A DNA stretch of 64,000 nt from the NCBI RefSeq assembly GCF_002915595.1, contig NZ_PQGG01000042.1, forward strand, positions 62,001-126,000, written 5' to 3'. Position 1 is the first letter of the stretch, and every line of letters starts with the position of its first letter. Position numbers and translations under genes: made by a program. This document shows positions 1 to 64,000 of the stretch, one piece after another. Origin of the DNA: Zhongshania marina. Lineage in GTDB: Bacteria > Pseudomonadota > Gammaproteobacteria > Pseudomonadales > Spongiibacteraceae. The notes under the pieces were generated by a model. It was not told the DNA's origin and ran no database searches. It saw nothing but the letters and a program-made list of their open reading frames with translations.

Positions 1-461
<461 letters not shown>

Positions 462-523
462 GCGGGCTTTGGCTGCGTAGTTGGCCTTAGCGTGTCGCCC
501 AAACGTGTTTAGACGGAAAGAAT

Positions 524-2887
524 ATGAAATTCAGTGAGCAGTGGTTGCGAGAGTGGGTAAGCCCAGCAGTGGATACCGAGCAATTAGCCGCGCGGTTAAC
601 GATGGCCGGTTTGGAAGTGGATGCGATTGATCCTGTTGCCGGCGTGTTTAGCGGCGTGGTTGTGGCAGAGATTGTTGCCACGGAACCCCACCCAGACGCC
701 GAGAAGTTGCAGGTTTGCCGAGTCAATAACGGTGCCGAAGAGGTGCAGATTGTGTGTGGCGCGGCAAATGCGCGCCCCGGCATAAAAATCCCCTTGGCGA
801 CATTGGGGGCGGTTTTACCTGGTGATTTTAAAATCAAAAAGGCCAAGCTGCGGGGTGTGGAGTCCTTCGGCATGTTGTGCGCTGAGCAGGAGTTGGGCTT
901 GGCGGAAAAATCTGACGGCCTGATGGAATTACCCGCCGATGCGCCCTTGGGCGAGGATATTCGCCGCTATTTGAAATTAGATGACACGGTGATTGAGTTG
1001 GGTTTAACACCCAATCGCGCAGATTGTTTAAGTGTTCGCGGTATTGCCCGCGAAGCTGCGGTGTTGAGTGGTCTAGCTTTTGAAGACGCTGCGATAGCGC
1101 CTTACTCCCCAGCGATAGGCGAAGAATTGCCAATTAGGGTGATGGCAGCAGATGACTGCCCGCGTTACGTGGGGCGGATTATCCGCAATGTCGATGTCTC
1201 TAAGCCAAGCCCTCTGTGGCTGCAGGAAAAGCTGCGTCGTTGCGGTTTGCGGAGTATTGATGCTGTTGTCGATGTGACCAATTTTATTCTGCTGGAATTG
1301 GGGCAGCCCATGCACGCCTTTGATTTGGATAAAATCCAAGGTGGTATTGTTGTGCGTCAGGCAGTCTCGGGAGAATCATTGGCGTTACTCGATGGACAGA
1401 CTATTGAGCTTCGTGAAGACTCCCTGCTTATTGCCGACGAGAAGCAGCCCCTCGCTTTGGCGGGAATTACGGGTGGTGAATTGTCTTCTGTGACTGACGC
1501 TAGTCAGCACTTGTTTTTAGAAGCTGCGTTTTTTGCCCCAGATAAAATTGCTGGTCGCGCGCGGTCTTATGGTTTGCATACAGATTCCTCGCATCGCTTT
1601 GAGCGCGGGGTAGACTATGAACTGCCCCAGCGCGCTATTGAGCGTGCAACGGCGCTCATTATCGAAATATGCGGCGGTGAGGCTGGGCCGGTGAGCTGTG
1701 TTGAGGCTCAAATGCCGGCCCGTGAGCCGATAATGCTTCGTGAAAAACGCATTAAGAAGCTGCTTGGAATGGCGATAGCCAGCGACGAAGTCGAATCCAT
1801 TTTGCGCGGCTTGGGTATGGCGGTAAGCGCGGTAGACGAGGGTTGGAGCGTAATCGCGCCTAGTTGGCGCTTCGACATCAGCATCGAAGTGGATTTGCTA
1901 GAAGAGCTAGCGCGGGTCTACGGCTATAACCGTCTGCCGGTGACACCAATTCACGATTCTCTGACGATTCAGGCCGCACCAGAAAGCCGTCGCGGAATGC
2001 CGCAGCTTCGTCAACAATTGGTGGCGAGAGGCTACCAAGAAGCCATCACTTACAGCTTTATTGATCCTGCGATGCATCAGGCCATGGCCGAGGGTGAAGA
2101 GGGTGTCGAGCTACTTAATCCAATTTCGGCTGATATGTCGATTATGCGGACAAGCTTGCTCCCTGGTCTGATTAAAACCGCGATGCACAATGCAAAGCGT
2201 CAGCAAGCTCGGATACGTTTGTTTGAATCTGGGCTCAGGTTTGTAAAATCCGATACTGGGTTGAAGCAGGTGCCCACCTTGGCGGCACTGCTAACGGGGC
2301 GTCGCGAGCCCGAAAGTTGGAGCGAGAGCGGCTATTTGGTCGATTTTTATGATCTCAAGGCTGATTTAGAGAGCCTGCTTTCGGTATCTGCGGGCACAAT
2401 TTCCTTTACGGCCGCTAAATATGCTGCGCTACATCCTGGACAAACTGCCGATATCTACTGTGATGGTAAGCGCATTGGGCGTATTGGTGCACTCCATCCA
2501 AGCCTACAGGCGAAGTGGGATTTTGTGAATCCGGTATACCTGTTTGAGCTTGATCAACAGCCTCTACTTGAGCGCAAAGTGCCGGTTTTCGCGGAATTGT
2601 CTCGCTATCCTGAGGTGCGTCGAGACTTGGCGCTTATCGTTGACCGACAATTGGCGGCAGATGAGGTCTTGCAGGTAGTCAGGAAATCCGCTGGTGAATA
2701 CCTGAACGACTTGAAGCTATTTGATATTTATCAGGGTAAAGGCATTGATCCTGAACGAAAAAGTTTGGCGTTAGGCTTGACCTTCCGTCATTCATCGCGC
2801 ACCCTTAACGAAGAAGAGGTGAGTCAATCGGTTGACGCGGTTGTACAAACCTTGAAGGAGGCATTTGGCGCAAGTTTAAGGAACTAG
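524..2887 (+). CDS. pheT: Phenylalanyl-tRNA synthetase beta subunit
   Basis: 787 residues, the normal length for bacterial PheT. The order is an N-terminal OB-fold tRNA-binding domain (about residues 39-150), the B3/B4 editing domain (about 210-385), B5 (about 400-475), the inactive catalytic-like core, and a C-terminal ferredoxin-like anticodon-binding domain (about 695-787, with the [14 protein letters not shown] motif). PheT carries editing and tRNA recognition for the PheST tetramer. The ATG is preceded by a GGAAAG ribosome site about 7 bases upstream. ihfA begins one base after its stop, so pheS-pheT-ihfA-MerR look like one transcription unit. Confidence 0.98.
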
Positions 2888-2888
2888 T

Positions 2889-3194
2889 GTGATGACGTCC
2901 CTCACCAAAGCAGAAATGGCTGAACGATTATACGAAGAGCTGGGCTTTAATAAGCGTGAGGCCAAGGAGCTGGTCGAATTGTTTTTTGAACAAATTCGCC
3001 ACTGCTTGGAAAACAACGAGCAGGTAAAAATATCTGGCTTCGGGAATTTTGATCTTAGGGATAAGAGTCAACGTCCCGGACGTAACCCCAAAACCGGCGA
3101 GGAGATTCCCATTTCTGCTCGTCGTGTTGTTACGTTCCGGCCCGGACAAAAACTTAAATCCAGGGTAGAGGACTATGCTGGAACCAAGTCATAA
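2889..3194 (+). CDS. ihfA: Integration host factor alpha subunit
   Basis: About 100 residues with the HU/IHF fold: a helical dimerisation part ([14 protein letters not shown]) and beta arms carrying the [14 protein letters not shown] motif with the DNA-intercalating proline. IHF-alpha pairs with IHF-beta to bend DNA about 160 degrees at promoters, recombination sites and origins. A GTG at 2889 is followed directly by ATG at 2892; either may be used, and homologues favour [11 protein letters not shown] near here. It starts just after the pheT stop, and its 3' end overlaps the MerR-type gene by 20 bases, which suggests translational coupling. This is the classic pheT-ihfA order of Gammaproteobacteria. 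Confidence 0.97.
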
Positions 3195-3531
3195 CGATGA
3201 ATTGCCCCCCATACCGGGAAAGCGTTACTTCACTATTGGCGAAGTGAGCGATTTATGCTGCGTAAAACCCCATGTTCTCCGTTACTGGGAGCAGGAGTTT
3301 CCTCAGCTAACCCCCGTTAAGCGTCGTGGTAACCGCCGTTACTATCAGCATCAGGATGTGCTGATGATCAGGCAGATTCGTAGCTTGCTCTATGAACAGG
3401 GCTACACCATCGGTGGCGCGCGGCAGCGTATGTCGGGCGATACCGCCAAAGACGAATCGTCGCAAACTCGCCAAGTTATTCGGCAAATGCTGAGTGAGCT
3501 TGAAGAAGTCGCGAAACTCCTGAAAAGATAG
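3175..3531 (+). CDS. MerR-family transcriptional regulator
   Basis: 118 residues with an N-terminal winged helix of the MerR type ([10 protein letters not shown]..., [24 protein letters not shown]; about residues 18-85) and a short C-terminal coiled tail. There is no Cys-rich metal site and no effector domain, so the ligand, if any, is unknown. The gene overlaps the end of ihfA by 20 bases and is followed by tRNA-Pro, a synteny conserved in Pseudomonas-like genomes. It probably acts as a dimer at a spaced promoter, but the target is not visible here. The fold assignment is secure; the function is not known. Confidence 0.9.
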
Positions 3532-3560
3532 TTCACTCAAACAAATTCTTGGGGTATGAT
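3532..3560 (+). promoter_or_regulatory. Sigma70-type promoter of tRNA-Pro
   Basis: A TTCACT -35-like hexamer (3532-3537), a 17-base spacer and a TATGAT -10 hexamer (3555-3560) lie just upstream of the tRNA. Predicted transcription starts about 7 bases before the mature 5' end. The C-rich stretch after the -10 resembles a stringent discriminator. This is by inspection only. Confidence 0.6.
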
Positions 3561-3574
3561 GCTGCCCCTTCAAT

Positions 3575-3651
3575 CGGGGCGTAGCGCAGCCTGGTAGCGC
3601 ACCACACTGGGGGTGTGGGGGTCGCAGGTTCGAATCCTGCCGTTCCGACCA
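3575..3651 (+). tRNA. tRNA-Pro (anticodon GGG)
   Basis: A 77-base cloverleaf with encoded CCA. The acceptor stem CGGGGCG pairs with CGTTCCG, including two G-T pairs. The anticodon stem is CCACA/TGTGG around the loop CTGGGGG, giving anticodon GGG at 3609-3611. The T arm is GCAGG-TTCGAAT-CCTGC. It reads CCC and CCU proline codons. It lies downstream of ihfA and the MerR gene; no integrase is attached to it. Confidence 0.96.
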
Positions 3652-3658
3652 AAAAAAT

Positions 3659-3695
3659 ATAGGGGTTTCAATCACTTAGATGATGCCCCTATTTT
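3659..3695 (+). terminator. Rho-independent terminator after tRNA-Pro
   Basis: A 7-bp stem ATAGGGG / CCCCTAT (3659-3665 with 3686-3692) is followed by TTTT, just after the tRNA CCA. An A-run precedes the stem, so it might also work on the other strand. The loop of 20 bases is long, which lowers certainty. Confidence 0.6.
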
Positions 3696-4037
3696 CTCAC
3701 CACAGATTTACCACATTTCCACATCCTGTCCATGTCTTACTTCGCGCCCTACTTGTGATGAGACGCTAGCCGGTTTTACTGTATACGCAGCAGGCGATTA
3801 AGTTTTTTGGCTAAGTGACTGTTATATCAATAATATTGCGATATTTCGTTTTTGTTAAATGCTAGACATTTTGCTTGGCAGCTTTTATTCTTCATCTGCT
3901 TTAAAAATATAAAAAGACGTTTTGGGTGTTTGCTTCGATTTGTTGCTTGCCGTCTGAATTGCTTTGCAATAACTGAGCGTGTTGTTGCTGGGGAAGGAAA
4001 GCGGTAGCGTAGCACATAAAATAATAAGAAGACTTCT
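3696..4037. other. Intergenic stretch, no gene seen
   Basis: About 340 bases of AT-rich sequence between the tRNA terminator and the histidine kinase at 4038. Short open frames occur on both strands but lack ribosome sites and recognisable sequence. The kinase promoter presumably lies in the right half; no convincing -35/-10 pair was found. Confidence 0.5.
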
Positions 4038-5801
4038 ATGGTTCGAGTGGGTGTGTCTCTCCGTGTTTCGCGGGGCTTTTCAATTCAGCGATTTATTGCA
4101 TTGCTTGCTGTGCTGCTGGCCTTGAGTTTGATCTCGTTTTTGCTATGGAAAACGCTACGAAATCCATTGGAAACGGGCCTCCATGTCATACGTTTGGAGC
4201 AACTTGAGACGGCGGCCAAGGCTGATGCCGAACTCAATCTTCAAATCGCCCGTGGGCGCCTATCACTTGATTCTGGGGCGCAGCAGTTGGAGTTGGCTCG
4301 AGATCGCTTCACCGTCGCTCAGAGCGCGCTAAGCAGCGGCCAAGCGAGTTTGGCTGGCCTGTCTCCTGAAATTGACTCTTCGCTCCAGCAATATAATACC
4401 CAAGCTTCTGCAAAGCTCCGTGTATTGAATGACTATTCTGCAAAGTTAGCTCGTTTATCCCAGCATTTTTCGGTCTTGCGTGTTGCTGGTATCTCACTTT
4501 TGAATGCCCCTTCTGTAAATGCCTCGGAAGAATTGCGTGAAAATGTAATGGCGATTTTGCGAGAGGCGACGGCGTATGGAATTCAATCTGAAGCCACAAA
4601 CGGTTCATATATCGACGAGCTAGGGCGAAATCTTGTCGCCGCTGAGGAGCAGCTGGATAACGATGCGGAGGTGGGGGCGCTCCGGCATTTACTCGCTACA
4701 GTCGATGCTCTGCGCGAATCTGCAGACCAGCTTCAGGTATTTGTTGCAAAGTTTGATAGCTTGCCTACTGGGGCTGCTCTATATGATTTGCGTAATTCTT
4801 ACGAAAATCACTACCACGGTTTGCAGACAACCGCGCGAAATTACCGGCAAACATTGGCGGTGTACGCGGTAGCGTTGCTACTGGCCTTTGGAGTTATTGC
4901 GGTGCGTTTGCGCTCTAGTTTCTCGGCATTAGATAGCCTGAATAATGAGCTACAAGATGCGAACGTGAATTTGGAACAAATCGTCGATAAGCGCACCCAG
5001 GCTCTTAGTAAAGCCTTAGATGACTTGAAAATGCAGCAGGGACAGTTAATTCAATCAGAGAAAATGGCCTCACTCGGGCAAATGGTTGCGGGTGTGGCAC
5101 ATGAAATTAACACGCCCCTTGGCTATGCCTCCAGCAATGTCGAAATTGTTCGAGAGTCTATGCAGGCGATGGACGGCACCGTAGATGCGGAGAGCATAGC
5201 GGAGTTTGACATGCTATTGGCTGACACCGAGTACGGTTTAACGCAGATTGCCGAGTTGGTCATGAGTCTCAAGGATTTTAGCCGCGTAGATCGCTCTCAA
5301 TCCCAGCTTTTTGACATAAACGAAGGCATAGAAACTGCGCTTAAAATTTGTAATAGCCAGCTTAAAGACGGCGTAAACGTTACGCGCATGTTTGCTGAGC
5401 TACCTCAGATCAACTGTGCGCCATCGCAGTTGAATCAAGTATTCCTTAATTTGATAACCAATGCTGCCCAAGCGATGGATGGCAAGGGACAAATATGTAT
5501 TCGCACCAGCCTTCATGAAAATGATGTTGAGGTTGCTATTAGCGATACCGGCAGTGGTATGGACGAGGAAACCCGCGCCCATATTTTTGAACCGTTTTTC
5601 ACTACCAAACCGGTAGGAAAGGGGACGGGGCTTGGTTTGTCTATTGTGTTCCGAATTATAGAGGACCACGGTGGCAGCATCCGTGTTGAATCGGAATTGG
5701 GTAAGGGTACTGAGTTCTTTATTCGATTGCCCGTGGCTGGTGTTAATAAAGCGTCAGATAGTTTCTTAGAGCAAGATGTGGTTTTGACTGGAGATGCGTA
5801 A
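4038..5801 (+). CDS. Membrane sensor histidine kinase with helical periplasmic sensor
   Basis: 587 residues. One membrane helix near residues 18-37 and another near 273-292 enclose a periplasmic region of about 235 residues, rich in Ala, Leu, Gln and Glu and almost wholly helical, like the DAHL sensor type. After a coiled linker comes the phosphoacceptor block MASLGQMVAGVAHEINTP with His355, then an ATPase domain with N box (LITNAAQAM, Asn475), G1 (SDTGSGMDE), F box (FEPFFTTK) and G2 (GTGLGLS). These intact motifs predict an active kinase of the HPK4-like class. The cognate regulator starts 3 bases downstream, so the pair is surely co-transcribed. The signal is unknown. Confidence 0.93.
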   Translation: MVRVGVSLRVSRGFSIQRFIALLAVLLALSLISFLLWKTLRNPLETGLHVIRLEQLETAAKADAELNLQIARGRLSLDSGAQQLELARDRFTVAQSALSSGQASLAGLSPEIDSSLQQYNTQASAKLRVLNDYSAKLARLSQHFSVLRVAGISLLNAPSVNASEELRENVMAILREATAYGIQSEATNGSYIDELGRNLVAAEEQLDNDAEVGALRHLLATVDALRESADQLQVFVAKFDSLPTGAALYDLRNSYENHYHGLQTTARNYRQTLAVYAVALLLAFGVIAVRLRSSFSALDSLNNELQDANVNLEQIVDKRTQALSKALDDLKMQQGQLIQSEKMASLGQMVAGVAHEINTPLGYASSNVEIVRESMQAMDGTVDAESIAEFDMLLADTEYGLTQIAELVMSLKDFSRVDRSQSQLFDINEGIETALKICNSQLKDGVNVTRMFAELPQINCAPSQLNQVFLNLITNAAQAMDGKGQICIRTSLHENDVEVAISDTGSGMDEETRAHIFEPFFTTKPVGKGTGLGLSIVFRIIEDHGGSIRVESELGKGTEFFIRLPVAGVNKASDSFLEQDVVLTGDA

Positions 5802-5804
5802 AGT

Positions 5805-6764
5805 ATGGAAACGAACGTAGGAAGTCCCTCTGAAGAGCCTCGCGCACGAATTTTATTTGTCGATGACGAACCGCGAATTTTAATCGCGCTGAAAGCACTT
5901 TTCAGACGAGATTACGATGTGGTGACGGCGGGCTCCGGTGAGGCTGCGCTCGAAATTCTTCGTCAAGGTGATGTCGATGTTGTGGTGAGCGACCAGCGCA
6001 TGCCTGAAATGACGGGGGTGGAAGTGTTGCGCAAGGCTAAGGACTTGCGCCCCCGCGCTATTCGGGTGCTACTGACCGGTTATTCAGATTTGAGCGCCAT
6101 ACTCTCTGCAATAAACGATGGGGAGATTTTCCGCTTTATTAATAAACCTTGGTCTAATGTTGATTTGCGTTCAACGATTGCGGCGGCGGTAAAGGCTTCC
6201 GCGGTGGATTTTGTCAGTGAGGCGGCGGCGCCGGAAGAGGATTTAACGGCCCGTGTTCACGTTCCAGGTGTTGATGATGTCGGCACTTTAATTTTGGATG
6301 ATGACGAGGCGACGCGTACGACCTTGCAGCGTGTTTTGGGGCGTGAGCGCGCAGTGTATACCGCAGCTAATTTAGATGAGGGCTTGGATTTATTAGAGCG
6401 CCATAAGATTGGCGTCATTATCACGGAAATTGCGGTAGGCGGTGAGCTTGTTACCGACCTGCTGAGTGCCTTGCGCCAACACCACCCGAGCTTGGTGGCG
6501 ATAGTCTTAACGGGGAAATCTGACGCGGAGCAGGGGATTGATCTCATCAATCGGGGACAAATCTACCGTTTTCTTAGCAAGCCGGTAAGTGAGGGTTTGT
6601 TGCGGGGTAGTGTCAATTTGGCAATGCGGCGCTTTGAAATATTACAAAAGCACCCAGCGCAAACCCTGCGAATTGCAGCGGAGGCGACGCCGCCACCGCC
6701 ACCAGAGTCGGATCGCCGGGGTGTATTTCAGCGCATTGGGCGTTTATTTGGTTTGACTGCGTGA
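5805..6764 (+). CDS. Response regulator with two receiver domains, the second degenerate
   Basis: 319 residues with no DNA-binding or enzymatic output domain. REC1 (about 14-130) is complete: acidic pair D20/D21, phosphoacceptor D63 (VVSDQRMPEMTG), T91 and K114, and the FINKPW end typical of RpfG/HupR-like receivers. REC2 (about 157-280) keeps acidic residues 165-168, T236 and K259 (FLSKP), but the phosphoacceptor position is Glu208 (IITEIAVGG). The tail has a proline run. It follows the kinase at 4038 by 3 bases and is followed by a TonB-like gene. REC1 likely takes phosphate from that kinase. REC2 may act as a constitutive or binding module, which is inference. Confidence 0.92.
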   Translation: METNVGSPSEEPRARILFVDDEPRILIALKALFRRDYDVVTAGSGEAALEILRQGDVDVVVSDQRMPEMTGVEVLRKAKDLRPRAIRVLLTGYSDLSAILSAINDGEIFRFINKPWSNVDLRSTIAAAVKASAVDFVSEAAAPEEDLTARVHVPGVDDVGTLILDDDEATRTTLQRVLGRERAVYTAANLDEGLDLLERHKIGVIITEIAVGGELVTDLLSALRQHHPSLVAIVLTGKSDAEQGIDLINRGQIYRFLSKPVSEGLLRGSVNLAMRRFEILQKHPAQTLRIAAEATPPPPPESDRRGVFQRIGRLFGLTA

Positions 6765-6789
6765 TAACGAGACTAGAGGGAGTTGCCGA

Positions 6790-7587
6790 ATGAATGAAGC
6801 GGTAGGCGCGGTGGATCGTAAGCAGGGTATGGCCCAGTCTGCGGAGTCAGTGGTTGCAATTGCCCTGTTGTGTGTATGTGCGGCTGCTGGGTTGGCGGCT
6901 TGGCTGTTGTCTGGTGATGACAAGCCGGCAATCTCTGCGGACAGAAGTGATATTGCGAAGGTGGCATCTGTTCAGGGGGACGAGCGTCTTCAGTCTGAAG
7001 AGCAGGCGGTGCTGGCGGAATGGCAGCGTCGCTTGGATGGTGAGTTTAGTCAGCGCGAACAAAATTTGCGTCAGCAAGCACAGTTGGCAACCTTGCAGCA
7101 GCAGTCAGAAGCCCTAGCGATGGCGCAGGCTTCGGCGGAGGCGGCCGCCCGTGCGGCAGAGGTTGCTGAGGCGCGGGCATTGAGTGCTGAAAAAGAGCGT
7201 CAACTCGCACTGGCTAAGATTCGGGAGCGCGAGGCGCCCGCTAAGCCTGTGGAGAGCAAGCCTGCTACAGCGGCTAATAAGGCGGCTAGCGCGGTGGCAG
7301 CAATAGACACCGTACCGGCCAGCATTGATTGGAATAGCTGTGCTCGACCAGAATACCCAGAGGAGTCTGTGCGGTTTGGGCAGCAGGGCACGGTGACAAT
7401 GTCCTTTGTTGTTGATGCTGAGGGCAATGCTAGCGAGGGCAAGGTAGTTGAAACCAGTGGTACACGTCGTCTTGATTATCGGGCTCTTTCAGCATTGTCG
7501 CGCTGTGATTTTGAACCTGAACGGGTAAACGGCAAGCCCGTCGCCTCTGTGGCGCAGGTGCGGTTTACATGGAAGTTAACGAGATAA
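6790..7587 (+). CDS. TonB-like protein (energy-transducer C-terminal domain)
   Basis: 265 residues: a short cytoplasmic N-terminus, one membrane helix (about 21-41), a long Gln/Ala/Glu-rich coiled coil (about 70-150), an Ala/Pro linker, and a C-terminal TonB domain (about 176-265, with the YPEESVRFGQQGTV and DYRALSALSRCDFEP segments). TonB-domain proteins span the periplasm and pull on outer-membrane partners, usually with ExbB/ExbD, neither of which is encoded nearby. Two Cys residues (in SCARPEYP and LSRCDF) could form a disulfide. It lies 25 bases after the response regulator with an AGAGGGAG ribosome site. The coiled coil replaces the usual Pro/Lys spacer, so it may be a structural or TolA-like variant. 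Confidence 0.85.
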   Translation: MNEAVGAVDRKQGMAQSAESVVAIALLCVCAAAGLAAWLLSGDDKPAISADRSDIAKVASVQGDERLQSEEQAVLAEWQRRLDGEFSQREQNLRQQAQLATLQQQSEALAMAQASAEAAARAAEVAEARALSAEKERQLALAKIREREAPAKPVESKPATAANKAASAVAAIDTVPASIDWNSCARPEYPEESVRFGQQGTVTMSFVVDAEGNASEGKVVETSGTRRLDYRALSALSRCDFEPERVNGKPVASVAQVRFTWKLTR

Positions 7588-7600
7588 GCGCGGACTTTTA

Positions 7601-7873
7601 TCACCAGTCCATCGGCGTTTTGTCTTTAAGACGGTAGGCAAATGCAATGACTTCGGCAACGGCAATATACAATTCTCTTGGTATTTCGTTGTCGAGTTCC
7701 ACTCTAGATAAAAGCTCAGTAAGTTGGCCGTTTTGGTAAATCGGAATATCGTGCTCAGTGGCAATTTCGAGTATTTGGCGCGCAATTTCTCCCTCACCTT
7801 TGGCGCTGACCGTAGGTGCACTGTAGCCGTCGTAATGTAAAGAAACGGCAATTTCCCCTGGTTTGTTGCTCAT
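7601..7873 (-). CDS. FlhB C-terminal-domain protein (FlhX/YlqH-like export switch fragment)
   Basis: 90 residues corresponding only to the cytoplasmic C-terminal domain of FlhB/YscU type III export-switch proteins. It contains AVSLHYDG..AP and ends with the ELYIAVAEVIAFAYRLK segment. The NPTH autocleavage site is absent: the equivalent part reads SLHYDGYSAPTVSAKG. The ATG at 7873 overlaps the stop of the upstream fliK-like gene (ATGA), which fixes the start and indicates coupling. Stand-alone FlhB tails can partly replace the FlhB C-terminus in other bacteria. Here it probably modulates hook-length or substrate switching with the FliK-like partner. Family assignment is firm; the role is inferred. 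Confidence 0.88.
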   Translation of the reverse strand: MSNKPGEIAVSLHYDGYSAPTVSAKGEGEIARQILEIATEHDIPIYQNGQLTELLSRVELDNEIPRELYIAVAEVIAFAYRLKDKTPMDW

Positions 7874-9189
7874 GCCTGCGTGTCCAGTAGTGTTTGCGGA
7901 TATAGCGATAGCGCGCCTTCTGCTATGGGCTCCGCGCTGCATTGAATACTTGGGGTGCTAATGCCCTGGGCGGACAGGCGTTCTTCGAGGTCGCCGCGTT
8001 GAGCGTTTATTAGTGCCATTGTCTGGGGTTTATCAGTGCTGAATCGAATGTTTAGCGTCGGTGTTTGACTAATGCGGGCTTTTAGCGGGCCGAGTCCGGG
8101 AAGGTCAAAGCTTAAGTTTACTACCCAGTTGTGCTGGGGTTTTTCTCGATCAGGGCGCGGCTGTTCTTGGTTTTGCGCTTTATCTTCAGTGTATTGGGAT
8201 TTGTAAAATTGTAGCTGCCAAAGGTCTGTACCGTCGTCGTCACGGACCGGTAGCTCGATCATAAATTGGCTGTGTTGTTTGTCGTTTTGCTGCAAAAATT
8301 GTAGCTGATGGGATTCTTGGCGAGCCAAGGAGCCGCGCACGTCACGGAGCAGCTGCCGCAATATCTCAGTCTGTGAATCGCCGTCGGCGAGGTTTGCAGT
8401 TTGTCTACCCTGTGGGTTTAGTTGCCCGGGTAATTCTTCAGGCCTAGCTTTGTTTGCAGCGTATTCGGTATAGCTCTGGCTGACGATGGGTTTGCTGCCT
8501 GTACTAAGATTTGCGGGGGCTAATAGTGAGCGGCTTGGGGGGGCGTACTCTCGGGCTAGTTGAGTCTGTTTTTCGTCGGCGCTTGTTTGGCCACGTTTTA
8601 CCTTCTCGGCTGGTAATTCAAGGTCGAGCTCTTGGCTTAGCTGCTGATGCAAGCGCAGTAGGGCGCATTTTATATCGCGAGGTGGTGCCTCACCCTTGGC
8701 GAGTTGGCTCTCAAAAAATAGTCCACTCTGTAAGATAGTCTGTCGTAGTTCACTTGCCTGTGTTACCTGTGTCTTGCTGGGTAATATATTTAAAAATTCC
8801 TTAAGCAGCGCGCTGAGGCTCGGCGGTGTTGGTCGTGTGTTAACGGCGTTTATTGTACTAAGTAGCTGGGGAGTGCTTTGCTGTTGGGGCAGTGCTGAGC
8901 GCAATTGCTTGCTAATGAAATTGGCGTCTGCCTTAAGGATAAGAAGTTGTGGGCGTTGTTGACGATCCTTGCCGGTGACTTGCAGCAGTAGTTTTTCTCC
9001 GTGACGCAGGGCGGTTTGGCTTTCCGCCATCATCCTTAGATTGCCAGAGGCGAGTTCATAGAGATGTTCGGCGCGTTGGCCAACGACAACGGCGCTCAGT
9101 ACGCGATCGATTGCGAGTACTGGCGCGGGACCTGCGGGGCGATTCAGTGCCGCAGGCTGGGTCGCGAAGCTGGGGTTGATTATGACCAT
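7870..9189 (-). CDS. Flagellar hook-length control protein FliK-like
   Basis: 439 residues. The Gln-rich, low-complexity N-terminal and middle parts are followed by a conserved C-terminal Flg_hook region (about 300-430, with MIELPVRDD, WVVNLSFDLPGLGPLKARIS and LEERLSAQGI). FliK measures hook length during export and triggers the FlhB specificity switch. The gene is coupled by ATGA overlap to a stand-alone FlhB tail at 7601-7873, a pair that makes functional sense. Both are far from any other flagellar gene in this window. It may therefore be a second FliK paralogue and not the main hook-length ruler. Confidence 0.85.
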   Translation of the reverse strand: MVIINPSFATQPAALNRPAGPAPVLAIDRVLSAVVVGQRAEHLYELASGNLRMMAESQTALRHGEKLLLQVTGKDRQQRPQLLILKADANFISKQLRSALPQQQSTPQLLSTINAVNTRPTPPSLSALLKEFLNILPSKTQVTQASELRQTILQSGLFFESQLAKGEAPPRDIKCALLRLHQQLSQELDLELPAEKVKRGQTSADEKQTQLAREYAPPSRSLLAPANLSTGSKPIVSQSYTEYAANKARPEELPGQLNPQGRQTANLADGDSQTEILRQLLRDVRGSLARQESHQLQFLQQNDKQHSQFMIELPVRDDDGTDLWQLQFYKSQYTEDKAQNQEQPRPDREKPQHNWVVNLSFDLPGLGPLKARISQTPTLNIRFSTDKPQTMALINAQRGDLEERLSAQGISTPSIQCSAEPIAEGALSLYPQTLLDTQA

Positions 9190-9270
9190 AAGCGCTCTAA
9201 GGTTGTTGCTTGGCTTTATTCCTCTTCTTTTAGTCTATCGGCATAAATTACATATGCTTTAGTTATATAT

Positions 9271-9288
9271 TATATCGTGCACGATATA
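9271..9288. promoter_or_regulatory. Perfect 18-bp palindrome, probable OhrR/MarR operator
   Basis: TATATCGTGCACGATATA is its own reverse complement and sits about 84 bases before the glutathione peroxidase start. It is followed by the gene for an OhrR-type MarR regulator, whose dimers bind such palindromes. Autoregulation of the gpx-ohrR pair through this site is the natural inference; binding is not shown. Confidence 0.7.
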
Positions 9289-9371
9289 GTTGTGTGCGAT
9301 TCAAAATGCTGCTTTAATGTAGCTGGGCCAGTTTGCTGCTGGATTCTGTTAAATGCACTTAGGGAATTACG

Positions 9372-9854
9372 ATGACAACACTTTATGATTTTGAGATATC
9401 AAGCTTACAGGGTAAGCCTTTAGATTTATCTGCGTACAAGGGTAAGGTTGTATTGGTCGTTAACACCGCGAGTAAGTGCGGTCTTACACCTCAGTATGAG
9501 GGTTTGCAGGCTCTGTATGACAAGTATCAGGACAAGGGCTTGGTCATACTAGGTACGCCCTGTAACCAGTTTGCCAATCAAGAGCCTGGCGACGCCGATA
9601 CCATCGAGGGCAGCTGTTTGGTGAACTACGGCGTGAGTTTTCCGATTACGGAAAAAATTGATGTAAACGGGAAGGGCGCGCACCCATTGTTTGCCTACCT
9701 TAAAAAGGCGGCGCCGGGCACACTAAGCAATGCGGTGAAGTGGAATTTTACAAAATTTCTGGTGGGCAAAGATGGCGTTGCAATTAAGCGTTTTGCACCA
9801 ACTACTAAGCCTGAGAATATTGTTGCGGACATTGAGGCTGCGCTAGCGGCATGA
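9372..9854 (+). CDS. Glutathione peroxidase family (Cys-type, probably thioredoxin-dependent)
   Basis: 160 residues, typical of bacterial GPx/BtuE. The peroxidatic residue is Cys36 in NTASKCGLTPQ, not selenocysteine. The tetrad partners are Gln70 (ANQEPG) and Trp122-Asn123 (KWNFTKF). Cys80 (EGSCLVNYG) is a candidate resolving Cys for the thioredoxin-linked cycle. It reduces organic hydroperoxides in the cytoplasm. The next gene, a Cys-sensing MarR-type regulator, overlaps its stop by four bases, and a palindromic operator lies upstream. This makes a self-contained organic-peroxide response unit. Confidence 0.95.
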   Translation: MTTLYDFEISSLQGKPLDLSAYKGKVVLVVNTASKCGLTPQYEGLQALYDKYQDKGLVILGTPCNQFANQEPGDADTIEGSCLVNYGVSFPITEKIDVNGKGAHPLFAYLKKAAPGTLSNAVKWNFTKFLVGKDGVAIKRFAPTTKPENIVADIEAALAA

Positions 9855-10318
9855 GTGGAGTAGCGACTGAGGTAATTCCCCCGCAGCTGCAATTGGATAG
9901 CCAGCTCTGTTTTCCGCTTTACGCAGCGTCACGAATGATCACTCGTTTGTATCAGGATAAGTTGGGCCCCCTCGGTTTAACTTATCCTCAGTATATTGTG
10001 ATGATGGTGTTGTGGGAGAGTGCGCCGTGCGCGGTGAAAACCGTGAGTGCTCGTACTTTGCTCAACACCAATACCCTGACGCCGTTATTGAAGCGCTTGG
10101 AGCAGCAGGGGCTTATTTCGCGGCAGCGAGACTCGGTGGACGAGCGGGTAGTTGTTTTGCATCTTACGGATGCGGGGCGCAGCTTGCGAGATGAGTGTGA
10201 ATGCATTCCCAGTGCTTTGTTAAATAAAGTCGTGGCTGAAGAGGATGACTTACTGCAGCTGAAGCAGCTATTGGGGCGGTTATTGCCGGCGTTGAAGGCG
10301 GGGCTAGAAGAAGATTAG
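9851..10318 (+). CDS. OhrR-like MarR-family organic peroxide sensor
   Basis: 155 residues with a winged-helix MarR fold. The N-terminal LDSQLCFPLYAASR segment carries Cys20 in the position of the reactive Cys of OhrR. The recognition region is LLNTNTLTPLLKRLEQQGLI and the wing is RDSVDERVV. Oxidation of this Cys by organic hydroperoxides releases the repressor in known OhrR proteins. The ATGA overlap with gpx means the regulator and its presumed target are co-expressed, with the 18-bp palindrome at 9271 as likely operator. OspR/MgrA relatives are an alternative subfamily label. Confidence 0.92.
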   Translation: MSGVATEVIPPQLQLDSQLCFPLYAASRMITRLYQDKLGPLGLTYPQYIVMMVLWESAPCAVKTVSARTLLNTNTLTPLLKRLEQQGLISRQRDSVDERVVVLHLTDAGRSLRDECECIPSALLNKVVAEEDDLLQLKQLLGRLLPALKAGLEED

Positions 10319-10336
10319 CATTTTCTTGCGGATGTA

Positions 10337-10362
10337 AAAACGGGCTCCTAGGAGCCCGTTTT
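10337..10362. terminator. Perfect-palindrome bidirectional terminator
   Basis: The stem AAAACGGGCTCCT / AGGAGCCCGTTTT is a 26-base perfect palindrome flanked by A-run and T-run. It lies between the convergent ohrR-like gene (ends 10318) and pntB (ends 10383), so it can stop transcription from both sides. Confidence 0.93.
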
Positions 10363-10382
10363 TGCGACTAACTAAGCGGGGC

Positions 10383-11750
10383 TTAGTTAAATGCCTTAAT
10401 GATATTGCCCAGCATTTCTTTTGCGTCACCAAACAACATCCGCGTGTTCTCTTTAAAGAACAGTGGGTTGTCGATACCCGCAAAGCCAGATGCCATCGAG
10501 CGCTTCATAACAAATACATTGCGCGCCATGTCCACGTTGATGACCGGCATGCCGTAAATCGGGCTGCCTTCCATTTCGCGTGCCGCGGGGTTAACCACGT
10601 CGTTGGCGCCGATAACGATCGCCACGTCGAAGGTTTCCATGCGCGGGTTGATCGCATCCATTTCCAGCAGTAGGTCATAAGAGACATCTGCTTCTGCAAG
10701 CAGTACGTTCATGTGACCAGGCATACGGCCTGCTACGGGGTGAATAGCGTAAACCACTTCAGCGCCATTCTTTTCTAGCAGCTCTTGCAGTTCTTTTACC
10801 ACGTGTTGTGCCTGTGCAACCGCCATTCCGTAGCCGGGGACAATGACCACGCTAGCCGCCGCTTCAAGCACGTAGTAGGCATCTTCTGCAGTCATGGCTT
10901 TGGCTTCGCCTTCGATCTTAGCGGCAGCGCCGCCAGCCGATACCGCGCTAAAGCCGCTGAACAGGACATTGCTCAGTGAGCGGTTCATCGCCTTACACAT
11001 GATTTGGGTCAGGATGATACCGCTAGCACCAACCAGTGCGCCCGCCACGATCAAGATGATGTTGTTGATTGCCAAGCCAGCCGCACACGCTGCTAGACCG
11101 GAGTAGCTGTTTAATAGCGAGATAACCACTGGCATATCGGCACCGCCGATAGGGATAACCAGCATGATACCCAGCAGCAGCGCAAGGCCGATCACCAGAT
11201 ACAGATAGAGGTGCGATTCTGGGTAGAGGGTGAACATGGCTGATGCGGCGATAATCGCAACAATCAGCAGGATATTAAAGACCCGCTGACCGCCAAAAAC
11301 CATTGGCTTGCCAGAGATGCGTTCACTTAACTTGCCCCAGGCAACCATACTGCCTGAGAAGGTCACACCGCCGATCAAGATCGACAAAATGATAGTGATC
11401 ATTTCAAAGGTGTTGGCTTCAAAGCCATATAGCGCAGCCCAGCCAACCAGTAAACTGGCGACACCGCCAAAGCCGTTAAACAGAGCGACCATTTCTGGCA
11501 TGCCGGTCATTTCAACGCGGCGGGCAACAATGGCGCCAATAGCACCACCGGCCACAACGCCGGCCAGAATCCATTTGTAATCAATTATGCTCTGATCTAG
11601 CAGGGTGATCACAACCGCAACAAACATACCCAGTGCAGACACCAAGTTACCCTTGCGGGCAGTTGCTGGTGAACCCAGCATTTTAAGACCGAAGATAAAG
11701 AGGACGGCCGCTGCCACATAGGACATATTTACCAGTAATTCGATGCCCAT
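10383..11750 (-). CDS. pntB: NAD(P) transhydrogenase subunit beta
   Basis: 455 residues: about eight or nine membrane helices in the N-terminal 270 residues, then the Rossmann-type NADP(H)-binding domain III (VPGYGMAVAQAQH, HPVAGRMPGHMNVLLAEA, VIVIGANDVVNPAA). With the alpha subunits it couples hydride transfer from NADH to NADP+ to proton entry and so supplies NADPH. Its ATG shares one base with the stop of the 96-residue subunit gene (TAATG). It is the last gene of the three-gene operon and runs into the palindromic terminator at 10337-10362. Confidence 0.97.
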   Translation of the reverse strand: MGIELLVNMSYVAAAVLFIFGLKMLGSPATARKGNLVSALGMFVAVVITLLDQSIIDYKWILAGVVAGGAIGAIVARRVEMTGMPEMVALFNGFGGVASLLVGWAALYGFEANTFEMITIILSILIGGVTFSGSMVAWGKLSERISGKPMVFGGQRVFNILLIVAIIAASAMFTLYPESHLYLYLVIGLALLLGIMLVIPIGGADMPVVISLLNSYSGLAACAAGLAINNIILIVAGALVGASGIILTQIMCKAMNRSLSNVLFSGFSAVSAGGAAAKIEGEAKAMTAEDAYYVLEAAASVVIVPGYGMAVAQAQHVVKELQELLEKNGAEVVYAIHPVAGRMPGHMNVLLAEADVSYDLLLEMDAINPRMETFDVAIVIGANDVVNPAAREMEGSPIYGMPVINVDMARNVFVMKRSMASGFAGIDNPLFFKENTRMLFGDAKEMLGNIIKAFN

Positions 11751-12040
11751 TACTTAGCACCTCCCTTCTTCTTGAACATGGCCAGCATGCGGTCGGTGAC
11801 CATATAGCCGCCGATCACATTGATGGTTGCCATCGCCACCGCGATGGTGCCAAGAATAGTAGCAAGGCCAGAGTGCTCCGCGCCTGCTGAGGTAAGGGCG
11901 CCGACAAGGGTAATACCCGAGATAGCGTTAGAACCTGACATTAACGGCGTGTGCAGTGTGGCAGGGACTTTATTGATCAGCTCAAAGCCTAAGAATATAG
12001 ACAGCATTAAGATGAAAGCGAGAAATACAATTTCCATCAT
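11750..12040 (-). CDS. NAD(P) transhydrogenase subunit alpha part 2 (membrane part)
   Basis: 96 residues with three predicted membrane helices (IVFLAFILMLSIFLG near the N-terminus, ATILGTIAVAMATINVIGGYMV near the C-terminus). It corresponds to the membrane portion that is fused to PntA in E. coli but separate in split-type (Rhodospirillum-like) enzymes. The LMSGSNAISGI motif matches this family. It ends in a TAATG overlap with pntB and starts six bases after the alpha-1 stop. Commonly labelled pntAB or pntA2. Confidence 0.95.
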   Translation of the reverse strand: MMEIVFLAFILMLSIFLGFELINKVPATLHTPLMSGSNAISGITLVGALTSAGAEHSGLATILGTIAVAMATINVIGGYMVTDRMLAMFKKKGGAK

Positions 12041-12046
12041 CTTCTC

Positions 12047-13180
12047 CTAGTTAATCAGGTTTTTAATGGTTTCGTTAACGATCTCGCCGCCGTGGGTGAT
12101 CACACAGCCCTGCAGAATATCGTTTTCCATGTCGATAACCATTTTCTTGTCATCGCCGTTCCAGCCTTCATCAACAAGGTTGAAGAGGTTGGATGAATAC
12201 ATTTGGCTGGCGTCGCGGCTAACGAAGTTAGACCAGTTGCCGTCGCCGATAATGGTCACGCCGTCGACAACAACGGTTTCACCAGCGACAGAGCCTTCAA
12301 CATTGCCGCCGCTCTCGGCTGCCATGTCGACAATAACCGAGCCGAGCTTCATGCCCTTGATCATGTCGCTGGTAACGAGTACCGGCGGCTTGCGACCAAA
12401 CAGTTGGGCGGTGGTGATGACGATGTCAGATTCAGCAATTTGCTTTTTCTGACCTTCAAGCTGCAATTTCATTTGCTCTTCGGTCAGGGCAACCGCGTAG
12501 CCATCTTTGGTTTGACCGGTTTCGCCGAGATCGATTTCAAGGAACTTGCCACCTAATGAGCGAACCTGCTCGGCAACCACAGAGCGGGTGTCAAAGGCAA
12601 CAACCTTGGCGCCAAGGCGTTTTGCGGTTGCAATGGCTTGCAGACCGGCAACACCGGCGCCGATGATGAAGACGGTAGACGGCTTCAAGGTGCCCGCTGG
12701 GGTCATCATCATGGGCAGAATGCGGGGTAGCTTGGTGGTGGCAAGCAGCACCATCACATAGCCGGCCAAGCTCGCCTGTGAACTGAGAGCGTCCATCTTT
12801 TGCGAGCGAGTAGAGCGTGGAATCATTTCCATACTGATCGCGCTTACTCCGCGATCACGGAAGGCTTTGATCAAGCTGTGTTCATTAAACGGATCCAGAT
12901 AGCTGATATGAATGCAGCCGGATTTCATCTGTCCAATTTCGTCCAATGTTGGCTTGCTGATACGTAAAATAATATCGGCATTGGCCAGCACGGCGTTGCG
13001 GTCAGCAATAACAGTGGCGCCAGCGTCGGTGTATTCCTCGTCGCTAAAACCGCTGCCTAAGCCCAAGCCCGCTTCGATTTGAATCGTAGCACCGGCTCTG
13101 ATTAGCTTTTTGGCATCTGTCGGAATAATCGCTGCGCGGTTTTCGCCGCTCGCGAGTTCTTTTGGGATTCCTATGAGCAT
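12047..13180 (-). CDS. pntA: NAD(P) transhydrogenase subunit alpha part 1 (NAD-binding)
   Basis: 377 residues, the soluble domain I that binds NAD(H). It resembles alanine dehydrogenase: IGIPKELASGENRAAI at the start, a glycine-rich dinucleotide fold (FIIGAGVAGLQAIATAKRLGA), and the VVDMAAESGGNVE motif. It is the first gene of the minus-strand operon pntA1-pntA2-pntB. The ATG is preceded by a weak purine-rich site. A 340-base non-coding stretch upstream separates it from the divergent MASE1 kinase. Split alpha subunits are usual in many Gamma- and Alphaproteobacteria. Confidence 0.97.
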   Translation of the reverse strand: MLIGIPKELASGENRAAIIPTDAKKLIRAGATIQIEAGLGLGSGFSDEEYTDAGATVIADRNAVLANADIILRISKPTLDEIGQMKSGCIHISYLDPFNEHSLIKAFRDRGVSAISMEMIPRSTRSQKMDALSSQASLAGYVMVLLATTKLPRILPMMMTPAGTLKPSTVFIIGAGVAGLQAIATAKRLGAKVVAFDTRSVVAEQVRSLGGKFLEIDLGETGQTKDGYAVALTEEQMKLQLEGQKKQIAESDIVITTAQLFGRKPPVLVTSDMIKGMKLGSVIVDMAAESGGNVEGSVAGETVVVDGVTIIGDGNWSNFVSRDASQMYSSNLFNLVDEGWNGDDKKMVIDMENDILQGCVITHGGEIVNETIKNLIN

Positions 13181-13521
13181 CTTTGTAGATCCATTGTGGT
13201 TAACAATTTGGTTTTGGGTAAAACGGCCTAGGATATTACAAATGGCCTTAAGAAGCGATAAAAGTGTGGATTAACTGAGTTTATGGTCAAGATAAAACTC
13301 CCTATAAATTAATATGATAGCGTCATATCTTGGCATGATAGTGGCCCGTATTGTCAGTTATTTAGGCAGTTCTACTTATAGAGCCATAAGCGTTTTGCGG
13401 ACTAAACTGACGTGGTTACGAATAGTTTTCGTATATCCAGATGACAGCGGAATTTGCGGGGTATGAGTGGAAAATCGATTAAATAATCCAACTGCTGTGT
13501 TTATGTTGATGTCGGTATGTG
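13181..13521. other. Divergent intergenic region between pnt operon and MASE1 kinase
   Basis: About 340 AT-rich bases. It must hold the promoters of both the pnt operon (leftward) and the kinase (rightward). The only structure noted is a small inverted repeat ATATGA-N5-TCATAT at 13312-13328, a possible regulator site. No gene or RNA is recognised. Confidence 0.5.
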
Positions 13522-15900
13522 ATGTCTGATCGCCGTAGCTTCGTGATACTTCTTGTTGCTTTAGCTTATTTATTATTAGGTAAGCTCGCACTTCTTCTTG
13601 CTATTCCACCGGGCTACGCTACCGCCATTTGGCCAGCAGCCGGTGTTGCCTTGGCTGCAGTAATGATAATGGGTTATCGCGTCTGGCCCGGTATTTTGCT
13701 GGGTTCCTTTCTGGTGAATATTGATGCGGTGCCGGCCTTGGGGCAGCCACTGCTCACATTGCTCGCGAGCTTTGTCGTCCCCTTTGTTATCGCCGTCGGT
13801 GCTGCGATACAGGCGCTGATAGGGGCCTACTTGATACGCCGTTATATTGGGTTTCAGTTGTCCCTCGACAGCGTAGGCGAGGTTTTGCGGTTTATCTTAA
13901 TTGGCTGTGGGCTTTCTTGTTTGGTAAGCGCTAGTGTCGGCACTGCGACCTTGTTTATGGCGGGCCTGCTCCCCGTAGAAAATTTTGTCTTTAACTGGCT
14001 AACGTGGTGGGTTGGCGACGGTTTAGGGGTGATGATTTTTACCGTGTTGACCTTTGTGTATCTCGGTAAACCGGAGGCTGTTTGGCGTAGTCGCCGTCGT
14101 ATTTTACCGGCGGTATTGCTTGGGGTGTCGGTGGTTGCGGTCACCCTCTATGTTTTCGGCAGTCGCTGGGAGTTATCGAGACAGCAAAGCGAATTCAGTC
14201 GTTACACCTCGCAAATATTTACCCGCGCACAAACTGTTATCGACGCGCATATAGAAAATTTGTATGCAACAAGGGCCTTGTTTGAGGTTTCTAATAAGGT
14301 AACGGCAATCGAGTTTGAGAAATTTGTCGATGGCTTTTTGGCGCGAAATACAGGCTTTCAAGCAATTGTTTGGGTTCAGCATATTCCTGACCGTGAACGA
14401 CTGACGATGGAGGCGCAGATGAGTGCCGAGCACGGTGCTCATGTCCTCATTACAGGGCGTGACGAAAAGCAAAATACCATGCCGCAGCTCAGCAAGGAGG
14501 ACTATTATGTTATTCGTTACATTGAGCCCTTGGCGGATAATTTGACAGCTTTGGGCTACGACATTAGTTCTAGCGATCTTGTCCGTAATGCTCTCGCGAG
14601 GGCTGCAGCCGGAAATTCCCCAGCGACGACGGGGCCGATTCGATTGGTTCAAGAGCAGGAAGATCAGCTGGGTTTGGTTGTGTATCTGCCGGTCCATTTT
14701 ATCAGCGACGCAACTAGCGGGGCTGGTTTGGCGGGTTATGTGGCTGCTGTTTTCAGAATCCCCGATCTAATGAATTTATTGCTGAGCTCAGATTATTTGG
14801 CGAATATCTCGGCCTCGGTTTCCGAGCGAGATGGTGGTGAAATTATCTTTGGTGATCGCTCGTCATCAGCTCAGGAGTCCTTATTCTCTGACAGTGCCGT
14901 TTTGCACTTCGCTGATACGGAGTGGCTTTTTCAGTTGACGGCGGACCAGCGGTTTTTGGTTGGTAGTCGGTCGATGGTGCCATGGGGAATGTTGGTGGCG
15001 GGCTTGCTGTTTACCGGCTTGCTGGGGATGACATTTTTGGTGTTAACGGGGCAAAAATATAGTTCTGAGGTGACTGGTGAAAAATTAAAGGGGATGCTGC
15101 ATCAACTCCAAGAGGCGCAGGAACACTTGGTTGAGGCTGAAAAAATGGCGTCGCTGGGGGGGTTGGTGGCGGGCTTTGCTCACGAATTAAATACTCCTCT
15201 TGGTATTGCAATAACTGCCGAATCTACCCTTCAGGATGATCTTGGTAAACTGGATGCGGCATTGCAGGAGCGTGGCGGAGTGGCTGCGGAGATAGCTACG
15301 CTGCGGCGAATGCAGGAGGCGTCCCGTATTGTGCTGGCCAATGTTCAGCGGGCTGGGGCGCTTATTATGAGTTTTAAACAGGTGTCGGTAGATCAGGCCA
15401 CGACGGAAACGCGAACAATAAATTTGCATGAATATTTAACGGACGTGCTAATGCATTTATCGCCGAATTACCGGCGCACTGGGCATGAGGTAATACTCGA
15501 TTGCCCGCCAGATCTTAATATTCGAACTGTGCCGGGAGGCATTGCTCAGGTTGTCATTAATTTATTAACTAATAGCCTTATTCACGCCTTTCCAAATGAT
15601 CGCAAGGGGCATATTAAGCTCGGTGTGAGTTCGCGCTCCGGCGAGGTTGTGATTCGATTCAGCGATGATGGGATTGGTATTCCGCTGGCCGATCAGAAAA
15701 AAATATTCGAGCCTTTCTACACTACTCGTCGCAGCAGTGGCGGCACAGGCTTGGGCTTGCATGTTGTCTACAATACCGTGAGGCGGCAATTGAAAGGGCG
15801 TATTTCCGTGAGTAGCCAGCCAGATCAGGGTGCGGTTTTTGAAATTGTATTACCTCTTACAATAAATGAATTTGTTGGTGAGGAGCAGGCCTTTGGTTGA
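13522..15900 (+). CDS. Orphan sensor histidine kinase with MASE1 and CHASE domains
   Basis: 792 residues from the ATG (a GTG lies one codon upstream; neither has a strong ribosome site). An N-terminal MASE1 multi-helix membrane sensor (about residues 8-215, with the GYATAIWPAAGVALA motif) is followed by an extracytoplasmic CHASE domain (about 225-430, GFQAIVWVQHIPD) and another membrane helix near 490-512. The kinase core has MASLGGLVAGFAHELNTP with His554, N box LLTNSLIHAF (Asn684), SDDGIGIP, FEPFYTTR and GTGLGLH. All catalytic motifs are intact. No regulator gene is adjacent. The core is strikingly similar to the kinase at 53180, so cross-talk with that operon's regulators is plausible. Confidence 0.93.
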   Translation: MSDRRSFVILLVALAYLLLGKLALLLAIPPGYATAIWPAAGVALAAVMIMGYRVWPGILLGSFLVNIDAVPALGQPLLTLLASFVVPFVIAVGAAIQALIGAYLIRRYIGFQLSLDSVGEVLRFILIGCGLSCLVSASVGTATLFMAGLLPVENFVFNWLTWWVGDGLGVMIFTVLTFVYLGKPEAVWRSRRRILPAVLLGVSVVAVTLYVFGSRWELSRQQSEFSRYTSQIFTRAQTVIDAHIENLYATRALFEVSNKVTAIEFEKFVDGFLARNTGFQAIVWVQHIPDRERLTMEAQMSAEHGAHVLITGRDEKQNTMPQLSKEDYYVIRYIEPLADNLTALGYDISSSDLVRNALARAAAGNSPATTGPIRLVQEQEDQLGLVVYLPVHFISDATSGAGLAGYVAAVFRIPDLMNLLLSSDYLANISASVSERDGGEIIFGDRSSSAQESLFSDSAVLHFADTEWLFQLTADQRFLVGSRSMVPWGMLVAGLLFTGLLGMTFLVLTGQKYSSEVTGEKLKGMLHQLQEAQEHLVEAEKMASLGGLVAGFAHELNTPLGIAITAESTLQDDLGKLDAALQERGGVAAEIATLRRMQEASRIVLANVQRAGALIMSFKQVSVDQATTETRTINLHEYLTDVLMHLSPNYRRTGHEVILDCPPDLNIRTVPGGIAQVVINLLTNSLIHAFPNDRKGHIKLGVSSRSGEVVIRFSDDGIGIPLADQKKIFEPFYTTRRSSGGTGLGLHVVYNTVRRQLKGRISVSSQPDQGAVFEIVLPLTINEFVGEEQAFG

Positions 15901-15911
15901 TTGGTGAAGGC

Positions 15912-16541
15912 TTAAGACTCACACGGTTTTGCTTTTATTCCTTCAAATAGTAAGTCTAGTGAGGTGGCGACATACTCCGCCGACAGTCTCGGTGGTGGGG
16001 CGCTAAGATGGTGGTGAAATAGGCCAATGATGTGGGTGTGGATGTGAATGGCAAGGCATTCGGCACTAAGGTCTGCTCTTACCAGTTTTGCTTTTTGAGC
16101 GTTGCTGATAAAACGCTGTAGCCGAGTAATGGCTAGCTTGCGGTCGCTATTGATGCGATTGGTGAGCGACTCATTTTCATTACACAGCGAATACCTAAAA
16201 ACAAACCGTGTTATTTGCTCTAGAGCGGGCTGCTGATTGCTTCGTTCAAAGGCGTCGACAATGACTTCTTTTAACATGTTTAGCGACACAATTTCATGCT
16301 TTCGAGTGTTGCTGAGTGCTTCTAATGCGGCGTTGGTTGGGGCGCCCACGCTGTCCATCATGGCTTCTATCAAGGCTTCTTTGTCTTTGAAGTGCCAATA
16401 AATCGCGCCACGGGTTACGCCTGCTTCGCTCGCGACATCAGTAAGTCTGGTGCGGGTGATGCCTTGGCTGGCAAAGAGTTTGCCGGCTGCGTCTAAAACA
16501 CGGGCGCGTGTTACTTCTGCATCGGCCTTGGATCGTCTCAT
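15912..16541 (-). CDS. TetR-family repressor (AcrR-like), probable efflux regulator
   Basis: 209 residues with an N-terminal TetR helix-turn-helix (LTDVASEAGVTRGAIYWHF, about 30-50) and a helical ligand-binding C-terminus. The sequence type and position match AcrR/TtgR repressors, which bind drug ligands and release the operator of an RND pump. It is transcribed divergently from the membrane-fusion gene at 16660, with a 46-bp perfect inverted repeat between them. Autoregulation and repression of the pump are inferred from this layout. Confidence 0.93.
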   Translation of the reverse strand: MRRSKADAEVTRARVLDAAGKLFASQGITRTRLTDVASEAGVTRGAIYWHFKDKEALIEAMMDSVGAPTNAALEALSNTRKHEIVSLNMLKEVIVDAFERSNQQPALEQITRFVFRYSLCNENESLTNRINSDRKLAITRLQRFISNAQKAKLVRADLSAECLAIHIHTHIIGLFHHHLSAPPPRLSAEYVATSLDLLFEGIKAKPCES

Positions 16542-16584
16542 GATTGCTAACCTAACTTATTATTTGCTGTGGTGAACTTTACAG

Positions 16585-16630
16585 AAACTTCACTTTACAT
16601 ACATGCACGCATGTATGTAAAGTGAAGTTT
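16585..16630. promoter_or_regulatory. 46-bp perfect inverted repeat, AcrR-type operator
   Basis: Two exact 22-base arms (16585-16606 and 16609-16630) flank a 2-base centre. The core TACATACATGC-AC-GCATGTATGTA matches the known E. coli AcrR operator pattern TACATACAT...ATGTATGTA. It is centred in the gap between the divergent TetR gene and the RND operon, so one repressor could control both directions. Confidence 0.9.
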
Positions 16631-16659
16631 GTATCTTGCTTAGTTAGAGGCGTTCGCTA

Positions 16660-17886
16660 GTGCTATCTTTTTCGTCCCGCTTTGGTTTCATACTGCTTTC
16701 TGGTTTCACTCTGTTTGCTCTTATCGCTTGTGGTAATGAGACTCCCGCAGAGCAGGTGCATTCTCCAATTGAAGTGAATGTGGTTCGCGCAGTGGAGCAT
16801 TCTGTGCCAATTGGCGGTTTGTACCCTGGGCGAACAGTTGGCTCAAAGGAGGTGCAGGTTCGCGCGCGTGTGGAAGGTATATTGTTGCGCCGCGCCTATA
16901 CTGAGGGGCAGGCCGTTACTGCCGGTCAGCTCTTGTTTGAGATTGATGCTGCGCCATTTGAAGTAGCCTTAAATCGCGTAAAAGCTCAGTTGGCGCAAGC
17001 CAATGCCACCTTGTCGGCTGCTCAGCGCCGCTGGCAGCGCGCACAGGAGCTAATTAAAACCAACGCCATTAGTCGCCGTGAGCGCGACGATACTGAGTCT
17101 GATTTAGATTTTGCCAAGGCAGCAGTAAAACTCGCTGAAGCTGAGGTGCAGGCGGCAAAAATTAATCTTGATTACACTCAGGTGAAGGCGCCAATCGCTG
17201 GCATTACTAGCCGAGAGGCCGTGTCCGAAGGCAGTTTGGTCGGCCCAAATAATAGCTTATTAACGACAATTACCCAGCTAGACCCTTTATGGGTCAATGT
17301 GTCGCTCCCAGACAAATTAGTGCTGGGTATTCGACGTATGATTGATCGTGGTGAGGCTGCGTTTGAAGGAAAGCGGGAGGTAGAAATTATTGTCGGTCAA
17401 GGTGAGCCATATCCTTATTTTGGCCAGGTGAATTTCACTGAAAGCGCCATTGATCGCCGAACGGGAACGGTGCAATTACGTGCCATTATTCCTAATCCAG
17501 ATAACGCGCTATTACCAGGCCAGTTTTTGCGGGTTAAATTGCATGGCTTGATGAGTCTGAATTCGATTGTGTTACCTGCTCGAGCCGTACTGCAGGGGGC
17601 ACAGGGCACTTACGTTTACAGAGTTGGTAAAGACAATAAAGCGGAAATGGTAGACGTTACCTTGGGTATGGATGCTGACGAGGGTGTGATTATTGAGTCG
17701 GGTGTAGATGCTGGCGACCTAATTATTGTGGATGGTGTGTCTAGAGTTCAACCCGGTGCGATTCTCGATCCGCGCGAACTGGAGGGTGCAAATGATTCAA
17801 CACCAAGTGAGCCTGAATCAATAGGGCCTGCCGAGGGTGAATCGGCGCAGGCAGATATCACTGCAGTGGAGGGTGACGGGGAGTGA
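16660..17886 (+). CDS. RND efflux periplasmic adaptor (membrane fusion) lipoprotein
   Basis: 408 residues. A lipoprotein signal ends in the lipobox LIAC with Cys24, so the protein is anchored to the inner membrane facing the periplasm. It has a barrel-sandwich lipoyl-like half (VRARVEGILLRRAYTEGQAV), an alpha-helical hairpin (about 95-165), the second lipoyl half (LDYTQVKAPIAGITSREAVSEG region), and beta-barrel and membrane-proximal domains. It corresponds to AcrA/MexA. The GTG start has AGAGG upstream. It overlaps the pump gene by four bases (GTGA). The acidic, Ser/Glu-rich tail is typical of divergent adaptors. Confidence 0.95.
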   Translation: MLSFSSRFGFILLSGFTLFALIACGNETPAEQVHSPIEVNVVRAVEHSVPIGGLYPGRTVGSKEVQVRARVEGILLRRAYTEGQAVTAGQLLFEIDAAPFEVALNRVKAQLAQANATLSAAQRRWQRAQELIKTNAISRRERDDTESDLDFAKAAVKLAEAEVQAAKINLDYTQVKAPIAGITSREAVSEGSLVGPNNSLLTTITQLDPLWVNVSLPDKLVLGIRRMIDRGEAAFEGKREVEIIVGQGEPYPYFGQVNFTESAIDRRTGTVQLRAIIPNPDNALLPGQFLRVKLHGLMSLNSIVLPARAVLQGAQGTYVYRVGKDNKAEMVDVTLGMDADEGVIIESGVDAGDLIIVDGVSRVQPGAILDPRELEGANDSTPSEPESIGPAEGESAQADITAVEGDGE

Positions 17887-20800
17887 GCGCACGTTTTTTT
17901 ATTGATCGTCCGGTTTTATCAATTGTTATATCACTCCTAATTTTACTTGGTGGTGCTACCGCGATGGGGCGTTTGCCGATCGCTTTATACCCTGAGTTTT
18001 TGCCGCCAGAAATCGTTGTTTCAGCAAGCTACCCTGGTGCAAATGCAGAGACCATTGCTGAGACCGTGGCTGCACCCTTGGAGCAGCAAATTAACGGCGT
18101 TGATGGCATGTTGTATATGTCTACGCAGGCCTCTGCTGCGGGGACAGTAAGTATCAATGTTGTATTTGCCACTGGAACGGATCCGGACCAAGCGGCAATT
18201 AATGTGAGTAACCGTGTCGCAGTGGCTGAAAATCGTTTGCCAGAGGCGGTAAAGCGCTTGGGTATTCAAGTGAGCAAACGCTCCACCAGCATTCTTATGA
18301 TTTATGCACTGACCTCGGATTTTCCACAATACGACGCCATATATTTGAGTAATTATGCGCTGCTGAATATTGTCGACGAATTGCGACGTTTACCCGGCAT
18401 TGGTGATGCTAGTCTATTAGGTGCCAAAGATTATTCGATGCGGATTTGGTTGCAACCAGACCGCCTTGCGGAGTTTGCTCTAACACCTGCGGATGTGGCG
18501 CAGGCAGTGCGGGAACAAAACGCAAATTTTGCCGCGGGTAAATTTGCCGCAGAACCTCTGGTTCACGACGCGCCATTCACCTATACGGTGACAACCCAGG
18601 GCCGTTTAGCCACAGTGGCGGAATTTGAAAATATTATTTTACGGACTGACAACTCAGGGGCCACCTTGCGTTTGGGTGATGTTGCTAGGGTTGAATTGGG
18701 TGCGAAGGATTACGCCTTCCAAGGCTCATTTAACGGTCAAGCTGCCGTGCCAGTGGCAATGTATTTACAGCCTGGTGCAAACGCCATTGAAACCGCAAAA
18801 CAAGCGCAGGAAGTATTAGAGCGCGTGCGCGCAAAATTGCCACAGGGTGTGAACTTAAGTTTGGCATTTGATACCACGGTGTTTGTTGAGCATTCGATTA
18901 AAGAGGTGATTGTTACCTTCTTCGAAGCGCTGGTACTCGTAGTACTTGTCATGTTTATTTTCTTGCAAAACGTGCGGGCAACGATTATTCCCCTGCTGGC
19001 TATTCCAGTGTCGATCATTGGTACTTTCGCTGGGCTTTATATTGTTGGTTTTTCTATTAATTTGTTGACCTTATTCGGTTTGATTCTCGCTATCGGTATT
19101 GTCGTTGACGACGCGATTATTGTGATCGAAAACGTCGAGCGAATAATGGAAGAGCAGCACGTTGACGCCGACACGGCTGTAAAGCGCGCTATGGAAGAGG
19201 TCTCTGGGCCTTTGGTCGCGATTGTGTTGGTGCTCTGTGCCGTGTTTTTACCCGTTATTTTTATGGATGGTTTAACTGGTGAAATGTACCGGCAGTTTGC
19301 GGTCGCAATTTCAGTGTCCGTTATTTTATCGGGGATTGTGGCCTTAACATTAACGCCGGCACTGTGTTCAATGCTGTTAAAAAGCAAGGTTCACGCGCCA
19401 CGTGAAACGGGTTTCCTCGGCGGATTTAATCGCTGGTTTGGCGTGCTTCGCAATGGCTATGTTGTCGTGACCAAAAAGATCATCGAGCATTGGCTTATTG
19501 GTCTCGGTGCATTTGCTGGATTAATGCTGGGGCTGTGGTATTTGTTCAGTATTGTTCCTGGTAGCTTGGTGCCCAGTGAAGACCAAGGCTACGTCATCAT
19601 GGCCTATAAAACACCACCAGCTGCGTCACTGTCGCGCACAATGGCGGTGACGGAGGTAATGAATGAGCGCATTCTTGAGCAGGAAGAAGTGCGCAATTTA
19701 ATGACATTTTCTGGGTTTGATTTGCTAGCGTCTGCGCAAAAGAGCAATGCCGGCGTGTCATTTATTATGCTCAAAGACTGGGATGAGCGGCTAGAAGTAA
19801 AGCAGAGTTCTGCGGAATTGGCGCATAGCCTTCCTATGCTAGGTAGTGATCTTTTAGACGGGCAAATGTTTGCCTTTAACCCGCCGCCGATTATTGGTTT
19901 GAGTAGTACGGGTGGCTTTGAATTTTTTGTGCAGAATCGCGGTAGCAGTGATTTTATTGAAATGGATAAACAGCTGCATGCGTTTCTAGCCTTGGCGAAT
20001 AAGCAGCCAGAACTGAGCGGTGTAAATACCACCTTCGATATTAATACACCGCAATATCGACTGACTTTAGATCGCGAGAAAGCCCTGAGTTTGGGTGTTC
20101 CGGTGGCAGATGTATTCAGCACAATGCAGGCGACCTTCGGTAGTTTATACGTCAATGATTTCACCTTATACGGCCGTAGTTTTCAGGTAAATCTGCAGTC
20201 AGAAGAGGACTTTAGAACTTCGCCGGATGATTTGGGAAAAGTCTTTGTTCGAGCTGACTCAGGCAGCTTGGTGCCACTGCGTTCGCTGTTGCAGGTCGAA
20301 CGCATTGTTGGGCCTGATACGGTTAGTCGTTTTAACGGCTTTCCCGCTGCAAAGGTATTGGGTAATCCGGCTGAAGGTTATAGTTCTGGTGATGCAATAG
20401 CGGCCTTAGAGCGCGTTGCCGCCGAAGCACTGAGCCCTGATTTTGATTTAGGGTGGGTGGGCAGCTCATACCAAGAAAAAGCATCTAGTGGCTCCGGTAG
20501 CCAAGCTTTTGTATTAGCGGTGTTGATGGTGTTTTTGATTCTGGCAGCTCAGTACGAGCGCTGGATAATTCCCGCTGCGGTTATTTTAGCTGTGCCTTTT
20601 GCATTGTTGGGCGCCATCATGGCGACATGGATGCGGGGTCTGGAAAATGATATTTATTTCCAAATAGGCCTAGTGTGCTTGATTGGCTTGGCCAGTAAGA
20701 ACGCGATATTAATTGTTGAGTTTGCAATGCAAAAGCAGCGGCAGGGAATGTCGATTGCCGATTCGGCAGTGGAGGCAATCAGACTGCGTTTTCGCCCTAT

Positions 20801-20999
20801 TGTCATGACTTCGCTGGCCTTTACTTTGGGTTGTTTGCCGCTGGCCATGTCGAGCGGCGCGGGGGCTGCGAGCCGTATTTCACTCGGTACCGGTGTTATC
20901 GGAGGCATGCTATTGGCAACATTTTTAGCAACGGTGTTCGTACCGCTGTTTTATGTTTTGCTCGCGACACTTGGTGAGAAAGCTAAGCGCGGTAGATGA
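17883..20999 (+). CDS. RND multidrug efflux pump, inner-membrane transporter (AcrB/MexB type)
   Basis: 1038 residues, twelve membrane helices with two large periplasmic loops, as in HAE1-type RND pumps. The proton-relay residues are present: Asp409-Asp410 in TM4 (GIVVDDAIIVIENVER) and Lys939 in TM10 (LIGLASKNAILIVEFA). It forms a trimer with the adaptor encoded just upstream (4-base overlap). No outer-membrane channel gene follows, so a TolC/OprM encoded elsewhere must complete the pump. A drug-type substrate range is inferred from family and from the AcrR-like control. Confidence 0.96.
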   Translation: MSARFFIDRPVLSIVISLLILLGGATAMGRLPIALYPEFLPPEIVVSASYPGANAETIAETVAAPLEQQINGVDGMLYMSTQASAAGTVSINVVFATGTDPDQAAINVSNRVAVAENRLPEAVKRLGIQVSKRSTSILMIYALTSDFPQYDAIYLSNYALLNIVDELRRLPGIGDASLLGAKDYSMRIWLQPDRLAEFALTPADVAQAVREQNANFAAGKFAAEPLVHDAPFTYTVTTQGRLATVAEFENIILRTDNSGATLRLGDVARVELGAKDYAFQGSFNGQAAVPVAMYLQPGANAIETAKQAQEVLERVRAKLPQGVNLSLAFDTTVFVEHSIKEVIVTFFEALVLVVLVMFIFLQNVRATIIPLLAIPVSIIGTFAGLYIVGFSINLLTLFGLILAIGIVVDDAIIVIENVERIMEEQHVDADTAVKRAMEEVSGPLVAIVLVLCAVFLPVIFMDGLTGEMYRQFAVAISVSVILSGIVALTLTPALCSMLLKSKVHAPRETGFLGGFNRWFGVLRNGYVVVTKKIIEHWLIGLGAFAGLMLGLWYLFSIVPGSLVPSEDQGYVIMAYKTPPAASLSRTMAVTEVMNERILEQEEVRNLMTFSGFDLLASAQKSNAGVSFIMLKDWDERLEVKQSSAELAHSLPMLGSDLLDGQMFAFNPPPIIGLSSTGGFEFFVQNRGSSDFIEMDKQLHAFLALANKQPELSGVNTTFDINTPQYRLTLDREKALSLGVPVADVFSTMQATFGSLYVNDFTLYGRSFQVNLQSEEDFRTSPDDLGKVFVRADSGSLVPLRSLLQVERIVGPDTVSRFNGFPAAKVLGNPAEGYSSGDAIAALERVAAEALSPDFDLGWVGSSYQEKASSGSGSQAFVLAVLMVFLILAAQYERWIIPAAVILAVPFALLGAIMATWMRGLENDIYFQIGLVCLIGLASKNAILIVEFAMQKQRQGMSIADSAVEAIRLRFRPIVMTSLAFTLGCLPLAMSSGAGAASRISLGTGVIGGMLLATFLATVFVPLFYVLLATLGEKAKRGR

Positions 21000-21028
21000 T
21001 ATGGGAGGAAGCGGTGGGGCGGGGCAGC

Positions 21029-21445
21029 TTAGTTGCCCTGCATGCGTTGGCCATAATCCCAGCTAGACAGTGTCTTAGGCGTCAACCTAATGACGTATTC
21101 GTCCGCGCTGCGGCTTAGCAACCATGCCTTAAGGCTGGGTTGCGAATCACCAATAAAGCGATTTATTAGCTTTGCCAGCACGAGTCCTTCGCGGTCTTTT
21201 GTGAGTGTGGCTAGGGCTTTACCTCTAACGCCACGATAGGGCGAATCATTGACGGAGACGTCGAAGGCGCAGTGGGGATTGTCTTTTAAAACGCGGATTA
21301 TTTTTGCTGAAGCATGGCTCGCGCAAAGTATGTCCTCACCGTCGAGGATATACCAAAGTGAGCACACAATTGGGAAACCGTCTTGATCTATTACCGCCAA
21401 TCGCATTGGGCTGCGTTGTTCTCTTAGAAATGCCAGTGCATCCAT
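21029..21445 (-). CDS. Pyridoxamine 5'-phosphate oxidase-family (FMN-binding split barrel) protein
   Basis: 138 residues of a flavin-binding split-barrel fold, with the family pattern SPMRLAVIDQDGFPIVCSLWYILDGEDIL followed by VLKDNPHCAFDVSV and YRGVRGKA. Such proteins bind FMN, F420 or heme-like ligands and act as general reductases; the substrate is unknown. It lies 44 bases after the cvfB-like gene on the same strand and could be co-transcribed. It is convergent with the RND operon. Confidence 0.82.
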   Translation of the reverse strand: MDALAFLREQRSPMRLAVIDQDGFPIVCSLWYILDGEDILCASHASAKIIRVLKDNPHCAFDVSVNDSPYRGVRGKALATLTKDREGLVLAKLINRFIGDSQPSLKAWLLSRSADEYVIRLTPKTLSSWDYGQRMQGN

Positions 21446-21489
21446 TAGCTGTGGTCTCGCGCTGATTGTGTTTCATTAAGGCGGAAATA

Positions 21490-22323
21490 TTAGTTGTCGA
21501 TTAATTTGATTCCGCCGTTTTCAATGCTTATACGTCCTTGTTTATAAAGACGACCAATGGCTTGTTTAAAAATTTTTTTACTAACGCCAAATTGAGCGTA
21601 AATTCTCTCTGGCGGGCTTTTGTCTCCCACGTCTAAAAAGCCGTTGTTGGCCTCTAGTTGAGCGATAATTTTGCTGGCGATGTCGGTGTTGTTTACTGTA
21701 ACAACGGGTTGCATGCTTAAATCGATACGACCGTCATCGCGAACTTTTTTTACGTAGGCGGTTAAGGTTTCGCCGCGACGCAATGGGCGTACTAGGTCGC
21801 TATCGTATAGTAATCCCCAGTATTGGTTTTCTATTACCGCCTTATAGCCAAGCTCGGTTTTATTGCCAACGGTAACGGTGAAGGATTGGCCGCGTTTTAG
21901 GTGTGGTGCAGTATCTTCAATGAATTCATCGAGCTTCATCGACGAGACAATGCGGTAGCTTTTATCGAGGTATATTTTAACCAATACATTTTTGCCGGCA
22001 ATGACCTCACCCACGTGTTCTGCATAGGGTAGTAGTAGTTCTTTTTCTAGGCCCCAGTCTAGAAAAGCGCCGGTATCATTCACCTGCGACACCCTGAGGG
22101 AGATCACATCGCCGAGCTGCCCAAGTGGTTTTGTGCTTGTTGCGATTAAGCTGCCGTCGCTATGGTGGTGAACAAAGACGTCTAATTCATCGCCTAGCTC
22201 ACAGTTTTCGGGTGCGTTCTTGCGGCTTAAGAAAATATCCCCCAGTTTGCCACCGTCTAAATAATATCCCGCTTGGGTGTGACGGGTAATTTTAAAGCGG
22301 CTAATGCGACCGATCGCGGTCAT
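21490..22323 (-). CDS. CvfB/YitL-like S1-domain RNA-binding protein
   Basis: 277 residues from the ATG at 22323, which has a GTGAGG ribosome site; a TTG six codons upstream is less likely. It contains three S1-like OB repeats (ITRHTQAGYYLDGGKLGDIFL, VSQVNDTGAFLDWGLEKELLLP, GYKAVIENQYWGLLYDSDL) and a C-terminal winged-helix segment (FGVSKKIFKQAIGRLYKQGRI). CvfB of Staphylococcus binds RNA and affects virulence-gene expression; in proteobacteria the role is open. The gene is monocistronic or leads the PPOX-family gene. Confidence 0.9.
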   Translation of the reverse strand: MTAIGRISRFKITRHTQAGYYLDGGKLGDIFLSRKNAPENCELGDELDVFVHHHSDGSLIATSTKPLGQLGDVISLRVSQVNDTGAFLDWGLEKELLLPYAEHVGEVIAGKNVLVKIYLDKSYRIVSSMKLDEFIEDTAPHLKRGQSFTVTVGNKTELGYKAVIENQYWGLLYDSDLVRPLRRGETLTAYVKKVRDDGRIDLSMQPVVTVNNTDIASKIIAQLEANNGFLDVGDKSPPERIYAQFGVSKKIFKQAIGRLYKQGRISIENGGIKLIDN

Positions 22324-22422
22324 GGGGTAGTCCTCACGCAAAGATAAATAATGAAAATAGGATTATACGCTAGCGCGTGGTGTTGCGAGTGAAAATAGAG
22401 AGCAGATTAGACGGGAAGGTAG

Positions 22423-22450
22423 GCGCGGCTAGAGAAAACACTAGCCGCGC
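22423..22450 (-). terminator. Terminator-like hairpin after the thiolase gene
   Basis: A perfect 10-bp GC-rich stem GCGCGGCTAG / CTAGCCGCGC with an 8-base loop lies 14 bases beyond the thiolase stop on the minus strand. No clear U-run follows, so it may need Rho or act as an mRNA end stabiliser. Confidence 0.55.
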
Positions 22451-22463
22451 AGAATATAACTAA

Positions 22464-23642
22464 TTAGACCAGCTCAATCGCTACCGCTAGGGCTTCGCCA
22501 CCGCCAATGCACAGCGTTGCGATTCCGCGCTTTTTGCCGTACTGCTTCAGGGCGTACATCAGGCTGATGATGATACGTGAGCCGGTTGAGCCAACGGGGT
22601 GACCCTGGGCGCAGGCACCGCCGTGAACATTGACTTTGGCGTGGTCTAGTTCAAGGTCGCGAATCGCTAGCATCGTTACCATTGCAAAGGCTTCGTTAAT
22701 TTCCCAAAGATCCACATCGTCTTTGTTCCAGCCAGTTTTGGCGAGCAGCTTTTGTACTGCACCAACGGGGGCGGTGGTAAACAATTCTGGTTCTAAGGAT
22801 TGACGGCTGTGGGCAACAATACGTGCCATTGGCGTTGAGCCAGTTTCTTTGAGGGCCTTCTCACTCATTAACACCATCGCCGATGCGCCATCAGAGATGG
22901 AGCTAGCGTTTGCTGCGGTGATAGTGCCGTCTTTAGCAAAGGCGGGGCGCAGCGTAGGGATTTTTTCTAGAGAGGCTTTGAGAGGTTGTTCGTCGTCGGT
23001 GACAATTGTTTCGCCGCTGCGAGAGCTTACGGTAACAGCTGCCGTCTCTGCTTTTAGTGAGCCGTTATTGATGGCAGCGCAGGCACGTTTAAGAGACTCA
23101 ATGGCATAAGCGTCCATTTGCTCTCGGGTAAAGTTGCTGTCGTCAGCAGTTTGCTGAGCGAAGCTACCCATCATGCGGCCGCTATAGGCATCTTGTAGGC
23201 CGTCAAAGAACATATGATCTTCGAAGCCTTTGGCGCCGGTGCCAACACCTTTGCGGGCATTTAAGACAATGTGCGGTGCATTGGTCATGCTTTCCATACC
23301 ACCGGCAACAACGATGTCGCAGCTACCCGCTTTAATTTGGTCGTGGGCGTATATGGTGGTTTGCATGCCAGAGCCGCAGAGCTTGTTGACGGTAACGGCG
23401 CCGGTAGATTTTGGAATGCCCGCTGCGATAGCGGCCTGGCGAGCTGGGCCTTGCTTTAAGCCCGCAGGTAATACGCAGCCCATGATGACGTCGTCGATTT
23501 TACCTGCGTCGATATTGGCACGCTTAACGGCTTCTGTAATGGCGGTGGTGCCAAGTTCTACCGCTGTGAGTGAGCTAAGTGAACCGAGCATACCGCCCAT
23601 AGGAGTGCGGGCACCGGAGACAATATATACGGAGTCAGACAT
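22464..23642 (-). CDS. Acetyl-CoA C-acetyltransferase / 3-ketoacyl-CoA thiolase
   Basis: 392 residues, full thiolase I/II length. The catalytic triad stands at the textbook positions: nucleophile Cys89 (NKLCGSGMQ), His348 (AQGHPVGSTGSR) and Cys378 (LCIGGGEALA). It joins two acetyl-CoA or splits 3-ketoacyl-CoA in the cytoplasm. It stands alone on the minus strand, upstream of cvfB and downstream of an AraC-family gene. An AtoB/PhaA-type biosynthetic thiolase is the best fit by sequence style, but degradative use cannot be excluded. Confidence 0.95.
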   Translation of the reverse strand: MSDSVYIVSGARTPMGGMLGSLSSLTAVELGTTAITEAVKRANIDAGKIDDVIMGCVLPAGLKQGPARQAAIAAGIPKSTGAVTVNKLCGSGMQTTIYAHDQIKAGSCDIVVAGGMESMTNAPHIVLNARKGVGTGAKGFEDHMFFDGLQDAYSGRMMGSFAQQTADDSNFTREQMDAYAIESLKRACAAINNGSLKAETAAVTVSSRSGETIVTDDEQPLKASLEKIPTLRPAFAKDGTITAANASSISDGASAMVLMSEKALKETGSTPMARIVAHSRQSLEPELFTTAPVGAVQKLLAKTGWNKDDVDLWEINEAFAMVTMLAIRDLELDHAKVNVHGGACAQGHPVGSTGSRIIISLMYALKQYGKKRGIATLCIGGGEALAVAIELV

Positions 23643-23794
23643 AGGATAATTTCCCTGTTGGTTTGCCGTCTTGACGCAAAATAAGGCGACATTTAGACGC
23701 TAAATTTAAAAGTAGGAATTTTTAGAGGCGGCACATTTAGCCATGCCAAGCCCCGATTTTCAAGGCTTGAGGGCATTTCGCTGATTAATAGCGG

Positions 23795-24787
23795 CTATTG
23801 GGATTTGTTTACTTCAAAGAGTTTTCGGCGCACGGCGCGGCGGTATTCCCCAGGGCTAGCACTGCTATGCTGCTTAAATAGTCGGCAAAAATAGCTGGCG
23901 TCGCTATAGCCGCATTGCTGGCCTATTTCGACAATACTTAAGTTGCTGTTCTGCAATAAATCTTGGGCGAGCTCGATACGTAGTTTTTGCAAATACTGCA
24001 GGGGCGGCATGCCGGTGACCTGTCGAAAGCGGCGATGAAAGCTGCGTTCGCTGAGTCCACTTTGCTTCGCTAATTCTGGGATATTCAGCGGGTTGGCAAT
24101 ATAGCGTGCCAGCCAATTTTGGGCCATGGCGATGGTTTCGTCACGGTGCAAGTCATTGCGGTTAACGCGATAGCTGTTGCGAGAGAAAGGCCGGCGACTT
24201 TCGGGTGAGAACTGTTGGGCAACCCGACTGGCGATGGAGGCCCCCCAGTTGCGGTCAATAAGGTGAATGACGAGATCGGCGGCGGAGTTAACGCTGCCGG
24301 TACAGAAAATATTGTCGGCCTGGGTAATGAGGTAATCTCGGTGCAGAACTACACGCGGGTAGCGGGCTGCAAAGTCATCGAAGTAATGCCAGTGGGTGGT
24401 GGCGACTCGGTCATTTAATAAACCCGCTTCGGCGAGAAAGTAACTGCCATTACCCACTGCGCATATTTCCGCGCCACGAGCTTCGTGACTACGCAGCCAA
24501 TTTTGTACATCGGGGCGGGTGGGGGCGCCTCGGTGGGGGTGGCGCCAGCGGCTGGGAATAATGATCAGGTCATATTCCTTGCCGTTGCTTATGTCCGTGC
24601 TCGGGTGCACCTCCATCCCCCCAGAAACGCTAATCGGCGAGCGGTCTAGGCCGACAAATTCTGAGTTAATGATCGCTTTGCGGCTATCTCGTCGCGACAC
24701 ACTATTGGCGGCGGTCAGCAACTCGCTAGGCAGACTAATACTGGTGGCGAGGGCGTCATTAAAGGCGAGCAAAGCAACTTGTTTCAT
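23795..24787 (-). CDS. GlxA-type AraC-family regulator with DJ-1/PfpI domain
   Basis: 330 residues. The N-terminal half (about 1-190) is a DJ-1/PfpI-like, non-enzymatic sensor domain (VALLAFNDALATSISLP; DLIIIPSRWRHPH; AEICAVGNGSYFLAEAGLL). The C-terminal half (about 225-325) has two AraC helix-turn-helix motifs (IPELAKQSGLSERSFHRRF; IVEIGQQCGYSDASYFCRLF). It is divergent from the fabY-like ketosynthase at 24896 with about 110 bases between, and may regulate it. The inducer is unknown. Confidence 0.93.
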   Translation of the reverse strand: MKQVALLAFNDALATSISLPSELLTAANSVSRRDSRKAIINSEFVGLDRSPISVSGGMEVHPSTDISNGKEYDLIIIPSRWRHPHRGAPTRPDVQNWLRSHEARGAEICAVGNGSYFLAEAGLLNDRVATTHWHYFDDFAARYPRVVLHRDYLITQADNIFCTGSVNSAADLVIHLIDRNWGASIASRVAQQFSPESRRPFSRNSYRVNRNDLHRDETIAMAQNWLARYIANPLNIPELAKQSGLSERSFHRRFRQVTGMPPLQYLQKLRIELAQDLLQNSNLSIVEIGQQCGYSDASYFCRLFKQHSSASPGEYRRAVRRKLFEVNKSQ

Positions 24788-24895
24788 GTTGGCGAAATTA
24801 TCTTATTGATTGGCAGTTATATTCTATTTCAATCTACCTAATACCGATAGACTAAGCACCTAATTTATATATCGTGCCGTGTGTAAGGAATTAGT

Positions 24896-26773
24896 GTGAG
24901 TAAGTTACCAGTTATTGTGGGTTTTGGTGGTGTAAATGCCGCCGGTCGTAGTTCATTTCACCATGGTTATCGCCGTTTAGTTATTGACGCTTTACCTCAG
25001 GAAAAGGCAAGCCGTACTTATCGCAGTTTAGCGGCGGTGATGGGGATTCCCGCGGAACAAGCAGGGGACGAAAGCCAGCGCCAATACATGCGCGATCACA
25101 CCTTAATTCGCAAAATCGAGGGAAATCTATTCGATACCGAGCAGGTTGCTTGGAATAAACGTATGGCGCTGAGTGGCGCTGAAGGTGTATTACAGTTTGT
25201 GACCCGTGCCCGAGATCTTCCCGATGTACTGCCCAGCGGTTGGGAAGTGAAAGAGCTGGATGGCGGCAAGGTGTCGGTGAGTGTTAATGAGAGTTGCAAT
25301 GTTTTGCTGCCAACCACTCGCAAAATAGAGGTGTCGACGGCGGGGCAGCTGCCCACCGGCTTTGATCCGGCAAGTTTATATGCTTCGCGAAATCACCCGC
25401 GCGGATTACAAATGGCGATTTGCGGGGCATCAGATGCGCTGAAATCGATGGGTATTGAATGGCAAGTCGTTATGGACAGCATTCGCCCAGATCAAATGGG
25501 TGTTTACGCTAGCTCAGCGATGGCGCAATTGGACGACAATGGTTTTGGCGGTTTGCTCGGTGCGCGGGCCAATGGCGGTCGAGTGAGTTCCAAACAGTTG
25601 GCCTTGGGTTTGGCAGATATGCCCGCTGATTTTGTCAGTGCCTATGTTCTCGGGAATGTGGGCACCAGTGGCCCAAGTCTTGGTGCCTGTGCAACTTTCT
25701 TTTACAACCTTCGCCAAGCTGTGAATGATATCCGCAATGGTTTGACAAAGGTTGCGGTGGTAGGCGTGGCGGAGTCTGGTATTGATTCCCGCATTATCGA
25801 TGGCTACTACACCATGGGAGCCTTGGCCTCAGACGCTGAATTGTTGAAATTAGACGCCGAAAAAGGTCTCACAGAACCCGATCACCGCCGAGCTAGCCGA
25901 CCCTTTAGTAGCAATTGCGGTTTTACTATTTCTGAGTCGACCCAGTTCATCGTATTGTTCGACGATGAACTTGCCCTGCAGCTAGGCGCTCAAATTCACG
26001 GCTCGGTGCCAGATGTATTTATTAATGCCGACGGCTATAAAAAATCAATTTCGTCACCGGGTATTGGCAATTATTTAACAGTAGCTAAGGCTGTTGCCGC
26101 AGGCGCTGGGATTATTGGCGATAAAGCCATTAAAACCCGCAGCTTTGTGCAGTCGCACGGCACCAGCACGCCGCAGAATCGCGTCACTGAATCCCATATT
26201 TTGAACGAGACGGCTAAAACCTTTGGGATTGAGAATTGGCCGGTCGCGGCCATAAAAGCGTATATCGGTCACAGTATTGGTGCGGCATCTGGCGACCAAC
26301 TTATCGCCAGTCTTGGGGTGTGGAATGACAATATTCTACCTGGTATTGCCACCATCGATCATATTGCCGACGATGTTCATCAGAGCAATTTACGTCTGCA
26401 AAAAGAGCACATGGACGTTGAAGCAGGTAGCCTTGATGTGGCCATTCTTAATGCCAAGGGTTTTGGTGGCAACAATGCTAGCGTGACCTTGTTGTCGCCG
26501 TTGTTGAGCGAAAAAATGCTTAAAGGCCGCCACGGCGAAAAAGCATGGCAGGCATATTTGGCGCGCCGAGAGCAGGTGCAGGCGGCGGCCGCAGCCTACG
26601 ACGATGCAGCCTGTGAAACCGGTCTTAGCGTGCATTACCAATTTGGCGAAAACGTGCTAGATGGTGAAGATCTGGAAATAAGCCGAGACGGAATTGCAAT
26701 AAAAGGCTGGGCGTCTAAAGTGGCTCTAGATTTTGATTCACCCTATGCCTCTTGGTTGCCAAAGCAGGATTGA
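24896..26773 (+). CDS. fabY: FabY-type beta-ketoacyl-ACP synthase
   Basis: 625 residues, much longer than FabB/FabF (about 410) and close to Pseudomonas FabY, whose start (PVIVGFGGxNAAGRSSFHHG) it matches. The KAS triad is visible: Cys265 (SLGACATFF), His421 (VQSHGTSTPQN) and His459 (YIGHSIGAASGD). FabY condenses acetyl-CoA with malonyl-ACP to start fatty acid synthesis, replacing FabH. The extra length lies mainly in the first 230 residues and the C-terminal tail. The GTG start has TAAGGA upstream. The divergent AraC-type gene may regulate it. Assignment rests on remembered similarity and on motifs. Confidence 0.88.
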   Translation: MSKLPVIVGFGGVNAAGRSSFHHGYRRLVIDALPQEKASRTYRSLAAVMGIPAEQAGDESQRQYMRDHTLIRKIEGNLFDTEQVAWNKRMALSGAEGVLQFVTRARDLPDVLPSGWEVKELDGGKVSVSVNESCNVLLPTTRKIEVSTAGQLPTGFDPASLYASRNHPRGLQMAICGASDALKSMGIEWQVVMDSIRPDQMGVYASSAMAQLDDNGFGGLLGARANGGRVSSKQLALGLADMPADFVSAYVLGNVGTSGPSLGACATFFYNLRQAVNDIRNGLTKVAVVGVAESGIDSRIIDGYYTMGALASDAELLKLDAEKGLTEPDHRRASRPFSSNCGFTISESTQFIVLFDDELALQLGAQIHGSVPDVFINADGYKKSISSPGIGNYLTVAKAVAAGAGIIGDKAIKTRSFVQSHGTSTPQNRVTESHILNETAKTFGIENWPVAAIKAYIGHSIGAASGDQLIASLGVWNDNILPGIATIDHIADDVHQSNLRLQKEHMDVEAGSLDVAILNAKGFGGNNASVTLLSPLLSEKMLKGRHGEKAWQAYLARREQVQAAAAAYDDAACETGLSVHYQFGENVLDGEDLEISRDGIAIKGWASKVALDFDSPYASWLPKQD

Positions 26774-26868
26774 TTTTCGAAACACGGGTAAATACGGATA
26801 GATAAATTTCTGTTTATGGCTCACGTTGGTAGACCTCTGTGTAAAATCGAGGTCTAGGAGCGTGTTTT

Positions 26869-27285
26869 ATGCGGGAATTTATCCGTCACGCGAATGAGAT
26901 TCCTGTCGCGGTAAAAGTCGCTGGTGAGGCCGGTTCGCGGCGTGGGCATCTTCGGGATGTGAGTGTTGCGGGTTTGGCGTTTGATGTGGCGCGCAGAATC
27001 AAGGTCGGTAGCAAACTTAATTTCTATATTCCGTCATTGTCTGATGAGCCTGCCGGACGCGGCAGGGTTGTGTGGTGTCGTCCATTGCGGGCGAGTTTTC
27101 GCCTAGGCTTAGAGTTTGAGCAGGCATACGATGCTTACCGCGCCCGAATGGTCGAACAGCTTTGTTTAATTGAAAATTATCGTCGAGAAGTAAAGCTGAA
27201 CGAGGGCCGAGAATTAGACCCAGAACGGGCCGCAGCCGAATGGATTGAGGCCTATGCTGCAGATTTTGATCGCAGATATTCATGA
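26869..27285 (+). CDS. PilZ-domain protein, candidate c-di-GMP receptor
   Basis: 138 residues. A PilZ barrel occupies about residues 2-100. An Arg-containing N-terminal motif (REFIRHANEIPV) and the DVSVAGLAF (D/NxSxxG) motif form the expected c-di-GMP site, though the first motif is RxxxR-like (R2...R6) and at the very N-terminus. The tail is helical and acidic. It stands as a single gene before a strong terminator. In a window with a GGDEF-EAL enzyme and FliK genes it probably links c-di-GMP to surface behaviour, which is inference. Confidence 0.85.
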   Translation: MREFIRHANEIPVAVKVAGEAGSRRGHLRDVSVAGLAFDVARRIKVGSKLNFYIPSLSDEPAGRGRVVWCRPLRASFRLGLEFEQAYDAYRARMVEQLCLIENYRREVKLNEGRELDPERAAAEWIEAYAADFDRRYS

Positions 27286-27358
27286 TTGTTAAACCACTTC
27301 TCCCTATGGTCTGAGGCTTCTTAAGCCGAGACAGCCTTGCTAATTCATGGTTGAATAG

Positions 27359-27387
27359 ATCCCCCCACCAAGTTGGGGGATTTTTTT
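27359..27387 (+). terminator. Rho-independent terminator after the PilZ gene
   Basis: A 7-bp stem ATCCCCC / GGGGGAT (27359-27365 with 27375-27381) is followed by a run of seven T. It separates the PilZ gene from the SRPBCC gene whose ribosome site (AGAGGA) follows at 27392. Confidence 0.9.
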
Positions 27388-27405
27388 GCCCAGAGGAAAT
27401 GGCCA

Positions 27406-27924
27406 ATGAAACATGAGGCGACTGCTAGGGTCGTTATAAATATGCCGAGGGAACAGGCCTGGGATTTGTTGAAAAACTTATCGCTTGCCCATCATTACGT
27501 GCCCAATCTTACCGGTACCGAAATAACAACAGAGAAAACCGAAGGCGTCGGCGCGAGCCGAAGAGTGTTTCAAACCTCTGGTAAAGGTATGGATGAAACT
27601 GTGGCTGAGTGGAATGAGGGGCACGGCTTTTTGCTGCGGCTTCACAATAAAGACAAGGGCGCGCCGCCACCGTTTGCGAAAGCGGCGTTTCGCTACCGCT
27701 TAGATGACGCCGGCCACAATTCAACCGCACTCACAACCAGCCTAATGTTTGATATGCGCTGGGGGGCTTTGGGCCGGTTCCTTTATGAGCGCCTACTGCA
27801 CAAAGTGTTTCGTGGTGTTATTCGTGACGTCGCCATCAGTATGAAACAGTATTATGAAACCGGAGAGCCTGTGAGCCCTGAGCAATTGAAACAACTTCGT
27901 ATTGATGCAAGGCAAGCCGCGTGA
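27406..27924 (+). CDS. SRPBCC-family (START-like) protein
   Basis: 172 residues from the ATG at 27406, chosen because AGAGGA lies 8 bases upstream; a longer frame would start inside the terminator. It has a polyketide-cyclase/START-like helix-grip fold (MPREQAWDLLKNLSLAHHYVPNL at the N-terminus, VAEWNEGHGFLLRLHN in the sheet). Such proteins bind hydrophobic ligands; no ligand can be named. It overlaps the following nitroreductase gene by four bases, and the dienoyl-CoA isomerase gene comes next, suggesting a small metabolic operon. Confidence 0.83.
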   Translation: MKHEATARVVINMPREQAWDLLKNLSLAHHYVPNLTGTEITTEKTEGVGASRRVFQTSGKGMDETVAEWNEGHGFLLRLHNKDKGAPPPFAKAAFRYRLDDAGHNSTALTTSLMFDMRWGALGRFLYERLLHKVFRGVIRDVAISMKQYYETGEPVSPEQLKQLRIDARQAA

Positions 27925-28481
27925 TGGATGCTTTGACCTTGCTTAAAAGTCGCAACTCTGCGGCAAAGTTATGTGCACCCGCACCCAATGATACCGAGCT
28001 GCAGGATATTTTTGCTGCGGCCAGTCGTGCGCCTGATCACGGGCGTTTGCGGCCATGGCGGTTTTTATTGATTCGCGGAGAGGCATTGTCGGCGCTGGGG
28101 GACGTATTTGCCAAGGCGGCAATGGAGCGCGATCCCGCTGTTACTGAGGCCGATTGCCAGCGTTTTCGCATGCAACCCTTACGTGCGCCGCTGATTGTGG
28201 TAGTCATTGCCCGTATTGAAGATCACCCGAAAATTCCTGTGATTGAGCAGCAGTTGTCAGCCGCCTGTGCGGCCCACGGCGCTTTATTGGCTGCGGAAGC
28301 TCTAGGTTATGCGGGTATTTGGCGTACCGGGGTCAATGCTTTTGATCCCAATGTGCACAAGGCGCTTGGTTTAGAGCGCAGCGAGGAAATTTCTGGGTTT
28401 CTGTATATAGGTAGTCGCGATGGGCAGGCCAAACCGCTTCCGGTGTTGGAAATGTCTGATTTTGTGAAAGAGTGGAGATAA
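27921..28481 (+). CDS. Nitroreductase-family FMN oxidoreductase (YdjA-like)
   Basis: 186 residues, the short YdjA-type nitroreductase. The FMN-binding pattern is ASRAPDHGRLRPWRF near residue 32, with SAACAAHGALLAAEALGYAGIWRTG near 115 and GFLYIGSRDG near 155. These dimeric flavoproteins reduce nitro or quinone-like substrates with NAD(P)H. GTG at 27921 overlaps the previous stop (GTGA), with ATG at 27924 as alternative. Its stop is followed two bases later by the crotonase ATG. The natural substrate is unknown. Confidence 0.9.
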   Translation: MMDALTLLKSRNSAAKLCAPAPNDTELQDIFAAASRAPDHGRLRPWRFLLIRGEALSALGDVFAKAAMERDPAVTEADCQRFRMQPLRAPLIVVVIARIEDHPKIPVIEQQLSAACAAHGALLAAEALGYAGIWRTGVNAFDPNVHKALGLERSEEISGFLYIGSRDGQAKPLPVLEMSDFVKEWR

Positions 28482-28483
28482 TA

Positions 28484-29314
28484 ATGAATACGGTGGTTCC
28501 CCCAAGTTTCAGCACCTTAAAAGTAAGAATGGAAGAGCACGTCGCGTGGGTGGCGTTAAACCGGCCTGACAAGGCAAATGCCATGAACGAGGCTATGTGG
28601 AACGAAATACAAGTGTGCTTTGAATGGCTAGATCAAGAGCCGATGGTTCGGGCTGTGGTTCTGTGTGGCGAGGGGCGGCACTTCTGTGCGGGCATCGATT
28701 TGGCGATGTTTGGTGGTTTGGCACAGTCTGCTGAGGGAATGGAAAAATCACGTTTTGTAGAGTGGTTTAGAGCAGTGATTTTGCGTTTGCAGGGAAATTT
28801 GACGGCCATTGAGCGCTGTCGTAAGCCGGTGTTGGCGGCGATCCAAGGTAGCTGTGTGGGTGGCGGTGTCGATATTGTTAGTGCCTGTGATATGCGTTAC
28901 TGCGCAGACGGGGTTAAGTTCTCAATTAAGGAAATCGATATTGGTATGGTGGCCGACGTCGGCACTTTGCAAAGACTGCCGCATATCATTCCTGCGGGGG
29001 TAATGCGCGAGTTGGCTTACACTGGTCGCAATGTCGACGCCGCAGAGGCTGAGCGTATTGGCTTGGTGAATCGCCGCTTTGACAATTACGAAGAAATGAT
29101 CGAAGCGGTATCGGCGTTAGCGCAGGATATTGCCCGCAAATCACCACTGGCGATTCGTGGTAGCAAGCAAATGATGCTCTATACCCGCGACCACAGTGTC
29201 TCCGATGCCCTTGATTACCAGGCGACGTGGAATGGCGGCATGCTCAGTTTTGAAGATGTGATGCAAGCCATTACCGCCGCAAGCGAAGGCAAGGCTGCAG
29301 ACTTTAAAGATTAA
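28484..29314 (+). CDS. Crotonase-family enzyme, delta3,5-delta2,4-dienoyl-CoA isomerase type
   Basis: 276 residues from the ATG at 28484 (GGAG six bases upstream). The oxyanion-hole segments are HFCAGIDLAMFGG and GSCVGGGVDIVSACD. The acidic residues Asp130, Glu150 and Asp158 have the same spacing (20 and 8) as the catalytic Asp176, Glu196 and Asp204 of rat ECH1, and the KEIDIGMVADVGTLQRLP stretch is very ECH1-like. This supports dienoyl-CoA isomerase activity, used for odd-position double bonds in fatty acid oxidation, over plain enoyl-CoA hydratase. It is last in a three-gene operon. Confidence 0.88.
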   Translation: MNTVVPPSFSTLKVRMEEHVAWVALNRPDKANAMNEAMWNEIQVCFEWLDQEPMVRAVVLCGEGRHFCAGIDLAMFGGLAQSAEGMEKSRFVEWFRAVILRLQGNLTAIERCRKPVLAAIQGSCVGGGVDIVSACDMRYCADGVKFSIKEIDIGMVADVGTLQRLPHIIPAGVMRELAYTGRNVDAAEAERIGLVNRRFDNYEEMIEAVSALAQDIARKSPLAIRGSKQMMLYTRDHSVSDALDYQATWNGGMLSFEDVMQAITAASEGKAADFKD

Positions 29315-29442
29315 GAATCAGTTAATTTTCTTTCACTGAATAGCGGGGTGCTTGTACTGGCCCTGCTTGTTGGTAAACTCCCTGTAACCAAAATAAATGC
29401 AGCGGCGGATTGATTTCTGTCTTTGTTGAGCGACCGCACGTC

Positions 29443-30024
29443 ATGCAAACCCGTACTGTTTTTACCACGCCTTTAGTGAGCGGCTTTTTCCGTGTGATAT
29501 TTAAAATCATAACGCGTGTTATTGGGTGGCGGATCGTAGGTGAAAAGCCTAGTGATAAAAAATATATGCTAATTGCGGCGCCGCATACCAGTAACTGGGA
29601 TTTCCCAACCATGATGGTGGTGGCCTTTGTGTTAGGTTTAGATCCGCATTGGGTAGGTAAGCATACTCTGTTCCCCAAGGGGATTCTGGGGGCGCTAATG
29701 CGCTGGCTTGGCGGTATCGGTATAGATCGCCGCAAGGCCCACAATACGGTAGACCAGATGATCGCGCAGTATGCGGCGCGAGAAGAGTTGATGGTATTGA
29801 TTGCCCCCGAAGGTACCCGCAGTAAGGTCGAGCACTGGAAGGCGGGGTTTTACCACATTGCAGTTGGTGCCGGAGTGCCAATTTATTTGGGTTTTCTTGA
29901 CATCAAGACGCGAACGACGGGTATTGGGGAGGCCTTTTACCCAACGGGTGATTACGAAAAGGATATCGTGGCAATAAAGGCGTTTTATAAGGATAAAGTC
30001 GGGTTTAATCCTGAACTTGTTTGA
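29443..30024 (+). CDS. Lysophospholipid acyltransferase-family protein
   Basis: 193 residues from the ATG at 29443; an in-frame TTG at 29410 would add 11 residues, and neither start has a strong ribosome site. The PlsC-type motifs are APHTSNWDFP (HX4D, motif I) and IAPEGTRS (motif III). An N-terminal hydrophobic segment suggests membrane association. It probably acylates lysophospholipids or a related acceptor. A compact size of about 200 residues and the WDFP motif are typical of the 1-acyl-sn-glycerol-3-phosphate acyltransferase-like subgroup of unknown specificity. Confidence 0.87.
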   Translation: MQTRTVFTTPLVSGFFRVIFKIITRVIGWRIVGEKPSDKKYMLIAAPHTSNWDFPTMMVVAFVLGLDPHWVGKHTLFPKGILGALMRWLGGIGIDRRKAHNTVDQMIAQYAAREELMVLIAPEGTRSKVEHWKAGFYHIAVGAGVPIYLGFLDIKTRTTGIGEAFYPTGDYEKDIVAIKAFYKDKVGFNPELV

Positions 30025-30092
30025 GCCGAATACCTACTTGGTGCTGGCCGTATTTGAACGAAAGATAAATAAAATAAACGCGGGAAATTACC

Positions 30093-32264
30093 ATGTTAAA
30101 ACTGAGTAGAAATATTGTGTCATCAGCCTTGGTGATGGCCGCAATATTCCATTCACTATTTGCCCTAGCTGATAGCTCAGCGACGGTGAATACCCAAACG
30201 ATCATTGCGAATTCGCCAGACAACTGGCTGTCTTACGGCAAAGATTATAAAGAGCAGCGTTATAGTGAATTAGACAAAATTAATGTTGGTAACGTTGCCG
30301 ACTTAAGTTTGGCTTGGTCTTTTGACACTGATTTTAATCGCGGCTTAGAGGCGACGCCGATAGTCATTGATGGCGTGCTCTACTTAACGGGCAACTGGAG
30401 TGTGGTTTACGCACTCGATGCGCGAAGCGGAAAACTACTGTGGAAATACGATCCTCAGGTTCCCCGGGAGTGGGGGAAAATGGCCTGCTGCGATGTAGTG
30501 AATCGCGGTGTTGCAGCCTATGAAGGTAAGATTATATTCGGCACCCTCGATGCGCGCTTGATCGCGCTAGACGCGTCAAGTGGTGAAAAGATATGGGAAG
30601 TTGCCACCGCCGATATTACCGCCTACCCCTATACTATTACCGGCGCGCCTCGCGTCGCCAAGGGCAAGGTGTTTATTGGTAATGGTGGGGCTGAATACGG
30701 CGTGCGCGGTTATGTCAGCGCTTATGATGTAAACACTGGCGAACAACTTTGGCGCTTTTATACCGTTCCTGCAAATCCTGCGGACGGCTTTGAAAGTGAG
30801 GCGATGAAGGCTGCGGCAGAAACATGGACAGGTAAGTGGTGGGAGTTTGGTGGCGGTGGCACGGTATGGGATTCTATCGTTTACGATGATGAATTAGATC
30901 AACTCTATATTGGTGTCGGCAATGGCTCGCCGTGGAATGCAAAAATACGCAGTCCCGAGGGTGGCGATAATTTGTATTTGTCGTCGATTGTGGCCCTGAA
31001 TCCAGACAGCGGCGAATATATTTGGCACTACCAAGAAACCCCCGCCGAGTCGTGGGATTACACGGCAACTCAGCATATTATGCTGGCGGATATGGACGTT
31101 AAGGGCGAGCAGCGCAAAGTTATCTGGCATGCGCCCAAAAATGGTTTCTTTTTTGTCCTCGACAGAGAAAACGGCAAATTACTGTCTGCAGAACCCTACG
31201 CCGATGTGAATTGGGCTAGCCATTACGATCTTGAAACAGGGCGTCCAGTCGAGACCGAAAATGCCCGCTATTTAAGCGACCCGCAATTAGTAAGGCCATC
31301 GTCGATGGGTGCGCATAATTGGCAGGCAATGGCCTATAGTCCGCAAACTGGCTTGGTCTATATCCCAGTGATTAACAGCCTGTTTGAATATAAGGCAGTT
31401 GATGATTACTTACACCAGTGGGGGCAGTGGAATTTAGGCGTGTATATGCAGCAGCAATCAGTTGCAGATCCTATTTTGGCGCAGCTCTTAACCAGTAAAA
31501 TTACCCAAGGCTCGCTGTTGGCTTGGGACCCTGTGACACAGCAAGCTGCTTGGCAAGTTCCCCATAAATTAACGTGGAACGGCGGATTATTAGCGACAGC
31601 TGGTGGTTTGGTTTTTCAAGGCTCGGCAGAAGGGCAGGTCTTGGCGTTTCGTGCGGACAATGGTGAGAAGCTTTGGTCGTTTGACGCTAACACAGGGGTT
31701 ATGGCGCCACCGGTCACGTATACCGTTGACGGTGAGCAATACGTGACGATTTTAGCCGGTTGGGGTGGCGCTTTCGGTTTAATCGCCGGTCTAGAGAAAG
31801 AAGTTTCGCCACCGCCGAGCAGAGTACTTACCTTTAAATTGGGTGGTACTGGGGCTGTATTGCCCGCCAACCCACTTAAGCAAATGCACGAGCCACCGGC
31901 GCGCATAAGTGAAGATAAGGCGATTTTAGAAAAGGGCCGTACCTTGTATTATGCCTACTGCAGCGCATGTCACGGAACCGAGGTGATTTCTAATGGCGCG
32001 ATTCCCGATTTACGTCATTTGCCCACGGCATTCCACGATAATTTCAACGCCATTGTGTTGGATGGTGTGATGAAAAAGGCGGGGATGGTTGGTTTCTCAG
32101 AGGTGTTAAATGAAGAGGAGGCTTTCGCCCTGCACGCTTATATTTTAGAGCAGGCGAATGTCGATAAAGAAAGTCGCGAGCAGTCGGATTGGTGGCGGGC
32201 GCTAAAAACGTGGTTTTATAGCGTGGTGGCTAAATTACTCGGTATTGTGATGAGTTTTAGCTAG
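30093..32264 (+). CDS. PQQ-dependent alcohol dehydrogenase with C-terminal cytochrome c (quinohemoprotein)
   Basis: 723 residues with a signal peptide (cleavage near ALA-D at about 26). An eight-bladed PQQ beta-propeller fills residues 35-600, with the vicinal disulfide Cys132-Cys133 (KMACCDVV) and the catalytic Asp322 (ESWDYTATQ). A heme c domain follows with C623-SA-C626-H627. Two residues after Asp322 stands Thr, not the extra Asp seen in lanthanide-type enzymes, which favours calcium. The last 25 residues form an unusual hydrophobic, Trp-rich helix that could sit on the membrane. It oxidises alcohols in the periplasm and feeds electrons to the respiratory chain. No pqq synthesis genes are near. 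Confidence 0.94.
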   Translation: MLKLSRNIVSSALVMAAIFHSLFALADSSATVNTQTIIANSPDNWLSYGKDYKEQRYSELDKINVGNVADLSLAWSFDTDFNRGLEATPIVIDGVLYLTGNWSVVYALDARSGKLLWKYDPQVPREWGKMACCDVVNRGVAAYEGKIIFGTLDARLIALDASSGEKIWEVATADITAYPYTITGAPRVAKGKVFIGNGGAEYGVRGYVSAYDVNTGEQLWRFYTVPANPADGFESEAMKAAAETWTGKWWEFGGGGTVWDSIVYDDELDQLYIGVGNGSPWNAKIRSPEGGDNLYLSSIVALNPDSGEYIWHYQETPAESWDYTATQHIMLADMDVKGEQRKVIWHAPKNGFFFVLDRENGKLLSAEPYADVNWASHYDLETGRPVETENARYLSDPQLVRPSSMGAHNWQAMAYSPQTGLVYIPVINSLFEYKAVDDYLHQWGQWNLGVYMQQQSVADPILAQLLTSKITQGSLLAWDPVTQQAAWQVPHKLTWNGGLLATAGGLVFQGSAEGQVLAFRADNGEKLWSFDANTGVMAPPVTYTVDGEQYVTILAGWGGAFGLIAGLEKEVSPPPSRVLTFKLGGTGAVLPANPLKQMHEPPARISEDKAILEKGRTLYYAYCSACHGTEVISNGAIPDLRHLPTAFHDNFNAIVLDGVMKKAGMVGFSEVLNEEEAFALHAYILEQANVDKESREQSDWWRALKTWFYSVVAKLLGIVMSFS

Positions 32265-33241
32265 CGGGTAGTGACAACAACATCGCGCAATCGCTTGTTG
32301 ATGATTGCGCGAATATCGGCGGCCAGCTCTCGATAAAACACTCGGTTCGGAGCGTTGGGTCGCCACACCAAGGCGTGTTTCCGCAGTATGGGAATATTGC
32401 GTAATTCGCAAACGTAAAGTGCTTCTGGGTTGTGCATTTCTGAGTGTACGTAGAGCCCAGGTAAAAAAGCGACCCCCATTCCCATTACCACCATTTGCCG
32501 CAAGGTGTCCAAACTCGTGCCTTCATAGTCACGCTGCAAATCGGCGCCCCAGCGCTCACAAATTTCTTGCACCTGTAAATGAAAATGATGTTTTTCTTCT
32601 AAGGTTAATATTTTTTCGCCGCGCAATTTGCTGGGTGTAATATTTTTTTGTCCAGCAAGTGGATGATTAGAAGGTACTACAAATTTTAAGGGTTCAATAA
32701 ACAGCGGCGTCATGGCGAGTTGCGGAATCGCCAGCGGTAGCGGAACGATGGCTAAATCGTATACCCCGTCTAGTAAATCTTTTTGTAATTCGCGGTGGGC
32801 GGCCTCCCGTACATACAGCTTTAAATTGACGTGCAGATCGTGAAGGTCAGGTAATACGTGGGGTAATAAATAAGGGCCAACGGTAGGGGGGACGCCGAGG
32901 CGGTATGTTGTTTGGTGGCCGTCACTTTTGGCGGCGGCCATGTCCTCAAATTCTTTCATGCTCAGTAATACTTGGCGTGCGGCGTCGAGTAAATCTCTGC
33001 CACTTGGTGAAAGTAGTGTGCCTGCGCGGGAGCGTTCAAAGAGCGGTGTATTTAAGGTGGATTCAAGAATCGCAATTTGATTGGTGAGGGCGGGCTGGCT
33101 CATTCCCAGTTCTTCGGCAGCACGCCGGTAACTAGCGTGTTTAGCTACCGAAACAAAATAATTTAATTGCTTTATGCTGGGTGAGCTTATTTTTGCTGCC
33201 ACAATTTCGCCTTTTTGCTTATAACTAAAAGATATCAGCAA
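32261..33241 (-). CDS. LysR-family transcriptional regulator (OxyR-like)
   Basis: Up to 326 residues; a GTG at 33202 with AGGCGA upstream may be the true start (313 residues). It has an N-terminal LysR helix-turn-helix (SYRRAAEELGMSQPALTNQIAI begins near residue 37 of the long form) and a substrate-binding C-terminal domain. Its stop shares the CTAG palindrome with the stop of the convergent PQQ dehydrogenase. It is divergent from the carbonic anhydrase-SulP operon, which suggests control of that operon in response to CO2, bicarbonate or a related signal, though this is inferred from position alone. Confidence 0.92.
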   Translation of the reverse strand: MLISFSYKQKGEIVAAKISSPSIKQLNYFVSVAKHASYRRAAEELGMSQPALTNQIAILESTLNTPLFERSRAGTLLSPSGRDLLDAARQVLLSMKEFEDMAAAKSDGHQTTYRLGVPPTVGPYLLPHVLPDLHDLHVNLKLYVREAAHRELQKDLLDGVYDLAIVPLPLAIPQLAMTPLFIEPLKFVVPSNHPLAGQKNITPSKLRGEKILTLEEKHHFHLQVQEICERWGADLQRDYEGTSLDTLRQMVVMGMGVAFLPGLYVHSEMHNPEALYVCELRNIPILRKHALVWRPNAPNRVFYRELAADIRAIINKRLRDVVVTTR

Positions 33242-33322
33242 ATACTATACCTTGTTATTAAACTATCAAAGGATAATCGACTCCATATTCACTCCAGTTT
33301 GTTTACTAACGAGGACGTAGTT

Positions 33323-33976
33323 GTGGAAGAGCTTATTCAAGGTGTTGCTAAATTTCAAAACGAGGTGTATCCGGGCAAAGAGGCTGCATTTCGCAAATTG
33401 GCGAATGGGCAAAATCCGGACGTATTGTTTATTACCTGTGCCGATTCACGTATCGACCCAGGCATGCTAACCCAAACCCAGCCAGGGGATCTGTTTATTT
33501 GCCGTAATGCCGGCAATGTGGTGCCACCCCATAGTAACCAAACCGGCGGCATGACCGCGTCAATCGAGTTTGCTGTGGCTGCACTTGGGGTCTCACATAT
33601 TGTTGTGTGTGGGCACAGCGATTGCGGTGCGATGAAAGGAGCTATCGACCCCAGTGCACTGGAAGAGCTGCCGCATGTTAAAGAGTGGCTCGGCCACTGC
33701 CGTGCGGCGCGAGAGGTGGTAAAAGAGCGCCACGGTCATATCGACAAATGTCATTTAGACGAAGTTTCTAAAGAGAATGTTCTTCTGCAGCTGCAGCATC
33801 TGCGCACTCACGCGGCGGTGGCGGCAAAGTTGGCAAGCGGAAAAGTGCGTTTGCACGGCTGGATTTACAATATCGCCAGCGGTGAAGTGGAGTGTTACAA
33901 CGAAGAGCGTCAACAGTTTGAGTTAATGGACTCGGCTTACAGCCATTTATTTGCCGAGCATGGAGTGGCGGTATGA
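33323..33976 (+). CDS. Beta-class carbonic anhydrase
   Basis: 217 residues from the GTG at 33323, chosen for the GAGGA ribosome site 7 bases upstream; a longer frame from 33215 would overlap the divergent LysR gene. Zinc ligands are Cys39, Asp41 (CADSR), His98 and Cys101 (GHSDCGAMKG). It interconverts CO2 and bicarbonate in the cytoplasm. The stop overlaps the SulP transporter start (ATGA), a pairing repeatedly seen in bacteria and taken to mean coupled bicarbonate uptake and hydration. Confidence 0.96.
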   Translation: MEELIQGVAKFQNEVYPGKEAAFRKLANGQNPDVLFITCADSRIDPGMLTQTQPGDLFICRNAGNVVPPHSNQTGGMTASIEFAVAALGVSHIVVCGHSDCGAMKGAIDPSALEELPHVKEWLGHCRAAREVVKERHGHIDKCHLDEVSKENVLLQLQHLRTHAAVAAKLASGKVRLHGWIYNIASGEVECYNEERQQFELMDSAYSHLFAEHGVAV

Positions 33977-35616
33977 AGTTAGATCGCGACATTATCACAG
34001 GCGACATCACCGGCGGTATTACCGCCGGTGTTGTCGCGCTGCCGCTAGCCTTGGCGCTAGGGGTGGCATCTGGCTTGGGGCCAATGGCCGGTATCTACGG
34101 TGCTATTGCTGTTGGCTTTTTTGCTGCCTTGTTTGGCGGTACGGCTTCGCAAATCTCCGGTCCAACAGGGCCAATGGTCGTGGTGTTAGCGGGCTTGTTT
34201 GCCAGTTTGTCTGGTGACGCTGCGCTGATTTTCACCACGGTTATGTTGGCGGGTGTTCTCCAAATTGTTTTTGGCTTTCTTGGGGTTGGCCAATATATCC
34301 GCCTCGTTCCCTATCCGGTAATCTCAGGATTTATGACAGGAATCGGCGCCATTATTATTATTCTGCAGATGGGGCCACTGCTGGGACACGATTCTCCTGG
34401 TGATCCGCTAGGGGCTATGGCGAAACTGCCAAATGCTGTAATGGATATTAATTTTGCGAACCTCGCTCTCGGTTTGGGCACCTTGGCACTGGTGTTCTTC
34501 TGGCCGGCTCGGGTTGGTAAATATTTGCCTGGCCCGCTGGCCGCCTTGATTGTGGGTACCTTGCTTGCTTTCTTACTATTAGACGTTCCTGTGCTTGGCG
34601 AGATCCCAACGGGTCTGCCTAGTCTGCATTGGCCTATTTTTGAGCAAAGCAAAGCGCTGCTGGTTATCGAGGCTGCGTTTATATTGGCGGTATTGGGTTC
34701 AATCGACAGTCTGTTGACCTCTTTGGTGGCAGACAATATGACCCGTCAGCGTCACGACAGTAACCGAGAGCTGATTGGTCAGGGTATTGGTAATACCGTT
34801 GCTGGCTTTATTGGTGGTATTGCAGGTGCTGGTGCAACGATGCGTACGGTAGTGAATATCCGCTCTGGGGGGCGTACTCGTTTCTCAGGTATGGTTCACG
34901 CCTTACTGCTACTCACGATTGTGCTGGGCTTGGGGCCGCTAGCCTCGAATATCCCCCTAGCGGTATTGGCGGGTATCTTGGTCAAGGTTGGTTTAGATAT
35001 TATCGACTGGAGCTACATTAAGCGTGCAAATCACGGCCCGCGTTGGGATCTTGCCCTAATGGTCTTGGTGCTATCGCTCACGGTATTTGTCGACTTGATT
35101 ACCGCAGTGGCTGCGGGTGTGGTCTTGGCTGCACTGGCCTTTGTGAAGCAGGTGGGTCAATTGCAGATTGCCAGCCTGAAGAACACGCCAGAGCATTTGG
35201 ATTCTGATGTCGAAAAAGCGTGCCTCGCTGAGTGCGGAGATCGCGTTGCGCTATTCGAATTCAGTGGCCCATTGAGCTTCGGTGCTGCTGCTGACCTCGG
35301 TCATCATGTGCGCGAGCACAGTGAAGTTGGTGCAAAAGTACTTATACTCGATTTCTCCCGGGTGCCGTTTCTTGATGTGTCGGCGGTATTGGCGGTAGAG
35401 ACTATTGCCAGCGATGCGGCCAATAGCGGTAAGTTGCTGTATGTGGCGGGTATGAATGCCGACGTCCAAAAAGTGCTAGAGGGCATGAATAGCGGCGTGC
35501 CTGGTGATGGTGTTTATGCAACGCGCCTACAGGCTCTGAAAGCTGCAGCGGCGGCCGTGAAATCTACCGATACGAGTAACATGAATGCTGTTACAGGCAT
35601 ACCCGTTATGGAGTGA
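33973..35616 (+). CDS. SulP-family anion transporter with STAS domain
   Basis: 547 residues: about 12-14 membrane helices in the first 400 residues (GDITGGITAGVVALPLALA at the N-terminus is the SulP signature; SGPTGPM) and a cytoplasmic STAS domain at about 425-530 (ILDFSRVPFLDVSAV). SulP proteins carry sulfate, bicarbonate or C4-dicarboxylates. Coupling by ATGA overlap to carbonic anhydrase argues for bicarbonate. It ends before a perfect-palindrome terminator. Confidence 0.95.
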   Translation: MKLDRDIITGDITGGITAGVVALPLALALGVASGLGPMAGIYGAIAVGFFAALFGGTASQISGPTGPMVVVLAGLFASLSGDAALIFTTVMLAGVLQIVFGFLGVGQYIRLVPYPVISGFMTGIGAIIIILQMGPLLGHDSPGDPLGAMAKLPNAVMDINFANLALGLGTLALVFFWPARVGKYLPGPLAALIVGTLLAFLLLDVPVLGEIPTGLPSLHWPIFEQSKALLVIEAAFILAVLGSIDSLLTSLVADNMTRQRHDSNRELIGQGIGNTVAGFIGGIAGAGATMRTVVNIRSGGRTRFSGMVHALLLLTIVLGLGPLASNIPLAVLAGILVKVGLDIIDWSYIKRANHGPRWDLALMVLVLSLTVFVDLITAVAAGVVLAALAFVKQVGQLQIASLKNTPEHLDSDVEKACLAECGDRVALFEFSGPLSFGAAADLGHHVREHSEVGAKVLILDFSRVPFLDVSAVLAVETIASDAANSGKLLYVAGMNADVQKVLEGMNSGVPGDGVYATRLQALKAAAAAVKSTDTSNMNAVTGIPVME

Positions 35617-35678
35617 CGTGTGCTGCAACGGGCGGCTGAACCGTCCGCCCGCTGCTTTTGAAATACTTGATTAGAATG

Positions 35679-35703
35679 AGGCGGCCCTAGGGCCGCCTTT
35701 TTT
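35679..35703 (+). terminator. Rho-independent terminator of the carbonic anhydrase-SulP operon
   Basis: A perfect 20-base palindrome AGGCGGCCCT / AGGGCCGCCT (35679-35698) is followed by a T-run to 35703. The convergent porin gene ends inside it. A smaller GC hairpin (GGGCGG / CCGCCC) lies just before. Confidence 0.93.
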
Positions 35704-37156
35704 ATAGTGCCAATTGGGTGCGCAGAGAGAAAATGTCGACATTATCTGCTTCGCCACCGCCTTGTTGAATCACTGGGCCAGATTCGACATCGTATGCTCG
35801 ACTGTAACCGAACAGAATCCGCAAATTAGCGTTTAGGTACCAGTTTAGGTTTAGGCTGAATCGTTGCTGGCTGCCACCGTCAATGCCCCCATCGTGTAAA
35901 TCTAATTCATCTAGGCGTAGTGCTAATTCCCACGCGCCCCAATGATTTTGGGCAAGGTCAAAATCATTGCGTGGTTTAAGCATTTTAAACTCACCATCGG
36001 AACCCCGGTAATTGCGTGCTTCGCCGGTTAAGGTCCAGCCAAGCTGGAGATAGTGGGCATTAAAGCTCAAGTCAGATCCACCATCGCGTTTAATGCTCGC
36101 TTGACCTAATTCTGCCTGGGCCGAGAAGCGACCGCGCATGGCGGCGAATTCAAGTCCTGTTAATTGAATTTCCTCAAAGCCAGCAATACTGCCGGTATCA
36201 CTGAGGTATAAGTCAGACATATTCGTAGTTTCATAGCGCAAACGCGGTGTTTTACCGTTGCTTAGGCTGTTATTGTCGTTGGCTTTGCGTAGGCCGTAGC
36301 TGGCGCCGAGGTGTATTAATTTGCCTGACTCATTGATAGGCGCGAAACTTCCCCGAACGCCGAAACCGCCACCTTCGTCGGCGCCGTCGCCACTGGAGGA
36401 GACGGCGTCTCCGTAGATCCCGCCTTTTAGCGACCAGTTATCACCCATTGTTTTAATGTTGAGCCCCATTGCGCGGTCAAAATGTGGCAGGGTGAGTGCC
36501 GATAGCAAGGAGCGCTCGTTAAACATAATGTCGTTAGAGCTTTCTTCGACTTCCATGCTGACGGAGTGCTTTTGATTGCCAACGGTAATCTCTAATTGCG
36601 GGCTGGCTTGGTATGTCACCAGAACATCTTTTAAAGAAACACTATTGCCGCCCCAATCCGCTTCAATATTGTAAGAGAAATCGCGATTGAAACTGCCCCG
36701 CAGTGCTAGGCGCGCACGGCGTAGCTCGGTGCCAGAGACTGCTTCGGCGGGATCGCCACTGCTACGTTTTTGCAGATCGTCATTAAGGTGGGTGCTGCTG
36801 TCAGCGTGAATGCGTCCGCCGATATTCATAGAGAAATCATTATTGGCGGATGTAACGACTAAGCCCTTTTTTTCCATACCGATTTTGGGCGCTGTAGAGA
36901 CCTTGAGCTTGTCTTCATTTAGCGACGAATTATTTTCGGAGGCGGGTTCGAAGGTGCCAAGCTTGATTCGATTGGGGCCCGGTTCTGTGAAGACTTGTTT
37001 GGTCTCGCGGTCAACGTAGAGCTCGAGCTGAACTTGGTCAGCGGCATTGGCGGTGGCGCCTGCTGATAATAGGGCCAGTGTCACAATTACGGTCGCAAGA
37101 GGGCGTTTGAGTGTGCGCGGAGGTATTGGGTGTGGTGGGGGTGTAAGTGTTGTCAT
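35702..37156 (-). CDS. OprP/OprO-like outer-membrane porin
   Basis: 484 residues from the ATG at 37156, with GAGGA upstream; a longer frame reaches 37240 without support. A signal peptide ends near ANA-A (about residue 39). The mature part has an N-terminal variable segment, then repeated amphipathic strands (ARLALRGSFNRDFSYNIEADWGG) and ends in an aromatic/hydrophobic C-terminal strand, as in phosphate-selective porins O/P. The conduit's ion is unknown; some relatives pass phosphate or pyrophosphate. It is monocistronic and convergent with the SulP gene. Confidence 0.87.
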   Translation of the reverse strand: MTTLTPPPHPIPPRTLKRPLATVIVTLALLSAGATANAADQVQLELYVDRETKQVFTEPGPNRIKLGTFEPASENNSSLNEDKLKVSTAPKIGMEKKGLVVTSANNDFSMNIGGRIHADSSTHLNDDLQKRSSGDPAEAVSGTELRRARLALRGSFNRDFSYNIEADWGGNSVSLKDVLVTYQASPQLEITVGNQKHSVSMEVEESSNDIMFNERSLLSALTLPHFDRAMGLNIKTMGDNWSLKGGIYGDAVSSSGDGADEGGGFGVRGSFAPINESGKLIHLGASYGLRKANDNNSLSNGKTPRLRYETTNMSDLYLSDTGSIAGFEEIQLTGLEFAAMRGRFSAQAELGQASIKRDGGSDLSFNAHYLQLGWTLTGEARNYRGSDGEFKMLKPRNDFDLAQNHWGAWELALRLDELDLHDGGIDGGSQQRFSLNLNWYLNANLRILFGYSRAYDVESGPVIQQGGGEADNVDIFSLRTQLAL

Positions 37157-37746
37157 TGCATCCTCGTTCAGCAGTGTCTGTGGTGGCAGAAGTTTTGTAC
37201 GGCGTGGTGCGCACTTATTGTTGCCGCAATTCTGCGACATTTATATTACAGATATATGACAGAAGTGATTTTATTGTGACGAATTGATGACACCCTCTGT
37301 TATAGCTACTGGCTTCAAGCCTGTGCTCTTGGCAGATGTCGGAGACTGTGCAGTAGTGGAGTTAGTCAGAGGCTGCGAATAAAGTGAAAATACCGCTTGT
37401 AGTAACGCCTTGCTACTGTTATTAGCAAGAAATCTTGTCCACAGTATCTGTGGATAACTTGGTGGGTAAGTTGTAGGTTATGGCAGGAGAGAGAGGCTTA
37501 ATCGGCAGTTTAACAAATTGTTCAAAAAATAGTCATTTTTATAAAGCTCATTAAAAACAATAAGTTATATGGTTTTTTGAATCTAGTGCGTGATCTTCTG
37601 CTGCTAAGCGATACGTTTTCGAGCTCCCGTCTTTATCTGTGAATAAGTGTTACGTCAAGAGCTAAATGTTGTTACCTGTTACGTATTTTCACTTATTGAT
37701 AGAGAATCGCTTTAGTTTGCTCATATATGGTGCGCAGCGGAAATAA
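37157..37746. other. 590-base non-coding region with DnaA-box-like sites
   Basis: The stretch between the porin start and queD end has no supportable gene. The porin promoter must lie at the left. The right half is AT-rich (about 37505-37580) and holds three sequences resembling DnaA boxes: an inverted pair at 37435-37457 and TGTGAATAA at 37638-37646. No terminator for queD was recognised. Confidence 0.55.
37435..37457. promoter_or_regulatory. Inverted pair of DnaA-box-like 9-mers
   Basis: TTGTCCACA (37435-37443, one mismatch) and TGTGGATAA (37449-37457, exact reverse complement of the consensus TTATCCACA) face each other across 5 bases. Together with TGTGAATAA at 37638 they make three boxes in about 210 bases. 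Function is unknown. Confidence 0.5.
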
Positions 37747-38103
37747 TTACTCGCCCTTGTAAATGCACCCGCTGGTGCATGTTTCTCTGATTTCGACCTG
37801 GCTTAGTGCGTTTAAGCGTGGCTTTAATTGTTTCCAAATCCAAATGGCTAGATTTTCACTAGTTGGGTTTTCAAGCCCCGCAATATCATTTAAGTAATGA
37901 TGGTCTAGCTGGTCATATATAGGGGCGAATATTTTCTTCACCTCAGAGAAGTCCATTAGCCATCCGGTATGGGGATCGATATCACCAGCAATAAATATTC
38001 TGACTAGAAAGCTGTGGCCGTGAAGGCGGGCGCATTTATGTCCCTCTGGCACGTTTGGAAGTCGGTGGGCGGCTTCAAAGGTGAATTCTTTGTATATTTC
38101 CAC
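37747..38103 (-). CDS. queD: 6-carboxy-5,6,7,8-tetrahydropterin synthase
   Basis: 118 residues of the QueD/PTPS family, forming 6-carboxytetrahydropterin on the queuosine pathway. Zinc ligands are His13 (EAAHRLP), His28 and His30 (RLHGHSF). The catalytic Cys24 (HKCARL) and the DHHYLND and ENPTSENLA segments are conserved. It is a single gene on the minus strand. I looked for a preQ1 riboswitch upstream and did not find one. Confidence 0.96.
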
Positions 38104-38315
38104 GGTTCAATCTCAGTTTGGCAAGCAAGGTGCCTGCTTTGGATGGCTTGTTTGAATTGGCGCCAATGGTAATCAGCTCTGACGGCGCTGTACAGCGCGC
38201 CTTGTGTCAACTATTTAACGGTGGTTTAAATAGGGTGGGAAATTGAATAAAAAATGAACAAAATCAGTGTTATAGCTTTTTTTTAAAGAAAATGTAAAAA
38301 AACCGCGCCGAGTGT

Positions 38316-38343
38316 TTGACACCGAAAGCGATTACTGTAGAAT
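38316..38343 (+). promoter_or_regulatory. Strong sigma70 promoter of the tRNA-Val/Asp cluster
   Basis: TTGACA (38316-38321), 16-base spacer, TAGAAT (38338-38343), followed by a GC-rich discriminator (GCGCC) typical of stringently controlled stable-RNA promoters. An A/T tract rich in T and A runs upstream (38225-38300) and could act as an UP element. Confidence 0.85.
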
Positions 38344-38362
38344 GCGCCTCACTCGATTGAGA

Positions 38363-38438
38363 GGGTGATTAGCTCAGCTGGGAGAGCATCTGCCTTACAA
38401 GCAGAGGGTCGGCGGTTCGATCCCGTCATCACCCACCA
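38363..38438 (+). tRNA. tRNA-Val (anticodon TAC)
   Basis: 76-base cloverleaf with encoded CCA: acceptor GGGTGAT/ATCACCC, anticodon loop CTTACAA with TAC at 38396-38398, and T arm around GTTCGAT. It is the first gene of a three-tRNA transcription unit. Confidence 0.97.
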
Positions 38439-38457
38439 TAATCGTGTAAAAGTATGC

Positions 38458-38534
<77 letters not shown>

Positions 38535-38614
38535 ACTTTTAAATCTAGACCTCCCCTTGTTGTTCCCCGTAGTTTGCATGACTCGTCTGAGACCTGTGAT
38601 CTATGTGCATATCT

Positions 38615-38691
38615 GGACCGGTAGTTCAGTTGGTTAGAATGCCGGCCTGTCACGCCGGAGGTCGCGGGTTCGAGTCCCGTCCGGTCCGCCA
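38615..38691 (+). tRNA. tRNA-Asp (anticodon GTC), copy 2
   Basis: 77 bases with encoded CCA; GTC at 38649-38651. It differs from copy 1 by one base, at the D-stem closing pair (T in place of C before GCCGG), giving a G-U in place of G-C. It lies 80 bases after copy 1. Confidence 0.97.
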
Positions 38692-38870
38692 ACTACTTCA
38701 AGAAGAATTAATTCCACTCTAATATTCGCGCCTTCGTTCGCAGTATTTATTTCGTGCACCCTGTAATTTCTCTCCTATAATGCGGAGCGGGCCAGTGTTT
38801 GCTGTTATTCCGTGAAATTAGCTTTGATGGGGATGCTCAGACGACATAATCGTGCGCAGGGGAGGTTTAT

Positions 38871-40208
38871 TTGGGAGGCTTAAGAGAGGCGGTTATTTTC
38901 TTCAGCGACCATGCTGTGGTGAAGGAAATGTTTTTCGTCGAGTTTGAGGCGGTGCTAGATGACGTGGTTGGCATTCCAGATTTTGCCAATTCCGAACTTC
39001 GTGCGGCGTTTGTTCAAATAGATGACAAGCTTAGCGTCCTTGGCCTTGTTCTTTTCAGTATCAGCTTTGACAGTCGCGGCAGGGTCGCCGGTCACTGGAA
39101 TATTCCACTTCGACATTTGCTAGACCATGCCAGTTTTGGGCCGGGTTTAGGTGCAGGGCCGATCCGCGTTGCTTGCCGCAGCGCCTGTCCAGTTGCTTGG
39201 TATAGGCGCCAGCTTTGGGATCCCGATGCCGGCACGTTTAATCAAATAAGTACGGCGGTGATGCGAAATCGTTTGGGGATCATCGTCGAAGAACGTGGCA
39301 AGCAGAGGGCTGGCGCCGGGAATGTTGCCAATTTTTTTAAAGCTGCCGACAAGAAGCTGTCGACGCAAGGTGTATCGTCCCCTGCAAGTTTGCCGTCAGC
39401 GCCCGTATTTCATCGCCGTTATCGGCAGAAATTACGCGCCGCTCGTCATGCCGAGAAACTCACCTTGGCGGCGCAAGCAGAATCATTTAATAGTGCTTTA
39501 GAGGCTCAGGCGGAAGGTTTTACTCGTCAGCTTCGAGAGCGAGAAGCACTTATACAACAGCAAAAAGCCAAATTGGATGAGTTGCTAAAAACCGAGCAGG
39601 AGCTTCAAGGGCATTTAGATCGCCAGCAGCGCTTGATGCAGGAAAAAACGCAGGAGCTGGAGGCCTTAGTCATTAAAGGTGGTCAGGATTCTGAGCGCCA
39701 AATGTTAGAGCTTCGTAAATCATACGCTGAGGACTTGGAGCGTCGTTTACATACCCAGTCGATCTCCTTAGAGGAGGCCTTGCATAAGCGGGAGCGGGAG
39801 TTATACCAGCGGGCCACAGAGATTGTTGAGCTGCGCGGCGAGCTCAGTAGCCTGCGGGAGAAAAATCGCGCACTGATGATAGGTAGCGACGATAAGCTCT
39901 TAAAAACTATGGTCGAAAAAGGGGTTGTCTTTGTTGCCTACCATCCTGGGGTTGAGCATTTGGTGATTGCGCAAGATGAAATGCCTAGGTATCTCCGCGA
40001 TCCAGTAGCATATGTCGCATCACGGTGTGAGGTGTCTAGTGCTGAGTATCGCGATTGGTTGGCGCATTATCGTCTGCCTATATGTCGTGCTACCGATGAC
40101 GATATGCAATATTGTGGTCAGCCGATAAAGAAAGTGATGCGGCCAATGTTATTTCGGCCCGGTGAGAGCGACCGCTGCCAACATCATAGCGACTCAGGTC
40201 TATCGTGA
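38871..40208 (+). CDS. Conserved-looking coiled-coil protein of unknown function
   Basis: 445 residues; I do not recognise the family. The TTG start is chosen because a strong GGGGAGG ribosome site lies 5 bases upstream. The N-terminal part (about 1-150) is globular, with a CRSACPVAWYRRQLWDP motif. A long charged coiled coil rich in Glu, Gln, Arg and Leu spans about 185-335. A C-terminal globular part (about 345-445) has VVFVAYHPGVEHL, YCGQPIKKV and a Cys/His-rich tail (DRCQHH). No signal peptide or membrane helix is seen, so it should be cytoplasmic. It follows the tRNA cluster and precedes the PLP-enzyme gene by 27 bases. Confidence 0.75.
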   Translation: MGGLREAVIFFSDHAVVKEMFFVEFEAVLDDVVGIPDFANSELRAAFVQIDDKLSVLGLVLFSISFDSRGRVAGHWNIPLRHLLDHASFGPGLGAGPIRVACRSACPVAWYRRQLWDPDAGTFNQISTAVMRNRLGIIVEERGKQRAGAGNVANFFKAADKKLSTQGVSSPASLPSAPVFHRRYRQKLRAARHAEKLTLAAQAESFNSALEAQAEGFTRQLREREALIQQQKAKLDELLKTEQELQGHLDRQQRLMQEKTQELEALVIKGGQDSERQMLELRKSYAEDLERRLHTQSISLEEALHKRERELYQRATEIVELRGELSSLREKNRALMIGSDDKLLKTMVEKGVVFVAYHPGVEHLVIAQDEMPRYLRDPVAYVASRCEVSSAEYRDWLAHYRLPICRATDDDMQYCGQPIKKVMRPMLFRPGESDRCQHHSDSGLS

Positions 40209-40235
40209 CCGATTGTATGCTCTAGAAGAAATTCA

Positions 40236-41105
40236 ATGATCCAGCATTTGTACACCTCTGCTCAGAATGTCGCTGTCGATGTGCTGAGATTAGATCTTCA
40301 TCACGAGCTTGCCTCTGGCAATAAATGGTTTAAATTATTGCCGAATTTAAATGCCGCCCGTAGACAGGGAAAGACACGTGTCATTAGCTTTGGCGGCGCC
40401 TATTCTAATCATCTCCACGCTTTAGCTGCAGTTGGTCGCGCCGAAGGTATTGAGACCATAGCTTGTGTGCGGGCTGATGCAGATGCTGAACTTTCGCCCA
40501 CTTTGCTCGATGCGGTGGGCTGGGGTATGGCGCTGCATTTTTTAAGTCGGAGTGAGTACCGTCGCCGCCATGACGCGGAGTTTATTGCCGAGCTTGCAGC
40601 AGAGTACCCTAATTCCTATGTCATTCCGGAGGGTGGTGCCAATGTGTTGGGGGCAGGCGGTTGTGGCGCTATTGTCGATTTGCTTCCCGATTCTGGGCGC
40701 GACTATACGGCGGTCGTATTGGCCTGTGGCACCGGTACAAGTTTGGCGGGGGTGGCGTCAAAAATCGCAGCTGGGGTAAGTGTCATCGGTATTCCGGTGT
40801 TAAAGGCTGAGAAATTCATGGCCGAGGACATTTGCGGTTTATTGGCCGAGCTCGGCGGCGACAGAAATAATTGGTGTTTGGATCACCGCTTTCACGGCGG
40901 CGCTTACGCCCGTTTGCCGTCGCATATGGCGGAGTATATGCAGCTATTTGAGCAGCGGTATGGTGTTTTGCTCGATCCGGTTTATACCGCAAAAGCCAGT
41001 TATGCGCTTCAGTATATGGTCGATAATCGTGAGTTCGACGAAGGTGGTAAGGTGTTGCTTATTCACACTGGCGGTTTGCAGGGGCGGCGCGGTTTTGGTT
41101 TGTAG
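40236..41105 (+). CDS. PLP-dependent ACC deaminase / D-cysteine desulfhydrase-family protein
   Basis: 289 residues of the tryptophan-synthase-beta (fold II) class. The PLP lysine is Lys30 (ASGNKWFKL), with SFGGAYSNHLHALAA as the substrate/PLP contact and ACGTGTSLAG as the phosphate-binding loop. Family members deaminate 1-aminocyclopropane-1-carboxylate or desulfhydrate D-cysteine. The true substrate cannot be set from motifs, and shorter proteins of this kind in Gammaproteobacteria are mostly uncharacterised. It ends 6 bases from the convergent DUF1853 gene. Confidence 0.88.
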   Translation: MIQHLYTSAQNVAVDVLRLDLHHELASGNKWFKLLPNLNAARRQGKTRVISFGGAYSNHLHALAAVGRAEGIETIACVRADADAELSPTLLDAVGWGMALHFLSRSEYRRRHDAEFIAELAAEYPNSYVIPEGGANVLGAGGCGAIVDLLPDSGRDYTAVVLACGTGTSLAGVASKIAAGVSVIGIPVLKAEKFMAEDICGLLAELGGDRNNWCLDHRFHGGAYARLPSHMAEYMQLFEQRYGVLLDPVYTAKASYALQYMVDNREFDEGGKVLLIHTGGLQGRRGFGL

Positions 41106-41111
41106 AGCGGC

Positions 41112-41963
41112 TTAGTCTGCCCAGTCGTCGGCTACCAGAAAACGTCGCTGCTGTTTGTTATTGATTAACATAATGGGTTTATGCGCGGCCATCTGTAAGT
41201 GTTTGTTCTCCAGCGGTGTTGCTGTTTGGTATTCGGCGCCGAGCCAGCTTGGCTTTTCTATATAGCGCCATCTTTCTTGTTCTTGGGCTGTTTGAAACGC
41301 GCTTAGCGAGAGCCAATCGCCGCGCTGGTGTTCGCTATTTAGTGAGGGGTAAGGGGCATTGTCGGTATTGGCATGGAACAATATGCCGTTTACCTGTAGT
41401 TCTTGATCAAGGTGATCAATGCCCAGTTGGGCAATTACCGCTTGCCCTGCATCGGTGTGAGCAAGGGGTAATTGGTGCTGGGTGAGGCGGGCGAGTTTGC
41501 GGTCTAATCGATCTGCGCGGTTTGGGCCATACCATTGATCCAGCCCCGGCGCTGTATGCCGATTAGGTATACCTAGGAAGAACTTTACCGCGAGTTCGAG
41601 ATGAATGTAGCGCTGTGACATTCGGCAATAATAAATAAGGTCAAATTCCCCTAGGGTTCGTTTGCCGTCTCGTACGGGAATATTGTGCGCAATCAGTTCG
41701 GTGTCGGGGTCTTCTTGCAGAAAGAAATGCCACAGGCTTTCAAATACCAAACCTAATCTTGTGCTTTTGCAGTGGGTGTCTAAATAGGTTTTAAGGGGCG
41801 CGTCGTTCGTATCTAAGGCCGTCAACCAATTCAGCCTTTTTGGCGTAAGGGGGAGATGGGGCTTGTGGATCACCGCTGTTGCCGTAGTGATTTCATTAAT
41901 CAAGGTTTCGCTAAAGCAACTCCATGCTAATGCGCGAATGAGTGGAGAGCGAAATGCTGGCAA
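41112..41963 (-). CDS. DUF1853-family protein, nuclease-like motifs
   Basis: 283 residues of the DUF1853 family. The segment GEFDLIYYC (Glu106, Asp108) followed by HLELAVKFFLG (Glu123, Lys127) and an upstream Glu75 (FESLWH) resembles the core of PD-(D/E)XK nucleases. The start is uncertain: a TTG at 41963 is the first usable codon, but the only ribosome-like site (GAGGAG) is about 20 bases further upstream. It is divergent from nadK. No function has been established as far as I know; nuclease activity is inference. Confidence 0.8.
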   Translation of the reverse strand: MPAFRSPLIRALAWSCFSETLINEITTATAVIHKPHLPLTPKRLNWLTALDTNDAPLKTYLDTHCKSTRLGLVFESLWHFFLQEDPDTELIAHNIPVRDGKRTLGEFDLIYYCRMSQRYIHLELAVKFFLGIPNRHTAPGLDQWYGPNRADRLDRKLARLTQHQLPLAHTDAGQAVIAQLGIDHLDQELQVNGILFHANTDNAPYPSLNSEHQRGDWLSLSAFQTAQEQERWRYIEKPSWLGAEYQTATPLENKHLQMAAHKPIMLINNKQQRRFLVADDWAD

Positions 41964-42143
41964 TGTGGCGGCGGTGATTGGACTGGCTCCTCGAATTAAT
42001 TATGTAGTTAACGTGGCCGATCATGCCAGAAAACTACGGAGTTTTGCTTGCGACTTGACGTTATTATGCTCCAAACTCCCGCTTGGCATCCAAACGTCCA
42101 CGCTTTTAGTATAATAATCGCCTGAGAATCGGCAGCAGGTATT

Positions 42144-43037
42144 ATGGAACAGTTTCGCAATATAGGTGTGATAGGGCGGGAAGGCAATGGCGTTGCTGAG
42201 ACCCTAAAGCGCCTTCTCGATTTTTTGCTGGCGCGTGAACTTGGCGTAGTGCTCGACGAAGCCGTGTCTGAATTACTTCCTGAGCACAGTTTACGGGTGA
42301 GCTCTCGCCGGATGATTGGCGAAGTTTGTGATCTGATTATTGTGGTCGGCGGCGACGGTAGTTTGCTCGGTGCGGCAAGAACCTTGGCCAGACACAATGC
42401 CCCAGTGCTGGGAGTAAACCGAGGGCGTCTTGGGTTTTTAACCGATATCTCGCCAGATGAAATTGAAAGTCAGGTTGGCGCGGTATTAGATGGCCAATAC
42501 CGTTTGGAGAAACGTTTCTTACTCGACGTCGAGGTGCTAAGAGATGGCTCCGCTGTTGGACGTGGTGATGCACTAAATGACGTTGTACTTAACTCTGGTA
42601 CATCTGGTCATATGATGGAGTTTGAGTTATTTATTGACGGTGAGTTTGTCTACCGCCAGCGCTCCGACGGTTTGATTATTGCCACGCCTACTGGGTCAAC
42701 CGCCTACTCTTTATCGGCGGGTGGGCCGATTATGCATCCGCGCTTAGACGCGATCGCTATTGTTCCCATGTTTCCCCACACCCTCAGTAGTCGACCGATT
42801 GTGATCGACGGCAAGAGCGAGATTAAAATGGTCGTTGGCCGCAATAACGTCGTTAAACCGCCGGTTACCTGCGACGGCCAAGTGAAAATCACCTCTCAGC
42901 CCGGCGACGTAATTTATGTGCGCAAAAAGCCCCACCAACTGCGTTTGGTGCATCCTTTAGATCACAGTTTTTATGCAAGCTGCCGCGATAAATTAGGCTG
43001 GGGTGCACATATTGGAAAAGAGGATTCAGATGGCTGA
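42144..43037 (+). CDS. nadK: NAD kinase
   Basis: 297 residues. It phosphorylates NAD+ to NADP+ in the cytoplasm using ATP. The GGDG motif is at VVGGDGSLLGAARTL, followed by GVNRGRLGFLTDI, the conserved NDVVLNSG region, and the TPTGSTAYSLSAGGPI signature. Its last codons overlap the start of the rhomboid gene by 8 bases. The nadK-rhomboid-yeaC-DUF2797-pepN order is familiar from Pseudomonas-like genomes. Confidence 0.97.
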   Translation: MEQFRNIGVIGREGNGVAETLKRLLDFLLARELGVVLDEAVSELLPEHSLRVSSRRMIGEVCDLIIVVGGDGSLLGAARTLARHNAPVLGVNRGRLGFLTDISPDEIESQVGAVLDGQYRLEKRFLLDVEVLRDGSAVGRGDALNDVVLNSGTSGHMMEFELFIDGEFVYRQRSDGLIIATPTGSTAYSLSAGGPIMHPRLDAIAIVPMFPHTLSSRPIVIDGKSEIKMVVGRNNVVKPPVTCDGQVKITSQPGDVIYVRKKPHQLRLVHPLDHSFYASCRDKLGWGAHIGKEDSDG

Positions 43038-43881
43038 AGTAGTGGGCTTGCGTCTGCCATTAAGTGCAAATTTAGAACGGTTTTCGCTCTTGCTTTGGCA
43101 AAGTTCGGTGCCGCATCGCATTGCAGAAGAACGCGGTATGCAGGTGGTTTGGGTGGCCTCGGAGCATCATGCTGAGCAGGTTAAGGCTCTTTATGCGCGC
43201 CTGCAGGCAGGGGATCCGGAGCTTGTAGTAGCCGCAGTTGAACCCCGCGAGGTGCCACCTCAAACCGTTTGGTATAAGCGTTTCTTCAGCGTGCCCGTTG
43301 TCGCTATTTTGCTGGTATTAAGCTTGCTGGGTGCTTTGCTTCCGGTGCTTGATCGCAATTATCAATATCTGCCGTATTTGAGTTTTTATCAGCTTTATAT
43401 TGTAGACGGTACGCTGCGAGGCGATTGGCCGGTGGGGCAGTTGTGGCGAGTGATTACGCCGGCCTTTTTACACTTTGGTGTAATGCATATTGTGTTCAAC
43501 AGTCTCTGGCTCTGGGAGTTGGGCGGCATGATTGAACGCCGGCAAGGCGCTGTGCGGGTGTTTGGTATTTTTGTGTTAGTTGCGGCTGGTTCTAATATCG
43601 CGCAGGCCATGAGCAGCGTCTCGCTATTTGGCGGGATGTCCGGTGTGATCTACGGCCTGCTGGGTTATATCGTTATTTGGAATAAATTGCGGCCTTCTCA
43701 AGCCTTCCCCTTGGCCAAGGGAGTAGCGGTGGTGATGGTGGTATGGCTGCTGCTGTGTATTGCCGGTTTTACTGAATTGCTCGGTGTTGGCTCGGTGGCG
43801 AACACCGCTCATGTGAGTGGTCTGGTGTTGGGTCTTGTCTTGGGTGCGGCGGCGGCATTGCTCGACCGCAAGCCCCTATAA
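43030..43881 (+). CDS. Rhomboid-family intramembrane serine protease (GlpG-like)
   Basis: 283 residues from the ATG at 43030 (GAGGA 5 bases upstream, inside nadK). An N-terminal cytoplasmic domain of about 90 residues resembles the GlpG/YqgP N-domain, followed by six membrane helices. The catalytic dyad is Ser204 (GGMSGVIYG) and His261 (TAHVSGL). The HFGVMHIVFNSLWLWELG segment (L1/TM2) is typical. It cleaves membrane proteins within the bilayer; substrates are unknown. Confidence 0.95.
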   Translation: MAEVVGLRLPLSANLERFSLLLWQSSVPHRIAEERGMQVVWVASEHHAEQVKALYARLQAGDPELVVAAVEPREVPPQTVWYKRFFSVPVVAILLVLSLLGALLPVLDRNYQYLPYLSFYQLYIVDGTLRGDWPVGQLWRVITPAFLHFGVMHIVFNSLWLWELGGMIERRQGAVRVFGIFVLVAAGSNIAQAMSSVSLFGGMSGVIYGLLGYIVIWNKLRPSQAFPLAKGVAVVMVVWLLLCIAGFTELLGVGSVANTAHVSGLVLGLVLGAAAALLDRKPL

Positions 43882-43943
43882 GTTTGGTATATAATCGCTG
43901 GCTGCCTTGTAAGGCGGGTGGCAGATGAATAGTGAGAGTAGTG

Positions 43944-44222
43944 ATGGATTTTGAGCAGTTGGTCGACAATATTACCCCTGCAATATATGAAGGGCTTAAG
44001 CGCGCGGTAGAAATTGGCAAGTGGCCAGATGGTCGGGTGTTAACGGTAGAGCAGCGCGAACATTGTATGGCGGGTGTTATAGCCTATGATTTAAAAACCA
44101 ATGCTGAGCATGAGCGTGTTGGCTATATTGACCGTGGCAGCAAGGCGGAAGGTGAAGTCTGCGGTGACGACCACAGTCATGACGGTGCAGATCAAGATCA
44201 AATCTTGAAATGGGCGGAGTAA
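43944..44222 (+). CDS. YeaC-like DUF1315 protein
   Basis: 92 residues from the ATG at 43944. The pattern TPAIYEGLKRAVEIGKWPDGR and the QREHCMAGVIAYD segment identify DUF1315 (YeaC). The acidic, His-containing tail (DDHSHDGADQD) could bind metal. The gene is 3 bases upstream of the DUF2797 gene, part of the nadK-pepN neighbourhood. The role is unknown. Confidence 0.9.
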   Translation: MDFEQLVDNITPAIYEGLKRAVEIGKWPDGRVLTVEQREHCMAGVIAYDLKTNAEHERVGYIDRGSKAEGEVCGDDHSHDGADQDQILKWAE

Positions 44223-44225
44223 TTA

Positions 44226-45068
44226 ATGAGCCTGTCTAGTTTGGTCGGCCCCGTCGCAAAAATGAAAACCCGTTTGGCCGATGAGCTTGCTATGTACAGC
44301 ATGCCCATTGGTGATGAGTTGGTGGATATGAACGCCTTAATTGGCAGCTCGCTACGCATGGAGTTTCGTCAGCAAATCAATTGCGTGCACTGTGGGCGCT
44401 TGACCAAAAAGAGTTTTAATCAGGGCTATTGCTACCCCTGTTTTCAGCGTTTGGCGCAGTGCGATAGCTGCATTGTTAGTCCTGAAAAATGCCACTATTT
44501 TGAAGGCACTTGCCGGGAGCCAGAATGGGGCGAAAGCCACTGCCTGATCGATCATATTGTGTACTTGGCAAATTCTTCAGGTGTGAAGGTTGGCATTACC
44601 CGTGGCACTCAAGTGCCTACCCGCTGGATAGATCAGGGCGCAGTTGCGGCCTTGCCAATATTTCGGGTGAGTAATCGCCTGCAGTCCGGCTTGATAGAAA
44701 CCTTATTTAAGGCCCATGTCGCTGACAAAACCAGTTGGCAGGCTATGTTAAAGGGCGAGCCTGGCGAGGTGGATTTGGCCGCGCGCCGAGACGAGCTTAC
44801 CGCGCTTTGCAAGTCGGGAATTAGCGAGCTACAAGAGCGTCATGGCATACAGGCAATTCAGCCGATTAACGATGTTGCGGTGCAGAATATTCGCTTTCCG
44901 GTTGAAACATATCCCGTAAAGGTTAAGTCCTTCAATCTTGATAAAGATCCCATAATTGAAGGTACTTTGCTCGGCATTAAAGCCCAGTATCTAATTTTTG
45001 ACACTGGCGTAATTAATATTCGTAAATACGCCGGATACCATATTGAATTAAGCAGTGAATCATTGTGA
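44226..45068 (+). CDS. DUF2797-family protein with Cys-rich zinc-binding and GIY-YIG-like segments
   Basis: 280 residues. CVHCGRL, CYPCF, CDSC and C/H residues up to the GESHC segment (about 52-106) form probable zinc sites. Next comes VYLANSSGVKVGITR...RWIDQGA (about 115-145) and a conserved Glu (IETLFK), which mimics the Y...VGIT...R...E layout of the GIY-YIG nuclease fold. The family has no proven function that I know of. It lies between yeaC and pepN, 15 bases before pepN. Confidence 0.87.
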   Translation: MSLSSLVGPVAKMKTRLADELAMYSMPIGDELVDMNALIGSSLRMEFRQQINCVHCGRLTKKSFNQGYCYPCFQRLAQCDSCIVSPEKCHYFEGTCREPEWGESHCLIDHIVYLANSSGVKVGITRGTQVPTRWIDQGAVAALPIFRVSNRLQSGLIETLFKAHVADKTSWQAMLKGEPGEVDLAARRDELTALCKSGISELQERHGIQAIQPINDVAVQNIRFPVETYPVKVKSFNLDKDPIIEGTLLGIKAQYLIFDTGVINIRKYAGYHIELSSESL

Positions 45069-45083
45069 TTCAGGAGTTGTTCC

Positions 45084-47747
45084 ATGCGCGACGCGCAGCC
45101 TAGTACCATATATTTAAGTGATTACCGTGTTCCAGAATTCTTAATTGACAGCACTTCGCTGAGCTTTGAATTAGGTGAGGCCAGCAGCATTGTGCGTTCA
45201 GTTCTTGAATTGCGACGCAATCCAGAATCAGACATTCAAGATGCGCCGTTGCAGCTACACGGCACCGAGCTTGAACTGATTTCCTTGTCGATTGATGGTC
45301 GCCGCTTAAGTGATGATGAGTGGTCGCAAAGCGGTGAGCAACTAACGATTGCCAATGTGCCGGCGTCGTTTAGCTTGCGCTGTGAAACCCGAATTCGCCC
45401 GCAGGACAATACCTCGCTAGAAGGCCTTTATAAATCTAGCGGTATGTTTTGCACCCAGTGTGAGGCCGAAGGTTTTAGAAAAATCACCTATTATTTAGAC
45501 CGCCCCGATGTGATGTCGGTGTTTACCGTAGAAATTATTGCCGATCAATCGCGTTATCCGGTATTGCTCTCAAACGGTAATCTTGTTGCCACAGAGCAGT
45601 TACCCGATGGCTTGCACAAAACTGTATGGCAAGATCCCTTTCCTAAACCGGCCTATCTGTTCGCTTTAGTTGCGGGCAAGCTGTCGGTGGTGGAAGATCA
45701 GTTTGTCACCCTTAGCGGTCGCAGCGTCGATCTTAAAATTTATGTTGAGGAAAAAGACCTCGATAAATGTGACCACGCGATGCTGTCCTTAAAGAATGCC
45801 ATGCGTTGGGACGAAGAGGTTTATGGCCGGGAATACGATTTAGATATTTTTAATATCGTTGCCGTTGATGACTTCAATATGGGGGCAATGGAAAACAAAA
45901 GCCTCAATATTTTTAATACCTCCTGTGTGTTGGCAAAACCAGAAACTACCACCGATGCCGGCTTCCAGCGTGTGGAAGGGGTTGTTGCTCACGAGTACTT
46001 CCATAACTGGTCGGGCAACCGCGTTACCTGCAGAGACTGGTTTCAACTAAGTTTGAAAGAAGGATTTACGGTATTTCGCGACGCTGAGTTTTCTTCCGAT
46101 ATGGGCTCGCCCACGGTGAAGCGGGTTGAAGATGTAACCCTGTTGCGCACTGCCCAATTCGCTGAAGACGCCGGCCCAATGGCGCATCCTATTCGCCCCG
46201 ATTCCTTCATTGAAATCTCAAATTTCTACACGGTAACGGTATATGAAAAAGGCGCGGAAGTGGTGCGTATGATTCACACCTTGTTAGGGCCGGAGTTGTT
46301 CCGCAAAGGTAGCGATTTGTATTTTGAACGTCACGACGGCCAAGCCGTGACCTGTGAAGATTTTGTGTTGGCGATGGAAGATGCCAGCGGTATCGATCTA
46401 AAACAATTCCGCAATTGGTATTCTCAAGCGGGAACACCGCGATTAAATATTAGCGGTCGTTACGACGCACAAGCGCAAAGCTATACTCTGACTGTTAAGC
46501 AATCTTGCCCAGCAACGCCAGGGCAAGCAGAAAAAGCGCCGTTCCATATTCCCCTTGCCCTTGCCTTAATTGGTGAGGCGGGGCAGCTGCCTTTGCAGCT
46601 AGTAGATGCCGAGCCAAATACCGAGACTGCTGACAATACTGAATTAGTGTTGAGCGTAAGGCAGCCGGAGCAAAGTTTTGTATTTAGCAATATTCAAGAA
46701 GAGCCCGTACCCAGCTTATTGCGAGGTTTTTCGGCGCCGGTAAAACTGGACTTTGATTATAGCCGCGACCAATTATTACGCCTTATGCGCAGTGATAGCG
46801 ACGGTTTCTGTCGCTGGGATGCGAGTCAGCAATTGGGGCTGGCAGAAATAAAACGCGCAATCACTGCGATCGCAGCGGGGCAGGAAGTGTGCCCTGATGT
46901 TGAGTACATCAATGCTTGCCGCGAGCTTTTGGCAGATACCTCCCTAGATGCCGCGATGGTTGCACTCATGTTGCAGCTGCCGTCTGAGGCTTACTTGGCG
47001 GAGATTATCCATCCGGTAGATGTTCACGGTATTCATCATGCCCGAGAGGCGCTGCGCAAAGTCCTCGCCACCGCACTACGTGAGGAGTTAAGTGCTTGTT
47101 ATTCGCGCTGTGAGAGCGACGAAGAATATGCCGCCAATGCCGAACAAATTGCACGCCGTAGCTTAAAGAACACTGCGCTCTCGTTGTTGATGTTGCTGAA
47201 TGAGGAGCAATTTACTGCGCTGGCGATTAAGCAGTTTGAAAACAGCGGCAATATGACCGATCGTTTGGCGGCACTCACCTATCTTGTTAATAGCGAATCG
47301 GATTACAAGGCCAAGGCGCTTCAGCTGTTTTATCAGCAATGGCAGCACGAGCCCTTGGTTATTAATCAGTGGTTCCAAGTGCAGGCAATGTGTCGTTTAG
47401 CGGGTACCTTGGAAACCGTGCAGGGGCTTATGTCTCATCCAGCCTTTGATATTCGCAACCCCAATAAGGTACGCGCCTTGATCGGTGCCTTCTGTGGTCA
47501 GAACGGGGTTAATTTCCACCGTGAAGATGGCGCCGGTTATCGATTCTTGGCAGATCAGGTACTGGTACTCAATCGCAGCAATCCGCAAATTGCCTCGCGT
47601 TTGCTGGTGCCGCTAACCAAATGGCGTAAATATTTGCCGGCGGCTCAGCAGCTGATGCGCGCTGAATTGCAGCGGGTTTTAGCAGAACCAGAACTGTCTA
47701 GCGATGTGTATGAGGTGGTCTCGAAAAGTCTGCAGGACTATTCCTAG
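45084..47747 (+). CDS. pepN: Aminopeptidase N (M1 family)
   Basis: 887 residues. The zinc motif is His303-Glu304-x-x-His307 (AHEYFHNW) with Glu326 as third ligand, and the exopeptidase signature GAMEN (FNMGAMENKSL) stands just before. Domains are an N-terminal beta saddle, the thermolysin-like catalytic domain, a beta sandwich and a helical C-terminal bowl. It removes N-terminal amino acids from peptides in the cytoplasm. It ends the nadK-pepN gene neighbourhood. Confidence 0.97.
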   Translation: MRDAQPSTIYLSDYRVPEFLIDSTSLSFELGEASSIVRSVLELRRNPESDIQDAPLQLHGTELELISLSIDGRRLSDDEWSQSGEQLTIANVPASFSLRCETRIRPQDNTSLEGLYKSSGMFCTQCEAEGFRKITYYLDRPDVMSVFTVEIIADQSRYPVLLSNGNLVATEQLPDGLHKTVWQDPFPKPAYLFALVAGKLSVVEDQFVTLSGRSVDLKIYVEEKDLDKCDHAMLSLKNAMRWDEEVYGREYDLDIFNIVAVDDFNMGAMENKSLNIFNTSCVLAKPETTTDAGFQRVEGVVAHEYFHNWSGNRVTCRDWFQLSLKEGFTVFRDAEFSSDMGSPTVKRVEDVTLLRTAQFAEDAGPMAHPIRPDSFIEISNFYTVTVYEKGAEVVRMIHTLLGPELFRKGSDLYFERHDGQAVTCEDFVLAMEDASGIDLKQFRNWYSQAGTPRLNISGRYDAQAQSYTLTVKQSCPATPGQAEKAPFHIPLALALIGEAGQLPLQLVDAEPNTETADNTELVLSVRQPEQSFVFSNIQEEPVPSLLRGFSAPVKLDFDYSRDQLLRLMRSDSDGFCRWDASQQLGLAEIKRAITAIAAGQEVCPDVEYINACRELLADTSLDAAMVALMLQLPSEAYLAEIIHPVDVHGIHHAREALRKVLATALREELSACYSRCESDEEYAANAEQIARRSLKNTALSLLMLLNEEQFTALAIKQFENSGNMTDRLAALTYLVNSESDYKAKALQLFYQQWQHEPLVINQWFQVQAMCRLAGTLETVQGLMSHPAFDIRNPNKVRALIGAFCGQNGVNFHREDGAGYRFLADQVLVLNRSNPQIASRLLVPLTKWRKYLPAAQQLMRAELQRVLAEPELSSDVYEVVSKSLQDYS

Positions 47748-47873
47748 TTGAAGAGTATGCCCAATGCCTTGAGCTGTTCAGGGTGCTGGGCGCAATTGCT
47801 TGCGGTAGTGCCAATTTGCATCCCCAAATAGTCAAAGCGCTCGCTCAGAATTTGCTTGGAATAGATATTCAAT

Positions 47874-47909
47874 TTGTTATAACAATATATGCTTAAGTTA
47901 TAAGCGTAT
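47874..47909. promoter_or_regulatory. Two adjacent palindromes upstream of cysH
   Basis: TTGTTATAACAA (47874-47885) is a perfect 12-base palindrome. One base later come two 9-base arms ATATGCTTA-N5-TAAGCGTAT with one mismatch (47887-47909). They lie about 70-105 bases before the cysH ATG, where a CysB-like or other sulfur regulator would bind. The regulator is not encoded nearby. Confidence 0.5.
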
Positions 47910-47979
47910 GATTTTAAAGAATTTATTCCTGTTTTAGGCAGTGTTGTGATACAGTTGCGGCCTGATTAGTACTGAACTG

Positions 47980-48618
47980 ATGAAAATGAAAGATTTAGAC
48001 CTAAACTCATTAAACGCAGAGCTTCGCCATAAGTCGGCTGCCGATATTATTCGGTGGGCGGTGTCGCAGGGCGTGCCAATGATGGGGTCTACTAGTTTTG
48101 CGCCAAATGCCGCAGTCATGTTGAAGCTGATTACCGATGTGGCGCCAGATATGCCCGTGGTTTGGGCTGACAGCGGCTATAACGTGCCTGATACCTATCG
48201 GGTGGCGGAGCAGTTAATCAAGTTGCTTAAACCAAATTTAAAATTATACATCCCAGAAATTACCGCTGAGCACCGCAACGCCATCATGGGGGGGATTCCA
48301 CACCCAGATGACAATCCCGAGCTGCACAAGGAATTTACTCGGCAGGTAAAACTGGAGCCCTTTAACCGCGCCTTTGCTGATTTAGCCCCTCAAATTTGGG
48401 TGACGGGTATTCGCAAAGAAGAAACCGCATTCCGCCAGAATTTAGACATATTGTCTTGGGATGGTCGCGGTATATTAAAGGTTGCGCCAATTTTTTACTG
48501 GAACGAGGCCGATGTTGCGGCGTTTATGGCTGAGCACAAATTGCCTTCTGCCAAGCATTATTTTGACCCAACCAAGGTGGCAGAAAACCGCGAGTGCGGT
48601 TTGCACACCTCCGCCTAA
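47980..48618 (+). CDS. cysH: Phosphoadenylyl-sulfate reductase family (PAPS reductase)
   Basis: 212 residues, a little shorter than E. coli CysH (244). The PP-loop-like start is [14 protein letters not shown], with [15 protein letters not shown] (substrate) and [10 protein letters not shown] following. The catalytic Cys206 is in the RECGLH tail. The paired CC motifs that hold an iron-sulfur cluster in APS reductases are missing, so a thioredoxin-dependent PAPS-type reaction giving sulfite is likely. Two palindromes upstream at 47874-47909 suggest regulated expression. Confidence 0.9.
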
Positions 48619-48707
48619 ATGATGTGGCCGGTCTTGGCTGGCCAACATACCTTTCTCGTCTCCCTTGTTTTCGGTATCCTGCCGCTTCTGAGTTAAGGTC
48701 TTTCGCC

Positions 48708-49733
48708 ATGTATTCTGTATTACGCCGTATATTATTTTGCCTCCCCACAGAAACCTCCCATCACCTATCTTTAGCGTCGGTGTCACTGCTGCAAAAATGC
48801 GGTTTGAGTGGTCTGTTTGCTAAGCCCGTGGCGTCGGCACCGCGCACAGTGATGGGGATTGAATTCCCTAATCCGGTGGGTTTGGCGGCGGGTTTAGATA
48901 AAGACGCAAAACATATCAATGGTTTGTCAGCCCTTGGTTTTGGCTTTATAGAAGTGGGCACGGTGACCCCAAAGGCACAGCCGGGTAATCCACAGCCGCG
49001 TTTATTTCGCCTGCCTGAGGCAGAGGCGATTATTAATCGCATGGGATTTAATAATTTAGGGTTAGATCATTTACTTGAACAGGTGAAGGCCAGCAAGTTC
49101 AAGGGTGTCTTAGGGATCAATATCGGCAAGAATAAAGACACGCCGGCAGAAAACGCGGTAGATGATTATTTGCTCGGCCTGCGCGCTGTTTATCCCCATG
49201 CGAGCTATGTAACGGTGAATTTGTCGTCACCGAATACGCCGGGATTGCGGGATTTACAATTCGGGCAGCCGCTAATAGATTTGCTTGCCGCCTTAAAAGC
49301 GGCGCAATTAGCCTTGGCTGAGCAATACGGTCGCTATGTACCAATGGCGGTAAAAATCGCGCCCGATATGGCTGAGGATGATATTCGTCGAGTTGCCGAG
49401 GTGTTTGTAGAGCAGGGCATCGACGGCGTGATTGCCACTAATACCACCATTGCTCGCGACGCGGTGGCAGGCTTAGCCCACGGCGAGGAGGCGGGTGGTT
49501 TAAGTGGTAAGCCAGTGCGGGATAGCTCAACAAAGGTGATTCGCATTTTGGCAGATGCCCTACAGGGCCGTTTGCCCATTATTGGCGTTGGCGGTATTAG
49601 CGATGGCGAATCTGCTGCTGAAAAAATCGCGGCTGGCGCATCATTGGTACAAATTTATACTGGCTTTATTTATCGTGGACCGGCATTGATTGCAGAAGCT
49701 GCTGCAGCCATTGCCAAACAAGAGGCGGCCTAA
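48708..49733 (+). CDS. pyrD: Quinone-dependent dihydroorotate dehydrogenase (class 2)
   Basis: 341 residues from the ATG at 48708 (AAGG upstream; a longer frame would run back into cysH). It is an FMN-binding TIM barrel with [21 protein letters not shown] and the class 2 catalytic Ser174 in [10 protein letters not shown]. The N-terminal amphipathic helices (about 1-45) attach it to the inner membrane and pass electrons to ubiquinone during pyrimidine synthesis. The stop shares a base with the MarC start (TAATG). Confidence 0.97.
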
Positions 49734-50395
49734 TGGCTCTCGATAGCGCACTTATAGAAGCGTTTAGCGTTTCCCTGGCGACCTTTTTTGCGACTATTGG
49801 TCCTATTGATGTGGCGGCAATGTTCGCGGCTTTGACCAGCGGCGTTTCAGCAAAAAAACGCCGTCACACCGCTGTGCGCGGAGTCTTGATAGCCGGCGCT
49901 ATTTTATTGGCCTTTGCTTTGCTTGGTGAGTTCATTCTCAATGTCATGGGGATTTCGCTGGCGGCCTTGCGCGCAGCGGGTGGCGTGCTACTGCTGTTAA
50001 TAGGTATTGATCTGGTAACAGTGAAGGGCAGTGGTGCTACTACCACCACCAGCGACGAAGACCTAGAAGCAGAAGAGCGCAGCGATATTGCGGTATTCCC
50101 CTTAGCGACGCCACTTATAGCGGGGCCTGGTGCAATAGGCGCGGTGATATTATTAATGGCCCACGCCGACGGAGATTTTCTAGAGCAGGGAGCTGTTATT
50201 ATCTCCCTGCTATTAGTATTGGTGATGACTTTATTGTCACTGCTGCTGGCTAGCCGCTTGCAAAACTGGCTGGGAGTGACGGGCATGCATATGATCAGCC
50301 GCGTTTTTGGTGTGTTGCTCTGCGCTCTGGCAATGCAATTCTTATTTGACGGCATTGCGCAGAGCGGCTTGATACCCAGCGGCGTAGTAGGTTAA
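49733..50395 (+). CDS. MarC-family integral membrane protein
   Basis: 220 residues with about six membrane helices, matching the MarC/UPF0056 family (FFATIGPIDVAAMFAAL, FPLATPLIAGPGAIGAVILLMA). The role of this family is unsettled; an early link to multiple antibiotic resistance was withdrawn. A hydrophilic loop with TTTTSDEDLEAEERS separates the two halves. Coupled to pyrD by TAATG overlap, which may only reflect compact packing. Confidence 0.9.
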   Translation: MALDSALIEAFSVSLATFFATIGPIDVAAMFAALTSGVSAKKRRHTAVRGVLIAGAILLAFALLGEFILNVMGISLAALRAAGGVLLLLIGIDLVTVKGSGATTTTSDEDLEAEERSDIAVFPLATPLIAGPGAIGAVILLMAHADGDFLEQGAVIISLLLVLVMTLLSLLLASRLQNWLGVTGMHMISRVFGVLLCALAMQFLFDGIAQSGLIPSGVVG

Positions 50396-50407
50396 TTATG
50401 CCGCTAG

Positions 50408-51250
50408 CTAGGAGCTAAAGGGCTGACCTATCGGGACGGATTCCGGCCCTGCAAATTGCATAACTGCCTTTCGCATCGAAATTGTACACAGCGGTTTTTT
50501 AGGTAGGCCTAAGTCCCGCAGCGTGACGGCCAATGGGTGGGTTTCACCAATGTCTGGCACGCGGCCTCCCAGCTTAAAGGTGAGCCCTTCGCCTTCGGTG
50601 GTGCCTATCGTTTTCCATGCTAGACCATTTCGTATCGCTAAAGACGGTGCAGCTTGCGGTTTGGCTCGAGACTTCCCCCCTGTTGCGGCATGAATGGAAA
50701 ATACCAGCTCGCCATCGTCATTGAAGGTGGCTGCGGCGGTCTTGGGAGCGAACTGAATATCCACCTCAGTAACCCATTTTGGAAATCCCCAAATAAAGCG
50801 GCCAGCATGGGTGGTAAAACCTTGGTTTACTGGCATGCGGTACACGTAACTGCTCAGTGAACCTTTGGCCATTCGCAGGGCCGAACCAATGACTGGGAGT
50901 GGCTTGCTTTCTTCTGGTGTGGTTACAGGGAATACAATGGCGGCTTCATTGTAATCGCCCAAATCATTCTGCTGATAATCAACGCCCAGTAATTGCATGA
51001 GTGCTTTGCCTGGCCAGATTTCAACAACCTTGAAGCCACTATCAGCGATAAGCTGCTGGGCTTTCTTGGCATCGACCACAAAGATGTTCATTAACATGGC
51101 GGCGGCGCCAACATTGACGGGAAGCGTAATATCTTTGCCGGCTATTTTGTAAGACTGGGAGCTGACTTTTGTGCAGTGCTCATCGGTAATTTCTTTACCG
51201 GTGTCACCGGGAACGGGCTCTTCCTGACATATAATGGCGGTATTCTGCAT
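50408..51250 (-). CDS. Acetoacetate decarboxylase-family protein
   Basis: 280 residues. The segment RFIWGFPKWVTEV carries Lys158 at the position of the Schiff-base lysine of acetoacetate decarboxylase, and ARMAKGSLSSYVYRMP-like sequence before it fits the fold. Family members may decarboxylate acetoacetate or act on other beta-keto or cyclic substrates, and many remain uncharacterised. Single minus-strand gene, convergent with marC. Confidence 0.83.
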   Translation of the reverse strand: MQNTAIICQEEPVPGDTGKEITDEHCTKVSSQSYKIAGKDITLPVNVGAAAMLMNIFVVDAKKAQQLIADSGFKVVEIWPGKALMQLLGVDYQQNDLGDYNEAAIVFPVTTPEESKPLPVIGSALRMAKGSLSSYVYRMPVNQGFTTHAGRFIWGFPKWVTEVDIQFAPKTAAATFNDDGELVFSIHAATGGKSRAKPQAAPSLAIRNGLAWKTIGTTEGEGLTFKLGGRVPDIGETHPLAVTLRDLGLPKKPLCTISMRKAVMQFAGPESVPIGQPFSS

Positions 51251-51473
51251 TCGAGTTGCCTCCTTTTTATTATGTGCGGCTCGATGGTAATGATAGTGTA
51301 ACCCAATGTTGAATAAAGGCTGATTACAATGGCGTAACTTGGCCTGAGCGAATAAGGTCTAAGTATTGCATTAGCTATTACGCCCTCGGCATCTACGGGG
51401 GCGGAGTACTGAGGCCTCAATTTATGGGTGTGATTTTCTTGCGAAGCTGCGTCGCAATCTAGGGAAAAGTGAA

Positions 51474-52841
51474 ATGGCGAATATTATATCTGCCCGCGTG
51501 AAAGACAGAATCTTGCTTGCTGCCTCCAAAGGGCGGGGGCTAAGTGCCGCCAGCGACACCTCTGGCCGCAGAATCAGTATGGCGGAATTTGGGGTAAGAG
51601 GTTCTTGGCGAGTTCTGCAAACGACGGTGGCGCTCTATCCCCGCGCGATAAAATGGTTGTTGCAACGGCGTCAGCCCACGCCTAAGGAGTTACGAGAGTT
51701 ATTCGAGACCTTGGGGGCGACCTACATTAAGTTTGGGCAGTTTATCGCCAGTTCGCCGTCTATATTTCCCAAGGAATACGTGGATGAGTTTCAGCATTGT
51801 TTAGATCAAACTCCCTCATTGCCCTTTAGTAAAATTCGTCAAATTATTGAGCAAGACTTGGGGCAGCCCATATCGGCTGTTTTTTCATCAATCGACGAGT
51901 CTGCGCTGGCATCCGCGTCTATCGCGCAGGTTCATGCGGCAACATTGCTAAGCGGCGAGGATGTGGTTGTAAAGGTTCAAAAGCCTGGCGTACAGGCAAT
52001 TCTTACCACCGATATGAACGCAGTATATTTGTTGATTCGTTTATTCGAACTGATTTTGCCGAATACCGATAAAGACGCGGTGGCAGGTTTGGTTGAGGAA
52101 ATGTATCAGTCGATGATTGATGAATGTGACTTTCTTAAAGAAGCCGACAATCTTCGTCAATTCCGTAAATTTCTTAGTGATAGCGGCAATGAGGTGGTGG
52201 TCGCGCCCAAGCCATATACCAATGCCTCGGGTGCGAAGGTGCTCACTATGGAGCGCTTTTATGGTGTGGCCCTCACCAATGAAATGGCGATGAGTAAGGG
52301 CGAATTTGACCCCGCAAGTAGCTTGTTTAATGCGCTAAACACGTGGTTCGCGAGCCTGACCCAGTGCCCATTTTTCCACGCTGACTTACATAGTGGAAAT
52401 TTGATGATTATGCCGGATGGTAAAGTCGGCTTCATCGATTTTGGCATGGTAGGTCGGATACAGCCTGAAGCTTGGCAAGCTATTTTTAGTTTGTTTATGG
52501 CCATCAGTGAACAAAATTACCGTCTAATGGCGGAGTCGATGGTGAGCGTGGGTATTACCCGCGACAAGGTCGATGTTGATGCCTTAATGCATGATATACA
52601 AAGTCTATTTGAGGGACTTAATTCCCTAGACCCCCAGCGGGTATTAGAGAATCGTCAAGGCGACGGTATCAACGCGCTATTAAGTGAGTTGGGGGACATC
52701 GCTAGAAAATACGGTATTCGCTTTCCCCGCGCCTTTACAATGTTGCTGAAGCAGTTCCTCTACTTCGATCGCTATATGGAATTATTGGCACCGGGTGCCG
52801 ATATTTTCCAAGATGAGCGCGTCGATTTCTATCTACATTAA
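51474..52841 (+). CDS. ABC1/UbiB-type atypical kinase (AarF domain)
   Basis: 455 residues. The conserved KxGQ motif is KFGQFIASSP, the Ala-rich loop ASASIAQVHAA, the ATP-binding lysine segment VVKVQKPGV, the catalytic HADLHSGNLMI and the metal-binding FIDFGMVGR. UbiB-type proteins are ATPases tied to coenzyme Q synthesis or lipid handling. It lacks the C-terminal double membrane helix typical of true UbiB and is not near ubiE or ubiJ, so it is probably a paralogue and not UbiB itself. Confidence 0.88.
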   Translation: MANIISARVKDRILLAASKGRGLSAASDTSGRRISMAEFGVRGSWRVLQTTVALYPRAIKWLLQRRQPTPKELRELFETLGATYIKFGQFIASSPSIFPKEYVDEFQHCLDQTPSLPFSKIRQIIEQDLGQPISAVFSSIDESALASASIAQVHAATLLSGEDVVVKVQKPGVQAILTTDMNAVYLLIRLFELILPNTDKDAVAGLVEEMYQSMIDECDFLKEADNLRQFRKFLSDSGNEVVVAPKPYTNASGAKVLTMERFYGVALTNEMAMSKGEFDPASSLFNALNTWFASLTQCPFFHADLHSGNLMIMPDGKVGFIDFGMVGRIQPEAWQAIFSLFMAISEQNYRLMAESMVSVGITRDKVDVDALMHDIQSLFEGLNSLDPQRVLENRQGDGINALLSELGDIARKYGIRFPRAFTMLLKQFLYFDRYMELLAPGADIFQDERVDFYLH

Positions 52842-53179
52842 GGCGTAAACATGAGCGCCTATTCATGACTCCCTAGCTTTTTCAACGTAAATGTCTGTAC
52901 TCTGGTGGCGATAGCGGGGCGTTCCGCTACCGCCACCGTGTAAGTCACCTCAAATTGCCAGTATTTCTGCTGCTAAAACCTCTATTTCTGCCGTATTTCA
53001 GTAGGTAGATCACACTATTCTTGTCGATGCAGTTTGCCGCTAAAGTCTGCTTATAGATTTTCCGCGTATACACGGAAGGTACACACGCATTGATAGCGCA
53101 GATGTTGATGCTGCTTTGTCGGGGGTATGGAATATGACGAACTGGACGCTCGCTTGTGCTTGCACAAGCCACTAGCACA
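52842..53179. other. Intergenic region with two hairpins before the signalling operon
   Basis: The first hairpin (52904-52937) has 14-base arms with one mismatch and a GGCGTT loop, but no T-run; it may end or protect the upstream mRNA. The second, GCTTGTGC-TT-GCACAAGC (53152-53169), sits 10 bases before the ATG at 53180, where it could be an operator or hide the start. No gene is recognised. Confidence 0.5.
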
Positions 53180-54604
53180 ATGCCCGTTGCCAAGAAATTA
53201 AGGGCTATTTTTGCAGGCAATACATTGCTGTGTTTTGTGTTGGTGTTTCTTATGGGCGCTTACCTTAAAAATGCTAACAATGGCGTAGATGATCTTTGTT
53301 TCTACACCGTGGGCAGCGGCGTCGCCGAATCACTAAATCAAGATTCGTCTGCAAAATCTAATGTGGAATGTCCAGAGCTGATAGACAGCGAAGCATTAAG
53401 CGCTAATAAAGTTATTTTGTGGCGAACCGAGGAGGGTGAGTTGCTATCAATCCCCCTGATTGTTAAATCGCAGCAAGCAAGCAGGAATTATTTTGCATTG
53501 TTTGCATGGCTGCTGATGTTAGGGGTTTGCTTAAGTCTAGCTTGGTGGTTTGCGCATACCGCAACGCGCCGTGTTATGGCGCCGGTCTACCATTTGCTTG
53601 CTGTGATTAAGTCGATGGTAGAAACCAGAGATTACGCAATCCGCGCTACGGTCAACTCCAAGGATGTGCTAGGAGAATTGTCCCAGGCCTTTAACGATAT
53701 GATTTCTGATATCGAAGTTCGTAATCAAGATCTCGTTAGGGCGCGCCGCGAGCTGGAGGTGAGAGTCCGAGAAGTCGATATCAGTAATCGCGAACTAAGT
53801 TCAACCTTGCAGCGCCTTAAGACGACACAGCAGCAATTAATAAACAATGAAAAGATGGCCTCACTTGGGGGCTTAGTAGCTGGGGTTGCTCACGAAATTA
53901 ATACTCCTGTTGGCGTTGGGGTAACTGCAGCTTCAACGCTAATTGAAAGTACACGCAGTGTTGGCGCCAAGTATGAGCGCGGCGAGCTGACAAACTCGGC
54001 CCTAAAGCAATATATCAGTCACGCCACGTCAGCGGCCGAAATTATCCTAGGCAATTTAGAGCGCGCCGCAAGTTTAATACAAAGTTTCAAGCAAATTGCT
54101 GTTGATCAAAGCAATAGCGAAGTTCGAAATATAAATTTGAATGATTATTTGAGTCAGGTTTTAGTGAGCTTGAATCCGCAGCTGCGGAAAACCAATTTAC
54201 GCAGTGAGTTGATCTGCCCAGTCGATATAGAAATTAGTTCTTTCCCGGGGGCGCTTTCGCAAATTGTGGCGAATTTCGTGATGAACTCGATAACTCACGC
54301 CTATGACGAAGATGAAGCCGGTTGCTTGTCTATAGAAGTGAGTGAGAACGCAAAAGGTGAGATTTGCATACGCTACAGCGATGACGGTAAAGGTATTTTG
54401 CCAGAGAATATTAGTCGAGTGTGGGATCCATTCTATACGACCAATCGCACTGGCGGCGGTAGTGGTTTAGGTCTGCACATTGTGTATAACCTAGTAACTC
54501 AGCAATTATGTGGAAATGTAGAAATTGAAAGTCGGCTCGATCACGGCACGACAATTAGTTTATTTCTACCCAAAGATGTCGGCAAGGTAATTTCGAATGA
54601 ATGA
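53180..54604 (+). CDS. Membrane sensor histidine kinase with HAMP domain
   Basis: 474 residues from the ATG at 53180 (a TTG lies 8 codons upstream). Membrane helices at about 12-29 and 104-125 flank a small periplasmic sensor with Cys40 and Cys64, which may form a disulfide. HAMP follows (about 126-180), then a coiled linker. The core is MASLGGLVAGVAHEINTP with His238, N box FVMNSITHAY (Asn369), SDDGKGILP, WDPFYTTN and GSGLGLH. All key residues are present. It is the first gene of a four-gene operon and overlaps the next by 8 bases. The core is closest to the kinase at 13522. Confidence 0.93.
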   Translation: MPVAKKLRAIFAGNTLLCFVLVFLMGAYLKNANNGVDDLCFYTVGSGVAESLNQDSSAKSNVECPELIDSEALSANKVILWRTEEGELLSIPLIVKSQQASRNYFALFAWLLMLGVCLSLAWWFAHTATRRVMAPVYHLLAVIKSMVETRDYAIRATVNSKDVLGELSQAFNDMISDIEVRNQDLVRARRELEVRVREVDISNRELSSTLQRLKTTQQQLINNEKMASLGGLVAGVAHEINTPVGVGVTAASTLIESTRSVGAKYERGELTNSALKQYISHATSAAEIILGNLERAASLIQSFKQIAVDQSNSEVRNINLNDYLSQVLVSLNPQLRKTNLRSELICPVDIEISSFPGALSQIVANFVMNSITHAYDEDEAGCLSIEVSENAKGEICIRYSDDGKGILPENISRVWDPFYTTNRTGGGSGLGLHIVYNLVTQQLCGNVEIESRLDHGTTISLFLPKDVGKVISNE

Positions 54605-55577
54605 TTTACAGCACCAGACTGCAAATGGCGAAAGCGATGGCTTGCAACTAGCTCCAGATTCACCTCACGCGAATTTTGGCCATAGTGTTGAACCGTGGAA
54701 ACTGCTGATTGTTGATGACGAAGAAATTGTGCATGCAGTGACACATCTTGCCCTAGACAGCTTTGACCTAGGTGGTCGTGGTTTAGAATTTCTAAGCGCC
54801 TATTCGGGGGCTGAGGCCCGCGAAGTTCTGCGGGAGCACAATGATATAGCCGTTATTCTGTTAGACGTTGTGATGGAAACAGATCGTGCAGGTTTGGATC
54901 TGGTGCACTATATTCGTCATGAGCTAAAGAATAAATTTGTACGTATTATTATGCGTACTGGGCAACCCGGTGATTCTCTAGAGCAGGAAGTCATTACTAA
55001 ATATGATATTAATGACTATAAAGAAAAGACCGAGTTAACGCGGCAGCGATTATTCTCTGTGGTGTATACCAGTCTGCGTTCTTATAGCGATTTGACCGCT
55101 CTAGAAATTAATAGAAAAGGTCTAATTAAGGTTATTGAGTCATCGGCGAAAATTTTTGAGAGTAGAGATATTTCTGCATTTTCAGAGGGGGTTTTAGAAC
55201 AGCTAACTGGCTTGCTGTACTTAGGCAATGATGCAGTGTTGATTAATGCCTCTGGTTTGTTAGCTCGCTCAGGCATTGAAAGGCTTCGTATATTGGCGGG
55301 CATAGGTAAATTCAAGCAATGTCAGGGTGAGGTCGATTTCACTAACTTTGATGAAGAAATGGCGGAGCGAATTAAATACGTACTACAGCATAAGAAAAGT
55401 AACTACGGTGACAATTATTGGGTAAGTTACTACGTTACTAAATCGGGTTTAGAACAGATTTTGTATGTGTCGGCAAGAGATGTCTTTTCGGTTCCCGATA
55501 TTATGATGATTGAGCTATTTGTTAAAAATGTGGCTATCGCGCACGAAACAATTGCAATGCTGGAGGGTGGCCAATAA
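54597..55577 (+). CDS. Response regulator, REC plus DUF3369
   Basis: 326 residues. An N-terminal REC domain (about 34-165) keeps acidic Asp40/Asp41, phosphoacceptor Asp90 (ILLDVVMETDRAG), and RTGQPG, with the DYKEKTEL lysine segment, a pattern typical of DUF3369-type regulators. The C-terminal DUF3369 (about 175-320) resembles a GAF-like fold; its output is unknown. It should accept phosphate from the kinase at 53180, whose stop it overlaps. Its own stop overlaps the next gene by one base (TAATG). Confidence 0.92.
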   Translation: MNDLQHQTANGESDGLQLAPDSPHANFGHSVEPWKLLIVDDEEIVHAVTHLALDSFDLGGRGLEFLSAYSGAEAREVLREHNDIAVILLDVVMETDRAGLDLVHYIRHELKNKFVRIIMRTGQPGDSLEQEVITKYDINDYKEKTELTRQRLFSVVYTSLRSYSDLTALEINRKGLIKVIESSAKIFESRDISAFSEGVLEQLTGLLYLGNDAVLINASGLLARSGIERLRILAGIGKFKQCQGEVDFTNFDEEMAERIKYVLQHKKSNYGDNYWVSYYVTKSGLEQILYVSARDVFSVPDIMMIELFVKNVAIAHETIAMLEGGQ

Positions 55578-56800
55578 TGACGGATTCACAAAATAAGGTG
55601 CCACAAAAAATGGCTGAAAATGACGAGTTAATGCTGGCTAGCGAACAAGCTGTGATGCTTACTCAAAATACAGCGGCAGAGAATAAAACATGGAAGATCC
55701 TCATTGTTGACGATGAAGAAGAAATTCATGTGGTAACTCGCTTGGCGCTGCATGACTTTAATTTTGGTGGGCGTCACTTGGAGTTTGTCAGTGCGTATTC
55801 TGGGCAACAGGCGCGCACTCTAATTAAAGAAAATCCCGACACAGCGATCATACTTCTCGACGTGGTGATGGAAACCGATGATGCCGGTTTAGAAGTGGCA
55901 AGATATATTCGGCAAGAGCTTGGTAATCACTTTGTCAGAATCATTTTGCGAACCGGTCAGCCAGGTTTGGCACCCGAGCGCCGTGTATTAAAAGTCTATG
56001 ATATTAACGATTACAGGGCGAAAACAGAGTTGACCCAAGATCGCCTGTTTTCGGTTATTTATACGGCTTTGTCATCTTACCGTGACCTTGTCGCTTTGGC
56101 GCGTAGTCGTCATCAGCTCATTGGTTTGGTAAATGAAATAGAGCAACTTTCTCACTTGGCTGCAAGAGATCTACAAATGCCGCTGAATGATGTGGTATCT
56201 GCAGTGCGAAGAATCGGCGGTCAGATTCAAACTATGTCGCCGCCTAGTTTGGCAGAAGAATTTATGGACGTGCGTGACAATGTCTATTTAATGCAGTCAG
56301 CTTTAAATAAGTTGGTCGCGCTAACCTCGGTTGGTCGCTTTAATGAAAGCAGGGAGATGGTTGACTGCAATTCGATAATTAGCGATGTGTTGGTCGATTT
56401 AGATAATGCCTTTCAATCCAGCCACGCTAAGCTTCATTGCGAAACCCTGCCGACGGTTTTTGCCTGTCGTCGCCAATTAATGCAGTTGTTTAAAAACCTC
56501 ATTAGCAATGCCATTCGTTTTACAGAGGGTCACGAACCTGAAATTTATATAAATGCGATGACCCATGAACGAAATTGGCTGTTCTCGGTTAGCGATACGG
56601 GAATGGGGATTAGTCCAGAGAATCACAGTGGCTTATTTAATTTATTCCATCGTGATCAAAGCGACGATGCTACAGGTGACTCGGGTGTGGGCTTGGCGAT
56701 TTGTGAAAAAATTGTCCGTTGGCACGGCGGGAAAATTTGGCTTGAATCTGAGCTAGGTAAAGGCTCTACGTTCTACTTTACTATTCCCTTGTCGGAGTGA
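55577..56800 (+). CDS. REC plus histidine kinase-like protein with Arg in place of the phosphoacceptor His
   Basis: 407 residues. The N-terminal REC (about 37-165) is a close match to the one in the preceding gene: Asp95 (ILLDVVMETDDAG) and Lys149 (DYRAKTEL). The kinase part has a HisKA-like helix EIEQLSHLAARDLQMPL. By alignment with the usual xASHDLQEPL pattern, the phosphoacceptor is Arg197. The ATPase domain retains N box LISNAIRFTEG, SDTGMGISPE and SGVGLAICEK. It cannot autophosphorylate at the normal site, so it may be an allosteric ATPase, an unusual phosphatase or a partner for the upstream proteins. It overlaps its neighbour by one base. Confidence 0.9.
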   Translation: MTDSQNKVPQKMAENDELMLASEQAVMLTQNTAAENKTWKILIVDDEEEIHVVTRLALHDFNFGGRHLEFVSAYSGQQARTLIKENPDTAIILLDVVMETDDAGLEVARYIRQELGNHFVRIILRTGQPGLAPERRVLKVYDINDYRAKTELTQDRLFSVIYTALSSYRDLVALARSRHQLIGLVNEIEQLSHLAARDLQMPLNDVVSAVRRIGGQIQTMSPPSLAEEFMDVRDNVYLMQSALNKLVALTSVGRFNESREMVDCNSIISDVLVDLDNAFQSSHAKLHCETLPTVFACRRQLMQLFKNLISNAIRFTEGHEPEIYINAMTHERNWLFSVSDTGMGISPENHSGLFNLFHRDQSDDATGDSGVGLAICEKIVRWHGGKIWLESELGKGSTFYFTIPLSE

Positions 56801-56808
56801 TTTAGCGA

Positions 56809-58482
56809 ATGTCAGAAAATGCTGAAACCACAGTCCTCGATATCGAATGGATATTAAATAGTCTAGGGCAACCTCTTGTTTGTGTAGACGCAGCTGGGCG
56901 GATTAGCTATGCCAATGCTGCGGCAATTGAGTTAAGTGATTGCGAGTACGCGGTGGGCCTAAACTTAGGCGAGTTTCTGCCCTTTATTGTTGAATCTAGT
57001 GAATGTCCATTCTCAGACGTGCTTGCCCAAAATACTGAAGATGCCTCTAATATTGAGCTTATTCTTCCCCACAATAGTAACAATCGTTATACGGCTTCGG
57101 TGACGAATATTTACGATGACAAGGAGGCCATAGTCGGCCGTAGTGTGTCTATTTTCGAATGCAGCGGTATTGCGAAAACTCATGCCGCTGTGAAAGATCA
57201 TTTAGACCCACTGACAGAGTTGATGGGGCGGCAGGAGTTTGAACGACGCCTAGAAAATCTTGTAAACGATGCCTCGGCTAGCTCTAGAACCCACGCCTTG
57301 TTATATATCGACATTGATCAGTTTAAGTTGATTAATGATACAAGCGGTCATGGCGCCGGCGATAACTTAATCAAAAGTATCGCTGAATGTCTTAATGCTG
57401 AGCTTTTTGTTGGCGATATGCTATGTCGGCTCGGTGGCGATGAATTTGGTGTGCTGCTGAGTAATATCGATAGCTTTGAAGCGCGCTCCGTTGCCAATCG
57501 CCTCATTAAAGCGGTAAGGCGCATGTCTTTTTCATGGAGTGGGATATCCCATAAGGCGTCGATAAGTATTGGTGTGGTGTTGATAGATGAGAACACCCAA
57601 GACCGCGAGCGGGTTATGAGTCAGGCCGACGTGGCGATGTACTCAGCCAAAGAGGAAGGTCGCGGCAGGGTGCATATGTATGACACCAATAATAAAAAGC
57701 TCAGTCGTTTACATGACGATATGGACTGGGTGCATCGTATCAACAAGGCCTTGGCTGAGGATGATTTTTGCCTAGTCACAGAGCGAATATTGCCCTTAGT
57801 CGATGAGGATAATCGCACTACGATTTATAACGAAATCCTTGTTCGTATGCGCTATAACGGTGAGATGTTACGGCCAGGTCAGTTTATGCCCGCTGCGGAA
57901 CGATTTGGTTTAATGCCACAAATAGATCGCTGGGTAATAAAAAACTTCTTTAATTACGTGCAGAGAAATTCTGATCTCAATACCAGCAACGTGATGTACT
58001 CTATTAATATCTCTGGCCAGTCTTTATGTCAGGAATCTTTTCTTGAGTTTGTATACCGCTGTCTGCGCAGAGGCAATGTGAATCCTGAAATTATTTGTTT
58101 TGAAATTACCGAAACAGTAGCCATTACAAATTTTTCTGTGGTGACTCGGTTTATACATCGCGTGCATGAGCTAGGCGGAAAGTTTGCGCTAGATGATTTT
58201 GGAACCGGCATGTCATCCTTTGGTTACCTGCAGGAATTGCCCGTTGATTTTGTAAAGATCGATGGTTTGTTTGTACATGATATGGATAAAAACCCCGTAC
58301 ATGAAGCAATGGTACGCTCCATCAATGACATTAGTCACGTCCTCGGTAAGCGCACTATTGCGGAGTTTGTAGAGCGCCAGGAGGTGTTTGATCAACTACA
58401 AAGCTTGGGTGTTGATTATGCTCAGGGGTATTTACACGGTAGGCCTAAAGATCTCGTTGATATAGCGGCTGTCAGTGCATAG
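56809..58482 (+). CDS. PAS-GGDEF-EAL c-di-GMP enzyme (EAL motif is EIL)
   Basis: 557 residues: PAS-like sensor (about 10-120), GGDEF (about 130-300) and EAL (about 315-550). GGDEF is intact at 209-213 (RLGGDEFGV). The inhibitory I-site is broken: the Arg is Phe200 while Asp203 remains. The EAL signature reads EIL (Glu342), but other phosphodiesterase residues are there: Asn400, Glu432, Asp462-Asp463 (DDFGTG), Lys483, Glu519 and Gln539. Both activities are thus possible, without product inhibition of the cyclase. It follows the REC-ATPase gene by 8 bases and ends the operon, so it is the likely output. Confidence 0.94.
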   Translation: MSENAETTVLDIEWILNSLGQPLVCVDAAGRISYANAAAIELSDCEYAVGLNLGEFLPFIVESSECPFSDVLAQNTEDASNIELILPHNSNNRYTASVTNIYDDKEAIVGRSVSIFECSGIAKTHAAVKDHLDPLTELMGRQEFERRLENLVNDASASSRTHALLYIDIDQFKLINDTSGHGAGDNLIKSIAECLNAELFVGDMLCRLGGDEFGVLLSNIDSFEARSVANRLIKAVRRMSFSWSGISHKASISIGVVLIDENTQDRERVMSQADVAMYSAKEEGRGRVHMYDTNNKKLSRLHDDMDWVHRINKALAEDDFCLVTERILPLVDEDNRTTIYNEILVRMRYNGEMLRPGQFMPAAERFGLMPQIDRWVIKNFFNYVQRNSDLNTSNVMYSINISGQSLCQESFLEFVYRCLRRGNVNPEIICFEITETVAITNFSVVTRFIHRVHELGGKFALDDFGTGMSSFGYLQELPVDFVKIDGLFVHDMDKNPVHEAMVRSINDISHVLGKRTIAEFVERQEVFDQLQSLGVDYAQGYLHGRPKDLVDIAAVSA

Positions 58483-58494
58483 CATCACCATTCT

Positions 58495-58516
58495 AAAATA
58501 CTAGGCCTAGTATTTT
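58495..58516. terminator. Perfect-palindrome bidirectional terminator
   Basis: AAAATACTAGG / CCTAGTATTTT is a 22-base perfect palindrome with A- and T-rich ends, 12 bases after the c-di-GMP enzyme stop. On the other strand it ends the small DUF2986 gene (58533-58664). Confidence 0.82.
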
Positions 58517-58532
58517 GCTCTCGAAACTGCGT

Positions 58533-58664
58533 TTATTCTGCTTCTGAATTTACCACCCTATCGGCCTTGGCAATATAGCGGGGCTTATTCTTGGTTTGCA
58601 ATTTTGCGTTTGCTTTTTTGATCTTAGTATTTAGCAGCTTATTCATTTTCTTTTTTCTGTTCAT
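58533..58664 (-). CDS. Small DUF2986-type basic protein, 43 residues
   Basis: A 43-codon gene: a very basic N-terminus (MNRKKKMNKLLNTKIKKANAK begins it), NKPRYIAKADR in the middle, and an acidic end (SEAE). The MNRKKK...NKPxYIxKAxR pattern matches the DUF2986 family of small proteins in marine Gammaproteobacteria. GGAG lies 8 bases upstream of the ATG. It is convergent with the signalling operon, sharing the palindromic terminator. Its role is unknown; the charge suggests nucleic-acid or ribosome contact, which is inference. Confidence 0.85.
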   Translation of the reverse strand: MNRKKKMNKLLNTKIKKANAKLQTKNKPRYIAKADRVVNSEAE

Positions 58665-58849
58665 AACCGCTCCAAAAATGAATGGTGAAGGCTAGCGTCA
58701 AAGGGAAACTCAGGTGTCGCGCATCATACGCGCTAATACCATTAAACCAAAGATGTGAATGCTAGCAATAATGCCCGGAGTGACCGTCTTTTTCCTATTT
58801 GCTATATTGCTAGGCAAAGCTCTATAGGGCGTGCCTTGCGTTAGACCAC

Positions 58850-59386
58850 ATGAAACAGCATTTTAAAGAAAAGTTACGCCGCCCCGCGCTGGCGGAAAAT
58901 GAGGAATCTTGGGCCTTTGTGATTCTGCCTAAGGAGCTCAGTGGCACTCTAGCTCGCCGTGGGCGAATATCGGTAGAGGCCAGTATTAACGGTAGTAGCT
59001 TCATTGTCACCCTCGAACCCGATGGATATTTGAGCCACTGGCTGCGAATAAGCGCCGAGATAATGACGTCGGCAGAGCTAGATTTTGGCGACATTGTCTC
59101 TGTTGCAATCACGCCGCTAGATCAGGAGCCAGAGCCAGAAGTGCCCGCAGATTTTAAATTGGCCTTAGGGAAAGCCCAAGATGCCGGTGGCGTTTGGACG
59201 CAGACGACAGTCATAGCGAGGCTGGATTGGATACATTGGATTGAATCTGCCAAGCAATCTAAAACCCGCGCTAAGCGCATAGCTGATGCCTGCGATATGC
59301 TTTCCTCGGGCAAACGACGGGTTTGCTGTTTTGATCAATCTGGCTTTTACAGCAAAGCCTTACGCGCCCCAAAGGAGGCGAGCTAA
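58850..59386 (+). CDS. YdeI/OmpD-associated-family protein with DUF1905-like N-terminus
   Basis: 178 residues. The first 100 form a DUF1905-like barrel (AFVILPKELSGTLARRGRISVEASING). The C-terminal part (about 105-178) has the YdeI-type WIESAKQSKTRAKRIADACDMLSSGKRR helix that is common in bacteriocin-protection/OmpD-associated proteins. The function is unknown. It stands alone with no visible operon partner. Confidence 0.85.
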   Translation: MKQHFKEKLRRPALAENEESWAFVILPKELSGTLARRGRISVEASINGSSFIVTLEPDGYLSHWLRISAEIMTSAELDFGDIVSVAITPLDQEPEPEVPADFKLALGKAQDAGGVWTQTTVIARLDWIHWIESAKQSKTRAKRIADACDMLSSGKRRVCCFDQSGFYSKALRAPKEAS

Positions 59387-59483
59387 TTCTGCTTGCTGTC
59401 TGGTCATTTCATTTTACGTAAATACGATATTAAAAATGTGGTAAATGTTCGTTTTTCACACGGGTATTTGCCGGGGAGGTATT

Positions 59484-59831
59484 GTGGCGGGACATAAAAT
59501 TTTTACGATGAGTTTTTCTAAAGTGTATCCCCTATATGTTCAAAAGGCGGAGCGCAAAAGTCGTACAAAAGCAGAGGTGGATGAAATTATTTCTTGGCTG
59601 ACTGGGTATAGTCAGGTGGAACTAGAGTCTCAGCTTGAGAAGCAAATTGATTTTGATGGTTTCTTCGCGCAGGCCCCCGCTATACATCCAAATGTGTCGC
59701 AGATTAAAGGCTTGGTGTGCGGTGTTCGTGTGGAGGATGTCGAAGATCCGCTCATGCAGAAAATACGTTTTTTAGATAAATTGATCGATGAACTTGCCAA
59801 GGGCAGGTCGATGGAAAAAATTCTGCGTTAG
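59484..59831 (+). CDS. DUF2200-family protein
   Basis: 115 residues from the GTG at 59484 (GGGGAGG 4 bases upstream); a longer frame from 59445 lacks a ribosome site. The pattern [19 protein letters not shown] followed by [16 protein letters not shown] is characteristic of DUF2200. Family function is unknown. No neighbours are coupled. Confidence 0.88.
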
Positions 59832-60014
59832 ATGAAGGATGCAATGCCTCTGGGTTGTCGCTGTCAATTTTTTTGCGTGGGTGTCGATCTTCCAAGCCGC
59901 CATTCGACTATATTGAGAGGAGCTTAATTCGGCTGCATTTTTGATTTACCGCACGACGCTCCTAGCAAAGCAAATACATGACTAGCAAGCCCAGCTTTAA
60001 GGCGAGGAGATACT

Positions 60015-60473
60015 ATGGCTAATGAAGAATCAACAGTGTGCCTGCATCGGGTACTACGGGCGCCGCCGGCGCGGGTCTATAAAGCTTTCACGAATAAAGG
60101 CGCGATTGAGCGCTGGCTGCCGCCATACGGATTTGTTGGCACTATCCACGAGATCGATGTTTGTATTGGCGGCGGCTATCGGATGTCGTTTGAAAATTTC
60201 AGTACTGGCGGAAGTCATTCTTTTAGCGCTACTTATACGGAATTGCAGCTAAATCAACGGATTGTGCATCGCGATCGCTTTGATGACGAAAATCTACCTG
60301 GTGAAATGCAGGTGGTGATCGATCTTAAGGAGGTTTCCTGTGGCACGGATATTAGTATCGTTCAGTCGGGCATTCCCGCCCTAACTCCAACGGAGAGTTG
60401 TTATTTGGGTTGGCAGGAATCGCTTGAGCAACTCGCCAAATTAGTAGAACCAGAAATTCCTGACAATGGCTAA
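60015..60473 (+). CDS. SRPBCC / AHSA1-like domain protein
   Basis: 152 residues with the Aha1-type START-like fold (RVLRAPPARVYKAFTNKGAIERWLPP, GGGYRMSFENF, LGWQESLEQLAKLVEP). Such domains bind hydrophobic ligands or act as Hsp90 co-chaperone relatives; the ligand is unknown. The ATG has a strong GAGGAGA site at 60004-60010. It is convergent with the ybaN-like gene. Confidence 0.9.
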   Translation: MANEESTVCLHRVLRAPPARVYKAFTNKGAIERWLPPYGFVGTIHEIDVCIGGGYRMSFENFSTGGSHSFSATYTELQLNQRIVHRDRFDDENLPGEMQVVIDLKEVSCGTDISIVQSGIPALTPTESCYLGWQESLEQLAKLVEPEIPDNG

Positions 60474-60504
60474 GTGAGCAATTGAGCGCAGTATGGATAT
60501 TGGT

Positions 60505-60972
60505 TTATGGATGTTTATCTGCGCTCGGATTATCGTTGCTTGCGGCGTTTTTAGGCAAAGGTTCTGTATTTTTGATCTCTAGTGCTGGTTCCGGTTGTTT
60601 TGCGATATAAAAGCTCATAATCGCCGCAACCGAAATCATCATCACGCTCAGCCAATGTATTTTTACGATAAGCAAGGCGCTGGTCAAAATTGTAATCCAC
60701 AGCATGGCAATAATAAGAAATTTGATCTTCCTTGGAATCCCTTGGCCATTCAGATAATAGCGAATGTACTTCCCCCACCAGCGGTGTTCAGTCAGCCACA
60801 CATAAAAGCGTGGCGAACTGCGTAAAAAACAGGCTGCGCAGAGTAATAAAAACGGAGTTGTTGGCACCACTGGCAGTAAAAGACCGATCATGCCCAATAC
60901 AAAGGAAATCCAGCCGATGACAAATAGGGTGTAACGAACGACAGGGTTGCGGTGCTGATAAGGTGTTTTCAT
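60505..60972 (-). CDS. YbaN-like DUF454 membrane protein
   Basis: 155 residues from the ATG at 60972; a longer frame upstream runs through the repeat region and lacks support. The DUF454 pattern GLLLPVVPTTPFLLLCAACFLRSSPRFYVWL is present, with membrane helices near 15-40 and two in 90-130. The C-terminal tail is hydrophilic. Its first codons and upstream region (60963-61015) are duplicated at 61162-61214, where they lead only to a six-codon dead end. The function is unknown. Confidence 0.88.
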   Translation of the reverse strand: MKTPYQHRNPVVRYTLFVIGWISFVLGMIGLLLPVVPTTPFLLLCAACFLRSSPRFYVWLTEHRWWGKYIRYYLNGQGIPRKIKFLIIAMLWITILTSALLIVKIHWLSVMMISVAAIMSFYIAKQPEPALEIKNTEPLPKNAASNDNPSADKHP

Positions 60973-61015
60973 TATTTCTCTAATTCGATGCTTGCCGCTT
61001 ACCTTAGCAAATAAG
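60963..61015. repeat. 53-base direct repeat, copy 1 (includes ybaN-like start)
   Basis: It spans the first codons, ribosome region and upstream sequence of the DUF454 gene. It is matched at 61162-61214 with a single mismatch, 199 bases away. Confidence 0.9.
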
Positions 61016-61032
61016 TGAGAAAGGGCGAAGGC

Positions 61033-61140
61033 TTTACGCTGGATGGGAGACGGAAGACGCAAAAGCCGGCGCGACTGCGCCGCGAGAAGCATGACCGCGG
61101 AGTAGTTTGCCCTTGTATCTCCCTTCTCCCGTTAAGCATT
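61033..61140. repeat. Intergenic palindromic element, unit 1
   Basis: The left arm TTTACGCTGGATGGGAGACGG (61033-61053) and right arm near 61118-61140 (TCTCCC...GTTAAGCATT) are imperfect inverted repeats. This resembles a short repeated intergenic (MITE/REP-like) element. A second unit lies at 61256-61360. Confidence 0.6.
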
Positions 61141-61161
61141 CAGCCGCCAGCTAGCGCAAAT

Positions 61162-61214
61162 GTGTTTTCATTATTTCTCTAATTTGATGCTTGCCGCTTA
61201 CCTTAGCAAATAAG
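61162..61214. repeat. 53-base direct repeat, copy 2
   Basis: Same as copy 1 except one base. Its copy of the start codon (minus strand, 61171-61169) opens into MKTHLR and then a stop, so it has been cut off from the gene by the duplication. Confidence 0.9.
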
Positions 61215-61255
61215 CACGAAGGGGCGAAGCGGATTTTTGGGCGGACGTCGAAGGC

Positions 61256-61360
61256 TTTACGCTGGACGGGAGACGGCTGACGCAAGCCCCGAGGCGCTAT
61301 TTCGCACGAAATACTAGCTCGAAGGGGGACTTTGCGTTTCCCGTCTCCCATCAAGCATCC
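61256..61360. repeat. Intergenic palindromic element, unit 2
   Basis: The left arm (61256-61276) equals the unit 1 left arm with one base changed. The right arm CCCGTCTCCCATCAAGCATCC (61340-61360) is its imperfect reverse complement. The middle differs from unit 1. The whole 60973-61581 gap contains only these repeats and the promoter region of the next operon; no gene is seen. Confidence 0.6.
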
Positions 61361-61581
61361 TGCGAGAAGCCCTCAGCCTACCACCTAAGCTACTATCGTC
61401 AGACGCAAGACTTCCGACATCCGACCATTCCTTAAAAATCCCTGATCGTTTTTGTCATCTACTTGATCAGCAGCGACATTGTTCGATTTCTGAGCCGCAG
61501 AGATACTTCTTGGCAAGCGGGTTAATACTGCGGCTTGTCTTGCGCTTTGTTAACCGAATTTAAACACGAAGGAGAGACCTG

Positions 61582-62559
61582 ATGTCGTCATCGGCTGAAA
61601 TTCTTAGCCAAGCCTTTACGCTGGGCTATACCTATACGCGGTCTACGGGGCCTATTGTGGGTCAGTTTTTGACCTCGCTGCGGGCACGTAAAATGGTTGG
61701 CATTAAAGCCAGCGATGGCAAGGTGCTGATGCCGCCGGTGGAGTTTGATCCGGTAAGTGCCGACGCTTTGAGCGAGTTTGTTGATGTGGCCGACAGCGGC
61801 GTCGTAAAGACCTGGTGCTGGGTAAAGCAGCCCCGCAAAGCTCATCCAAGTGATAAGCCTTTTGCGTGGGCAATGATACAACTCGACGGCGCAGACACCC
61901 CAATGTTGCATTGGGTTGATGCGGGTGACGAGGCGGCCATGAGCACAGGTATGCGGGTTAAAGTGCGTTGGGCTGAAGAGACCAAGGGCTTGATGAGCGA
62001 TATTAATGGCTTTGTTCCTGAGGCCGTTGCGCTGTTGGGTGAGTTGAAGCCTGCGGCGTCCGATGAGCAGATTACCGGCATGGAAGCGCCAATTTACCTG
62101 ACCTATAACTTCACCGCTGGCAAGGCGACGGCGCGCTATTTACAGTCGATGAAAAAGGGCAAGTTGGTAGGCCAGCGCTGCCCGAATTGCCGTAATGTGT
62201 ATATACCACCGCGTGGATCCTGTGCCGCCTGCGGCGTGCCAACCGAAGAAGAAGTGACCTTGGGCAACAAGGCCACGGTTGAGTCCTTCACAATTGTTTA
62301 CATCCCCATTCCTGGTAACCCCATTAAGCCGCCATATGTTATCGCCAATTTGGTCTTAGATGGCGCGAACCTGAGTTTCTTGCATTTGCTCAGCGAATGT
62401 AAAAACGAGGATGTGCGGATTGGTATGCGCGTAGAAGCGCTTTGGAAGCCCGAGGCAGAATGGGGCTACGCCATGGAAAATATTCAGTACTTCAAGCCCA
62501 TAGATGAGCCGGATGTACCGGTTGATCAAATTGGCAAATTAATTGATGAGGGCCGATAA
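61582..62559 (+). CDS. Tandem DUF35 (OB-fold) protein with one zinc ribbon
   Basis: 325 residues built of two DUF35/OB-type halves. The first (about 25-160) lacks cysteine ligands. The second (about 175-320) begins with a helix and a zinc ribbon with Cys200, Cys203, Cys214 and Cys217 (RCPNCRNVYIPP, SCAACG), then an OB fold (TVESFTIVYIPIPGNP). DUF35 proteins partner thiolase-like enzymes and hold acyl-CoA or bridge subunits, as in ChsH2 of steroid-degrading actinobacteria and the archaeal HMG-CoA pathway complex. GGAGAG lies 7 bases before the ATG. The next two genes are thiolase-like, so a three-protein complex is likely. Confidence 0.88.
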   Translation: MSSSAEILSQAFTLGYTYTRSTGPIVGQFLTSLRARKMVGIKASDGKVLMPPVEFDPVSADALSEFVDVADSGVVKTWCWVKQPRKAHPSDKPFAWAMIQLDGADTPMLHWVDAGDEAAMSTGMRVKVRWAEETKGLMSDINGFVPEAVALLGELKPAASDEQITGMEAPIYLTYNFTAGKATARYLQSMKKGKLVGQRCPNCRNVYIPPRGSCAACGVPTEEEVTLGNKATVESFTIVYIPIPGNPIKPPYVIANLVLDGANLSFLHLLSECKNEDVRIGMRVEALWKPEAEWGYAMENIQYFKPIDEPDVPVDQIGKLIDEGR

Positions 62560-62560
62560 A

Positions 62561-63619
62561 ATGCGTGATGTTGCGATAGTTGCCTTTGCGCAATCGAATT
62601 GCCAGCGAGATGCCGGTGCGCAAAACGAAGTCGAATTGATTATGCCGGTATTAAGTGAGGTGTTTAAACAAACCGGAATAAAAAGCGCGCAGGACGTTGA
62701 TTTTACTTGTTCTGGTAGCTGTGACTATCAGCAAGGTGCGGCCTTTGCCTTTGTTGCCGGTGTGGATGCCCTAGGTGCGGTGCCACCAATTAAAGAATCA
62801 CATGTAGAAATGGATGCAGCGTGGGCGCTTTATGAAGCCTGGCTGAAAATCCAAATGGGGCATGCTGAGTCAGCATTGTTGTACGGTTTTGGCAAATCTT
62901 CTCCGGGTGAGCTACCGATAGTGCTGTCTCAGCAACTTGATCCGTATTACCTCGCGCCGCTGTGGGTAGACACCATTGCCTTTGCGGCGATGCAGGCGAG
63001 AACAATGCTGGATTCAGGTGAGATTACCGAGGCTGACATGGCCGAGGTGGTGGCGCGCTCAAGAAATAATGCCCTGGCGAATCCCCATGCGCAGTTAAAA
63101 GGTGATCAGACCGCCGCTGATTTATTAAAAGAAGCGACCTATGTTTCTCCTTTGCGTCTTCATGATTGCTGCCCTATTTCTGACGGTGCCTGTGCCATGA
63201 TTATCTGCACCATTGAAAAAGCAGAGGAGTGGGGCAAACCCTACGCGATCATCAAAGGGATTGATCACCGCATAGAAACCCATCACATCGGCTCGCGGGA
63301 TTTAAGCCGCTCGGTATCGACGGAAATTGCCGGTGAAGCGGTTGGTGTAAAAAATGGCAAGGTCGATGTTGCTGAGCTATATGCGCCCTTTAGTCATCAA
63401 GAAATTATTCTTAAAAAGGCCCTGGGCTTGGGCGATGACACGGTCATTAATCCCTCAGGTGGGGTGTTGGCGGGTAACGTCATGATGGCATCCGGCTTGT
63501 CGCGAATTGGCGAAGTCGCCATGCGAATTATTCGCGGTGAAGCAACACGCGGGGTTGCCCACGCGACATCAGGTCCGTGCTTGCAACAAAACCTAGTTAC
63601 CGTACTGGAGGCGAAATAA
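62561..63619 (+). CDS. Thiolase-like protein lacking the catalytic Cys and His
   Basis: 352 residues from the ATG at 62561, one base after the previous stop. The overall thiolase fold is visible (MRDVAIVAFAQS, QLKGDQTAADLL, ISDGACAMIIC, GGVLAGNVMMASGLSRI). The nucleophile position aligned with Cys89 of ordinary thiolases is Glu83 (SHVEMDAAWAL). The GHP histidine is replaced by Asn (GNVMMASG). A Cys in SGPCLQQN near the C-terminus remains. Plain thiolysis is therefore unlikely. Aldolase-type chemistry, as in Ltp2, or a non-catalytic subunit role is more plausible. It overlaps the next gene by one base (TAATG). Confidence 0.87.
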   Translation: MRDVAIVAFAQSNCQRDAGAQNEVELIMPVLSEVFKQTGIKSAQDVDFTCSGSCDYQQGAAFAFVAGVDALGAVPPIKESHVEMDAAWALYEAWLKIQMGHAESALLYGFGKSSPGELPIVLSQQLDPYYLAPLWVDTIAFAAMQARTMLDSGEITEADMAEVVARSRNNALANPHAQLKGDQTAADLLKEATYVSPLRLHDCCPISDGACAMIICTIEKAEEWGKPYAIIKGIDHRIETHHIGSRDLSRSVSTEIAGEAVGVKNGKVDVAELYAPFSHQEIILKKALGLGDDTVINPSGGVLAGNVMMASGLSRIGEVAMRIIRGEATRGVAHATSGPCLQQNLVTVLEAK

Positions 63620-64000
63620 TGGCTCAGTTAGCTGCGGTTGTTGGCGTAGGCCAAACAAAATATAAAACCAAGCGTAAAGATGTTTCTATTGCGGGAATGG
63701 TCAGAGAAGCAGCGGTAGGTGCCCTTGAAGATGCGGGCCTAACGTGGAAAGACATAGACGCGGTCATTATCGGCAAGGCGCCAGATATGTTTGAGGGCGT
63801 AATTATGCCCGAGCTATATTTGACTGATGCATTGGGCTGCAATGGCAAGCCTATGCTGCGTGTACACACGGCGGGTTCGGTAGGTGGCTCAACCGCCATT
63901 GTTGCCGCCAGCTATGTGCAAAGCGGTGTGTTTAAGCGGATTTTGACGGTGTCTTTTGAGAAACAGTCGGAGTCAAATGCCATGTGGGCGCTGTCTAATC
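63619..64000 (+). CDS. Second thiolase-like protein, cut by the window end
   Basis: 127 residues are visible and the frame continues past the edge. The start MAQLAAVVGVGQTKYKTKR and GALEDAGLTWKDIDAVIIG match the SCP-x/thiolase-like N-terminal domain. At the expected nucleophile position the sequence is RVHTAGSVGGSTAIVAAS, without Cys. The start overlaps the previous stop (TAATG). It is probably the heteromeric partner of the preceding protein; the missing C-terminal half would show whether any catalytic residues remain. Confidence 0.86.
   Translation, partial: MAQLAAVVGVGQTKYKTKRKDVSIAGMVREAAVGALEDAGLTWKDIDAVIIGKAPDMFEGVIMPELYLTDALGCNGKPMLRVHTAGSVGGSTAIVAASYVQSGVFKRILTVSFEKQSESNAMWALSN

Follow-up and report, generated by a model that had tools for sequence, protein, structure and literature searches.

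A predicted Ltp3-Ltp4-type steroid aldolase, probably removing the branched side chain of plant and algal sterols, in the marine bacterium Zhongshania marina

Plants and many algae have sterols branched at C24 as their main sterols, and phytosterols are mostly of this kind. According to a review, the removal of their side chains is less characterised than that of the cholesterol side chain (PMC6678751). In actinobacteria, Ltp3-Ltp4 is described as a heteromeric aldol lyase of C24-branched sterol side chains (PMC6678751, PMC7807495, PMC6593523, PMC8708139, citing Wilbrink 2012), and ltp3 and ltp4 are reported to be genetically needed in Rhodococcus for growth on C24-branched sterols (cited in PMC6678751). 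The mycobacterial genes lie in the order Rv3521, Rv3522 (ltp4), Rv3523 (ltp3), together with fadD19 (Rv3515c), echA19 (Rv3516) and the gene of an F420 oxidoreductase (Rv3520c) (PMC6429209); Rv3520c and Rv3521 have a KstR site between them (PMC1995591). Single knock-outs of ltp3 or ltp4 in Mycolicibacterium neoaurum WIII still convert phytosterols to the C22 steroid 4-HBC (PMC10398937); therefore, the two genes are either not strictly needed in that strain or are replaced. Sequence searches of solved structures, and fold searches with the DUF35 protein and the first thiolase-like chain described below, returned no structure of an Ltp3-Ltp4-type enzyme itself. The characterised steroid aldolases with a DUF35 partner are CtSal-CtShy (PDB 9myr), which acts on the C5 side chain of bile acids with the catalytic residues Tyr302 and Cys304, and TcLtp2-ChsH2 (PDB 6ok1), which acts on C3 side chains with Tyr294 and Tyr344 (PMC12329534).

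The locus studied here lies at the end of a 64,000-nucleotide stretch of contig NZ_PQGG01000042.1 (C37; positions 62,001 to 126,000), referred to as the window. Three genes follow one another on the forward strand: a tandem DUF35 protein of the Rv3521 type (61582..62559, 325 aa), a first thiolase-like protein of the Ltp4/Rv3522 type (chain 1, 62561..63619, 352 aa), and a second of the Ltp3/Rv3523 type (chain 2, 387 aa), whose part in the window spans 63619..64000 and whose complete gene ends at C37:126782, 782 bases beyond the window. The tight packing reported in the initial annotation is borne out by the ORF coordinates, with a gap of 1 base between the DUF35 gene and chain 1 and an overlap of 1 base between chain 1, whose ATG is at 62561 and whose stop codon ends at 63619, and chain 2, whose ATG is at 63619. 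The genes are thus adjacent on one strand in the order DUF35, short chain, long chain, as in Ltp3-Ltp4-type loci. Chain 1 scores 495.3 bits against NF005924/PRK07937 (cut-off 419) and chain 2 scores 657 bits against NF006180/PRK08313 (cut-off 514), models that we take, in line with the gene order, to hold Ltp4 and Ltp3, respectively. Gene order, family models and the published descriptions identify the three genes as homologues of actinobacterial ltp4, ltp3 and the Rv3521-type gene, and the system is therefore not new. The actinobacterial loci share with this one the gene order, the steroid context, and a ligase and a crotonase nearby, and the Mycobacteriales relatives L056 and L057 also share the tandem DUF35 protein and the two thiolase-like chains lacking the cysteine. 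In Nocardia farcinica (L056), the Rv3521-ltp4-ltp3 order is kept and is followed by a P450 and a FadA5-like thiolase (62% and 70% identical to the Tsukamurella proteins, respectively), and the Tsukamurella locus (L057) carries an annotated steroid 3-ketoacyl-CoA thiolase. The present locus differs in its gammaproteobacterial host and in an operon that continues directly downstream with genes for a racemase of the MCR type, a nitroreductase and a second crotonase.

Chain 1 falls below both Pfam thiolase cut-offs (23.5 vs 28 and 22 vs 26.4 bits). Its AlphaFold model (pLDDT 86.9, pTM 0.89; residues 57-61 and 116-135 below 50) nevertheless returned thiolase folds in all 50 of the PDB matches listed, with 6et9 as the best. 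The initial annotation held that both chains had lost the nucleophilic cysteine and that chain 1 carries Asn in place of the GHP His, and alignment to solved thiolases with HMMER agrees on each point. The nucleophile position is occupied by Glu83 in chain 1 (motif ESHVEMD, codon 62807..62809, forward strand, aligned to 6esq) and by Gly86 in chain 2 (motif HTAGSVGG, codon 63874..63876, forward strand, aligned to 6hsj), and the GHP position is Asn306 in chain 1 and Asn333 in chain 2. Glu83 is present in 87/87 chain 1 homologues, the ESHVEMD motif itself being one of the two search patterns that collected them, and Gly86 in 83/83 chain 2 homologues. Nor is a cysteine nucleophile hidden close by: none lies within three residues of this position in the chain 1 (0/87) or chain 2 (0/83) alignments, from which one and three too-short rows, respectively, were dropped, and two contigs end before chain 2. 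An ordinary thiolase is thereby ruled out. Asn306 is found in 81 of the 87 chain 1 homologues (His in the other 6), and Asn333 in 83/83 of chain 2. At the HDCF His position, chain 1 varies (His 56, Tyr 26, Cys 3 and Ser 2 of 87), whereas chain 2 has Tyr282 throughout (83/83).

Chain 2 retains the catalytic-base Tyr of both characterised aldolases. Like CtSal, it has Gly at the nucleophile and Tyr at the HDCF His, and Tyr282 corresponds to the base Tyr294 of TcLtp2. The positions of the known catalytic acids differ: CtSal Cys304 aligns with Pro284, and TcLtp2 Tyr344, placed against chain 2 by eye from alignments, with approximately Asn333. Pro284 and Asn333 are each found in 83/83 homologues, so neither acid is kept, and the active site, as judged from sequence, is unlike that of either Sal or Ltp2. 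The predicted complex would differ as well. CtSal-CtShy also has a DUF35 partner, but Sal forms a homodimer, and the two DUF35 domains bound to it are identical and part of a MaoC hydratase; TcLtp2-ChsH2 contains a single kind of thiolase-like chain. BbsA-BbsB, the benzoylsuccinyl-CoA thiolase (PDB 7pxp), likewise combines DUF35 with a thiolase fold and is a true thiolase; its equivalog models are far from reached (25.6 vs 250; 57.5 and 122.9 vs 750).

The DUF35 gene had been described as encoding two fused halves with one zinc ribbon, and Pfam finds exactly this, with two OB_ChsH2_C stretches and one zf-ChsH2. The first OB fold (residues 67-130; 61780..61971, forward strand) belongs to the half without zinc-ribbon cysteines, and the ribbon of the second half (residues 192-220; 62155..62241, forward strand) contains Cys200, Cys203, Cys214 and Cys217. 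Among the solved structures, TcLtp2-ChsH2 (6ok1) is the closest match of the DUF35 protein by E-value; the fold search also returned chains of 5m3k (PhlABC) and 9vbt (MucABC). Across the 88 homologous loci, two distinct DUF35 units are present in 86/86 that could be scored, as a fusion in 37 of them and as separate units in 49. The 'fused' status of L086 and L107 in the script count was discounted because a weak first-half query match (27-29%) overlaps the second-half match at the contig edge. The first unit mostly lacks ribbon cysteines (residues 38-65 hold no Cys in 74/86 homologues, a single one in 11 and two in 1), and the second-half ribbon retains all four in 42/88 and at least three in 62/88. 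The second unit lies no more than 250 bases upstream in 82/83 fetched loci; in the exception, L122, the matches overlap slightly. Two distinct DUF35 units accompanying two thiolase-like chains thus suggest, at the level of sequence, a 2+2 heterotetramer. This pattern was not found for Ltp3/Ltp4 in the freely accessible papers searched; the M. neoaurum report (PMC10398937), the one paper among them to name ltp3, ltp4 and DUF35 together, makes no connection between DUF35 and Ltp3/Ltp4 in the passages covered. Like the active site that differs from those of Sal and Ltp2, the pattern adds testable claims to an enzyme with published genetics.

Beyond the window, the operon continues with an acyl-CoA ligase, a crotonase, an alpha-methylacyl-CoA racemase, a nitroreductase and a second crotonase. 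The ligase scores 672.7 bits against PRK07798 (cut-off 543), and the crotonase 325.4 bits against PRK07799 (cut-off 316) and 322.1 against the EchA19 equivalog (cut-off 400); PRK07798 and PRK07799 are presumably the models covering FadD19 and EchA19. The CaiB-fold protein lies nearer MCR/Amacr than CoA transferases (374.2 bits vs 117.7 for the best CoA transferase), and is on this basis taken as a predicted alpha-methylacyl-CoA racemase rather than a CoA transferase. The initial annotation had suggested looking past position 64000 for MaoC, acyl-CoA dehydrogenase or steroid genes. Pfam detects neither MaoC nor acyl-CoA dehydrogenase in the operon, and the steroid-ring genes do exist in this genome but on another contig (C14), where KshA-, HsaA- and HsaC-like genes are grouped; the HsaA- and HsaC-like proteins are under the equivalog cut-offs (365.1 and 279.1 vs 450). 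With crotonases present and MaoC absent, an operon of the ChsH1/ChsH2/Ltp2 or Shy/Sal kind is ruled out. None of the P450s of the source genome could be shown to be CYP125, and a promoter/terminator scan of L005 (5000-14400) gave no excess over shuffled sequence (12 vs 11.0 and 13 vs 12.7).

The arrangement also occurs in loci labelled Gammaproteobacteria, Sterolibacterium (Betaproteobacteria), Actinomycetota and Myxococcota, and owing to this recurrence it is not a chance one. Chain 2 adjoins chain 1 in 81/83 fetched loci, the remaining two (L079 and L092) stopping at a contig end. In 57 related genomes, chain 1 and KshA occur together in 23 and are both absent from 31; chain 1 lacks a KshA match in G037 and G050, and KshA lacks chain 1 in G047. 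HsaC-, FadA5- or CYP125-like genes lie in the fetched flanks of 27/83 loci, one of which, L057, is itself the source of two of those queries. Three loci with the set come from Sterolibacterium MAGs, and Sterolibacterium denitrificans uses beta-sitosterol (PMC11061730). Steroid catabolism has been reported in Spongiibacteraceae and Halieaceae isolates, and gammaproteobacteria isolated from sponges grew with cholesterol (PMC5790920). Spongiibacter marinus DSM 17750 also carries the set in its genome (L062), and in Halieaceae there is a set in which each DUF35 unit has its own gene.

The aldolase-type, steroid-linked function suspected initially draws good support from the family models, the order of the genes, their neighbours, the adjacent racemase and co-occurrence with steroid-ring genes, for a family that is already known. 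We consider it likely that the products of the three genes are a CoA-dependent, Ltp3-Ltp4-type steroid aldolase for C24-branched sterols. The substrate is assigned from actinobacterial genetics; the racemase indicates only a 2-methyl-branched acyl-CoA, the M. neoaurum knock-outs still gave 4-HBC (PMC10398937), and a KshA match is missing in 2/25 related genomes with chain 1. An aldolase of this kind might thus mainly serve the unbranched cholesterol chain, other sponge or algal sterols, or a 2-methyl-branched isoprenoid acyl-CoA. However, co-occurrence with KshA and HsaC argues against a non-steroid substrate, and both the steroid genes flanking 27/83 loci (among them L057, the source of two of the queries) and the Sterolibacterium MAGs speak against this alternative. 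We regard another main substrate as rather unlikely.

Departures from aldolase chemistry are far less plausible. Unlike thiolase-fold chains bridged by DUF35 also occur in acyltransferase or condensing complexes of the PhlABC/MucABC or archaeal thiolase/HMG-CoA synthase type, chains of 5m3k and 9vbt appear in the DUF35 fold search and 6et9 is the best match of chain 1. But an acyl-enzyme requires a nucleophilic Cys, which neither chain has, the neighbours look catabolic and the set tracks steroid-ring genes; such a complex is very improbable here. We give still less credence to both chains being non-catalytic carriers, as the 'lipid-transfer protein' name of NF005924 and the two Cys-less nucleophile positions might imply, since conservation across the four modules is highest in chain 2 (mean identity 65.0% vs 54.0, 45.8 and 39.5% when 10 gammaproteobacterial loci are compared with 10 actinobacterial ones), its pocket motifs are invariant in 83/83, and ltp3/ltp4 are described as genetically needed in Rhodococcus. 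The C24-branched sterol aldolase would mark marine gammaproteobacteria probably able to remove these side chains, outside the industrially used actinobacteria.

Based on these comparisons, we propose a plausible route for the C24-branched sterol aldolase. The ligase would activate the C26 acid, the racemase would set the C25 methyl centre, and an acyl-CoA dehydrogenase encoded elsewhere, together with the crotonase, would yield the 24-hydroxy-26-oyl-CoA. Because the C24 alkyl group would make this 24-alcohol tertiary, oxidation could not turn it into a ketone open to thiolysis. Instead, the complex would cleave the C24-C25 bond in a retro-aldol reaction that releases propionyl-CoA and leaves a ketone at C24. 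If chain 2 works as Sal and Ltp2 do, its Tyr282 may take the proton of the 24-hydroxyl, and the residue protonating the enolate would differ from that of both enzymes. Chain 1, with its different pocket, may be a structural or regulatory partner, and the zinc-free and zinc-bearing DUF35 units may each cap one of the unlike chains, replacing the two identical DUF35 domains of the known alpha-beta-beta-alpha complex. More tentatively, the enzyme could be an obligate 2+2 heterotetramer with one mostly zinc-less DUF35, in which only the Ltp3-type chain is catalytic, Tyr282 being the base and the proton donor being neither the Sal Cys nor the second Tyr of Ltp2. If so, a pseudo-enzyme partner and an asymmetric scaffold would have evolved for substrates with a tertiary hydroxyl. 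Candidate proton donors are His83 or Tyr370 of chain 2, or the conserved His81-x-Glu83-x-Asp85 of chain 1.

The tandem DUF35 gene (window 61582–62559) encodes a 325-aa protein in which Pfam identifies two DUF35 OB folds and a single zinc ribbon, as described in the initial annotation. The gene for the first thiolase-like protein (chain 1, 352 aa) starts one base further on, and that for the second (chain 2, 387 aa) overlaps the chain 1 stop by one base and extends beyond the window; these ORF coordinates agree with the tight packing noted earlier (gaps of 1 and −1). The 4.13-Mb genome is divided among 46 contigs, and because this contig reaches 8,147 bases beyond the window end, the operon past 64000 could be read as had been proposed. 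On the extended locus L005 (window position = L005 position + 56000), chain 2 is followed 3′ by genes for an acyl-CoA ligase (8949–10580), a first crotonase (10593–11426), a CaiB-fold protein (11517–12668), a nitroreductase (12670–13347) and a second crotonase (13385–14152). The CaiB-fold protein is nearest to the alpha-methylacyl-CoA racemase MCR (374.2 bits), with CoA transferases far off (117.7 bits); this match fits a 2-methyl-branched acyl-CoA such as the sterol C26 acid.

An integron integrase (TIGR02249, 416.8 bits, cut-off 265) lies outside the window immediately beyond the operon, on the opposite, minus strand (L005:14351–15361, C37:132351–133361). A cassette array would be expected on its 5′ side, where the contig ends after 786 bases. 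Just 5′ of the operon are direct repeats of 71 nt (92%, copies 199 apart) and 48 nt (83%, 223 apart), at window 60960–61073 and 61159–61296; short pieces also match contigs C44, C39 and C2, and the repeats are possibly remains of a dispersed repeat.

Four products passed the cut-offs of NCBI models: chain 1 (PRK07937, 495.3 bits, cut-off 419), chain 2 (PRK08313, 657, 514), the ligase (PRK07798, 672.7, 543) and the first crotonase (PRK07799, 325.4, 316), the last remaining under the EchA19 equivalog cut-off (322.1 versus 400). Mycobacterial genes named in PMC6429209 include Rv3515c (fadD19), Rv3516 (echA19), Rv3520c (F420-dependent oxidoreductase, adjoining Rv3521), Rv3521 (conserved hypothetical protein), Rv3522 (ltp4), Rv3523 (ltp3), Rv3545c (cyp125) and Rv3546 (fadA5); PMC1995591 reports a KstR motif in the Rv3520c–Rv3521 interval. 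The Nocardia farcinica locus repeats the order of these mycobacterial genes, with ligase (−), crotonase (+), F420 oxidoreductase (−), tandem DUF35, chain 1 and chain 2 (all +), P450 (−) and a FadA5-like thiolase (+). Since this order matches Rv3521–Rv3522–Rv3523, chains 1 and 2 are taken as the homologues of Ltp4 and Ltp3, respectively, an assignment made from family models, gene order and the literature. The aldolase-type, steroid-linked interpretation originally offered holds; however, the three-gene system is a homologue of the known actinobacterial one. What our analysis adds is a consistent pair of unlike DUF35 units, a predicted active site that would match neither characterised steroid aldolase (CtSal, TcLtp2), and a gammaproteobacterial operon that, in contrast to the actinobacterial system, includes a racemase.

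HMMER alignments place Glu83 of chain 1 at the nucleophilic Cys of thiolase 6esq and Gly86 of chain 2 at that of 6hsj, bearing out the earlier claim that this Cys is Glu83 in one chain and absent from the other. Residues were counted over 88 loci, most of them from a scan giving the best 80 of at least 589 stretches, with rows long enough or present for chain 1 in 87 and for chain 2 in 83. At the HDCF His position, chain 1 has Tyr274 (homologues: His 56, Tyr 26, Cys 3, Ser 2) and chain 2 Tyr282 (83/83); the HDCF Cys position holds Pro276 (85/87) and Pro284 (83/83), and the GHP His position Asn306 in chain 1, as annotated (81/87; His in 6), and Asn333 in chain 2 (83/83). Chain 1 Glu83, His81 and Asp85 occur in 87/87, partly imposed by the scan patterns ESHVEMD[AG] and CSGS[CS]DY, both in chain 1; the nearly invariant Cys50 (86/87) sits inside the latter, and the chain 2 counts are free of this selection. 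PMC12329534 proposes Tyr302 as the base of CtSal and gives Cys304 as its acid, with Gly at the nucleophile position; in TcLtp2, Tyr294 and Tyr344 take these roles. Chain 2 resembles CtSal in its Gly and base Tyr but has Pro284 in place of Cys304 and, unlike TcLtp2, Asn333 near Tyr344, as far as the alignments allow; judged by these residues, the base is therefore probably kept and the acid different. Between two hand-picked sets of ten loci, one gammaproteobacterial and one actinobacterial, identity averaged 65.0% for chain 2, 54.0% for chain 1, and 45.8% and 39.5% for the first and second DUF35 units; being the most conserved module, chain 2 is favoured as the putative catalytic chain. Because the C24 branch would give a tertiary alcohol, the reaction would be a retro-aldol cleavage at C24–C25 that releases propionyl-CoA.

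The best explanation so far is a CoA-dependent Ltp3–Ltp4-type aldolase of C24-branched sterol side chains. One review and three transcriptome/genome papers, each with reference to Wilbrink et al. 2012, describe ltp3 and ltp4 as encoding aldol lyases for such side chains, and one of the four speaks of a "heteromeric aldol-lyase (Ltp3-Ltp4)" (PMC6678751, PMC7807495, PMC6593523, PMC8708139). Among six knock-outs of M. neoaurum WIII, including single ltp3 and ltp4, only atf1 loss stopped conversion of phytosterols to the C22 steroid 4-HBC (PMC10398937). This result stands against a strict need for ltp3 or ltp4. Phytosterols are mostly C24-branched, so in this strain either the branch comes off even when ltp3 or ltp4 is missing, or it is removed in another way. 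C28 carboxylation is stated to precede cleavage (PMC6678751); Pfam indicated no carboxylase gene among the eight operon genes.

The aldolase reading gains support from steroid genes, which the initial annotation had suggested seeking in the operon past 64000 and which here lie on another contig. KshA_C has four matches in the genome, the best (245.2 bits) on contig C14 adjoining HsaA-like (365.1 bits) and HsaC-like (279.1 bits) proteins, both under the cut-off of 450. P450 matches occur in ten places, none established as CYP125 (best, 36% to a Tsukamurella P450). Across 57 genomes (own plus 56 relatives), chain 1 (E ≤ 1e-30) occurs in 25, KshA (E ≤ 1e-60) in 24 and HsaC (E ≤ 1e-60) in 28. Chain 1 and KshA are both present in 23, chain 1 only in 2 (G037, G050), KshA only in 1 (G047) and neither in 31 (Fisher p = 1.3e-12, genomes not independent); the corresponding counts with HsaC are 23, 2, 5 and 27 (p = 4.4e-9, likewise not independent). 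When the KshA comparison is restricted to the 36 out-of-family genomes, each representing a different family, the counts are 5, 2, 1 and 28 (p = 3e-4). The three of 18 genus genomes that lack chain 1 are also without KshA and HsaC.

Three more DUF35 ribbon proteins are encoded in the genome: two adjoin thiolase folds under their best model PRK07855 (L007, 274.6 and L006, 282.7 versus 469), and the third adjoins a PRK06059 protein (686.4, cut-off 424). Two thiolase and HMG-CoA synthase-like protein pairs lie at L029:6675–9366 (C30) and L026:3529–6158 (C14), with thiolases at 686.9 and 651 bits (PRK06157, cut-off 403) and partners at 171.9 and 137.5 bits (cut-off 244). F420 biosynthesis/reduction genes at L025:1402–4646 (C14; CofC 120.7/105, CofD 298.4/257.45, NpdG 209.8/149.8 bits) are separated by about 4 to 11 kb from the HsaA/HsaC/KshA-like genes.

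The loci checked numbered 83, namely the best 80 of at least 589 confirmed stretches in the scan of named genomes plus three from a plasmid collection; L005 and four loci from related genomes brought them to 88. Script scoring gave 39 fused and 49 separate DUF35 arrangements; the fused cases L086 and L107 were dropped as artefacts of contig ends, leaving 37/86 fused and 49/86 separate, and none of these 86 loci, drawn mostly from the best 80 of at least 589, has one unit only. Sequencing frameshifts in draft genomes could account for isolated separate cases, but whole groups are separate, for example every Halieaceae row of the tree. On a quick LG+G4 tree, built without bootstrap from the two thiolase-like chains of 81 loci, the fused and separate states require at least seven changes, six of them forced by starred branches; the tree gives no direction. 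In this set, mostly the best 80 of at least 589, residues 38–65 of the first unit are free of Cys in 74/86. The second unit keeps its four ribbon Cys complete in 42/88 and at least three of them in 62/88; its zinc is therefore also not universal. The predicted tandem model (pLDDT 85.2) reaches a pTM of 0.51, which leaves uncertain how the two halves are placed relative to each other; its top fold-search match by E-value is 6ok1, an Ltp2-ChsH2(DUF35) aldolase.

Chain 1 is closest, at 99% identity, to that of Zhongshania aliphaticivorans isolate BC9_2A among the matches listed (best 80 of at least 589), which include Spongiibacteraceae, Halieaceae, Sterolibacterium MAGs, Acidimicrobiia, Streptomyces, Pseudonocardiaceae and Myxococcota. 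Within flanks of at most 12 kb, many contigs being shorter, the 83 loci (best 80 of at least 589, plus three) contain relatives of the ligase (≥40% identity) in 51, and the crotonase (45%) in 43, and HsaC-like (40%), FadA5-like (60%) and CYP125-like (60%) genes in 17, 14 and 13, respectively; 27 loci have one or more of these three. The Tsukamurella locus supplied the FadA5- and CYP125-like queries and counts itself. A metagenome study assigns steroid catabolism to Spongiibacteraceae and Halieaceae and reports growth of gammaproteobacterial sponge isolates with cholesterol (PMC5790920). A distant chain 1 relative (25.9% identity) on Cupriavidus necator plasmid p1 (L059) has DUF35 matches, split into two pieces, close by and may belong to a related set with another substrate.
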